38,996 nt of DNA from Gammaproteobacteria bacterium (lineage in GTDB: Bacteria; Pseudomonadota; Gammaproteobacteria; Steroidobacterales; Steroidobacteraceae): positions 13,390 to 52,385 of the forward strand of contig JAHEAZ010000013.1 in NCBI GenBank assembly GCA_024642505.1, in the 5' to 3' direction. The position numbers and the translations under genes were made by a program. The notes under the pieces were generated by a model. That model saw nothing but the letters and a program-made list of their open reading frames with translations. It was not told where the DNA came from and did no database searches. Positions 1-38,996 of the stretch are shown here, piece after piece. The stretch's first letter is position 1; every line of letters starts with the position of its first letter.

Positions 1-316
1 CGCGACGTATCCGGGATGAGAACCCCGCAGGGGTTCGACGAGCGACTGCGTCAGCGGTCGCGAAGGACAGCGCCGCATGGCGGCGCTGGTCCCGAGCTGG
101 CAGGCGAGGGACGAGGGCCGCAGGCCCGAGCAATCCCCGTGGGGACGCCAGTTTTGTGGCGCGACGTATCCGGGATGAGAACCCCGCAGGGGTTCGACGA
201 GCGACTGCGTCAGCGGTCGCGAAGGACAGCGCCGCATGGCGGCGCTGGTCCCGAGCTGGCAGGCGAGGGACGAGGGCCGCGGGCCCGAGCAATCCGCGCG
301 GAGATGCCAGTTTTTT
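1..316. repeat. 159-bp tandem palindromic repeat, two copies
   Basis: Two nearly identical units start at 1 and 160 (period 159). Each contains short palindromes, for example AACCCC-GCA-GGGGTT and GCGCCGC-ATG-GCGGCGC, as in REP/BIME-type intergenic elements. The first copy begins at the window edge, so the array may continue upstream. The copies differ slightly near their ends (CAGGCCC versus GGGCCC; CCCCGTGGGGAC versus CGCGCGGAGAT). A partial third copy lies at 3555-3613. Open frames crossing it look like repeat translation, not genes. Confidence 0.85.
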
Positions 317-668
317 GACTCACCACCGTACGCAAAAAGTACCAAAGAAAGACCGCTCGAAGGCGGCGTAGGGCGCAGGGGACGTGCCACCCAAAGACCG
401 CCGACGGATCAGGCGCTGCCGAGCGCCATCCCGTCGGCACGGGACACTCGCCTGGATATCAGGACCGCAACGATTCTTACAGGCACAGGCATGTTTGCCC
501 GGCCACGCCTCACGGCTAGAAGTCCAGGAGGCCTCGCCAAGAGGCTATTTGCGCCTTGTTCTGCAGCCTTGTTGCGCAGCTTTTCCTGCCAGTCGTCCGT
601 GATAACCCACGATGGATGGGCGGTGACGCTACCAAGAGACTTGTATCCAGCGACATCGTCTTCGTTGA
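317..668. other. Non-coding intergenic repeat-like stretch
   Basis: No gene is convincing here. Just after the tandem repeat there is a short AT-rich piece (CGCAAAAAGTACCAAAG, 331-347). It is followed by a GC-rich segment with the hairpin GGCGCT-GCCG-AGCGCC near 412-427. A 20-bp stretch at 497-516 (GCCCGGCCACGCCTCACGGC) recurs exactly at 2435-2454, so pieces of one dispersed intergenic element are probably scattered on both sides of the protease gene. Long open frames cross the stretch, but their translations are rich in Arg, Pro and Ser as expected of high-GC non-coding DNA. Confidence 0.4.
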
Positions 669-809
669 TTGTCATTGGCACCTGCGTACCGCCGACGCTG
701 GCTGGCGCTAATTGCAGCAGCAATTTTCTTCGGCTTGAGTGCCGCCCTTAGCAGTGCGCCATGGTGGGCAATCATCATCGTACTGCTGGTGATTACGAGT
801 TTGAAGTAA
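669..809 (+). CDS. Possible small membrane protein (TTG start)
   Basis: A 46-codon frame starts at TTG directly after an in-frame stop. It encodes a basic N-terminus (AYRRRW) followed by two hydrophobic stretches, ALIAAAIFFGLSAALSSA and WWAIIIVLLVITSL, ending in K. This hydrophobic pattern is unlike the Arg/Pro-rich noise of the neighbouring frames, which is the only argument for it. No clear Shine-Dalgarno sequence precedes the TTG and no family is recognised. It could also be the 3' remnant of a decayed membrane protein gene. Confidence 0.25.
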   Translation: MSLAPAYRRRWLALIAAAIFFGLSAALSSAPWWAIIIVLLVITSLK

Positions 810-863
810 TGACGGCGCGTCTCGCCCGGCGCAAACCTGGCCATAAAAATAAAAAATGTCGCA

Positions 864-968
864 CGGTTGGACGAGCCTAGATGGTACCTACGCACTCCCG
901 GCGTCTTTGATTTCACGGTATCCGCTCCAGGTGGGGAGCGGTGTCCTGGCTGTTTCAGGTTGCAGACA
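864..968 (+). repeat. Structured dispersed element, copy A
   Basis: This ~105-nt segment shares ordered blocks with 2196-2297: CGGTTGGACG, AGATGGTACC, TTCACGGTA, a hairpin at the same relative place, and GCAGACA. Here the hairpin is CCGCTCC (922-928) with GGAGCGG (935-941). The two copies differ in hairpin sequence but both keep it paired, which would fit a structured RNA or a palindromic mobile element. The strand shown is only the reading direction in which both copies align. No known RNA family is recognised. Confidence 0.4.
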
Positions 969-1113
969 GTGCCCAAGAGTGAACTGTCCGAGAGGGACCC
1001 CTTGACCCATATCCCGGTGGTTGATCAGCAAGGCTATTACAGTGCCGGAAAACTCTAGAGCCACCCGCTACTGAACGCGGAGTGGGGTCGAAGCGGCCTG
1101 TTTATGGTTCTAA

Positions 1114-1851
1114 TCAACGGCTGAACATCATTCCTGATGAGGCCGCCATATAGCCTCCGATGGCACCCAGCAGATTCATCGAGCAATGAATGATAATTCC
1201 CAGATATACGTTCTTGGTCTTCCAGACTACGTAACTCAATACGATTCCGACACCAATTAGGGCCAGGGCATTGTGGGGCTGCCAGAAATGATAAACGCCG
1301 AACAAAGCACCATTTAGCACGGGAGCCCAACCTTTTAGAAATTCCATTCGGGCTAACAGGTAGCCCCTGAAGAACAGCTCTTCAACAATGGGTCCGACCA
1401 GCCCGTCGATAAAAATCGCGGCCAGATACATTTTGGCAATCAAGGTTGCATCGGTGCTCCCAAATCCGGGATCGAAATACCATCTCGGCAGCCATGAAAA
1501 TAGGGAATTCTTAAGAAATATGCCGACTGGATAAAGCGGTATGTAGACAAGGTTGACTAGCACGATTCCGCCGAGAGTCCACAGAACCATGGACCGCAGC
1601 GGCATGGTGCGCGTATTCACAACCACCGACGACAACTGGTATTGGCCGGTCATTGACTTCGCTGTGACCAGAAGATGGGCCATCCCGACAGGCGCGAGAA
1701 TGAGCAGCTCGGCCAGAAGCAGGGGAGCAAGTCCCGGATATCCCTGCGACACCAAAATGGGGCCTGCAATTACATAAAAAACAGTAACCAGCACACCGAT
1801 GTAGAGATGATTGAAAGCAATTTGGCCGGGGCTCAGTGGAGTGAGCTGCAT
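1114..1851 (-). CDS. CPBP family intramembrane metalloprotease
   Basis: This is a 245-residue polytopic membrane protein of the CPBP (Abi/CAAX-protease, Rce1-like) family. The signature is visible in order: EELFFRG (glutamate pair and arginine), then FGVYHFW with the conserved histidine, then HCSMN near the C-terminus. Several hydrophobic segments surround these motifs. The ATG at 1851 is preceded by GGAG five bases upstream, and homology-like sequence begins there; the open frame continues upstream without support. Bacterial members process membrane peptides, act in bacteriocin immunity or have unknown roles, and the substrate cannot be told here. The gene stands alone between two copies of a structured repeat, with repeat debris on both sides, so it may be a transferred island gene. 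Confidence 0.85.
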   Translation of the reverse strand: MQLTPLSPGQIAFNHLYIGVLVTVFYVIAGPILVSQGYPGLAPLLLAELLILAPVGMAHLLVTAKSMTGQYQLSSVVVNTRTMPLRSMVLWTLGGIVLVNLVYIPLYPVGIFLKNSLFSWLPRWYFDPGFGSTDATLIAKMYLAAIFIDGLVGPIVEELFFRGYLLARMEFLKGWAPVLNGALFGVYHFWQPHNALALIGVGIVLSYVVWKTKNVYLGIIIHCSMNLLGAIGGYMAASSGMMFSR

Positions 1852-2195
1852 GACTTCTCCAAATCGCCAAAATGTTCGCCAACAGTAAACGCGCATCGAA
1901 ACACTATCAATGCTGGGGGCGAAATTGCCATCAATTGCTTCAAGAGCGGCATGACCGTCAATAGTCTCGCGCATGTGTTCTGTAACTTGGACGCCAAAAC
2001 GCGAGATAAGTGACAAAAATTGCCGACCCCACGAGAGTGTCCGGGATTTCGGTGTATTGATCCCCGCCCTACGCCAGCGCTTTATTGTCCGGCGATTGTC
2101 CAACCCTGGTCGTTAGCGGACATCGCCTGGGCGTTTGTCCGAGTGCAAGGAGGTGTCTAGGTTGGGCCGTCGTTTGGTGCCTGCATTACGAAGAG
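1852..2195. other. Gene-poor stretch upstream of the CPBP gene
   Basis: No gene is supported here. A frame in phase with the protease continues to 2103 but has no recognisable sequence. An imperfect inverted repeat occurs near 2091-2125: GGCGATTGTCC pairs with GGACATCGCC with one bulged base around a short loop. Promoter elements for the minus-strand protease must lie here, but no good -35/-10 pair is evident. Confidence 0.4.
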
Positions 2196-2297
2196 CGGTT
2201 GGACGCGGGCAGATGGTACCGACATCCCCCTGGGGTCCGTGTCTTCACGGTACCTCCACGGAGGTGGGTGGGGCCTGCTACCTACCCGACGCAGACA
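2196..2297 (+). repeat. Structured dispersed element, copy B
   Basis: This is the second copy of the element at 864-968. Shared blocks in the same order are CGGTTGGACG (2196), AGATGGTACC (2211), TTCACGGTA (2244) and GCAGACA (2291). The hairpin at the equivalent place is ACCTC-CACG-GAGGT (2252-2265). An extra palindrome, CCCCC-TGGGG, lies near 2226-2235, and GGTACC occurs twice (2215 and 2249), so the ends of the central part can pair. About 140 bp further on, 2435-2454 repeats the 20-mer at 497-516. The function is unknown. Confidence 0.4.
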
Positions 2298-2485
2298 TCC
2301 CGTAGCTACGCCGCAGCGCGGAATGTGCGTGCGAGCGGGTGAGACCGGATTGTTCACGATCTCGGTTGCCGATCCCAGGTCCTCCCCGCGGGCAATGCAG
2401 GATGTAATCGACCCCCGCCGCACGCCGAGAGCCCGCCCGGCCACGCCTCACGGCCTGACCGGGCTGGCAGACAGGAGCTACAGCG

Positions 2486-3172
2486 TCAGTCCCCCCAGGT
2501 CGCCACGCGGCGGTACATCTCGACCCCGACCACCTTGCGGGTAGGGCCTACCTTCGCGGTGAACTTGCCGAAGGCGTCACTCGCAAAGAGTTTGTCGAGG
2601 TACTCGTTGACGGCCTTGAAGTCAGGCCCGCCAATCAGCACTGCGTGCGTCACGGCCATGCTGCCGCTGCGAAACGAGGCCAGTCGCAGGACGCCCGGGT
2701 TGCCCACTTCACGATTGAGGTCGGCAATTCCCTCTCGATAGGTTGTGGGATCGGTGGTGTTGATGAGGTAAGCCACGAGGTAGCCGGCGCTGCGCCGCGC
2801 CGCGCCGTGGTCGTCAACGACCATCACCAGCTTGCTGCCCAGGTAGTGCGCTTCTACATTCGTTTCGAGCAGGTAGCGCGACCAGCCCGGGCTGGCGAGG
2901 CGTTTCGCCGTCGAGTCCATGTACTCGGCATAGCTGTCGAAGTCCTCAACGACGAGGTGCGTAGCTTCCATATCGCCGAACTCACGCGCGTAGAACGTGA
3001 GCTTGGCGCCCTTCATGGCCGGATCCGCCATCAGAGTGTCGATGGCCCGCTTGGCGCGTTGGGTGTCCGGATAGTTGATGCTGTGCACTGCCTCGAACTT
3101 GTCTGCGAGCGACGGCATGGTCACGAGCAGCGTTGCCATAGCTGCCAGGATCGACAAGATTCTTGTCCTCAT
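2486..3172 (-). CDS. Secreted protein with two similar halves, unknown function
   Basis: This ~228-residue protein starts with a clear Sec signal peptide (MRTRILSILAAMATLLV, cleavage near SLADK). The mature part seems to consist of two similar halves of ~90-100 residues. Each carries a segment like THLVVEDFDSYAEYMDS or THAVLIGGPDFKAVNEYLD followed by a beta-type stretch (VEAHYLGSKL; RKVVGVEMYRR). This recalls duplicated dimeric alpha/beta-barrel (ABM/NIPSNAP-like) folds, but that is inference. Start 3172 was chosen because GGGGGA lies nine bases upstream; ATG at 3181 is an alternative. A -10-like TATACT lies on the minus strand at 3266-3261. There is no enzymatic motif. Confidence 0.7.
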   Translation of the reverse strand: MRTRILSILAAMATLLVTMPSLADKFEAVHSINYPDTQRAKRAIDTLMADPAMKGAKLTFYAREFGDMEATHLVVEDFDSYAEYMDSTAKRLASPGWSRYLLETNVEAHYLGSKLVMVVDDHGAARRSAGYLVAYLINTTDPTTYREGIADLNREVGNPGVLRLASFRSGSMAVTHAVLIGGPDFKAVNEYLDKLFASDAFGKFTAKVGPTRKVVGVEMYRRVATWGD

Positions 3173-3380
3173 TGCCTTCATTCCCCCTTTATGGCGCTGA
3201 TGCGCGTATTGGATGTGGCGTGATGCCAGGAGGCCTCCCGTCTGGGAAGGCCCGTGCCGCAGTATAGACACCATGTCCCTGTCGGCGGCGTCCGATTCTC
3301 GGTCGATAGCCGTTGATTTGCTGCAGCGCGGCATCGTGTCGGGTTCGCGTAGCGTTTGAGGTTGACAGTAGCGGCCAGCC

Positions 3381-3524
3381 CTAGACGGCAGCGAGCATTG
3401 CGTCGACAGATTTCGGGTTGAACTTGCGAACCTGGCGGTTAAGCAATCCGCGGCCAGCTAGTTCGTCTGCGCTCCGCCGAAAAGCTACGCCTGTTTCCCG
3501 CAGCTCGTGTAACAACCCCACCAT
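3381..3524 (-). CDS. Weak 47-codon frame, possibly a gene remnant
   Basis: A short frame begins MVGLLHELRETGVAFRRS and ends in KSVDAMLAAV. It is more protein-like (amphipathic helices, balanced charges) than most spurious frames nearby, and ATG 3524 has only a weak GGA upstream. It sits between a repeat fragment and the secreted protein gene. No family is recognised; it may be a small DNA- or protein-binding peptide, a remnant of a larger gene, or noise. Confidence 0.2.
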   Translation of the reverse strand: MVGLLHELRETGVAFRRSADELAGRGLLNRQVRKFNPKSVDAMLAAV

Positions 3525-3554
3525 GTTTCCAGCCGTTCGACGGGCGACCACTTG

Positions 3555-3613
3555 AGTGGTCGCGAAGGACAGCGCCGCATGGTGACGCGGGTCCCGAGCT
3601 GTCAGGCGAAGGA
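3555..3613. repeat. Partial copy of the 159-bp repeat
   Basis: Positions 3558-3582 match bases 56-80 and 215-239 of the tandem repeat over 25 nt, and similarity continues through GTCCCGAGCTG and CAGGCGA to about 3613. The fragment ends seven bases from the stop codon of the acyl-CoA-binding protein gene, so it forms that gene's immediate 3' flank. Its palindrome has decayed (ATGGTGACGC instead of ATGGCGGCGC). Confidence 0.75.
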
Positions 3614-3619
3614 CCGCGT

Positions 3620-3880
3620 CTAGCTGGACTTCAGGTGATTGACGAGCTTGATGTAGGCCTTCATCGCTGCATCCTTGCTCATTCCCTTGCGGGCCTCCCA
3701 GGCGTTGTACTTGGCCCGCGCCTTGAAGTCGAAGGCGCTGGGCTTGTCGCCGGCGACGTCGCCATCCGAGGCTTGCTTGTAGAAGGAGTAGAGCTCCAGG
3801 AGAGTCTCGTTGTCGGGCCGCTGCTGCAGATTCTGCACTTCGGCCTGGGCCGCTTCGAACTGTTTCTTGAGTGCCGTCAT
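3620..3880 (-). CDS. Acyl-CoA-binding protein
   Basis: This ~86-residue protein matches the whole acyl-CoA-binding protein (ACBP) fold, a cytosolic four-helix carrier of long-chain acyl-CoA esters. Visible signatures are LLELYSFYKQASDGDV and KARAKYNAWEARKGMSKD followed by AMKAYIKLV, which include the family's conserved Tyr, Lys and Trp residues. ATG 3880 is preferred because AAGGGG lies six bases upstream; ATG 3886 is too close to it. ACBPs are found in only some bacteria and probably buffer acyl-CoA pools for lipid metabolism. The gene is monocistronic, with a repeat fragment directly downstream. Confidence 0.93.
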   Translation of the reverse strand: MTALKKQFEAAQAEVQNLQQRPDNETLLELYSFYKQASDGDVAGDKPSAFDFKARAKYNAWEARKGMSKDAAMKAYIKLVNHLKSS

Positions 3881-3991
3881 CGCCATCCCCTTTGGTCAAC
3901 GGGCATGGCTAGGTTGCAACGGATGCAGGGTGCGGGTCAACGGCGCCCGTAAGCCCGCTGGCCGGATACCCAAAACCCGGGTGTCCAGTCG

Positions 3992-4675
3992 TCAGGCGAT
4001 GGTCTTGCTGAGTGTCTGGCTGCGTTCGCTCTCGACCCCCGACGCGTTCAGCGACGACATCGCGAAGAAATAGGTCGACGGCGACAGATTGTCGATCACG
4101 TAGGTGGTGACGCCGGGCGAGTTGATCGTGACGACCTGGTCGAGCGAATTCTGTGACTTGCCGAAGTAGATCTTGTATCCGGCGAGGTTCGTCAGTGGCG
4201 AGCCGTCGGTGTTCTCGGACGGTGGTGTCCAGCTCAGCGTCACCGAGCCCATGGCCACCTGGGTGACATCGACCAGAAAGACGGGCAGCTCCGCCGAGGC
4301 CTTGCCATCGCTGACCGCAATCACGATCTCTTCGTAAGAACCAACATCGCCGTCGCCCGGGACGCCCGACAGTCTCCCTGTACTGGAGTCGAACGCAAGC
4401 CAATTGGGCTTGTTGCGGATGCTGAAAGAGAGTGGATCGTTGTCCGGGTCACTGGCGCTCGGCTGGAAGTCGTACGTCTCCCCGGCCTTTACCGCAGTCG
4501 GGGGCTGGCCCGAGATGCTGGGGCTCCTGTTCGAAGAGCCGCTGGGGCCAACGGGTGAGGCGGGCGAACCAGTGCCATTCAACGCTCTCGCCGATGGATT
4601 CGATTCGAAACAGCCGGCGAGCAGCGCCGCAAGTCCGAGAGCTACGAGCCAGCGATGAGAATTGAATGCCTGCAA
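3992..4675 (-). CDS. Riboswitch-controlled lipoprotein with Ig-like and FnIII domains
   Basis: This is a predicted outer-membrane or surface lipoprotein with lipobox LLAG-C after a short hydrophobic segment. After a Ser/Pro/Gly-rich linker there is one putative Ig-like (He_PIG) repeat, from SPSISGQPPT to the VIAVSDGKAS region. A fibronectin III domain follows, with SVTLSWTPPSENTDGSPL, GYKIYFGKS and TYFFAMSSLNASGVES. It is a short paralogue of the protein at 24635. I prefer TTG 4675, preceded by GAGGCGGAG, because it gives a normal 20-residue signal peptide; the upstream ATG at 4711 has no ribosome-binding site and would add acidic residues. A c-di-GMP-I riboswitch lies in the leader. The role is probably adhesion or matrix binding (inference). 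Confidence 0.85.
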   Translation of the reverse strand: MQAFNSHRWLVALGLAALLAGCFESNPSARALNGTGSPASPVGPSGSSNRSPSISGQPPTAVKAGETYDFQPSASDPDNDPLSFSIRNKPNWLAFDSSTGRLSGVPGDGDVGSYEEIVIAVSDGKASAELPVFLVDVTQVAMGSVTLSWTPPSENTDGSPLTNLAGYKIYFGKSQNSLDQVVTINSPGVTTYVIDNLSPSTYFFAMSSLNASGVESERSQTLSKTIA

Positions 4676-4680
4676 CTGCT

Positions 4681-4702
4681 CCGCCTCGCGAGACGAGGGC
4701 GG
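4681..4702 (-). promoter_or_regulatory. Hairpin covering the ribosome-binding site
   Basis: In the minus-strand transcript CCGCCCTCG pairs with CGAGGCGG around a short loop (eight pairs, one bulged C). The 3' arm contains the GAGGCGG that would serve the TTG start at 4675. This looks like the expression platform of the c-di-GMP riboswitch at 4804-4883: when formed it would block translation. The competing pairing that links it to the aptamer was not identified. Confidence 0.4.
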
Positions 4703-4803
4703 ACCATTCAAACGAGACGGAGACGCGCCAGCACGGCACTGCTGCCAATTGACGACAAATCGAGTGACCGTGCGTCGATGAATCGACGGCGGTCTCGTCT
4801 GCC

Positions 4804-4883
4804 GGCAACCCCGCTAGCCTGGGCACCATCACTGGTGCCGTTAGCCCGGAAGCTTTGCGTCCCCATCTTTCGATGGGTTTGCC
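4804..4883 (-). promoter_or_regulatory. Cyclic-di-GMP-I (GEMM-I) riboswitch
   Basis: Read on the minus strand, the segment carries the class I c-di-GMP aptamer hallmarks in order. P1 is GGCAAACCC with GGGGTTGCC. P2 is a hairpin capped by a GAAA tetraloop (CCCATC-GAAA-GATGGGG). The invariant GACGCAAAGC joins it to a long P3 arm (CCGGGCTAACGGCACC with its complement). It sits in the leader of the Ig/FnIII lipoprotein gene, ~130 nt before the preferred start. A GATAAT -10-like box on the minus strand (4901-4896) would start the RNA a few bases before the aptamer; its -35 is poor. Confidence 0.92.
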
Positions 4884-5153
4884 CTCTAGGAGTCGATTAT
4901 CACGGTGCTATGTCGGGCCATACTGCGACGGGGTTCACCGAAAAGCAGCGCGCGTCCGATCAGTTTTGAGTTGGAGTCTCGGGAGGCGAGGATGCTTGAC
5001 ATAAGCGGCAGCGAAACGATGTTCGCCAAGCACATCCAGAAGTGTCTACACTTCAAAATCGTGCATCGTTTTTCTAAGGTGAAGTCGCTGCATCCGATCT
5101 CAATCCAGTCCCTGAGTACGTTTGCGCGACACTAACGTGTAGGGTCTTCCGGC
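4884..5153. other. Divergent promoter and leader region
   Basis: This interval separates the riboswitch leader (minus) from prsK (plus). It holds the GATAAT box for the minus transcript, a small frame at 4992-5135, and a nested inverted repeat. The outer arms are AAACGATG (5014-5021) and CATCGTTT (5064-5071); the inner hairpin is GAAGTG-TCTA-CACTTC (5039-5054). No strong plus-strand promoter is evident. Confidence 0.5.
4992..5135 (+). CDS. Possible 47-codon leader peptide upstream of prsK
   Basis: ATG 4992 follows GGGAGG at an ideal five-base distance, and the frame (MLDISGSETMFAKHIQKC onward) stops 18 bases before the prsK start. The peptide is rich in His, Lys, Ser, Phe and Ile, unlike high-GC noise frames, and its coding sequence contains the nested inverted repeat at 5014-5071. 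This arrangement would suit a small co-transcribed peptide or a translation-coupled leader. No homologue is recognised and it may not be expressed. Confidence 0.3.
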   Translation: MLDISGSETMFAKHIQKCLHFKIVHRFSKVKSLHPISIQSLSTFARH

Positions 5154-7205
5154 GTGTCTGCATTCGGCGCATTCGGTTATGGCATATCAGCGCTCGGCTA
5201 CGCGGCGCTCTTCTTCCTGTTGCTGGCCGCCTGGCAGGGTCGTGGATCCGGCTGGAGGCTGGTCGCTGCCGCGCTGGTTACTGCGCTGTGGGCGGTGATG
5301 CTGGTCGTCTTCGCCAGAGAACTGGTTGAACCGAACGCGTCCGCGGTGACCCTGGATTCCGCACGCTATCTGGCCTGGTTCGCGGTACTAGCGAGCGGTG
5401 CCGAAGCGAGTAGTTCCGCAAGGCTGATTGCGCGCGCGGCGCAGGCAGTGGGTCTGGCAGTGCTGTGCGTCGGTCTGGTTGCGATCGCGCTGGACAACCA
5501 GACGGTCGGCGCGGCTGCTGTCGCCGGCGGCCTGATCATGCCGATGCTCGGCATGTGGCTGTTGGGAAGCGTCCGTACGGGCTCGGACGGCAGCCAACGG
5601 CGGGGAATGAATTACCTCGGCATTGGCCTGGGCGCCGTGATGATCTGCGACATCATTCTCTACCTTCAGCCCCTTGTATCGGGCTCAGGCGCGGCTGACA
5701 TCTGGCTCGTACGCGGTTATACCTCCGGGTTGGCGTTACCGTTCATCGCCCTGGCGGTCACTCGCGGCACGCGCTGGCCGTTTGCGTTCACGGTGTCGCG
5801 CGACGCCGCGTTTTATACGACGCTGGCGACGGCGATCGGTGGCTACATCCTGCTCACCGCGATCGGTGGTCACCTCGTGCGTCTGGTAGGAGGAAGCCAG
5901 GGCGACATCGCCCAGATGTTGTTCTACGTTGCAGCGCTCTCGCTGCTCATTCTCCTGGTCGCGTCGGCATCTCTGCGGCGGCGCTTGAGGGTCTTTCTTC
6001 TCAAGCACTTCTTCGAACACAAGTATGACTATCGCGAGGAATGGCTGCGGTTCATCGCGACCCTGTCTGACAATGCCGCAGGCGAGGACTCGCGCGTCGC
6101 CGGCCTGCGTGCGATTGCCCAGATCATCTCGAGTCCCGCCGCGGCCCTGCTGTTGAAGGATGAGGGCTCCGGGACACTCCGATTCGCCGCAAGTTGGCCG
6201 AGCGATGGCGCATTGCCCGAGAGTGCCTTCGGGCTGGGTGCGAATCACCGGCTGATGGATCTTCTCGGCCGTCGGGAGTGGGTCGTGGACTTCCAGGATC
6301 AGAGGAGCGGTCGCTCCTCGCGCGAACAGCTGCACCTGCCCGACTGGCTGGTCGCCGGCGGCCGCTGGCGACTGATCGTCCCGATGTTGTTCAAGGATGA
6401 GCTAATGGGAATGATCCTGCTGGAGGATCCACCAGGACAATTCTCGCTGACCTTCGAGGATCGCGACCTTCTCAAGACGGTCGCGCGACACGTCGCCACT
6501 CACGTCGCCCAACACGAGGCCGAGCGAAGGCTGACCGAGGCCAGGCAATTCGAGGCCTACAGTCGCCTAACCGCGTTCCTCATGCATGACCTGAAAAATG
6601 CTGCGGCCCAGCTGCAGATGGTCGTGACCAACGCAGGTCGCCACAAACAGAATCCGGAGTTCATTGACGACGCGATCGACACCGTGGCCAACGCGGCGGG
6701 GCGGATTTCCCGACTGATCGAGCAACTCGGCCGGGGGGCAGATGGTGAAGGTGCCGGGAACGTCGGTCTCGAGCAGGTCGCTGCTGCGTCGATCGAGCGA
6801 ACCCTCGGACGGTATCCTCGGCCACGGCTGACAGTCGCGGCGAGTGGGCTGTGCGTCGCCGCAAGGCGTGAACAGCTGGGTAACATCATCGAGCACCTCA
6901 TCCGCAACGCGCAGGATGCAACTCCACCAGACGGGCAGATCGAGGTCTTGATCGAGGAGCTGGATGGTGCAGCGGTGGTGTCGATTGCCGATACCGGGGC
7001 AGGCATGACGCCCGCGTTCGTGCGGGACCGGCTGTTCAAGCCCTTCGACAGCACCAAGGGCAGCAAGGGAATGGGGATCGGCGCCTATCAGGCAAGGGAG
7101 TACGCTCGCTCCCATGGTGGAGACGTCGTAGTAGAGTCTGAGCCGGGCCACGGGACCACCTTTCGCCTGGTGTTGCCCATTTCTATAGTCGCGGCGGTTG
7201 CGTGA
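5154..7205 (+). CDS. prsK: PEP-CTERM system sensor histidine kinase PrsK
   Basis: This 683-residue sensor kinase has the PrsK layout. An N-terminal array of seven or eight membrane segments runs to about residue 285, then a cytoplasmic GAF-like domain (about 300-440), then a histidine-kinase core. The core has phospho-acceptor segment FLMHDLKNAAAQL (His near 478), N box HLIRNAQDAT, and ATP-lid motifs DTGAGM and KGMGIGAYQAREYARSHGG. In known systems PrsK/PrsR control exopolysaccharide and PEP-CTERM protein genes of exosortase XrtA loci. The start is GTG at 5154, with AGGG about nine bases before it. Its stop overlaps the prsR start by four bases (GTGA), so the two are translationally coupled. 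The signal it senses is unknown. Confidence 0.92.
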   Translation: MSAFGAFGYGISALGYAALFFLLLAAWQGRGSGWRLVAAALVTALWAVMLVVFARELVEPNASAVTLDSARYLAWFAVLASGAEASSSARLIARAAQAVGLAVLCVGLVAIALDNQTVGAAAVAGGLIMPMLGMWLLGSVRTGSDGSQRRGMNYLGIGLGAVMICDIILYLQPLVSGSGAADIWLVRGYTSGLALPFIALAVTRGTRWPFAFTVSRDAAFYTTLATAIGGYILLTAIGGHLVRLVGGSQGDIAQMLFYVAALSLLILLVASASLRRRLRVFLLKHFFEHKYDYREEWLRFIATLSDNAAGEDSRVAGLRAIAQIISSPAAALLLKDEGSGTLRFAASWPSDGALPESAFGLGANHRLMDLLGRREWVVDFQDQRSGRSSREQLHLPDWLVAGGRWRLIVPMLFKDELMGMILLEDPPGQFSLTFEDRDLLKTVARHVATHVAQHEAERRLTEARQFEAYSRLTAFLMHDLKNAAAQLQMVVTNAGRHKQNPEFIDDAIDTVANAAGRISRLIEQLGRGADGEGAGNVGLEQVAAASIERTLGRYPRPRLTVAASGLCVAARREQLGNIIEHLIRNAQDATPPDGQIEVLIEELDGAAVVSIADTGAGMTPAFVRDRLFKPFDSTKGSKGMGIGAYQAREYARSHGGDVVVESEPGHGTTFRLVLPISIVAAVA

Positions 7206-8602
7206 AGATGAAATCGGTGGCGACAGGAGCGGCATGCAAGGGTAGCAGCGCGAGCCGTCGCTGCCTGCTGGTGGTCGAAGACGACCTTGGCCTGCAGAAA
7301 CAGCTCAAGTGGTCGCTTGACGAGTATGAACTCGTCTTCGCGGCGACGCGTCAGGAGGCGGTGGCTGCGCTGCGCAGGCACGAACCGGCGGTAGTGCTGC
7401 AGGATCTTGGCTTGCCGCCCGAGCCGGATAGCGTTACCGAGGGTCTCGCGACGCTCACCGAAGTCCTGGCGCTGTCTCCACATGCCAAGGTGATCGTGCT
7501 TACCGGTAATGCGGAGCGCGGAAGTGCGCTGGATGCGGTGCGCCTGGGCGCCTACGATTTCTTCCAGAAGCCGCTGGATGTCGACGTCCTGAGACTGATG
7601 CTGGATCGTGCCTTCAGGATGGTTGCCCTCGAGGACGAAGTCCGCAAGTTGGCAGGCGCCACGTCGTCGCCGCGCATCCAGGGAATCATCACCGCCGATG
7701 AGGGCATGGAACGGTTGTGTCGTACGGTCGAGAAAGTGGCGGCCACGGATGTATCGGTACTGATTCTGGGTGAGAGCGGCACCGGAAAGGAGCTGCTGGC
7801 CCGGGCGATTCACAAGCTTGGGAGCAGGAGCAAGGGCCGCTTCGTTGCGATCAACTGCGCCGCGATTCCGGAGAGTCTCCTGGCGAGCGAGTTGTTCGGC
7901 CACGAGCGCGGCAGCTTCACGGGCGCGCACAAGACTACCCCGGGAAAGATCGAGGTTGCCAGCGGCGGCACGCTGTTCCTGGACGAGATCGGCGACATGC
8001 CGGCCCCGTTACAGGCGACCCTGCTTCGTTTCCTGCAGGAGCGTGTCATCGAAAGGGTTGGAGGTCGCGAGGAAATACCCGTGGATGTGCGGGTGGTCTG
8101 CGCCACTAACCAGCGGCTGGAGGCGATGATCGCCGCGGGCCAGTTCCGGCAGGACCTCTATTATCGCATTGGCGAGGTGACCCTTACCGTGCCACCGCTG
8201 CGGGAGAGGCCGGGTGACACCGTGCTGCTGGCGCAGTTTTTCCTGCAGCGATTCTCGACCGAGTTGGGGTGTCCCGTTCGGGGGCTGTCTCCCGATGCCG
8301 TGGAGGCTATCGAGTCCCACGACTGGCCGGGCAACGTCCGTGAACTGGAAAGCAAGATCAAGACGGCGGTGGTGATGGCCGACGGCCCACTACTGACAGC
8401 AGCGGACCTGGGCCTCCGCGAAGGGGGTACCGACGTCTTGCCGCTCAACCTGCGTGAGGCACGCCAGCAGGCGGAGCGCCATGCGATCCAGCAGGCGCTC
8501 GCGACGGCGGAGGGCAACCTGTCGAGAGCTGCAGAGCTGCTGGGAATCGCCCGACCCACGCTCTACGACCTGATGGATCGACTCGGTATCGAAAGGGAGT
8601 AG
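7202..8602 (+). CDS. prsR: PEP-CTERM-box response regulator PrsR
   Basis: This 466-residue sigma-54 activator partners PrsK. It has a receiver domain (VVEDDLGLQ; phospho-acceptor Asp in VVLQDLGLPP), an AAA+ domain with Walker A GESGTGKE, a GSFTGA loop (Ser replacing the usual Ala of GAFTGA), Walker B GGTLFLDEIGDM and arginine finger FRQDLYYR. The C-terminal Fis-type helix-turn-helix includes NLSRAAELLGIARPTLYDL. It should bind upstream boxes and open sigma-54 promoters of exopolysaccharide and PEP-CTERM genes. No such target gene and no clear -24/-12 promoter was found in this window, so the regulon lies elsewhere. GTG 7202 overlaps prsK; ATG 7208 is an alternative. It runs convergently into glrR. 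Confidence 0.94.
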   Translation: MKMKSVATGAACKGSSASRRCLLVVEDDLGLQKQLKWSLDEYELVFAATRQEAVAALRRHEPAVVLQDLGLPPEPDSVTEGLATLTEVLALSPHAKVIVLTGNAERGSALDAVRLGAYDFFQKPLDVDVLRLMLDRAFRMVALEDEVRKLAGATSSPRIQGIITADEGMERLCRTVEKVAATDVSVLILGESGTGKELLARAIHKLGSRSKGRFVAINCAAIPESLLASELFGHERGSFTGAHKTTPGKIEVASGGTLFLDEIGDMPAPLQATLLRFLQERVIERVGGREEIPVDVRVVCATNQRLEAMIAAGQFRQDLYYRIGEVTLTVPPLRERPGDTVLLAQFFLQRFSTELGCPVRGLSPDAVEAIESHDWPGNVRELESKIKTAVVMADGPLLTAADLGLREGGTDVLPLNLREARQQAERHAIQQALATAEGNLSRAAELLGIARPTLYDLMDRLGIERE

Positions 8603-8661
8603 GCTGGCCTGTGCCGCCTGGAGCGTCGCCCCAGTCGCTGCAGGCGCAGTGCGGCGGACGT

Positions 8662-9972
8662 TCAGGTCTTGAACGACTCCGGCGACAAATCGTATTTCGC
8701 CAGCAACTTATAGAAATCCGTACGGTTGCGGGCGGCCAGCTTGGCCGCCTGGGTGACGTTTCCACGTGAAATCTGCAACAGCTGGACGAGGTAATTGCGG
8801 GTAAATTCTTCCCTTGCCTCGGCGAAGCTCGGGAGTCGGGTGGCAGCACCGCCAAGCAGCCTCTGAATGACGTCGGGACTGATGACGGGGCTGTTTGCCG
8901 AGGCGACTGCGTGGGTCAACAGGCTCTGCAACTCACGAATATTGCCCGGCCACTCGGCGGTCATCAGCAGCTCCAGAGACTCTGGCGCGAGTACGCGGCG
9001 ATCGTCGTTGCGGGAGGCCAGTTCGTCGAGAAAGAAGGCCGCCAGCAACGGGATATCTTCGCGCCGCTGCGAGAGTGGGGGGAGATCTATACGGGTGGTG
9101 GACAGGGCATAGTAAAGGTCCTCCCGGAACTGACTCTTGGCAATCAGCTGCTGCAGGTTTCTGGTGGTCGCTGCGATTAACGCTAGCGGCCGCCCGCCGC
9201 CCGGCTGCGCCCCGGCACCACCCGCTAGAAAATTGGCCAGATGGGATTGCGCCGGCATTGACAGTGCGCCCACTTCCGGAAGGTAGACGGTGCCAATGGT
9301 CGCAGCGCCGGCCTCCGGGCCGCCCTGGCCTTGCCGGTAATTCTCGATCGCCTGTTCGACGCTGATTGCATCCGCGACCGCGAGATCGAGTTCGACGAAC
9401 GCGTCGTTGCGACGTGCGCTGGCGACATGTATCGCGTGGGCTAATTGCGACTTTCCGGTGCCGGGCTGTCCGACGAGCAAGACCGGCGCATCCGCACCGG
9501 ATGCCACCAGCGCCTGGGACAACCGCTCTTCCATGACGTGACTGCGAGTGTGGATCCTGGCGCGCCAGTTCTCGCCAGCAGCTACGAATCCCGATACCTT
9601 CAACGCCCGGTTGATCTTCTCCAGCAGTTCCTGGCGTTCTATTGGCTTGGTGAGAAAGGCGAATGCCCCGCTCTGGGTGGCCTCTACGGCGTCCGGTATG
9701 GTGCCGTGAGCGGTCATCAGGATGACTGGCAGGGCCGGATAGCGCCTTTGCAGGCTCTTCAGCAGCTCAATGCCATCCTGCTCCGCCATGCGCAGGTCTG
9801 ACACAACGACATCCGGCCTGAATCGCGGGACCGATGCCTGGGCCTGGGCGGCAGATTCGCAGGCGGCGACATCGTAGCCCTCGGTCTTCAGGCGTATGGT
9901 CAACAGCCTTAGCAGCCCCGGGTCGTCATCCACGAGCAGCACCCGGTAGCGGCGGGATTCCTCCGCAGTCAC
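8662..9972 (-). CDS. glrR: GlrR-like response regulator with degenerate AAA+ domain
   Basis: This 436-residue protein has the order receiver (D15/D16, phospho-acceptor D59, K109), AAA+ and Fis-type helix-turn-helix (about 404-425, NVTQAAKLAARNRTDFYKLL). Position and architecture match GlrR/QseF. The AAA+ part is unusual. Walker A is kept (GQPGTGKS, 168-175) and the arginine-finger segment survives (FREDLYY, 282-288), but the stretch that should carry ELFGHE and the sigma-54-contacting GAFTGA loop is replaced by a shorter Gly/Ala/Gln-rich sequence (about 205-225). Walker B reads TVYLPEVGAL, with Pro where the first Asp is expected. It may bind DNA but probably cannot remodel sigma-54 holoenzyme. 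GTG 9972 overlaps the qseG stop. Confidence 0.85.
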   Translation of the reverse strand: MTAEESRRYRVLLVDDDPGLLRLLTIRLKTEGYDVAACESAAQAQASVPRFRPDVVVSDLRMAEQDGIELLKSLQRRYPALPVILMTAHGTIPDAVEATQSGAFAFLTKPIERQELLEKINRALKVSGFVAAGENWRARIHTRSHVMEERLSQALVASGADAPVLLVGQPGTGKSQLAHAIHVASARRNDAFVELDLAVADAISVEQAIENYRQGQGGPEAGAATIGTVYLPEVGALSMPAQSHLANFLAGGAGAQPGGGRPLALIAATTRNLQQLIAKSQFREDLYYALSTTRIDLPPLSQRREDIPLLAAFFLDELASRNDDRRVLAPESLELLMTAEWPGNIRELQSLLTHAVASANSPVISPDVIQRLLGGAATRLPSFAEAREEFTRNYLVQLLQISRGNVTQAAKLAARNRTDFYKLLAKYDLSPESFKT

Positions 9973-10595
9973 TTCGCGGCCTCTGGCGTCACGTGCCGGT
10001 CCACCAGCGCCTTCTCGAGTTCTGCCACTGCCTCGAGCTTGGCGTTCGCTGCCTCGATTTGCTTTCGCAGGCGGGCATTGTCTGCCGAAAGCGCCTGGAT
10101 CCGGCGATTGGCCGCCGCGCTGCGTTCCTTGTCAGCGGAGTGCATGGCTACCGTGAGGTCGTCGAGCTGCGCCTGCAGCGACAAGAGGTTGTTCAGGTCC
10201 CGGAATACGATGCCGGCCAGGGCGTGCTCGGCTGGCGTCAGTCGTTCGGGAGTCGCGAGAATTTCTCCAAGCAACACGCGGGCTCCAACGAAGTCGGTGC
10301 GGCCGTGCCCCGGTGTCGACAGCACCAGCGCGTAGCGAAGCTTGTGGTTCGCAGTCGGATTGCTGACGAACTGTGCCCGGGATGCCTCGGCGATTTCGGC
10401 CTGTGCCGCCGGTGGACCGGATCCCAGCTGGTTCAAGACATCGAGGTGCTGGGCGACCACGTCAGCGCCGGTCGACACGGGTACTTCCGCGACGGGCTTC
10501 TGCCGCCCAAAGCCAGCCCAGTCGTCCACGCTCGAGCAACCCGCGACCGCCAGGGGTGCGAGCAGCAGGACCACTAACTGACGGCTACGCAGCAT
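9969..10595 (-). CDS. qseG: QseG-like lipoprotein
   Basis: This ~208-residue lipoprotein has signal peptide LRSRQLVVLLLAPLAVAG-C and a C-terminal coiled coil (heptads through AANRRIQALSADNARLRKQ, and ELEKALVDR). Its place between a GlrK-type kinase and a GlrR-type regulator is the place of qseG (yfhG), whose product in enterobacteria is an outer-membrane lipoprotein that activates the kinase GlrK. The internal region NHKLRYALVLSTPGHG and ARVLLGEIL resembles that family. The start at 10595 lies inside the 3' end of glrK, and the stop overlaps glrR, so the three genes form one tightly coupled operon. Overall similarity is inferred from context and architecture. Confidence 0.8.
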   Translation of the reverse strand: MLRSRQLVVLLLAPLAVAGCSSVDDWAGFGRQKPVAEVPVSTGADVVAQHLDVLNQLGSGPPAAQAEIAEASRAQFVSNPTANHKLRYALVLSTPGHGRTDFVGARVLLGEILATPERLTPAEHALAGIVFRDLNNLLSLQAQLDDLTVAMHSADKERSAAANRRIQALSADNARLRKQIEAANAKLEAVAELEKALVDRHVTPEAAK

Positions 10596-12054
10596 GGGTG
10601 CTCTGTCCTGAAGGTTCCCGCAGGCTCGAAATCGGTAGCCGGAGCCGGAAGTGGGCGCCCGGGAAAAGGCCCTGGCGGAGTTCCACCGTGCCGCCGTGTG
10701 CCTGCACGAATTCCTGTACGACCGACAGGCCAATTCCCGTTCCCTTCAAAGGTCCCGACTGGGGTGCGCTGCCGGTATAGAAGGCGTCGAATATTCTTTC
10801 ATGCTCGGTCACCGGGATGCCGGGACCGGTATCTGCAAAATCGATCACGGCTTGCTCACCGTCCATGTGACCATGGATGTGGATGGTGCCTCCACGCGGC
10901 GTGAACTTCAGTGCGTTGGATAGCAGGTTGTCGAGAACCAGCTTGAGCTTCGAGCGATCCGCAGCAATCAGGATCTCGTCAACTTCCAGATCGAGCGTCA
11001 CATCACGGGCGGCCAGCGCCAGTCGCTGCGCATCCACGACGGTTCCCACCAGCGAGGGCAGACGGAAGTTGCTGTAGTCGAGTCGCTCCGGCTGGCTCTG
11101 CCGGGCACTGTAGGACAGCAGGTTCTCGATCAGGTGCTGCAGCTTCAGGGCATTCTCGCTCAGGATCCCGGCGACTTCCCGCTGGTTATCGTCCAGCGGC
11201 CCCACCGCGCCGTCCACCAGCAGGTCCGTTCCCTCGCGCAGGTTGGCCAATGGTGTCTTGAGTTCGTGGGACATCTGGCGCAGGAATCGGTTCTTCTCCT
11301 CGGCGACCTCGAGCAGGCGGCCGCGCAGCCACTCCAGCTGACGGCCCAGCGCCTCCAGATCCGAGGGTCCTTCGACCTGGATGGGCCGCGACAGGGTACC
11401 CTGGCCAAGTTCCGCGATCGCGCGGTCGATACCTCGCAGCGGCCGCAGCACGAAATATCCGAAGATTCCCGCGAGCAGGAGCCCGACCGGGATGAGCGCG
11501 GCCAGGGCCCAGAACAGCCAACGCTGGCTGATCGAAGTCCGAAATTCCAGTTCGGCCAGACGCGAATCCGTCAGCTCGCGGGTGCTCTCGGCCAGCTCGC
11601 CGGCTTGCTGCCACAACGCCTCGAATCGGTCTTGCATGACGGCAACGCTTTCCGCTTGCGTTGACCCGGTTGAGGTCATTTGCAGGTCAATCCGGGACAA
11701 GGTATCCGCAATTCGCCCGAGGTCGCCGGCGAGCGGCGACGGGTTTCCTTGCTCGCCCAACGTATCCAGGGTTTCGATCAATGAGGCTTGTGACGTCGCA
11801 TAGGCCTCGGCCAGGCGGACATCGCCCAGCACGGCAAACAGGCTTGCCGCGCGTTCCATGGCGGTGATGTTCTGGAACAATCCCTGCGTCAGGCGGGCTG
11901 TCTCGACACTCTGGCGGACCAGCTCGTCACTGTCCTTGGAGAGCTGCCTGAGTTGCAGGGCGCCGTAGCTCACTGCCAGTAGCAGCGGCAGCATCAGCAG
12001 CGCCAGGCTGACTGTCAGCAGGCTGCTGAGGGACTTGGGGCGCAGTGAGGGCAT
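10585..12054 (-). CDS. glrK: GlrK-like sensor histidine kinase
   Basis: This 489-residue inner-membrane kinase has a TM segment at about 10-32, a ~145-residue helical periplasmic domain, a second TM at about 178-203, a HAMP domain to about 255, then H box MSHELKTPLANLREG (His263), N box LDNLLSNALKF, and ATP-lid motifs DTGPGIP and GTGIGLSVVQ. The short membrane-flanked helical sensor and the following qseG and glrR genes identify it as GlrK (QseE). In enterobacteria this system controls the sRNA GlmY and cell-envelope precursor supply through sigma-54. Here the partner regulator seems altered, so the output may differ. galE lies 58 bp upstream on the same strand and may be co-transcribed. Confidence 0.9.
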   Translation of the reverse strand: MPSLRPKSLSSLLTVSLALLMLPLLLAVSYGALQLRQLSKDSDELVRQSVETARLTQGLFQNITAMERAASLFAVLGDVRLAEAYATSQASLIETLDTLGEQGNPSPLAGDLGRIADTLSRIDLQMTSTGSTQAESVAVMQDRFEALWQQAGELAESTRELTDSRLAELEFRTSISQRWLFWALAALIPVGLLLAGIFGYFVLRPLRGIDRAIAELGQGTLSRPIQVEGPSDLEALGRQLEWLRGRLLEVAEEKNRFLRQMSHELKTPLANLREGTDLLVDGAVGPLDDNQREVAGILSENALKLQHLIENLLSYSARQSQPERLDYSNFRLPSLVGTVVDAQRLALAARDVTLDLEVDEILIAADRSKLKLVLDNLLSNALKFTPRGGTIHIHGHMDGEQAVIDFADTGPGIPVTEHERIFDAFYTGSAPQSGPLKGTGIGLSVVQEFVQAHGGTVELRQGLFPGAHFRLRLPISSLREPSGQSTHAA

Positions 12055-12112
12055 GCGAATAGGTTACCGTAACGCGGAGCAGGTACCACGGGCATGCACG
12101 GTAGCGCCGGAT

Positions 12113-13102
12113 TCAGGTCATTGGCGAAGACTGCAACTTCCGTTCCCAGGCAAGGGCGGAAGCTACGATGCCAGCGAGATCCGCGTGCTGCGGCTGCCAG
12201 TCCAGCGTGCTGCGAATTCGTTCCGCGCGCGCGACGAGTTTCGGGGGATCTCCGGCGCGCCGGGGGCCTTCGTCGATGTTCATTGGCTGGCCGGCAATCC
12301 CGGCAACCGTTTCCAGTACCTGCCTTACGCTGAATCCCTGTCCGTATCCGCAGTTGAGGATGGAGGAGGTGCCGCCGGCCCGTAGGTAGTCGAGCGCGCG
12401 GAGATGGGCCGCGGCCAAATCCTCGACGTGAATGTAGTCGCGAATTCCGGTGCCGTCCGGCGTGTCGAAGTCGGTGCCAAAGATGGATACCTGGTCGCGC
12501 TTGCCGACAATGTGTTCGCAAGCGACCTTGATCAGGTGAGTGGCCTCGGGAGTGGCCTGGCCGATTCGCCCGCCCGGATCCGCGCCCGCGACATTGAAAT
12601 AGCGCAGCGCTACGTAGTTGAGTGGTGTAACGGCAGCGACGTCCCGCAGCATCCATTCGCTCATCAGTTTCGAAAGGCCGTAGGGGTTGATCGGCTGGGT
12701 CGGCGTGTCCTCCGAGGCGACACCCCCCTCCGGGATGCCGTAGACCGCGGCGGTCGAGGAAAAGATGAAGTTCTTCACCCCGGCATTCACTGCGCATTCC
12801 AGCATGTTGCGGGTGTTCACGGTGTTGTTGCGGTAATACTTCAGCGGGTCAGCGACCGATTCTGGCACCACGATGTGCGCGGCAAAGTGCATGATCGTGT
12901 CGATGCCGCGCTCGTGCAGCAGGCGGGAGACGAGATCGGCATCGCCGGTGTCGCCCACTACGAGGTCTCCGTGGAGTACGGCCGAACGAAACCCGGTCGA
13001 GAGGTTGTCGAGGGTGACGATGTCCTCACCCCGCTCGCCAAGTTGCCGGGCGACGTGGCTTCCGATGTAGCCGGCGCCGCCGGTGACAAGGATGGTGCTC
13101 AT
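12113..13102 (-). CDS. galE: UDP-glucose 4-epimerase
   Basis: This 329-residue short-chain dehydrogenase-type enzyme interconverts UDP-glucose and UDP-galactose, supplying precursors for lipopolysaccharide and exopolysaccharide. The N-terminal NAD-binding motif is VTGGAGYIGSH, the catalytic Ser lies in FSSTAAVYG, and the Tyr-x3-Lys pair is YGLSK. Further GalE signatures are LRYFNVAGADP, GTGIRDYIHVEDLA and LNCGYG. Start ATG 13102 has GGAG five bases upstream; a longer open frame upstream lacks homology. It is divergent from srkA (51-bp gap) and followed by glrK. The nearby PrsKR and GlrKR envelope regulators fit a role in surface polysaccharide. Confidence 0.96.
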   Translation of the reverse strand: MSTILVTGGAGYIGSHVARQLGERGEDIVTLDNLSTGFRSAVLHGDLVVGDTGDADLVSRLLHERGIDTIMHFAAHIVVPESVADPLKYYRNNTVNTRNMLECAVNAGVKNFIFSSTAAVYGIPEGGVASEDTPTQPINPYGLSKLMSEWMLRDVAAVTPLNYVALRYFNVAGADPGGRIGQATPEATHLIKVACEHIVGKRDQVSIFGTDFDTPDGTGIRDYIHVEDLAAAHLRALDYLRAGGTSSILNCGYGQGFSVRQVLETVAGIAGQPMNIDEGPRRAGDPPKLVARAERIRSTLDWQPQHADLAGIVASALAWERKLQSSPMT

Positions 13103-13153
13103 GCGCTCTCCGCGATATGTTGGATCGATGATACCAAGTGGAGCACCTTTGTC

Positions 13154-14209
13154 TTGAGAACTGGTAGGCAGGATAAGGATGGGCACCCGTTCGACGCGCT
13201 GACGCCCGACGCCATCATTGGTGCGGTCGAGGCAGCCGGTTTTCGGTGTGATGGCCGGGTCCTTGCCCTGGGCAGCTATGAAAACAGGGTCTATCAGGTC
13301 GGGGTGGAGGACGACGAGCCGGTGGTCGTGAAGTTTTACCGGCCGGGCCGCTGGTCGGACGAGGCGATCCTGGAGGAGCACGCCTTCGCGCTGGAGCTGG
13401 CGGCAGCGGAGATCCCGGTGGTGGCGCCGTTGGTGATCGAACAGGGGAGGCTGCCGGGTTCAATTGGGACTGTCCCCAAAGAGGACTGTACCCTGCTCGA
13501 GCCGGCCGCCGACACCCTGCTGAACCATGCCGGCTTCCGCTACGCCATCTTTCCTCGCCGTGGCGGGCAATGGCCGGAACTGGGCAGCGAGGAGGATCGC
13601 CAGTGGATGGGCCGATTCCTCGGGCGTATCCACATGGTGGGTGCGAGGCGGCGTTTCGACCACCGGCCGTCGCTGTCACCTGAGGCCATGGGTCGGGGCA
13701 GCGTCGACTACCTGCTGGACTCCGGCCGGATCCCTGATTACGTGGCGCATCGCTACAAAAAAGTGGCGGACGAGCTGCTCGAACTGGTCGAAGTGCGCAT
13801 TGCAGGCGCCGGCGAACTCCGCTACCTGCGGATCCACGGTGACTGTCACCGCAATAATGTCCTGTGGACGCCGTCAGGACCGCATTTCGTCGACCTGGAC
13901 GACACGATGATGGGCCCGGCGATCCAGGACCTGTGGATGCTCCTGGCGGGATCCAGGGACGAACTGCGCAAGCAGCTCGACGACTTCCTCGAGGGCTACA
14001 CGCAGTTTGCCGATTTCGACTATCGCGAGGTCGGGCTGATCGAGCCGCTGCGGGCGCTACGCATGGTCCACTATGCGGCGTGGCTGGCCCGGCGCTGGGA
14101 CGACCCGGCGTTTCCCCGGGCCTTCCCATGGTTCGGGGAGGCGACTTACTGGGAGCGGCACGTGGCTGAACTGGAAGAGCAGTACTGGGCGGTGGAGGGA
14201 GCGACGTAG
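13154..14209 (+). CDS. srkA: Stress response kinase SrkA (YihE/RdoA family)
   Basis: This ~351-residue Ser/Thr-type kinase has the YihE/SrkA fold. Signatures are LGSYENRVYQVG, VVVKFYRPGRW (ATP-binding Lys), catalytic loop IHGDCHRNNVLW and metal-binding FVDLDDTMMGPAIQDLWML. In E. coli it protects stressed cells from programmed death, for example after oxidative stress. No ATG is available upstream of the conserved HPFDALTPDAI; the nearest in-frame start is TTG 13154. Oddity: relative to the family there are about 18 extra residues (LPGSIGTVPKEDCTLLEP) before NHAGFRYAIFPRRGG. They are encoded by a palindromic repeat-like sequence that keeps the frame open. Whether the kinase tolerates this is unknown. 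Confidence 0.92.
   Translation: MRTGRQDKDGHPFDALTPDAIIGAVEAAGFRCDGRVLALGSYENRVYQVGVEDDEPVVVKFYRPGRWSDEAILEEHAFALELAAAEIPVVAPLVIEQGRLPGSIGTVPKEDCTLLEPAADTLLNHAGFRYAIFPRRGGQWPELGSEEDRQWMGRFLGRIHMVGARRRFDHRPSLSPEAMGRGSVDYLLDSGRIPDYVAHRYKKVADELLELVEVRIAGAGELRYLRIHGDCHRNNVLWTPSGPHFVDLDDTMMGPAIQDLWMLLAGSRDELRKQLDDFLEGYTQFADFDYREVGLIEPLRALRMVHYAAWLARRWDDPAFPRAFPWFGEATYWERHVAELEEQYWAVEGAT
13464..13479. repeat. Short palindromic repeat inside srkA
   Basis: TTGGGACTGTCCCCAA is a near-perfect palindrome lying within the srkA reading frame, exactly where the protein has extra residues compared with its family. Related sequences occur at 14245, 33493, 33736 and 38835. Confidence 0.6.
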
Positions 14210-14244
14210 GCGGCGCCAGGCACCACGCGGGAACTGTCGCCGGT

Positions 14245-14257
14245 GGAGACTGTCTCC
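14245..14257. repeat. Short palindromic repeat after srkA
   Basis: GGAGACTGTCTCC is a perfect palindrome apart from its central base and a variant of the GGGGACNGTCCCC family seen elsewhere in the window. It lies between srkA and the metalloprotease gene. Confidence 0.5.
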
Positions 14258-14331
14258 TTCATCTACGCCCTGCAACCCGTTCACGTAGAATTCCGGATTG
14301 GGGAGGGTATTCGGATCCCTGGAGTCTTTGC

Positions 14332-16110
14332 ATGGATCGCGCGCGTATTGTTCTTCAGGCAGGCCTGGTTGCTGCGACCTGTCTAACGCTGTCCGCCTGC
14401 GGTGGGGGCGGTGGAGGCGGCGGAGGCGGTGGAGGTACGACTCCGCCACCTGGCGGCAACGTCACCGTCTCCGGCACGGTGACCTTCGAGCGGCCGTCCT
14501 ATCGCAGCAACAACACGCTCGATTTTTCCAACCTGCAGCGGCTGCCGGTGCGGGGCGCGACGGTCGAGATCCTGCGTTCCTCGGACCAGTCTGTGCTGGT
14601 AACGACCACCACCGAGGCCACTTCGGGAAACTATTCGGCGAGCGTAGCCAACACGCCAATCATCGTGCGCGTGAAGGCCCGGCTGGTAAAGCCGGGCACC
14701 AGCGGCTACGACTTCGAGGTGCGCAACAACACTTCGGGCAATGCCTTGTACGCGCTGGACAGTTCGGTGGTCACGCCTACCGGCAGCACGGCACGGATTG
14801 ACCTCAATGCGGCAACCGGCTGGGGCGGCACTTCCTACACTGGCACGCGCGCCGCGGCACCTTTTGCGATCCTGGACATGCTCTGGCAGGCGAAGGAACT
14901 GCTGCAGGGCGTCGAGGCCAACCTGACGATGCCGGCCGTCGACGTATTCTGGTCAACGCTCAACAACTCGGCCGATTGCGACGGGCGGCCGGACCCGGCG
15001 AGTGGCGCCATCGGTACGACGTTCTACGTCGGCGGTACCATCGCGGCGACGGACAATTGTTCAGCGACGACTGCGGGGATCTACGTGCTGGGAGATGCCA
15101 GCGGAAATGCCGATGACGATGCCGACGAATTCGATCCCTCGGTGATTGCGCATGAGTTCGGGCACTATTTCGAGGACGCGTTTTCCCGCGGCGACTCGCT
15201 CGGCGGACCGCACTCGATCGATACCCGCCACGACCTGACGCTGGCGATGTCGGAAGGCTGGGGCAACGCATTCCAGGGATTTGTGCTCAACAACAAGTGG
15301 TACCGGGATACTTTTGGGACGTCCGGAAACCTGGCGTTCGCATTCGACATGGAAAACGACACGTCGCCTTACCTGGTCGAGTCCGGCTGGTTTGCCGAGG
15401 CTTCCGTCCATGAATTCCTGTGGGACGTGTACGATGGCGTAGGGGACGACCAAATAGAACTGGGCTATGGATCGATGCACACCGTCATGCGCAACGACAT
15501 GCGCACGACCGATGCCTTGACCAGCATCTACGTGATGGCCAATGGGCTGGAGACACGAAACCCGTCAGCGCAGGCGGCAATTCGCTCACTGCTGCAGGCA
15601 GAGCGGATCTTCGGAGAAGGTGATTTCGGGGCGGGTGAAACCCCCGTGCTCCGCAACACTTCGACAGGTTGGCCGGCCGATCCGGACGCCGTGCCGGTAT
15701 TCGAGCCGGTCACCCTCGGGGTACCGGTCAATACGGTAAGCACCATCCAGTTCGCTGATCCCGGTGATACGTTCTATCAGGCCTACAACCGGCTCGGGGG
15801 TCGGCGCTACCTGCGCATCGACCTGCCATCTGGCGGTTTCCTGCGGATCAGGGCGCAGGGTCCGGTGGGTTCGGACCCGGACTTTTCCCTGTATCGCAAT
15901 GCGGTAGATCAGTGTCCCAACGGGGGCGCCTGTTCGGGCTTCGACTTCAGCGCCAGCGACGGACTGGAGGAAGCGACCTACTCCGGCCTTGCAGCCGGGA
16001 CCTACGTGCTCGACGTTGCCGAGTGCAGCAACCTTGGTGAAGTCGTGTGCGGAGCGGATTCCACGGCGCGCGGTGACACGCCAATTGCCGTTACGGTGAC
16101 ACAGCAATGA
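14332..16110 (+). CDS. Secreted HEFGH metalloprotease lipoprotein
   Basis: This 592-residue predicted lipoprotein has a lipobox (CLTLSA-C at about residue 23) followed by a run of twelve glycines and a TTPPPGG linker. Residues ~40-150 look like a carboxypeptidase-regulatory-like beta domain (VSGTVTFERP; RGATVEILRSSDQ). The catalytic part has HEFGH (about 274-278), and a glutamate in SEGWGNAF ~30 residues later, the gluzincin pattern for zinc binding. The C-terminal ~120 residues (LGVPVNTVSTIQFADPGDTF; GTYVLDVAEC) resemble a pre-peptidase C-terminal beta-sandwich. It probably acts at the cell surface on extracellular protein; the substrate is unknown. It is coupled to the next gene by an ATGA overlap. 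Confidence 0.8.
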   Translation: MDRARIVLQAGLVAATCLTLSACGGGGGGGGGGGGTTPPPGGNVTVSGTVTFERPSYRSNNTLDFSNLQRLPVRGATVEILRSSDQSVLVTTTTEATSGNYSASVANTPIIVRVKARLVKPGTSGYDFEVRNNTSGNALYALDSSVVTPTGSTARIDLNAATGWGGTSYTGTRAAAPFAILDMLWQAKELLQGVEANLTMPAVDVFWSTLNNSADCDGRPDPASGAIGTTFYVGGTIAATDNCSATTAGIYVLGDASGNADDDADEFDPSVIAHEFGHYFEDAFSRGDSLGGPHSIDTRHDLTLAMSEGWGNAFQGFVLNNKWYRDTFGTSGNLAFAFDMENDTSPYLVESGWFAEASVHEFLWDVYDGVGDDQIELGYGSMHTVMRNDMRTTDALTSIYVMANGLETRNPSAQAAIRSLLQAERIFGEGDFGAGETPVLRNTSTGWPADPDAVPVFEPVTLGVPVNTVSTIQFADPGDTFYQAYNRLGGRRYLRIDLPSGGFLRIRAQGPVGSDPDFSLYRNAVDQCPNGGACSGFDFSASDGLEEATYSGLAAGTYVLDVAECSNLGEVVCGADSTARGDTPIAVTVTQQ

Positions 16111-16715
16111 TTCCGGTAAGCAGCCAGGCAGGGGTGGTGCTCGGTTCGTTCATGTTCGCGATGGCGGCCGTCGGCTGCGGTCAAGGGCAAGAAGACCCTG
16201 GGACGAAGTTGGGCTGGCGGGCGGATGTCGCCGCGAGTCCGGCTCGCGCGGGCTCGATCAGGCCCTTCATTGGCAAGCCCAGGCCACCTGTGCAGGTGTT
16301 TCTCGCACCAGGACCCGCCCTGGAGTCTGGGGTTCCCGGGCAGTTGGCCCTGCAAGTGCGCTCCGGGGCCGGGATCGGGGCCGTCGAACTGGTGGTCGAG
16401 GGGGACGATGGTCTGGCGGTCGTAAATGTCCGGGAAATGATTCCGGGCACGGAAGATTCCCGGATTGCGCCGGCCGACGGCGTAGCCAGTTTCGAAATCG
16501 CCACCACTCCAACCTCAGGCGGTACCCGCTATCTGTCGGGCTTCCTCAGCTTCGAAGTGAATGGTGTCCGCCAGGGACTTCCATTCAGGATACCGGTGCA
16601 GGTGGCGGGGGTGGTGACCGCAGCGCCGGTGGTTGCCAAGCCTGATCGGCTGCCCGTCCACGACGCAGCAGGTGAACTCATCGATTCGATGCAAGCCGAA
16701 ACGACAGTGCGCTAG
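16107..16715 (+). CDS. Lipoprotein coupled to the metalloprotease
   Basis: This 202-residue protein has a lipobox-type signal peptide (SFMFAMAAVG-C). The mature part is a single predicted beta-sandwich, with segments GQLALQVRSGAGIGAVELVVEG and GGTRYLSGFLSFEV. No domain is recognised with confidence. Its ATG overlaps the stop of the metalloprotease gene by four bases, so the two are translated together. It may be an accessory, chaperone or inhibitor of the protease, or act with it at the surface; this is inferred from coupling alone. Confidence 0.75.
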   Translation: MIPVSSQAGVVLGSFMFAMAAVGCGQGQEDPGTKLGWRADVAASPARAGSIRPFIGKPRPPVQVFLAPGPALESGVPGQLALQVRSGAGIGAVELVVEGDDGLAVVNVREMIPGTEDSRIAPADGVASFEIATTPTSGGTRYLSGFLSFEVNGVRQGLPFRIPVQVAGVVTAAPVVAKPDRLPVHDAAGELIDSMQAETTVR

Positions 16716-16784
16716 GCAAAGGGAGGTGGCCGGGGCCGCCATCACGTATACTCCGCGCCCCTTTTCCCAGCTCCCGGCCCCATC

Positions 16785-18596
16785 GTGATCCAGAATCTGC
16801 GCAACATTGCGATCATCGCCCATGTCGATCACGGCAAGACGACGCTGGTCGACCAGCTGCTTCGCCAGTCCGGCACCTTCGACGCCCGCAAGGCCGTCGT
16901 CGACCGCGTCATGGATTCGAACGCGCTGGAGAAGGAGCGGGGAATCACGATCCTGGCCAAGAACACGGCCATCCGCTGGCGCGACTATCGTATCAACATC
17001 GTCGACACGCCGGGACACGCCGACTTTGGTGGCGAGGTCGAACGCGTGCTGTCCATGGTGGACTGCGTGTTGCTGCTGGTCGATGCCGTCGACGGACCGA
17101 TGCCGCAGACGCGGTTCGTGACGCAAAAGGCCTTCGCGCACGGCCTGCGGCCCATCGTGGTGATCAACAAGATTGATCGCCCCGAGGCGCGCCCCGACTG
17201 GGTGCTGAACCAGACCTTCGACCTGTTCGACCGCCTCGGCGCCAGCGAGGCGCAGCTGGATTTCCCGGTGGTCTACACCTCGGCCATCAAGGGCCTTTCC
17301 GGGCGCGACACGGCGCACATCACTGGTGACATGACGCCGCTTTTCGAGACCATCCTGCAGTTCTGTCCGGCTCCGGACGTGGATGTGGACGGCCCGTTGC
17401 AGCTGCAGATCTCCCAGCTCGACTATTCGAGCTACGTCGGCGCTATCGGCATCGGACGGATCAAGCGCGGCACCTTGCGACGCGGCGCCGCTGTCTCGGT
17501 GATCTGCCGCGACGGCGAGGTCCGCAGCGAGCGCATCGGCCAGGTTTTCGGGTTCCACGGCCTGGAGCGGGTGGAGGCCGAGTCGGCTACCGCCGGCGAC
17601 ATCGTGGCATTCTCCGGCATCGAGGAACCGAAGATCTCCGATACGATCTGCGACCCGGCCAAGGTCGAGGCGCTGCCGCCCCTGGTCGTGGACGAGCCGA
17701 CCATCAGCATGACCTTCGAGACCAACACCTCGCCGTTCTTCGGCAAGGAAGGCAAGTTCGTCACCAGTCGCCAGGTGCGTGAGCGGCTGATGCGCGAGAC
17801 GCTGCATAACGTGGCGCTGCGGGTCGAGGAAACCGACGATCCGGACAGGTTCGTGGTCTACGGTCGAGGCGAACTGCACCTGGGTGTGCTGATCGAGAAC
17901 ATGCGCCGCGAGGGCTACGAGCTCGCGGTATCGCGACCGCAGGTCGTCGTCAAGGAGATCGATGGCAGGAAGGCCGAGCCGTGGGAGCAGCTGGCGGTGG
18001 ACATAGAGGAGTTCGCGCAGGGTGCGGTCATGCAGGCGCTCGGAGAGCGGGGTGCCAAGCTCGACAACATGGTCCCGGATGGCAAGGGCCGGGTCCGTCT
18101 CGACTACACGATCCCATCCCGGGGCATGATCGGATTCCAGACGGAATTCCGCACGCTGACCAGCGGCACCGGGCTGATGTACCACGTGTTTGACCATTTC
18201 GGACCGGTGCTGGACAAGGAACTTGCCCCGCGCATGTCCGGCGTGCTGATTTCGAATGCCCAGGGCGAGGCGGTTGCGTATTCGCTGTTCAACCTGCAGG
18301 AGCGCTCCAAGCTGTTTGTCGGGCCGGGCGACCCGATATATGAAGGCCAGATCGTCGGCATCAACAGCCGTGATGACGACATGGTCGTGAACCCGCTGAA
18401 GACCAAGAAGCTGAGTAATGTCCGTTCCGCCGGCAAGGACGAGAACGTGCTGCTGACGCCGCCGATCAGGCTGTCGCTGGAGCAGGCCATGGAGTTCATC
18501 GCGGATGACGAGCTGGTCGAGGTGACGCCGAGGTCGATCCGGCTGCGCAAGCGATACCTGAAGGAAGGCGAGCGGAAACGGGCGGAGCGGGCATGA
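16785..18596 (+). CDS. typA: Ribosome-associated GTPase TypA/BipA
   Basis: This 603-residue translational GTPase is full length for the family. G motifs are clear: AHVDHGKTT (P-loop, about 12-20), EKERGITI (switch I), DTPGHADF and [11 protein letters not shown]. Elongation-factor domains II, III and V follow, with the BipA-specific C-terminal part ([11 protein letters not shown] and [15 protein letters not shown]). It binds the ribosome and helps 50S assembly, especially in the cold or under stress. The start is GTG 16785; no ATG is near. A -10-like TATACT lies at 16747-16752, upstream of a ~30-nt leader. Confidence 0.97.
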
Positions 18597-18602
18597 CGAG
18601 TG

Positions 18603-18628
18603 GCTGTCGCCGCCGGCCCGGTGACAGC
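18603..18628 (+). terminator. Possible terminator hairpin after typA
   Basis: GCTGTCGCC pairs with GGTGACAGC (one mismatch) just after the typA stop codon. Only a weak T-rich stretch (TGCGTTTG) follows, so it is a stem-loop with uncertain terminator activity. Confidence 0.3.
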
Positions 18629-18768
18629 TGCGTTTGAGAGCCGATTCACAGTCCGCCACGGCCCGAACCGTTAAGGCCGTCACGCTCGGCCACCAGCCAT
18701 ATCCCTAATATCGGACCACATTCTGTCGCATTGCGCCCGCAGGTCGGGCGTGTCGGAGAGCGGTGGTC

Positions 18769-21700
18769 ATGTCGAAAGCCGGCGATAAAGCCAGGGTGAT
18801 GCGCCTGCATCCCATGTCGTCCGAAGGGGATGATCAGGGGGCGCGCCCGGCGCCGGCACCAAACAGGCGCAGCGAGGACCGGGACGACGACGCCGTCAAT
18901 TCGCTGCTCGAGCGGCAGCTCATGGAAGCGGCGGATAGCCTGGGCAAGATCCGTGTCCGTGAGCTGATCAGGATGGTCAGCCGACAGTACGACTCCTTCG
19001 AGTCAGACCGTAACTCGCTCCAGACAGTCATGCAGATCGCCTCGGACGAGGCGAACGCAATGACCGAGGCACTCGAGCGCGAGGGTGCCGTCAAGCTGCA
19101 GGCCATCCTCGACCACGTCAAGGATGGAATCATCTCCTGCGACCAGCACGGACGCATCGAGAGCTTGAACCGCACTGCCGAGCGCTTCTTCGGCGTGAGG
19201 CAATCAGACCTGCTGTCGCAGACGCTGGACGAGCTGCTGCCAGAACTTGCGCCCGGCGGCGACATCGCCCAGGCGCTCGACGACCTGGCCGCTTCGCAGG
19301 AAAACACCCACTACGATCTGGCTGCCAAGGACACCAACGCCAAGCACAAGCGCGGCGAACTGATGCCCTCGGAAATACTTGTCAGCAAGATGTTGCTCAG
19401 GAAGCGGGTGATCTACATTGTCTGCGTGCGCGATACGCTGGAGCGCACCAAGGCGGAAGTCGCACTGAAGGACAGCGAGGCCCGCTATCGGGTGCTGGTC
19501 GAGAATGCGCCCGAAGTCGTCGTCGTCTACGACGTCGATTCAGGCAAGTTCGTGGACTGCAACGAAAACGCCGCGAAATTCCTGAAGATGACCCGGGCCC
19601 AGCTGTTGCGGGTGGGCCCCGAGGAAATCAGCCCGCCGAATCAGGCCGACGGAACAGAATCGTTCGGCAGGGCCCGCGGTCACATCGAAATGGCGTTGAA
19701 TGGTGGTACGCCGGTCTTCGAGTGGCTGCACCGCGATGCGGAAGGCCGGGATATTCCCTGCGAGGTTCGCCTGGTGCGCCTGCCAAGTTCCTCCGGGAAA
19801 CTGATCCGCGCGAGCATCATCGACATCACCGATCGCAAGCGGGCTGAGCACATCGCCGCCGGTGAGCGCCGGGTGTTCGAGCGCATCGCGTCGAACGCCA
19901 GCCTGACCAAGTCGCTCGAGGCGATCACCGATGTCATCGAGCAGGTGCTGCCGCAGTCGATCTGCTGCATTCGCCTTTACGACCCTGCTCATGGCGTGCT
20001 GACCCATGGCGCCGGCCCGAACCTGCCGCGTGAGTACGTGGCACTGATGGAAGAGGTGCCCGCCGAGATTCGTTACGGATCCTGTGCTGCCGCGGTGGCG
20101 CTGCAACGGCAAATCATCGTGCCGGACCTCAGCAATGATCCGTTCTGGGAATACCGACGTGATGCGGCATTGCAGGCTGGCCTGCGGGCGTGCTGGTCTA
20201 CCCCCATCTGTCACGATGACGGCAGAACGCTGGGCACCTTCGCCGTGTACCTGAAGCGCACCGGTCTTCCTTCGCGGCGCGATCTCGAACTGATGGCCCG
20301 GATGACCCAGCTGGCGCGCATTGCGATTGAACGTCGTCGCGCGGAGAAAGCCCTGCGGGCCAGTGAACAGCGCTTCCGTGGCTTGTTCGACAACGTCGTG
20401 GAAGGCGTCTACCAGGTCACGCTTGCCGGGGAACTGCTTTCTGCCAACCCGGCGCTGATCGAAATGCTGGGCTACGAGTCCTTTGAGGCGCTGAGCGTCG
20501 TTGGCCTGACCGGCAACCTGTTCGTCGATCCGGACCAGCGCAATACCCTGGTCAAGAAGCTCATCGACGAAGGCGAACTGGTCGAGGCCGAGTACGAACT
20601 GCGGCGCAAGGACGGCTCCGTGATTACCGTCAGCGAGAACGCTCGGGCCAATCGCGACACACTCGGCAAGGTCATTGGCTTCGAGGGGACTATCACCGAC
20701 GTGACCGAGCGCAAGCGCGCAGAGATCCGCCTGTTCGAGGAAAAGGAGCGCGCGCAGGTCACCTTGCAGTCCATCGTGGACGCGGTGATCACCACCGACC
20801 AGCAAGGCGTCATCGACTACCTGAACCCGGTTGCCGAGCACCTGACTGGCTGGACCGCCTCGGAGGCGATCGGCAAGTCGATCGGCGAGGTGGTCAGGCT
20901 GACCACCGAGTCGGGACACGAGCCGGTCGAGGATCCCGTCAACCGGGTCGTCCGCGACGGAACCGCCGTCACCCTGTCGGATCAGACGGTCCTGAACGGG
21001 CGCAACGCCGGCGAAATCGCCATTCAGGCGAGTGCTGCTCCCATTCGGGATCGCGACGGAAACATGGTAGGCGCCGTCATGGTATTCCACGACGTCAGCC
21101 AGGAGCGGCGCATGAAGCGGCTTCTGTCCTACCAGGCCGCTCACGATGCACTGACCGGGCTGATCAACCGGCGCGAATTCGAGAACCGGCTCAGTATGGC
21201 CTGGGACGCGGCTCAGGAAGATCATGCTGTCACGCACGCCATGGTCTATGTGGACCTCGACCAGTTCAAGATCGTCAACGATACCTGTGGTCATCCGGCC
21301 GGCGACGAGCTGCTCAGGCAGGTCACCGGTCTGTTGCAGACACGGATCAGGTCGGTCGACATACTGGCCCGGCTCGGCGGCGATGAGTTTGGCATCCTGC
21401 TGCAGAACTGCAGCATGGACGTCGCGATCCGGATTTCCGAGGCAGTCCGGCAGGCGATCCGCGACTACCGCTTTGACTGGGACGGCAACACCATGCAGAT
21501 CGGCGCGTCGATTGGCATCGTGGAGCTCAATCATGAAACGGAGAGCATCGCGACGCTGCTGTCGGCTGCTGATGTCGCCTGCTATTCCGCCAAGGACGGT
21601 GGACGTAACCGCGTCCACACCTACGATCCGGCCAGCGCCTCGGCGCGACATCGCGAGATGCGATGGGTTTCACGCCTGACCAGTGCCAACGACGAAGGGC

Positions 21701-22419
21701 GCCTGGACATCGTGTTTCAACCGATCGTGCCGATTGCCGCCAATGGCGACTCTCGACCGCACTACGAGCTGCTTCTCCGGTTACGGGACGAAGACGGCCG
21801 TGTGGTCATGCCTCGTGAGTTCATTCCGGCGGCGGAGCGCTTCAACGTCATGCCGATTCTCGATCGATCGGTCATCGAACGGGTCCTTGCTACCCTGGTG
21901 CCATCGAAGCGCGACGGCGTCTTCGATGCGCCGTTTACGGTGGCAGTAAACCTGTCGGGTACCACGTTATCCGACCCGGGTTTCCTTGATTCGTTGATTG
22001 AGAGGCTCGAGGAGCATGATCCGACCCCGGGCGTGCTCTGCTTCGAGATTACCGAAACGGCGGCCATTGCAAATCTCGCGAATGCGAGCCACTTCATGCG
22101 CGAGCTGTCGACCCGCGGCTGCCTGGTGTCGCTCGACGACTTCGGCAGCGGCTTGTCGTCATTCAACTACCTGCGCAACCTTCCAGTGAACTACCTGAAG
22201 ATTGACGGGCAGTTCGTGCAGGACGTGGCGCGGGACCGGGTGGACCGGAGCCTGGTGGAGGCCATCGTCAAGGTCGGCCGCGCGATGGGTATCTACGTCG
22301 TTGCGGAGCGGGTCGAGACCCAGGAGGTGTACGACACGCTACAGGAAATCGGGGTTGGCTATGCGCAGGGTTACCTGCTGGGCCGGCCGGCCCCGATAGA
22401 GGAATTCCCGCACAGGTAG
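18769..22419 (+). CDS. Multi-PAS/GAF diguanylate cyclase-phosphodiesterase
   Basis: This ~1216-residue soluble sensor has a coiled N-terminus, then PAS domains (about 115-225 and 238-355), a GAF domain (about 365-520), two more PAS domains (about 525-645 and 655-780), GGDEF (about 785-945) and EAL (about 960-1210). The GGDEF active site is intact (RLGGDEFG), with an RxxD product-inhibition site (RSVD) five residues before it. The EAL signature is ELL, but the other phosphodiesterase residues are present: VNLSG, FEITETA, DDFGSG, LKIDGQF and AERVE. It could both make and break c-di-GMP, and no membrane segment is seen. ATG 18769 was chosen; GTG 18763 also fits the GGAG. Two c-di-GMP riboswitches lie 2 kb downstream. 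Confidence 0.93.
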   Translation: MSKAGDKARVMRLHPMSSEGDDQGARPAPAPNRRSEDRDDDAVNSLLERQLMEAADSLGKIRVRELIRMVSRQYDSFESDRNSLQTVMQIASDEANAMTEALEREGAVKLQAILDHVKDGIISCDQHGRIESLNRTAERFFGVRQSDLLSQTLDELLPELAPGGDIAQALDDLAASQENTHYDLAAKDTNAKHKRGELMPSEILVSKMLLRKRVIYIVCVRDTLERTKAEVALKDSEARYRVLVENAPEVVVVYDVDSGKFVDCNENAAKFLKMTRAQLLRVGPEEISPPNQADGTESFGRARGHIEMALNGGTPVFEWLHRDAEGRDIPCEVRLVRLPSSSGKLIRASIIDITDRKRAEHIAAGERRVFERIASNASLTKSLEAITDVIEQVLPQSICCIRLYDPAHGVLTHGAGPNLPREYVALMEEVPAEIRYGSCAAAVALQRQIIVPDLSNDPFWEYRRDAALQAGLRACWSTPICHDDGRTLGTFAVYLKRTGLPSRRDLELMARMTQLARIAIERRRAEKALRASEQRFRGLFDNVVEGVYQVTLAGELLSANPALIEMLGYESFEALSVVGLTGNLFVDPDQRNTLVKKLIDEGELVEAEYELRRKDGSVITVSENARANRDTLGKVIGFEGTITDVTERKRAEIRLFEEKERAQVTLQSIVDAVITTDQQGVIDYLNPVAEHLTGWTASEAIGKSIGEVVRLTTESGHEPVEDPVNRVVRDGTAVTLSDQTVLNGRNAGEIAIQASAAPIRDRDGNMVGAVMVFHDVSQERRMKRLLSYQAAHDALTGLINRREFENRLSMAWDAAQEDHAVTHAMVYVDLDQFKIVNDTCGHPAGDELLRQVTGLLQTRIRSVDILARLGGDEFGILLQNCSMDVAIRISEAVRQAIRDYRFDWDGNTMQIGASIGIVELNHETESIATLLSAADVACYSAKDGGRNRVHTYDPASASARHREMRWVSRLTSANDEGRLDIVFQPIVPIAANGDSRPHYELLLRLRDEDGRVVMPREFIPAAERFNVMPILDRSVIERVLATLVPSKRDGVFDAPFTVAVNLSGTTLSDPGFLDSLIERLEEHDPTPGVLCFEITETAAIANLANASHFMRELSTRGCLVSLDDFGSGLSSFNYLRNLPVNYLKIDGQFVQDVARDRVDRSLVEAIVKVGRAMGIYVVAERVETQEVYDTLQEIGVGYAQGYLLGRPAPIEEFPHR

Positions 22420-22444
22420 ACAGGTGCCGTAAAATGGCAGCGCA

Positions 22445-23230
22445 ATGTCCGCCGCTTCCGCTTTCGAACTCCTGAATCCCGACGGCTCGACTCCGGTGCT
22501 GCTGGTCTGCGACCACGCCAGCCGGGTCTTTCCGGAGCACCTGGGGACGTTGGGAGTGCCCGAACCGGATACCTTCGAACACATCGCCTGGGATATCGGC
22601 GCGGCGGAACTGACCCGGGGACTTTCGGCCGCACTCGACGCGCCGGCCATCCTCTGCCGCTGGTCGCGCCTCGTAGTGGACTGCAATCGGCGCCTCGACC
22701 ACCCTTCGGCCATTCCGGTCGAGAGCGACCGCATCGCGATTCCCGGAAATATCGGCATCACGGCGGAGGACCGCGAGTGGCGCATCCGGCACATCCATGC
22801 GCCGTACCATACGGCCATCGATACCCAGCTCGATATCATGCTGGCGCGAGGATCGGTGCCAGCGTTTGTCTCCGTACACAGTTTCACGCCGCTAATGGGC
22901 GAGGTCGCCAGGCCCTGGCACGTGGGTGTACTTTGGGACAAGGACGAACGCATGCCGAAGCCGGTAATCGATTCCCTTCGTCGGGTGAATGGCCTGCATG
23001 TCGGCGACAACGAGCCTTACTCGGGTCGCCACCCGACCGACTACACGCTGCATGCGCACGCTGCGGTGAGGGGTCTGGCCTACCTGGGCTTCGAGGTGCG
23101 GCAGGACCTGCTGGCGACGCCGGGCGGCATCCGCTATTGGGTGGGCCTGCTGGAGCAGGCCGTGCGCGCGGCGCTGGCGGATCCGGGCATGCGGGCCGGG
23201 CCGCTGCCGCACGGCGCAAGCCGTAGCTGA
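22445..23230 (+). CDS. N-formylglutamate amidohydrolase family protein
   Basis: This 261-residue protein matches the N-formylglutamate amidohydrolase (FGase, HutG-type) family, Zn-dependent hydrolases that release formate from N-formylglutamate or related N-formyl amino acids. Conserved blocks are LLVCDHASRVFPE, HIAWDIGAAEL, VVDCNRRLDHPS, FVSVHSFTPLM and GDNEPYSGRHPTDYTLH. No histidine-degradation genes lie nearby, so the physiological substrate may differ. It ends one base before dusA and is likely co-transcribed with it; a 25-bp gap separates it from the c-di-GMP gene upstream, so all three may form one unit. Confidence 0.9.
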   Translation: MSAASAFELLNPDGSTPVLLVCDHASRVFPEHLGTLGVPEPDTFEHIAWDIGAAELTRGLSAALDAPAILCRWSRLVVDCNRRLDHPSAIPVESDRIAIPGNIGITAEDREWRIRHIHAPYHTAIDTQLDIMLARGSVPAFVSVHSFTPLMGEVARPWHVGVLWDKDERMPKPVIDSLRRVNGLHVGDNEPYSGRHPTDYTLHAHAAVRGLAYLGFEVRQDLLATPGGIRYWVGLLEQAVRAALADPGMRAGPLPHGASRS

Positions 23231-23231
23231 C

Positions 23232-24254
23232 ATGAAATCGGAGTCGCAACTTGCCTTCGACAGCAAGCTCGGCAGCGATTTGGTCGTGCCTCTGGACCGG
23301 CGACTGTCGGTGGCGCCGATGATGGACTGGACTGATCGGCACTGCCGGTTTTTCCTGCGCCTGTTTTCGCCGCGTGTCCTGCTCTACACGGAGATGATCG
23401 TGGCCAACGCAATCCTGCGCGGCGATCGGGATTACCTGCTCGGCTTCGACCCGGCGGAGCATCCGGTGGCGCTGCAGCTGGGTGGATCGGATCCGGCCAT
23501 GCTGGCGGAGGCTGCAGCGATCGGCGAGCAGTTCGGTTACGTCGAGGTCAACCTGAATGTCGGCTGCCCCAGCGACCGCGTGCAGAGTGCGACGTTCGGA
23601 GCTTGCCTGATGGCCCGGCCCAGGCTGGTGGCCGACTGTGTGCGCGCCATGCGCACATCGGTAAGGGTGCCCGTGACCGTGAAGACCCGGATCGGGATCG
23701 ACGACCGGGATGATTACGGTTTCTTGCGCGAATTCATCGATGAAGTCGCGGCCGCGGGATGCGGGGTATTCATAATTCACGCACGCAAGGCAGTTCTGCG
23801 AGGCTTGTCGCCGAAGGAGAACCGCGAGGTCCCGCCACTCAACTATGAGCGGGCATGGCAGGTCAAGCGCGATTACCCACAGCTGACAATCGTGGTGAAT
23901 GGCGGACTGAGGACCGTGCCACAGGTAGTGGATCAGTGGCAGCACGTTGACGGCACAATGCTTGGACGCGAGGCCTACCACAATCCCTATGTGCTCTCAG
24001 CGCTGCACCGGGTGGCGTACGACGACGATTTCCATGCGCCGGATCCGGCCGCGGTTGTCGCACGGATGCAGGACTACGCATCCCGGCAGGTCGCTCAAGG
24101 TGTTCCGCTGCGTGCCATCACCCGGCATATGCTCGGAATGTTCAACGGCCGCGCAGGTGCGCGCAACTGGCGGCGCACGCTCAGCGAGGGCGTGAACCGC
24201 GGGGCGACGTCTCCGGCGCTGCTGTCGGAGGCGCTGCGCGCCCTGAACGGCTAG
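23232..24254 (+). CDS. dusA: tRNA-dihydrouridine(20/20a) synthase
   Basis: This 340-residue FMN enzyme reduces uridine 20/20a in the tRNA D-loop. DusA signatures are SVAPMMDWTDRHCR, YTEMIVANA, VNLNVGCPSDRVQS, catalytic Cys in FGACLM (about residue 125), VKTRIGIDD, IIHARKAVLRGLSPKENR and GTMLGREAYHNPY. Length and the C-terminal helical domain (GMFNGRAGARNWRRTL) are standard. It directly follows the amidohydrolase gene (stop and start one base apart). Confidence 0.96.
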   Translation: MKSESQLAFDSKLGSDLVVPLDRRLSVAPMMDWTDRHCRFFLRLFSPRVLLYTEMIVANAILRGDRDYLLGFDPAEHPVALQLGGSDPAMLAEAAAIGEQFGYVEVNLNVGCPSDRVQSATFGACLMARPRLVADCVRAMRTSVRVPVTVKTRIGIDDRDDYGFLREFIDEVAAAGCGVFIIHARKAVLRGLSPKENREVPPLNYERAWQVKRDYPQLTIVVNGGLRTVPQVVDQWQHVDGTMLGREAYHNPYVLSALHRVAYDDDFHAPDPAAVVARMQDYASRQVAQGVPLRAITRHMLGMFNGRAGARNWRRTLSEGVNRGATSPALLSEALRALNG

Positions 24255-24257
24255 CAG

Positions 24258-24277
24258 GAAAGGGCTCGCCCCGTTTC
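24258..24277 (+). terminator. Possible terminator after dusA
   Basis: GAAAGGGC pairs with GCCC and TTTC across a two-base bulge, followed by TTGTG. It lies between the dusA stop and the first c-di-GMP aptamer and would insulate the riboswitch leader. The short U-tract makes it uncertain. Confidence 0.3.
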
Positions 24278-24359
24278 TTGTGTGAAACGCATCACCGTTT
24301 GGCAGTTTGCAGTCTTGCCGGACGCCCGCGATTTCACATAGAGTGGCGCGGACTGCAGC

Positions 24360-24434
24360 GGCAAACCCGTCGAAAGGCGGGGACGCAAAGCCTCCGGTCT
24401 AACGGCCTACAGGGCCTACGACAGCGGGGTTGCC
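24360..24434 (+). promoter_or_regulatory. Cyclic-di-GMP-I riboswitch, first of a tandem pair
   Basis: This is a typical class I (GEMM-I) aptamer. P1 is GGCAAACCC with GGGGTTGCC. P2 is CCCGTC-GAAA-GGCGGGG with a GNRA tetraloop. The invariant GACGCAAAGCC is followed by P3 with CTCCGGTCTAACGGCCTA and its return strand CCTACGACAG. It is followed by ~130 nt of leader and a second aptamer. Upstream, TTGCCG (24315) and CATAGA (24337) could be weak -35/-10 elements placing the transcript start just before the aptamer. Confidence 0.95.
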
Positions 24435-24566
24435 AGTTCGGCGGATGGACGTTCTGCCCTCCGCTATTCTGAGCGCCCCTTGTCTTGAACCGCAGGATTT
24501 CCCGCTGGCAGCCATGTGCTTCCGGTGCACGTTGGCGTGCGAAATGTCCGGGAGTGATTTGAAAAA

Positions 24567-24632
24567 GGCAAACCCGTCGCGAGGCGGGGACGCAAAGCCA
24601 CTGGTCTCGCAATGCGAGAAAGCAGGGTTGCC
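24567..24632 (+). promoter_or_regulatory. Cyclic-di-GMP-I riboswitch, second, abutting the start codon
   Basis: This second class I aptamer has P1 GGCAAACCC with GGGTTGCC, P2 CCCGTC-GCGA-GGCGGGG (GNRA loop), the invariant GACGCAAAGCC, and a shorter P3 (TCTCGC-AAT-GCGAGA). The 3' strand of P1 ends two bases before the ATG at 24635, and the only purine-rich candidate ribosome-binding site (AGCAGGG, 24621-24627) lies within the aptamer. Ligand binding, which stabilises P1, should therefore hide that site and repress translation (inference). Confidence 0.93.
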
Positions 24633-24634
24633 AA

Positions 24635-26167
24635 ATGATTTCGATGCATCGTTCCGTTTGTTCGCATTGGTGCCGCGTATTATCGGTTGTGCTAGCGGCC
24701 ATGTTGTTCGCGACGCCGGCCGTTGCCGGCAAGAACAACAGCAATGGCAAGTCATGGGGCGTCATCAAGGGAAACCTATTCGGCAGCAAGTGCGACAAGA
24801 CGCCGATCGCGCCGACGATCGACGGGCTGCCGACCTTCTCGCTGACCGAGGGCGAGACCTATCAGTTCACGCCCAGCGCTGCCGACGCCAACTGTGACAG
24901 CCTGAGGTTCTCGATCTCCGGCCAGCCCGACTGGTCGAGCTTCAACGCATCCGACGGCACGCTATCGGGTAAGGCACCGGCTGGCTCGGCCGGCAGCTAT
25001 CCAGGAATACGTATCTCGGTCAGCGACGGCACCTACACGACCTCGCTGGCGACCTTCAGCATCACCGTCTATGACAACGCGACACCGGTGCTGAGCGGTA
25101 CGCCGCCAGGCAGGGCGGCGAGCGGACAGAAATATGGCTTTGTACCGATCGCGTTCGACCCGGACGGACAGAAGCTCAGCTTTGGGATCAGAAACCGTCC
25201 CGTCTGGGCCTCCTTCAACAGTTCGACGGGTGAACTCGCCGGAACTCCGTCAGACACCCAGCTCGGCACGTACGCAGATATCACGATTACAGCGACCGAT
25301 GGAGTGGAGACTGGCTCGCTCGGTCCATTTGCCATCGTCGTTGAAACGGGTAACCGCGCTCCGTCCATCTCCGGAACCCCGGCGGGATCCGTTGTTGCCG
25401 GGCAGTCTTACTCTTTCAAGCCTTCCGCCACCGACCCGGACAACGATTCGCTGACATTCAGCATCAGCAACAAGCCCACCTGGGCAACGTTCAGTACCGG
25501 CACCGGACTGTTGGCGGGCACGCCTGCCGAGGGCACGAGTGGCGAGTATGTCGATATAGTCATCGGCGTCAGCGATGGCAAGGTGACCTCGGCACTGCCT
25601 GCCTTCGGGATCGTCGTCAGCACTGCGAATCGCCCACCCAGCATCACCGGCACGCCGGCCTCGGTGGTGACCGTGGGTCAACCCTACAAGTTCGTTCCGG
25701 GCGCGTCAGATGCTGACGGAGACTTGCTGACCTTCAGCGTTACCAACAAGCCTGCCTGGGCCTCCTTCAACAAGTCGACCGGCCAGCTGGGCGGCACTCC
25801 GGGATCCGGCAGCACGGGCACGTATTCCAACGTCCGGGTCAGCGTCAGCGATGGAACGTCGTCGGCAGCCCTGCCGGCGTTCTCGATTGTGGTCGAGCAG
25901 GCGTCGAAAGGCAGCGCCACCTTGTCGTGGCAGCCGCCGACGCAACGCACCGACGGCACGCCGCTGGTCGACCTGGCCGGTTACCGGATCCTGTACGGCA
26001 ACTCACCGGACAGCTATTCGAATCGGGTCACCCTGGACAACGCCGGGCTAACGTCCTATGTCGTCGACAACCTTGCGCAGGGCACATGGTACTTCGTGAT
26101 GACGGCATTCGATGCTTCAGGCGCGGAGAGCGATTACTCCAGCGTCGGGTCCAAGACCGTTCAGTAA
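24635..26167 (+). CDS. Secreted Ig-like repeat/FnIII protein under tandem riboswitches
   Basis: This 510-residue secreted protein has a signal peptide (CRVLSVVLAAMLFATPAVAG), then four putative Ig-like (He_PIG/cadherin-like) repeats of ~90 residues starting near 57, 148, 239 and 331. Each has the pattern PSISGTP, FxPSATDPDxDSLTFSI, KPxWAxFN, TGxLxGTP and VSDG. A FnIII domain follows at about 426-510 (SATLSWQPPTQRTDGTPL; GYRILYGNSPDSYS). It lacks a lipobox, PEP-CTERM motif or other obvious anchor. It is the long paralogue of the lipoprotein at 3992, and both are controlled by c-di-GMP-I riboswitches. It is probably a matrix or adhesion protein (inference). ATG 24635 fits the AGCAGGG spacing; ATG 24644 is less likely. 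Confidence 0.88.
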   Translation: MISMHRSVCSHWCRVLSVVLAAMLFATPAVAGKNNSNGKSWGVIKGNLFGSKCDKTPIAPTIDGLPTFSLTEGETYQFTPSAADANCDSLRFSISGQPDWSSFNASDGTLSGKAPAGSAGSYPGIRISVSDGTYTTSLATFSITVYDNATPVLSGTPPGRAASGQKYGFVPIAFDPDGQKLSFGIRNRPVWASFNSSTGELAGTPSDTQLGTYADITITATDGVETGSLGPFAIVVETGNRAPSISGTPAGSVVAGQSYSFKPSATDPDNDSLTFSISNKPTWATFSTGTGLLAGTPAEGTSGEYVDIVIGVSDGKVTSALPAFGIVVSTANRPPSITGTPASVVTVGQPYKFVPGASDADGDLLTFSVTNKPAWASFNKSTGQLGGTPGSGSTGTYSNVRVSVSDGTSSAALPAFSIVVEQASKGSATLSWQPPTQRTDGTPLVDLAGYRILYGNSPDSYSNRVTLDNAGLTSYVVDNLAQGTWYFVMTAFDASGAESDYSSVGSKTVQ

Positions 26168-26184
26168 AGGGCGCCAGCAGCTGC

Positions 26185-27618
26185 TCATTGCCTGGTTCCG
26201 GAGGTCGTTGGCTTGGTCCGTTCCGGCGGGTCGATCCGGCCGAAACCACCCTCGGCCTGTGCGGCGAGGTAGACGGTTGCTACATAGGCCGCAACGACCT
26301 GGTTTAGACGGACTCGGTCGACCTTGTCGAGGTTGTCGTTGGGCGAGTGGTGGGCGTCCAGATAGTTGGTCCAGTCCTGCCGCAGGCTGAGCGCGGGCAC
26401 CCCCCCGGCCATGAGGCCGGAGATGTCGGCGCCGCCGTAGGATTCGTTTTTCCCCAGCTCGATCCGTAGCGGCGCCAGGACTCCGGCGATGCTCTCTACC
26501 ACACCCCGCTTGCCTTCAGGGACGCGCGAGTCGAGTGCCAGAACGTGATCGGCTCCTGCATCCGCCTCGAGGGCCACCACATGCCGGCCTATCTCGTCTT
26601 CAGGAAGTCGCGCGTAGGCGGCGCCGCCGGCGACGACGTACTCCTCGCTCGCGAACAGCACGACGCGAATGGTCCTGCGTGTCTTCGCGCCGGAGCGTGC
26701 GATCAGCGCCGCAGTCTCAGCCGCTATCGCGACTCCTGTGCCATCGTCTATCGCCCCGGTTCCGAGATCCCAGGAATCGAGATGCGCACCGATGAGGACG
26801 ACCTCGTCCTCGAGGTCGGTGCCGGGAACCTCGGCAATCAGGTTGGCCGACTGCTCGTAGGGGAGCTCGCGCGCGCCCATCTTCAGGAAAAGACGTACCG
26901 GCTTGCCCGTCGCGAGCATTCGCTCCAGCAGGTCGGCGTCGGGGTTGGACAGTGCGGCCGCGGGAATCCTTGGCGCGTTGTTGTCGTAGGACAGCGCGCC
27001 TGTGTGTGCGATCCGGTCGTTGCTGGTGCCCACGGAGCGGATCACCAGCGCCCTGGCGTCGAGGCTGGCCGCGATGCTCGGCCCCGATACGCGGTTGTAT
27101 ACGGTTCCGAGGTATCCCGCCGATGTGTTACTGCGCTCGGTTCGCTGCCCGAGATAGACGATCCTGCCGGCAACCTGTTCCTTTGCCGCGGCGCGCAATT
27201 CCGCGATGTTATCGAAACGAACCACCTCGGCTTCGATGCCGGCTTCGTCCGTTCCAATGCTGCCGCCCAGCGCCGTTGCCACCAATGTCTGCGGAAACGG
27301 GGCGGTAACACGCGCTTCGATGCGGCCGCGTTCCCAGTGCGGGACCATCACCGGCTGCAGGCGAACGTTTGACAGCCCAAGCTCGATGAGCATGCGCTGG
27401 GCCCAGGCGACGGCCCTCTTGTCCCCGGCAGATCCCGCCAGACGGGGGCCCACCTCGGTCGTCAGCGAAGCTACGATGTCATAGGCCCCGTTGTCGGCCA
27501 GTGCCGCATCGCGCAGGCGTGCGGCCGTGGCGATATCGGCCTGGGTGAAGGGGGCTTGCGCGAGCGCGACAGCCGGCAGCAGGGCAAGACAGGTCATGGC
27601 TGCAAGTAGCCGGGGCAT
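26185..27618 (-). CDS. Secreted M28 family zinc aminopeptidase
   Basis: This ~477-residue exported peptidase has a signal peptide (MPRLLAAMTCLALLPAVALAQ). An inserted PA-like domain occupies the middle (AKEQVAGRIVYLGQ; SLDARALVIRS). The M28 zinc-binding set is visible: GAHLDSWDLGTGAIDDGTGVA (His, Asp), VLFASEEYVVAGG (Glu-Glu), ALEADAGA (Asp) and YLDAHHSPNDNLD (His). It resembles glutamate-carboxypeptidase/M28 enzymes that cut N-terminal residues or dipeptides in the periplasm. Start ATG 27618 has GAGGAAA upstream at good spacing. It converges with the Ig-like gene (18-bp gap) and diverges from the cyclase gene. Confidence 0.92.
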   Translation of the reverse strand: MPRLLAAMTCLALLPAVALAQAPFTQADIATAARLRDAALADNGAYDIVASLTTEVGPRLAGSAGDKRAVAWAQRMLIELGLSNVRLQPVMVPHWERGRIEARVTAPFPQTLVATALGGSIGTDEAGIEAEVVRFDNIAELRAAAKEQVAGRIVYLGQRTERSNTSAGYLGTVYNRVSGPSIAASLDARALVIRSVGTSNDRIAHTGALSYDNNAPRIPAAALSNPDADLLERMLATGKPVRLFLKMGARELPYEQSANLIAEVPGTDLEDEVVLIGAHLDSWDLGTGAIDDGTGVAIAAETAALIARSGAKTRRTIRVVLFASEEYVVAGGAAYARLPEDEIGRHVVALEADAGADHVLALDSRVPEGKRGVVESIAGVLAPLRIELGKNESYGGADISGLMAGGVPALSLRQDWTNYLDAHHSPNDNLDKVDRVRLNQVVAAYVATVYLAAQAEGGFGRIDPPERTKPTTSGTRQ

Positions 27619-27723
27619 GATGGTTTCCTCAGCGCCAGGGGCGCAGTCTAAGCGACGGGCCGGCTTGGCAATACCCCGCGGCAAGTAGTTGCTGATCCGA
27701 ATAGGCTCGGTCCCGGCGCTTGC

Positions 27724-27729
27724 TATACT
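27724..27729 (+). promoter_or_regulatory. Extended -10 promoter of the cyclase-FHA gene
   Basis: TATACT preceded by TGC forms an extended -10 box ~90 bp before the cyclase start codon. No good -35 lies at 17-18 bp, as is common for extended -10 promoters. Confidence 0.4.
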
Positions 27730-27818
27730 GGTGACACCTCAACCTCCCCCCATCAAGCTGTACGAGCGGGGCCAGGATTTCGTCGTCGGTTAGCGCGCAG
27801 GAGGCGGTCGGGCCACCC

Positions 27819-28721
27819 ATGGGCAAGGACACGGAACTCGTCATCCTGTTCGCTGACGTCGTCGGCAGCACCCGGTTGTTCGAAACCTTCGGCGACGAGT
27901 CCGCGCGCGACCTGGTCGCGATCTGTGTCGGCGTCATGCGCCGGGCCACCGAGCAGCACGGCGGCAAGGTCGTCAAGACCATGGGCGACGAGATCATGGC
28001 AACCTTCGAAGACTGCGACAGCGCCCTCGACGCCGCGGTGCAGATTCAGACCGAGATCCGCGCCCACCCCGGCCTGGTGGTCGACGGCCAGCAGATCGCA
28101 GTCCGCATAGGCGCTCATTTTGGACCTGCCGTCATCGAGCCACGCGACGTGTTCGGCGCAGCAGTGCATACTGCCAATCGCATGACCAGCCAGGCCAAGG
28201 CCGGCCAGATCATTATCACCGAGTCAATCTATCGGCGTCTCGCTTCGGAATGGCAAAGCGTGTCGCGGCAGGTGGACGTGTCGGTACCACGCGGCCAGCA
28301 CGGAGAGGTAGGAGTCTTCGAGGTACTTTGGCAGGGCGAGGACGCTACCAGCATGCTGCCAGCCATCGCGACCATTACCGAGCAACACCAGCCGTTCCGG
28401 ATTCGGCTGCACTACCTTGGTCGCGACGTCGTACTGGATGACCGGCAGCGGGCGACGCTGGCGATCGGCCGTGGCGACGACAGCGGATTGGTAGTTCGCG
28501 GCAACCTGGTGTCGCGCTTGCATGCCCGGGTGGAGGCGGGCAAGAACCGATTCGTGCTGGTGGATCAGAGCACCAACGGTTCGTTCGTCCGGAACTCAAA
28601 GGGTGAGGAGTCGTTCGTGCGGCGCGATTCCATGTCGCTCAAGGGCAGCGGCATGATCGGCTTCGGGCAGCCGCCTGAGCCAGACTCGGTGCATACCATC
28701 GAGTACTTCTGCGAGGAATGA
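27819..28721 (+). CDS. Class III nucleotide cyclase with FHA domain
   Basis: This 300-residue cytoplasmic protein joins an N-terminal class III adenylate/guanylate cyclase domain (1-170) to a C-terminal FHA phosphothreonine-binding domain (about 195-295). Metal aspartates are in FADVVGSTRLFE (D13) and KTMGDEIMATF (D57). K53 and D110 (RDVFG) are the residues that normally select adenine, so cAMP is the likely product. In the transition-state motif the usual Asn is His (VHTANRM: H117, R121 kept). The FHA domain has IGRGDD, NLVSRLHARVE and STNGSFVR. The fusion suggests cyclase output or location is tied to Ser/Thr phosphorylation. AGGAGG lies 14 bases before ATG 27819, a long spacing. It stands alone. 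Confidence 0.9.
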   Translation: MGKDTELVILFADVVGSTRLFETFGDESARDLVAICVGVMRRATEQHGGKVVKTMGDEIMATFEDCDSALDAAVQIQTEIRAHPGLVVDGQQIAVRIGAHFGPAVIEPRDVFGAAVHTANRMTSQAKAGQIIITESIYRRLASEWQSVSRQVDVSVPRGQHGEVGVFEVLWQGEDATSMLPAIATITEQHQPFRIRLHYLGRDVVLDDRQRATLAIGRGDDSGLVVRGNLVSRLHARVEAGKNRFVLVDQSTNGSFVRNSKGEESFVRRDSMSLKGSGMIGFGQPPEPDSVHTIEYFCEE

Positions 28722-28760
28722 GCACGCGACTGCCACCAGGCCTGTGACAGCCACGCCGCC

Positions 28761-30533
28761 CTAACCCAGCCGCCTGCGCACGTCCGCCAGCTCCACCTTC
28801 AGATCATGCGGCGTGCGTTCATCGAACGCGTCGATGTATTCCTCGACGTCAGTCATTTCCTTGCGCCAGGCTTCCGGCACCATCGTCAGCAACTGTTCGA
28901 GGATGGCGGCATCCACATCCAGGCCGGCGCTATTCAGCGCCGCAGCAGTCGGCAGGTAACCGATCGGCGTCTCCACTGCTTCGCCACGACCTTCGCAGCG
29001 CGCGATGATCCATTCCAGTACCCGCAGGTTCTCGCCGAACCCGGGCCACAGGAAGCGGCCATCGGAGTCGCGTCGGAACCAGTTGACGTGGAAGATCTTC
29101 GGCGGCTGCTCGAGTTTGCCCGCGAACGACAGCCAGTGAGCCCAGTAGTCACCGAAGTTATAGCCGCAGAAAGGCTTCATTGCCATCGGGTCACGGCGCA
29201 CGATGCCGACCTTGCCGGTGGCGGCGGCGGTCGTCTCCGAGGCGACCGATGCACCGACCAGCACGCCGTGCGCCCAGTTGCGCGCCTGGTAGACCAGCGG
29301 CGTGAACTCGCGGCGGCGCCCGCCGAACACGATAGCCGAAATCGGCACCCCGCCCGGGGCATCGGCCATCTTCGAGTAGATGGGGTTTTGCCTGGCCGCT
29401 ACGGTGAAACGCGAATTGGGATGGGCTGCAGGGCCGTTCCTGGGATCGTAGGGCCGGCCCCGCCAGTCCGTCACCGGTGTGCCTTCGTCCAGGCCCTCCC
29501 ACCATGGCTGGTTATCCGCTGTCACCGCAACGTTGGTGAAGATGGTGTCGTGGGTGATCATCTCGTAGGCCTGGCGATTGGTCTGGGCATTGGTGCCTGG
29601 GACCACGCCGAAGTAACCGGCTTCGGGGTTGATGGCGTAAAGGCGGCCGTCCGGTCCCGGGTGCAGCCAGCCGATGTCGTCGCCGACCGTCCAGATCTTC
29701 CAGCCGGGCATGGATTCCGGCGGTATCAGCATGGCCAGGTTGGTCTTGCCGCAGGCCGAGGGGAACGCCGCGGCGATGTAATGGGTTTCGCCCCGGGGAT
29801 TTTCGACGCCGACGAGCATCATATGTTCGGCCATCCAACCCTCGTCGCGTGCCTGCCAGCTGGCAATGCGCAGCGCGTGGCACTTCTTGCCGAGCAGGGC
29901 GTTGCCGCCGTAGCCGGAACCGTAGCTCATGATCGACAGTTCTTCCGGGAAGTGCATGATGTAGCGCCGGTCGGGGTCAAGTTCGCCGGTCGAGTGCAAT
30001 CCCTTGACGAAATTGCCCTCACGCGCAATGCGCTCCAGCGCGGCCGCGCCCATGCGCGTCATCAGCTTCATGTTGGCAGCGACATAGGCGCTGTCGGTAA
30101 TTTCCACACCGCAGCGCGAGTAGGGCGAGTCAATAGGCCCCATGCAGTAGGGCACCACGTACAACGTGCGGCCCTTCATGCAGTCCTCGAACAGCTCGGT
30201 CATGAGCCGCTTGGCGTCCACCGGGTCCATCCAGTTGTTGTTTGGACCGGCGTCGTGGGTGTGATGGGTGCACACGAAGGTAAGGTGTTCGACCCGGGCC
30301 ACGTCCGTGGGATCCGAGCGATGCAGGTAACACCCGGGATGGGTTTCCTCGTTCAGCTTCACCAGGTCGCCGGTACCGAGCATCAACTCGATCAGGCCCT
30401 GGTATTCCTCCTCGGAACCATCGCACCAGTGAATCCTGTCGGGGCGGGTGAGTCGTGCGACCGTATCAACCCAGTCGGCGACTATCTTTGGCTGGTGCTG
30501 CGGGACGGCGGTGTGGGGCGTTGGGGTGGCCAT
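28761..30533 (-). CDS. pckG: Phosphoenolpyruvate carboxykinase (GTP)
   Basis: This 590-residue GTP-type PEPCK converts oxaloacetate and GTP to phosphoenolpyruvate, the first committed step of gluconeogenesis. Signatures: GCYLHRSDPTDVARVE, IMSYGSGYGGNALLGKKCHALRI, kinase loop AAAFPSACGKTNLAML (with the reactive Cys), WTVGDDIGWLHPG, FTNVAVTADNQPWWEG and KPFCGYNFGDYWAHWL. Length is normal. ATG 30533 follows GAGGAAAG. A TATAAT hexamer on the minus strand at 30640-30635 is a plausible -10, giving a ~95-nt leader; the -35 is poor. Many gammaproteobacteria use the unrelated ATP enzyme instead. Confidence 0.97.
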   Translation of the reverse strand: MATPTPHTAVPQHQPKIVADWVDTVARLTRPDRIHWCDGSEEEYQGLIELMLGTGDLVKLNEETHPGCYLHRSDPTDVARVEHLTFVCTHHTHDAGPNNNWMDPVDAKRLMTELFEDCMKGRTLYVVPYCMGPIDSPYSRCGVEITDSAYVAANMKLMTRMGAAALERIAREGNFVKGLHSTGELDPDRRYIMHFPEELSIMSYGSGYGGNALLGKKCHALRIASWQARDEGWMAEHMMLVGVENPRGETHYIAAAFPSACGKTNLAMLIPPESMPGWKIWTVGDDIGWLHPGPDGRLYAINPEAGYFGVVPGTNAQTNRQAYEMITHDTIFTNVAVTADNQPWWEGLDEGTPVTDWRGRPYDPRNGPAAHPNSRFTVAARQNPIYSKMADAPGGVPISAIVFGGRRREFTPLVYQARNWAHGVLVGASVASETTAAATGKVGIVRRDPMAMKPFCGYNFGDYWAHWLSFAGKLEQPPKIFHVNWFRRDSDGRFLWPGFGENLRVLEWIIARCEGRGEAVETPIGYLPTAAALNSAGLDVDAAILEQLLTMVPEAWRKEMTDVEEYIDAFDERTPHDLKVELADVRRRLG

Positions 30534-31055
30534 TCTTTCCTCGTGAATGCCGCTGAGCCTTCAGTCGGCGCCGGGTCTCCCTGGGCCGGCGTGTGAAGGG
30601 GTACGCATTGGCGGTGTGCTGAAATGGATTGCTGATTATAGAGGAGCAGAAACGCAATACCGCGTCTGCAGGTAGGCACATTCCGCGGTTCGACCTCTAC
30701 GATCCTACCGGCCAATGCTTGCGCCAAAATGAAACTATCATCTCGACCTGTCGGCGGCCTGTCCTGGCGCCTGTCTGTGCCTGAGCATCAGTTAATTTAA
30801 TAGATTATGATAATCCTTTATCTTGTTGATTTATATCATTATAAATGGCAATAGAGATACCTTGGCGCGGCACCGCACCGGCGCGTGAATGGGGGGCGGT
30901 CGCGCTATATCAACAATGGGGGCATTCCTGATCTTCATTCATACACGGATGGGCGGCGTTTCTTTACACTGCCGGCCCGTGGAATGCACCGCAACGCCCT
31001 TCTGTAAAGTCGTCCCCCATGGGCTGCAGGTCCGGTGGCTGCCGCTTGCTTCAAC
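30534..31055. other. Divergent intergenic region with AT-rich island
   Basis: The region contains the pckG leader and -10 (TATAAT, minus strand, 30640-30635), then an AT-rich island at about 30792-30850 (ATTTAATAGATTATGATAAT and following bases) in strong contrast with the surrounding GC content. Several -10-like hexamers occur in it in both directions, so it probably holds promoters for pckG and yoaA or binding sites for a nucleoid protein. No gene or RNA is recognised. Confidence 0.45.
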
Positions 31056-33020
31056 ATGAGTAGCGTCGGCGAGTTATTGGGACCGCATGGTCCGTTGGCT
31101 GCGGTGGTGCCGGGCTTCGAGTCGCGTCGCGAACAGCAGGAGATGGCCGACTGGGTCGGTGAGGCGCTCGAAGAGCGGGCCGTGCTTGCGGTCGAGGCGG
31201 GAACTGGTACCGGCAAGACCTTTGCGTACCTGGTTCCGGCGCTGCTATCCGGCCGGCATGTCATCGTTTCTACCGGTACGCGTACCCTGCAAGACCAGCT
31301 TTACCATCGTGACCTGCCGATGTTGTCCAAGGCACTGGGGCGGCCGGTGCGCGTCGCCCTGCTCAAGGGCCGATCCAATTACCTGTGTCGGCACCGCCTG
31401 GGGCTCGCCGACCAGGCGATGGCGCTGCCCGGATTCGAGCCGCCCCCGGTCAAGGCGCTTAAACGCGTGCGTGAATGGGCGCAACTTACCCGCTCGGGCG
31501 ACATCGCCGAGCTCAGCGGCGTTCGCGATGACGATCCGGTTTGGCCAGCCGTGACTTCGACCCGTGACAACTGTCTCGGCGTCGAATGCAATGATTACTC
31601 GCGGTGCCATGTGGTGGCGGCGCGGCGCGATGCACAGGCGGCGGACATCGTGGTCGTGAACCATCACCTGTTGCTGGCCGACCTGGCGCTGAAGGAAGAG
31701 GGTTTCGGCGACTTGTTGCCGGGTGCTGATGCAGTGATCCTGGACGAGGCGCACCAGGTACCGGACGTCGCCGCACAGTTTTTCGGCTTGTCCGTCAGCA
31801 GCCGCCAGGCGGTGGCGCTGACTCGCGATTCGCTCGCCGAGCTCGTTCGCACCGGGCATATCAACCCGGTGCTGCGCGAGCGAATCATGAGGGTCGAGGA
31901 CGTCTTCGCGCAGGCGCTGGCGTCGATCCGCGGCAACAAGGACCGGCTCGACTGGACGGAGCTGCCCGACGCCTTCATCGAGTCGTTGCACGGGTGCAGT
32001 GCTGCTGTTGAGTTGCTTGCGCAGGGCCTGGCGGAAACCTGCAGCGACGATGCCGGGCTGAAGGCCTGTATTCGTCGCGGCCAAGCACTGGTGGAGGGGT
32101 TGACCGAAATGTCTGGCTTCGGGCCCGAGGACGGTGTGCGCTGGGTCGAGATCGCCGGGCGCAGCTTCACGCTGGGTTTCTCGCCGTTCGAGGTAGCGGA
32201 CAGGCTGCGCGAGCTGATGAGCGCGCGTCCCTGCGCCTGGGTGTTCACCTCGGCGACACTAGCCGTGGGCCAGGACTTCGCGCACTTCCTGGGGCGCGTG
32301 GGCGCTGCCGACGCCCGTACTCTGAGGGTGGCGAGCCCCTTCGACTTCGAGCACCAGGCAATGTTGTACCTGCCGCAGGGCCTGCCCGATCCGTCGGATC
32401 GCACCCACACCACGGCAGTGCTGGCCGCTGCGCTGCCGCTGATCGAGGCCGCCGACGGCCGCACTTTCCTGCTGTTCACCAGCCACCGCGCGTTGAAGGA
32501 GGCCGCCCGGTTGCTCAGGCTGCGCGCCGGCTTCGAGGAGCGCTTCCCCATGCTGGTGCAGGGCGAAGCGCCACGCGAAAGCCTGCTAAAACGATTTCGC
32601 GAGATCGAGCACTCGGTACTGCTTGGCACGTCGAGTTTCTGGGAGGGGGTGGACGTGCGAGGCACTGCGCTTGCGCTGGTTGTCATTGACAAACTACCGT
32701 TCGCCGCGCCCGACGACCCGCTGCTCAAGGCACGACTCGAGGGCATCAAGCGCCGCGGCGGCAATCCATTCTTCGAATACCAGGTGCCACAGGCGGTGCT
32801 GGCTCTGAAGCAGGGCTTCGGACGGCTGATCCGCGATCGCGAGGATTTCGGTGTGGTGGCGATCTGCGACCCGCGACTGCGCACGCGCGGCTATGGGCGA
32901 ATGTTCGTGCAGTCGTTGCCACCGGCGCGACTGACCGACGAAGGCGACGAAGCAGCGCGGTTCCTGAGGCGCCGGCTGGCGGAGGCGGGCGTCGACATGC
33001 GCAAGGTCATGAACGCATGA
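31056..33020 (+). CDS. yoaA: DinG-family ATP-dependent DNA helicase YoaA
   Basis: This ~654-residue XPD-like superfamily 2 helicase has Walker A VEAGTGTGKTFAYLVP, motif Ia STGTRTLQDQL, DEAH box VILDEAHQV and C-terminal motifs LLFTSHRALKEAA, SSFWEGVDVRG and QGFGRLIRDREDFG. Four cysteines of an iron-sulphur cluster domain are visible: YLCRHRL, then NCLGVECNDYSRC. YoaA aids repair of stalled replication forks together with the polymerase III chi subunit in E. coli. I chose ATG 31056, where MSSVGELLGPHGPLA matches the family N-terminus; GTG 31035 is an alternative. The stop overlaps tsaB (ATGA). Confidence 0.93.
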   Translation: MSSVGELLGPHGPLAAVVPGFESRREQQEMADWVGEALEERAVLAVEAGTGTGKTFAYLVPALLSGRHVIVSTGTRTLQDQLYHRDLPMLSKALGRPVRVALLKGRSNYLCRHRLGLADQAMALPGFEPPPVKALKRVREWAQLTRSGDIAELSGVRDDDPVWPAVTSTRDNCLGVECNDYSRCHVVAARRDAQAADIVVVNHHLLLADLALKEEGFGDLLPGADAVILDEAHQVPDVAAQFFGLSVSSRQAVALTRDSLAELVRTGHINPVLRERIMRVEDVFAQALASIRGNKDRLDWTELPDAFIESLHGCSAAVELLAQGLAETCSDDAGLKACIRRGQALVEGLTEMSGFGPEDGVRWVEIAGRSFTLGFSPFEVADRLRELMSARPCAWVFTSATLAVGQDFAHFLGRVGAADARTLRVASPFDFEHQAMLYLPQGLPDPSDRTHTTAVLAAALPLIEAADGRTFLLFTSHRALKEAARLLRLRAGFEERFPMLVQGEAPRESLLKRFREIEHSVLLGTSSFWEGVDVRGTALALVVIDKLPFAAPDDPLLKARLEGIKRRGGNPFFEYQVPQAVLALKQGFGRLIRDREDFGVVAICDPRLRTRGYGRMFVQSLPPARLTDEGDEAARFLRRRLAEAGVDMRKVMNA

Positions 33021-33715
33021 AGATCCTGGCGCTCGATACGGCGACAGAGGCCTGCTCGGCAGCGCTGGTCTTTGACGGCGATATTGCCGAACGCTATGAG
33101 GTGCTGGGCCGCGGCCACGCCGAGCGGCTGCTGCCGATGGTGCAGGAGGTCTTGGCGGAGGCAGGTGTCGCGTTGGCCGCGGTGGATGCAATCGCCTTCG
33201 GCCGCGGACCAGGATCCTTTACAGGCCTGCGCATTGGTGCTGGCGTTACCCAGGGGCTGGCTTTCGGCGCCAACCTGCCAGTCGTGCCCGTATCCGATCT
33301 CGCAGCGTTGGCGGCGCGCGCGGCAAGCCATCGCGGCGCACGCCATGTGCTCGCCTGCCTCGACGCGCGCATGTCACAGGTCTACTGGGCGGCCTTCGAT
33401 TGTACCGAGCCGCACAGGCCGGTTGCCCTGACGCGGGAGACGGTCTCCGACCCCGGTGAAGTCGTGCTTCCACCAATCAATGAGTTGCCAAATGGGGACA
33501 GTTCTATTTTCTTTGCAGCGGGGCACGGATTGTCGGCATATCCGGCGCTTCACACCCTGCTAGGTAAGCGGCTGGCTGGGTTCGATGCCGAGCTGCTTCC
33601 CCATGCGCGCGAAATAGCACTGGTTGGGGCGCGGATCTTTGCCGAAGGTGGAGCTGTTGATGCCGCACAGGCACTACCCGTGTACCTCCGCAACGAGGTG
33701 GCACACCGCCGGTAG
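33017..33715 (+). CDS. tsaB: tRNA t6A modification protein TsaB
   Basis: This 232-residue ASKHA-fold protein (YeaZ) forms a complex with TsaD and TsaE to make N6-threonylcarbamoyladenosine at position 37 of tRNAs reading ANN codons. Signatures: ILALDTATEACSAAL, HAERLLPMVQEVL, FGRGPGSFTGLRIGAGVTQGLA and LACLDARMSQVYWA. The ATG overlaps the yoaA stop. Oddity: the stretch INELPNGDSSIFF, between the variable loop and AAGHGLSAY, is encoded by a repeat-like sequence containing TGGGGACAGTT (33493-33503). It appears to be an in-frame addition of a dozen or so residues in a poorly conserved region; the protein is otherwise complete. Confidence 0.94.
   Translation: MKILALDTATEACSAALVFDGDIAERYEVLGRGHAERLLPMVQEVLAEAGVALAAVDAIAFGRGPGSFTGLRIGAGVTQGLAFGANLPVVPVSDLAALAARAASHRGARHVLACLDARMSQVYWAAFDCTEPHRPVALTRETVSDPGEVVLPPINELPNGDSSIFFAAGHGLSAYPALHTLLGKRLAGFDAELLPHAREIALVGARIFAEGGAVDAAQALPVYLRNEVAHRR
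33493..33503 (+). repeat. Short repeat inside tsaB
   Basis: TGGGGACAGTT followed by CTATTTTCTTTG lies within tsaB. The core TGGGGACAGT is the reverse complement of the core at 13464-13479 in srkA. Here the second palindrome arm has decayed, and the reading frame is maintained. Confidence 0.5.
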
Positions 33716-33735
33716 ACCGGGGTCCGGTACGGTTT

Positions 33736-33750
33736 GAGGAGACAGTCCTC
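33736..33750. repeat. Short palindromic repeat after tsaB
   Basis: GAGGAGACAGTCCTC is a palindromic variant of the GGRGACWGTCYCC family, just after the tsaB stop. It can form a stem-loop but has no T-run, so a terminator role is doubtful. Confidence 0.5.
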
Positions 33751-33767
33751 TGATAGCGCCAAGCCGC

Positions 33768-33820
33768 ATTTATGACATCTGCCACCCGTCCGTCATCGAG
33801 ATGTCATAAATTATTCATAT
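33768..33820 (+). promoter_or_regulatory. PhoB-box-like inverted repeat upstream of phoB
   Basis: A perfect 13-bp inverted repeat has arms ATTTATGACATCT (33768-33780) and AGATGTCATAAAT (33799-33811). The right arm reads on as TGTCATAAATTATTCATA, close to the PhoB consensus CTGTCATAAATCTGTCAT. The left arm, read on the minus strand, gives TGTCATAAAT followed by a poor second half. This suggests PhoB autoregulation from a double, head-to-head site. The start of phoB is ~56 bp downstream. Confidence 0.7.
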
Positions 33821-33875
33821 GGTGTCGTCGGTCAAAACCCGGAAATCGGGCAAATCCCCAACAGGACAGGCGGTT

Positions 33876-34571
<696 letters not shown>

Positions 34572-34578
34572 AGAGACG

Positions 34579-35868
34579 ATGAAGTCACCCTGGTCCTTTG
34601 CGCTGGTTCGCCTGGCTGGAGCGCTTGCCTTTGCGATCGTCGGCGGCATCATTTTCGGCCGCGTGGACCTGTGGCTGGTCGTGGTGCTGGGTGGCTACCT
34701 GGCCCTGCAGCTATCCAGTCTCTACCGGCTGCATCGCTGGCTGCGTCACCGGCGCGAGGAACAGCCGCCAGACCTTGGCGGGGTATGGGGTGACGTCGTC
34801 GCGCTGGTCGGACGCATTTACCGGCGCAAGAACTTTCACAAGCGGCGCATCGTGCAGCTGCTGCGCGAGTTCCGCCGGCTGACGGCCGCAATGCCGGAAG
34901 GCGTAGTGCTGCTTTCGCCGCAACTGGAAATTCTCTGGTTCAATCGTACCGCCTCGCAGCTGCTCGGCTTGCGGCGCAAAGCCGACTTCGGTATGCGTAT
35001 CGACAACTTCATCCGGCAGCCTGATTTCGTCCACTACCTGCAGTCGGCGCCACAAACGTCGCCGGTAGTGGTTCGTTTCGGCCCGGCGGAGGATCGCTAC
35101 CTCGCATTGCAGATCATCCCGGCGGGCGACCAGCAGTTGATGCTGGCTCGCGATATCACTCGCGAGTCCCGGCTGGAAGCGATGCGCAAGGACTTCGTCG
35201 CCAATGCATCGCATGAGTTGCGTTCGCCGCTGACCGTAATCAACGGCTACCTCGACCAGTTGGCTGACGACCCCAGTGTCGAGTCCATCTGGAGATCCCC
35301 GATAGAAGAGATGCGTCGCCAGGCCGAGCGGATGCGGCTGATCGTCGAGGACCTGCTGGAACTTTCGAAGCTAGAGGCGTCCGGCAAGGACGCGGCGCTC
35401 GATCCGGTAGACATTGGCGGAATGCTTGCGGTGATCCGCAAGGAAGTGATGGCGCGCGAGCAGCGGCCGCGCGAGATTGTCCTGAAGCTCGAATCGCCCG
35501 CCAGGCTGCTCGGCAGCGAGGCTGAGTTGCACTCGATTGCCTCGAACCTCGTCTCCAACGCAGTCAAGTACACGCCGGCGGAAGGTTCAGTGCAGATCCG
35601 CTGGTGGTCGGATGCAGAGGGTGGCCACCTGGCCGTCACGGATACCGGCATTGGCATCCCGGCGCAGCACCTGCCGCGGCTGACCGAGCGCTTCTATCGT
35701 GTGGACCGCGGCCGTTCGCGCAAGTCCGGCGGTTCAGGTCTGGGTCTGGCCATCGTCAAGCATGCGCTGCAGCGACACGGCGGGCGTCTTACCGTTGATA
35801 GCGCCGAGGGCAAGGGCTCGACGTTCACCTGTCATTTTCCGGCGCAGCGGCTGCTGGTTACGCCGTAG
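34579..35868 (+). CDS. phoR: Phosphate regulon sensor histidine kinase PhoR
   Basis: This 429-residue kinase has two adjacent N-terminal membrane segments (FALVRLAGALAFAIVGGIIF; LWLVVVLGGYLALQL) with almost no periplasmic loop, as in PhoR. A charged linker with KNFHKRR, a PAS domain (about 95-190), H box VANASHELRSPLTVING (His near 212), N box LVSNAVKYTP, and lid motifs DTGIGIP and GGSGLGLAIVKHALQRHGG follow. PhoR reads phosphate status through PstSCAB/PhoU contacts and phosphorylates PhoB. It is translated just after phoB in the same operon. Confidence 0.96.
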   Translation: MKSPWSFALVRLAGALAFAIVGGIIFGRVDLWLVVVLGGYLALQLSSLYRLHRWLRHRREEQPPDLGGVWGDVVALVGRIYRRKNFHKRRIVQLLREFRRLTAAMPEGVVLLSPQLEILWFNRTASQLLGLRRKADFGMRIDNFIRQPDFVHYLQSAPQTSPVVVRFGPAEDRYLALQIIPAGDQQLMLARDITRESRLEAMRKDFVANASHELRSPLTVINGYLDQLADDPSVESIWRSPIEEMRRQAERMRLIVEDLLELSKLEASGKDAALDPVDIGGMLAVIRKEVMAREQRPREIVLKLESPARLLGSEAELHSIASNLVSNAVKYTPAEGSVQIRWWSDAEGGHLAVTDTGIGIPAQHLPRLTERFYRVDRGRSRKSGGSGLGLAIVKHALQRHGGRLTVDSAEGKGSTFTCHFPAQRLLVTP

Positions 35869-36382
35869 TCCGTCGCGGCGGACCGCTAAACGGGGCGACA
35901 CATACTTGTTATGTGACATAAGAAATATAATGTAAAATATTGTTTATAATAATATTAGTCTTGGATTCATCTGCTCTTCATACCACCGCTTCATGGTTTC
36001 CCCGTCTTGAAACAGGCCGCACGGAGGGGATGAAGCTGACACCGGTCCACCCGTCCATCCGGGTCCGCTGATACCCGCGGTTTGCTGGGCACAATTCGCG
36101 CGCGGGCCGTACGCAGCGGGACTGCGGCGTCGGCTACGGACCGCCGATACGATTTGAGAATGGCGACTGGCTCTATCGGTTTTTGCCTGGAGCGTTGAGG
36201 AAGCCTCCAAGCTGCTGACGCATCCGGACAGTCACCAGTCTCTCCGCTGAAGCAATTCTGTAACAAAGCCGGCGTAACCTCTGCGCCGTCGCGGGTACTG
36301 GACCACGGCTGATGCTACGTTGGCATGCCATCCAGGGCCGGCAGCAAGTCCGCACCGCACCTAAATCCTGGAGGCTCAAAAA
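35869..36382. other. Intergenic region between phoR and the pstS-like gene
   Basis: The first third is strongly AT-rich (35905-35965), with the perfect palindrome TTATGT-G-ACATAA (35909-35921) and TATAAT hexamers at 35926 and nearby. Further on, CTGTAAC and GCGTAAC occur 14 bp apart near 36258-36280. They recall PhoB half-sites but with the wrong period (11 bp is usual), so only a weak Pho-box candidate can be offered. A frame on the minus strand (35944-36210) has Arg/Ser-rich noise composition and is not taken as a gene. Confidence 0.4.
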
Positions 36383-37429
36383 GTGCTCAAGAAGACCCTG
36401 ATCGCCGCTTCGGCTGCGGCCATGATGCTGGCGGGCGCCGCGCACGCCCAGTCCGCCCGCGACTACATCAGCGTCGCCGGCTCGTCGACCGTGTTCCCGT
36501 TCTCGTCCGCCGTAGCCGAGCAATTCGGGCGTGGTTCGAAGTTCAAGACGCCGAAGGTCGAGAGCGTTGGCACGGGCGGCGGCATGAAACTGTTCTGCCA
36601 GGGCCTCGGTCCGCAGTACACGGACATCGCCAACGCCTCGCGCCGCATCAAGGCCGGCGAAGTTGCCGACTGCGAGAAGAACGGCGTGAAGGAAATCGTC
36701 GAGGTCAAGATCGGCTTTGACGGCATCGTGCTGGCCAACTCGAAGGCCTCACCGACCTACAAGCTGACCCGTCAGCAGATCTACATGGCGCTGGCCAAGC
36801 AGGTGCCTGATCCTGCAAATCCGACCAAGTTGGTCGACAACCCCTACAAGACCTGGAAGCAGATCGACAAGACGCTGCCTGACGTCAAGATCGAGGTGCT
36901 CGGTCCCCCGCCGACCTCTGGTACCCGCGATGCGTTTGCCGAGCTGGCGCTGGAGAAAGGCTGCGAGGGCTTTACCTGGCTGAAGGAACTCAAGGGCGTG
37001 GACGAGAAGCGCTTCAAGCGCGTCTGCACGCAGATACGCGAGGACGGCGCCTACGTCGAAGCCGGTGAGAACGACAACCTGATCGTGCAGAAGCTTGAGG
37101 CGAACCCGAAGGCGCTCGGTATCTTCGGTTACAGCTTCCTCGAGGAGAACCTCAGCAAGCTGCATGGCTCGATCATCGAGGCGAAGGAGCCGACGTTCGA
37201 GAACATCGCCTCCGGCGGCTACCCGGTGTCCCGTTCACTCTACTTCTACGTGAAGAAGGCGCATATCGGCGTGATCCCGGGCATCCAGGAGTTCGTTGCC
37301 GAGTTCACCAGCGAGAAAGCAGTGGGCGACGAGGGATATCTGGCCGACAAGGGCCTGATCCCACTGCCCAGGGCCGAGCGCGAGAAAGTACGCAAGGATT
37401 CGGCCGCGGGCGCCGCCTTGAAGCTCTGA
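36383..37429 (+). CDS. pstS: Phosphate-binding PstS-like periplasmic protein
   Basis: This 348-residue exported binding protein has signal peptide MLKKTLIAASAAAMMLAG, cleaved near AHAQ. PstS-type phosphate-binding blocks are SVAGSSTVFPFSSAVAE, ESVGTGGGMKLFCQG, DIANASRRIK, IGFDGIVLA and PPPTSGTRDAFAELAL. The sequence belongs to the PBP-like subfamily common in alpha- and gammaproteobacteria rather than to the E. coli type. The start is GTG 36383, with GGAGG eight bases upstream. Location after phoBR and before a porin supports phosphate uptake; pstCAB and phoU are not in the window and may follow downstream. Confidence 0.92.
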   Translation: MLKKTLIAASAAAMMLAGAAHAQSARDYISVAGSSTVFPFSSAVAEQFGRGSKFKTPKVESVGTGGGMKLFCQGLGPQYTDIANASRRIKAGEVADCEKNGVKEIVEVKIGFDGIVLANSKASPTYKLTRQQIYMALAKQVPDPANPTKLVDNPYKTWKQIDKTLPDVKIEVLGPPPTSGTRDAFAELALEKGCEGFTWLKELKGVDEKRFKRVCTQIREDGAYVEAGENDNLIVQKLEANPKALGIFGYSFLEENLSKLHGSIIEAKEPTFENIASGGYPVSRSLYFYVKKAHIGVIPGIQEFVAEFTSEKAVGDEGYLADKGLIPLPRAEREKVRKDSAAGAALKL

Positions 37430-37471
37430 CCGGTGCGATTGAATTTCGGCAACATATAACGGGAATTCCAC

Positions 37472-38797
37472 ATGCGTAATTTCATTACTGCCGGCGCGGT
37501 CGGACTGGTTCTGTCCGCGCCTGTCTCCGCCCAGGCTGCCGTCAGTGAACAGGAAGTGGCGGAACTCAAACAGCAGGTCCAGGCTCTCCTGTCGCGGGTG
37601 CAGCAGCTCGAGGCCCAGAACAGCCAGCTGGCCGCAACCGGCGCTGCTCCGGCCGCAGCCGCCCCCAAGGTCGAGGAGCTCGAGGCCCGCGTCGCGGAAA
37701 TCGAGTCCACCAACGACCGCCAGACCGACCAGCTCGCCCAGGCCGCGGCCAACAACAAGAGCTTGGACTGGGCGACCAGGCTCAAATTCAAGGGCGACCT
37801 GCGCTATCGCCACGAGATGATCGACGAGGAGACCAAGGACGACCAGACTCGGCATCGCATCCGCGCGCGGCTCGGCGTCGAGGCCAAGGTTGCCGACAAT
37901 GTGCTGGTTGGCCTGCAGATCGCTACCGGCGATCCGCTCGACCCACGGTCGACCAATTCGACGCTCGGGGATTCCAACATCCGTGAGCAGATCCAGATGG
38001 ATCTCGCTTACATCGACTGGCGCTTCATGACCGACACCACCCTGACCGCAGGCAAGCAGAAATATCCCTGGTACCGCCCGGGTGCCAGCCTCTTCTACGA
38101 CGGTGACGTCAATCCCGAGGGCGTGGCTCTGAAGTGGGGAGGCAAGACCGGGCCATTTGCCAGCGCCTGGGGTCTGTGGCTGTCGGAGTCCTCGTCTGGC
38201 GCCGATGCGAACATCTTTGGTGCTCAGCTGGGCTGGGCGTCGGATTTCGGCATCAAGGTCGCACTGAGCTACCACGACTATGGCGCGATCCAGCGCAGTT
38301 CGCTGTTGTTCAAGGATTATCCGGCGGGCAACACCACCTACAACGGTGACACCAGCTGCAACCTGCCGGTACCGGCGGTCGCGATCCGTTGCTACGCAAA
38401 CGACTACAACATCCTGGGCGTTGGTGCGGAGTACCTGACCCAGGTAGGGCGGTTCCCGCTGTCCCTGTGGGGCGACTACATCAGCAACCAGGCAGCGGAT
38501 GACCTGAACACTGGCTACGCCGTCGGCGTGAAGCTCGGCAGGGCGAGCGAGCCACACAGTTGGGAGGTGGGGCTGCTCTACCAGGACGTCGAGGCCGACG
38601 CGCAGTGGGCCGGGTTCATCGATTCCGACTTCGCGGGTGGCGCCACACAGGGCAAGGGCCTGCAGTTCAAGGGAGCCTGGGTGCCGGTCAAGAACACCTC
38701 GGTCAACCTGACCCTGTTCGACAACACCCGGAACTACGATACCTCGAGCGAGCGCGACTACCGCCGCCTGCAGCTGGACTTCAACATGAAGTTCTGA
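37472..38797 (+). CDS. Putative outer-membrane porin with N-terminal coiled coil
   Basis: This 441-residue protein has a signal peptide (FITAGAVGLVLSAPVSAQA), then a coiled coil of heptads (VAELKQQVQALLSRVQQLEAQNSQL) and an Ala/Pro linker. A beta-barrel from about residue 110 follows (LKFKGDLRYRHEM; FMTDTTLTAGKQKYPWY; RLQLDFNMKF), ending in the C-terminal Phe typical of outer-membrane proteins. It resembles the putative porin family that stands in for phosphate porins such as OprP. It lies 42 bp after the pstS-like gene and is likely co-transcribed, so a phosphate or polyphosphate channel is plausible. The coiled coil probably trimerises or contacts peptidoglycan. Confidence 0.88.
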   Translation: MRNFITAGAVGLVLSAPVSAQAAVSEQEVAELKQQVQALLSRVQQLEAQNSQLAATGAAPAAAAPKVEELEARVAEIESTNDRQTDQLAQAAANNKSLDWATRLKFKGDLRYRHEMIDEETKDDQTRHRIRARLGVEAKVADNVLVGLQIATGDPLDPRSTNSTLGDSNIREQIQMDLAYIDWRFMTDTTLTAGKQKYPWYRPGASLFYDGDVNPEGVALKWGGKTGPFASAWGLWLSESSSGADANIFGAQLGWASDFGIKVALSYHDYGAIQRSSLLFKDYPAGNTTYNGDTSCNLPVPAVAIRCYANDYNILGVGAEYLTQVGRFPLSLWGDYISNQAADDLNTGYAVGVKLGRASEPHSWEVGLLYQDVEADAQWAGFIDSDFAGGATQGKGLQFKGAWVPVKNTSVNLTLFDNTRNYDTSSERDYRRLQLDFNMKF

Positions 38798-38834
38798 TGA
38801 AGCAGCGTTCAGGGCTCTGCGCGCGCGAACAGCA

Positions 38835-38847
38835 GGGGACGGTCCCC
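38835..38847. repeat. Short palindromic repeat after the porin gene
   Basis: GGGGACGGTCCCC is a near-perfect palindrome 38 bp after the porin stop, the same family as at 13464, 14245, 33493 and 33736. Confidence 0.55.
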
Positions 38848-38996
38848 GTGTCAGCGAGCGCAGGGCCTGGCCGCCGCTGATCGAGGCGGCGCCCGCCCGC
38901 CCGCCAGTCAGGCCGGACGGGAACTCCCAGGCTGTCACACGAATCCAACGGCGCATCAGTTATCATCCGCCGGCAGGCAAGGAACGTCAGGGACGC
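38848..38996 (+). promoter_or_regulatory. Likely promoter region of a gene beyond the window
   Basis: No gene lies here. TATCAT at about 38960 could be a -10, and CTGTCACACGAA (about 38933) recalls a PhoB half-site. If the next gene is pstC this would fit a second Pho promoter. It is speculative because the window ends at 38996. Confidence 0.25.

Follow-up and report, generated by a model that had tools for sequence, protein, structure and literature searches.

Unlike c-di-GMP-I aptamers, with and without tetraloop receptor, in tandem ahead of a He_PIG gene, with the start codon inside the second

By which route does a c-di-GMP-I aptamer act on its gene, and what do two of them do in one leader? 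In the available text of PMC4744006, the output route of class I is unclear for Vc1, with no apparent terminator or anti-Shine-Dalgarno (anti-SD) element before gbpA, and unknown for Vc2. The leader analysed here carries two such aptamers. We favour, with moderate confidence, a reading of this pair, one aptamer with and one without tetraloop receptor, in which aptamer 2 would be its own expression platform and a translational OFF switch, and aptamer 1 a second sensor for the same ligand.

Two unlike class I aptamers in one leader

Coordinates refer to the window, i.e. the whole stretch of 38,996 nt that was analysed (its own genome is G000); the leader features and the gene that follows lie on the + strand. 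An Rfam covariance-model scan (cmscan; gathering scores 35 bits for RF01051 and 59 bits for RF03167) over the whole window gave three matches above cut-off, two of them in the leader of the gene at 24635..26167. This putatively regulated gene encodes a 510-aa secreted protein with four He_PIG (Ig-like) stretches, one fn3 stretch and, by reading of the sequence, a signal peptide. Upstream of the leader lies dus (23232-24254), the 3' end of which is 95 nt short of aptamer 1. A promoter-like pair recognised by eye (TTGCCG, 18 nt, TAGAGT; 24315..24344) stands immediately 5' of aptamer 1 and may be the promoter; the equivalent site in the relatives G002 and G003 has TTGCCG with a TAGTGT box at a spacing of 17 nt. 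A strict sigma-70 scan of the leader found no promoter.

Both elements exceed the gathering score of RF01051, aptamer 1 (24350..24437) with 80.4 bits (E 2e-14) and aptamer 2 (24557..24636) with 73.4 bits, which bears out the preliminary description of two complete aptamers in one leader. The spacer between them (24438..24556), weakly conserved in an identity comparison of G000, G002 and G003, measures about 120 nt and not ~130 nt as first given. Aptamer 1 has the common form of c-di-GMP-I, with a GAAA loop, a CUAA..CCUACG receptor and P1 ACUG/CAGU. In aptamer 2, the loop is GCGA and the short P3 (GGUCUCGCAAUGCGAGAAAGC) lacks a tetraloop receptor; by reading, CUAA..UAUG is absent. With a GYRA loop and no tetraloop receptor it fits the receptor-less 'type II' of class I as set out in the available text of PMC11218506.

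The pocket sequences GGCAAAC, GACGCAAAG and GCC are present in both aptamers. The pocket bases of c-di-GMP-I are G20, A47 and C92 (Vc2 numbering), and GCC spans C92 whichever C is meant. At the level of sequence, both elements are confirmed as complete c-di-GMP-I aptamers, and they would be expected to bind c-di-GMP. Aptamer 2 also exceeds the gathering score of RF03167 (c-di-GMP-I-GGC) with 69.4 bits (E 1.4e-14, match 24558-24636). In the alignment, the consensus of this model, GACGCGAAG, has G at the A47 position, to which the name "GGC" presumably refers. Because A stands in aptamer 2 where the model has G, the RF03167 label is not its pocket type, and aptamer 2 was rejected as a GGC pocket variant. 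The cGAMP variant of class I has A at position 20. Both aptamers carry G there, which led us to reject a cGAMP variant and a two-ligand input; the two-input control considered earlier is not supported by two pockets that both carry c-di-GMP bases. PMC9481103 describes a specificity base that is either G or A. Among 59 genomes searched, an order-level relative with a 4.7-Mb genome (G041) had the most RF03167 matches, 22.

Class I matches in the whole assembly (96.5% complete) comprise the two of the leader and a third at 4893-4801 (-). The latter has a GAAA loop, and its 3' end lies ~90 nt from a He_PIG/fn3 frame with a lipoprotein-like signal (gene 3992-4711 (-)); every aptamer found in the assembly (3/3) thus precedes a He_PIG gene. 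A 1218-aa PAS-GAF-GGDEF-EAL protein, encoded at 18763-22419 three genes 5' of the leader, could be the maker or breaker of the ligand of these switches.

Two aptamers in one leader had been called unusual. Tandem class I pairs as such are, however, known and common: 347 doublets and 12 triplets of c-di-GMP-I are reported in PMC9481103, and their enrichment is also noted in PMC12452182. Such tandems invite an alternative in which the two aptamers, as independent stages, push expression the same way and give a steeper, pseudo-cooperative response, the AUG overlap being the wiring of the second stage. It gains from the doublets and triplets of c-di-GMP-I, which exceed those of every other class in the part of PMC9481103 considered, from Bc3-5 of Bacillus thuringiensis, which yields more digital control according to the available text of PMC4759541, and from the c-di-GMP bases in both pockets. 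We nevertheless consider it unlikely, as the relative G004 has no aptamer 1 at this locus and as aptamer 1 has an alternative hairpin of the ligand-prevented kind (ON), whereas a P1 over the AUG is an OFF design. A further tandem, L092 (G453:C36, from a member of the class), consists of two closely alike aptamers ~120 nt apart.

Start codon and SD-like stretch within aptamer 2

ATG 24635 is the earliest start codon past the upstream in-frame stop and stands two bases 3' of the conserved GCC. The preliminary description let P1 end before this codon. Local folding and a compensatory change in G004 argue instead that the 3' strand of P1, CAAAU (24632..24636), holds the first two bases of the start codon and pairs with the 5' strand AUUUG (24557..24561); the UUUG of the latter has CAAA of the aptamer core (24569-24572) as another possible partner. 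The sole SD-like stretch ahead of ATG 24635, AGCAGGG (24621..24627), lies within aptamer 2, as stated before, but in the 3' strand of P3 and not in P1. It is situated 7 nt 5' of the ATG, and AGGG is only fair as an SD.

A downstream start at 24644 with another ribosome-binding site (RBS) had been named as the observation that would overturn this arrangement. By reading of the window sequence, no purine-rich stretch in range of 24644 was found outside the aptamer. In the homologous frame of G004, which runs from the P1 ATG as MKTSGRILAAALLL, no later start is available, because no ATG, GTG or TTG stands between this P1 ATG and the hydrophobic stretch. Both observations favour 24635 over 24644.

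G002, G003 and G004 belong to the genus of G000, apparently within the family Steroidobacteraceae. Contigs G002:C61 and G003:C6 contain the same tandem at the same position after dus, ahead of homologous He_PIG genes, and their second aptamers likewise end CC-AA-ATG; the three genomes have the tandem in common by descent. A comparison of spacer conservation among relatives, proposed earlier as a check, separated the parts of the leader: identity of G000 to G002 and G003 is 91% and 88% in aptamer 1 and 88% and 85% in aptamer 2, and only 58% and 49% in the spacer (G002-G003 77%). The first 60 coding bases are 26% and 27% identical. At the same locus after dus, G004:C72 has aptamer 2 alone, with P1 GUGUG/CACAU; aptamer 2 is the constant part of the locus, since G004 keeps only this one. 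Given the dus identities to G000 of 84% (G004), 65% (G002) and 63% (G003), it would be simpler for G004 to have lost aptamer 1 once than for aptamer 1 to have been gained twice, as far as these few genomes indicate. In G013, which belongs to another genus (74% identity), neither GACGCAAAG nor GACGCGAAG was found within 2.8 kb around dus.

Homologues of the He_PIG/fn3 protein occur in 3/5 other genomes of the genus (4/6 including its own); G001 and G005 of the same genus, each ~74% complete, gave no match to the 510-aa protein. G004 also contains a second AUG-embedded receptor-less aptamer (L077, G004:C72:6277-6352), with GGAG in P3 and a weak P1, which precedes another He_PIG-like gene immediately upstream of dus. 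A contig in a Ramlibacter MAG (L064), whose aptamers and protein start match the G002 contig in the compared stretches, is likely the result of misbinning.

The comparison of relatives also bears on the possibility that only aptamer 2 is functional, aptamer 1 being idle here or controlling only a short leader RNA and the tandem being a leftover of duplication. G004 manages without aptamer 1, the spacer is weakly conserved and a consensus terminator was not found, all of which would suit an idle aptamer. Yet aptamer 1 is conserved like aptamer 2 even though the coding sequence behind the leader has diverged to 26-27% identity over its first 60 bases, and its alternative hairpin beats shuffles in 3/3 tandems, which makes this explanation very unlikely in our judgement.

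P1 over the start codon reads AUUUG/CAAAU, twice GUUUG/CAAAU, and GUGUG/CACAU, the last with one pair altered on both sides from U-A to G-C. Sequence and comparison show both aptamers and their positions and, in four loci, retention of the SD-like purine run in P3 and of the predicted P1 pairing, in agreement with the earlier proposal that RBS and start lie inside aptamer 2.

In local folds, the first two bases of the AUG have an unpaired probability of 0.00-0.09 in G000, G002 and G003 and of ~0.4 in G004. Opening of P1 costs 7.7 (G000), 9.0 (G002), 3.5 (G003) and 3.9 (G004) kcal/mol in these folds; the P1 helix of G002 comprises 11 pairs and extends to codon 3. If the 3' strand is prevented from pairing, the folds of G000 and G004 bring the P1 5' strand onto the aptamer core (UUUG/CAAA and GGUGUG/CAUACC, respectively); the G002 fold does so with the register shifted (UUGUUU/AGGCAA), and that of G003 pairs this strand downstream instead. 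A swap of the P1 5' strand between the AUG side and the core is a possible switch that the models suggest. Folds of the whole leader without ligand, which are unreliable at such length, leave the AUG 0.51-0.78 unpaired and conflict with the local folds; an open AUG would fit an open ON state.

The P1 duplex was compared with shuffles of its 5' strand, of which 8 in 500 were as good in G002, 34 in G000, 94 in G003, 47 in G004, 249 in the other copy of G004 and 27 in G218, a genome of another family. The duplex beats shuffles clearly in G002 only. In the other copy of G004 and in G218, the AUG lies outside P1. The arrangement in G000 suggests that translation is most likely OFF at high c-di-GMP.

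Occurrence of the AUG-embedded form in other genomes

The start-codon overlap might also be a coincidence of a short leader, with control exerted elsewhere (e.g. on mRNA stability) and the ribosome invading P1 anyway. This was weighed in a comparison of 50 aptamers, in which a P3 was called SD-like when its 3' strand contained GGAG, AGGG, AGGA or GAGG. An SD-like P3 (AGGG or GGAG) was present in 6/6 aptamers with a long ORF at an ATG two bases on and in 2/44 others (Fisher 1.8e-6); the 44 contain duplicates of L073 and L074 (42 unique), as well as aptamers that had been fetched for their following ATG. In a larger parse of 63 aptamers, with class-level loci added, an SD-like P3 was found in 6/7 against 2/56, and a GYRA loop in 6/7 against 5/56. 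The Fisher p-values overstate the independent evidence, because 5/6 embedded cases come from one genus. G218 is the sole independent embedded case, and its P1 leaves the AUG uncovered. There (L058, G218:C7), the AUG-adjacent receptor-less aptamer is followed by a 474-aa membrane-like protein with no Pfam match at E 0.001.

When the six AUG-adjacent aptamers are aligned, 95.5% of the cells pair and 6/26 pairs show a double change; pairing of P3 is preserved via double changes in columns 53-83 and 56-81. A class search with a model of these six gave matches in 66/369 genomes, and 13 of the 29 loci outside the own genome were parsed, so that start-abutting cases may have been missed.

An aptamer followed by ANATG was found in 6/396 genomes sampled from the order and the reversed pattern in none. 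In a collection of 84,980 genomes, from which the record of the window itself may have been left out, the strict pattern yielded 14 stretches. Five of these (L060, L061, L064, L069 and L071; four distinct, as L064 repeats L061) open frames of at least 295 aa, and all five are receptor-less; the remaining nine open 1-122 aa, and one among them, L066, contains no aptamer. A looser pattern gave 12 places in 11/396 genomes, with a frame of >200 aa in five, and one hit in the reversed control.

An ATG two bases past the aptamer without a long ORF, as in 9/14 stretches (one no aptamer) and 7/12 places, is what a coincidence would produce. All six long-ORF embedded cases, on the other hand, are receptor-less with AGGG or GGAG in P3, and the P1 helix over the AUG is kept in four loci with the compensatory change included; a seventh case, L085, is without these traits, but its likely start is further downstream. 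Coincidence is in our view most improbable.

L085, whose GAAA-loop aptamer contains the AUG of an open frame and has no SD-like P3, was dropped from the embedded set, as its signal-peptide start lies further downstream. G074 was also discarded: its P1 AUCUG/CAGAU covers an ATG, but the frame has only 39 aa and the likely gene begins further on. Two genomes of one genus in another family of the class (G734 and G526; L083 and L084) have receptor-less aptamers with a GGAA loop and P1 CCUG/CAGG, in which the P1 3' strand CAGGA leads directly into the ATG of proteins of ~120-130 aa that, by reading, have signal peptides. This form is seemingly a separate, independent fusion of aptamer and RBS.

Aptamer 1, known systems and the proposed mechanism

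The 3' strand of aptamer 1 could take part in an alternative hairpin, GGGGUUGCCAG...CUGAGCGCCCC, followed by UUGUCUU (24480-24486), the whole spanning 24426..24486. The equivalent downstream partner in G002 and G003 is CUGG..UUCCC. The fold z of the hairpin is -3.13 in G000, -2.70 in G002 and -3.98 in G003. With the downstream flank shuffled, equally stable structures numbered 10 (G000), 2 (G002) and 43 (G003) per 500 for dinucleotide shuffles and 28, 23 and 58 for single-base shuffles. Four pairs of the inner stem show a double change, a score reached by 29/500 shuffles in this set of only three sequences. A strict terminator scan of the leader found no consensus intrinsic terminator after aptamer 1; the partly U-rich tail UUGUCUU is present in G000 only of the three tandems. 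A general downstream anti-aptamer element at class I loci was unsupported (35 aptamers, mean z 0.02, two below -2), and when downstream complements were sought blindly in this way, aptamer 1 did not stand out in any of the three tandems (z -1.6 in G000, -0.2 in G002 and -0.3 in G003). Two other tandems, L006 and L007 (G058 and G045), consist of two receptor-bearing aptamers; there GGCAACCCC after the first aptamer is a 9-nt complement of its 3' strand GGGGUUGCC.

Because the hairpin resembles the terminator model of Bc4, in which ligand breaks the terminator, aptamer 1 would be an ON element. It may, on this slender likeness, act on transcription in the sense opposite to aptamer 2. Taken further, aptamer 1 would turn transcription ON at low c-di-GMP through disruption of its alternative hairpin and aptamer 2 translation OFF at high c-di-GMP through closure of P1 over the AUG, the receptor-bearing aptamer 1 presumably being the tighter binder and the receptor-less aptamer 2 the weaker. 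We judge such a band-pass quite unlikely.

Bc3-5 is comparable in that one leader carries two aptamers of class I with a common ligand (PMC9481103, PMC4759541), and in the Bc4 model a terminator hairpin competes for the 3' strand of the aptamer (PMC4759541), as the hairpin of aptamer 1 would here. As far as these accounts go, Bc3-5 consists of like units, each with a terminator, that act on transcription, whereas here the types are unlike and the second holds RBS and AUG. The 'type II' aptamers of PMC11218506 share with aptamer 2 a GCGA/GUGA loop and the absent tetraloop receptor; an SD-like P3 or an AUG in P1 is undescribed in the available text, while here the platform would be fused into the aptamer. 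The same source provides in Bc1 of B. thuringiensis a precedent for the trapping of RBS and AUG with c-di-GMP, seen by SHAPE-MaP, and for opposite effects on transcription and translation; Bc1 differs as a single aptamer with a long platform, the RNA of which, and not P1, traps the AUG, and its downstream expression did not track c-di-GMP changes in the part of PMC11218506 considered. In the bi-mechanism tandem of SAM-II and SAM-V, a first aptamer likewise lies upstream and the second governs access to the RBS; its aptamers belong to separate structural classes, both for SAM, and an intrinsic terminator follows the first (PMC9481103, available text), whereas two subtypes of one class are combined here and a consensus terminator was not found. 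Position and pairing of aptamer 2 at the RBS fit such an arrangement, in which aptamer 2 may control the RBS.

An SD inside the aptamer occurs in SMK/SAM-III, preQ1-II and SAM/SAH riboswitches, in which the ligand-bound aptamer itself hides the RBS as proposed for aptamer 2; ligands and folds are different. c-di-GMP-I is not known to be among the riboswitches with this feature. A preQ1 riboswitch with a partly overlapping SD has been described. The literature searched, as far as its texts were available, contained no start codon within P1 of c-di-GMP-I, and we make no claim of priority.

In the mechanism that we infer, from ligand binding and switching direction to the entire output of aptamer 1, the P1 5' strand AUUUG would be free without c-di-GMP to pair with upstream RNA or the aptamer core. 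The lower part of P3 and P1 would then be loose and the ribosome would get to AGGG and AUG. Binding of c-di-GMP would close the three-way junction, P1 would capture the AU of the AUG and P3 the SD, and initiation would stop. Aptamer 1, transcribed first, would share its 3' strand with the alternative hairpin and probably acts on transcription or on folding of the leader.

With its two aptamer types, this tandem could serve as a natural experiment on whether a response is sharpened or shaped by tandems. As sensor, SD and start codon form one 80-nt element, the step from ligand to initiation could be tested with few mutations. If the band-pass were true, the surface protein would be made only at middle c-di-GMP, with two opposite sensors for one ligand in one leader. 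As aptamer 2 contains the RBS and the first letters of the start codon, it is probably this sensing RNA that shuts off or permits translation.
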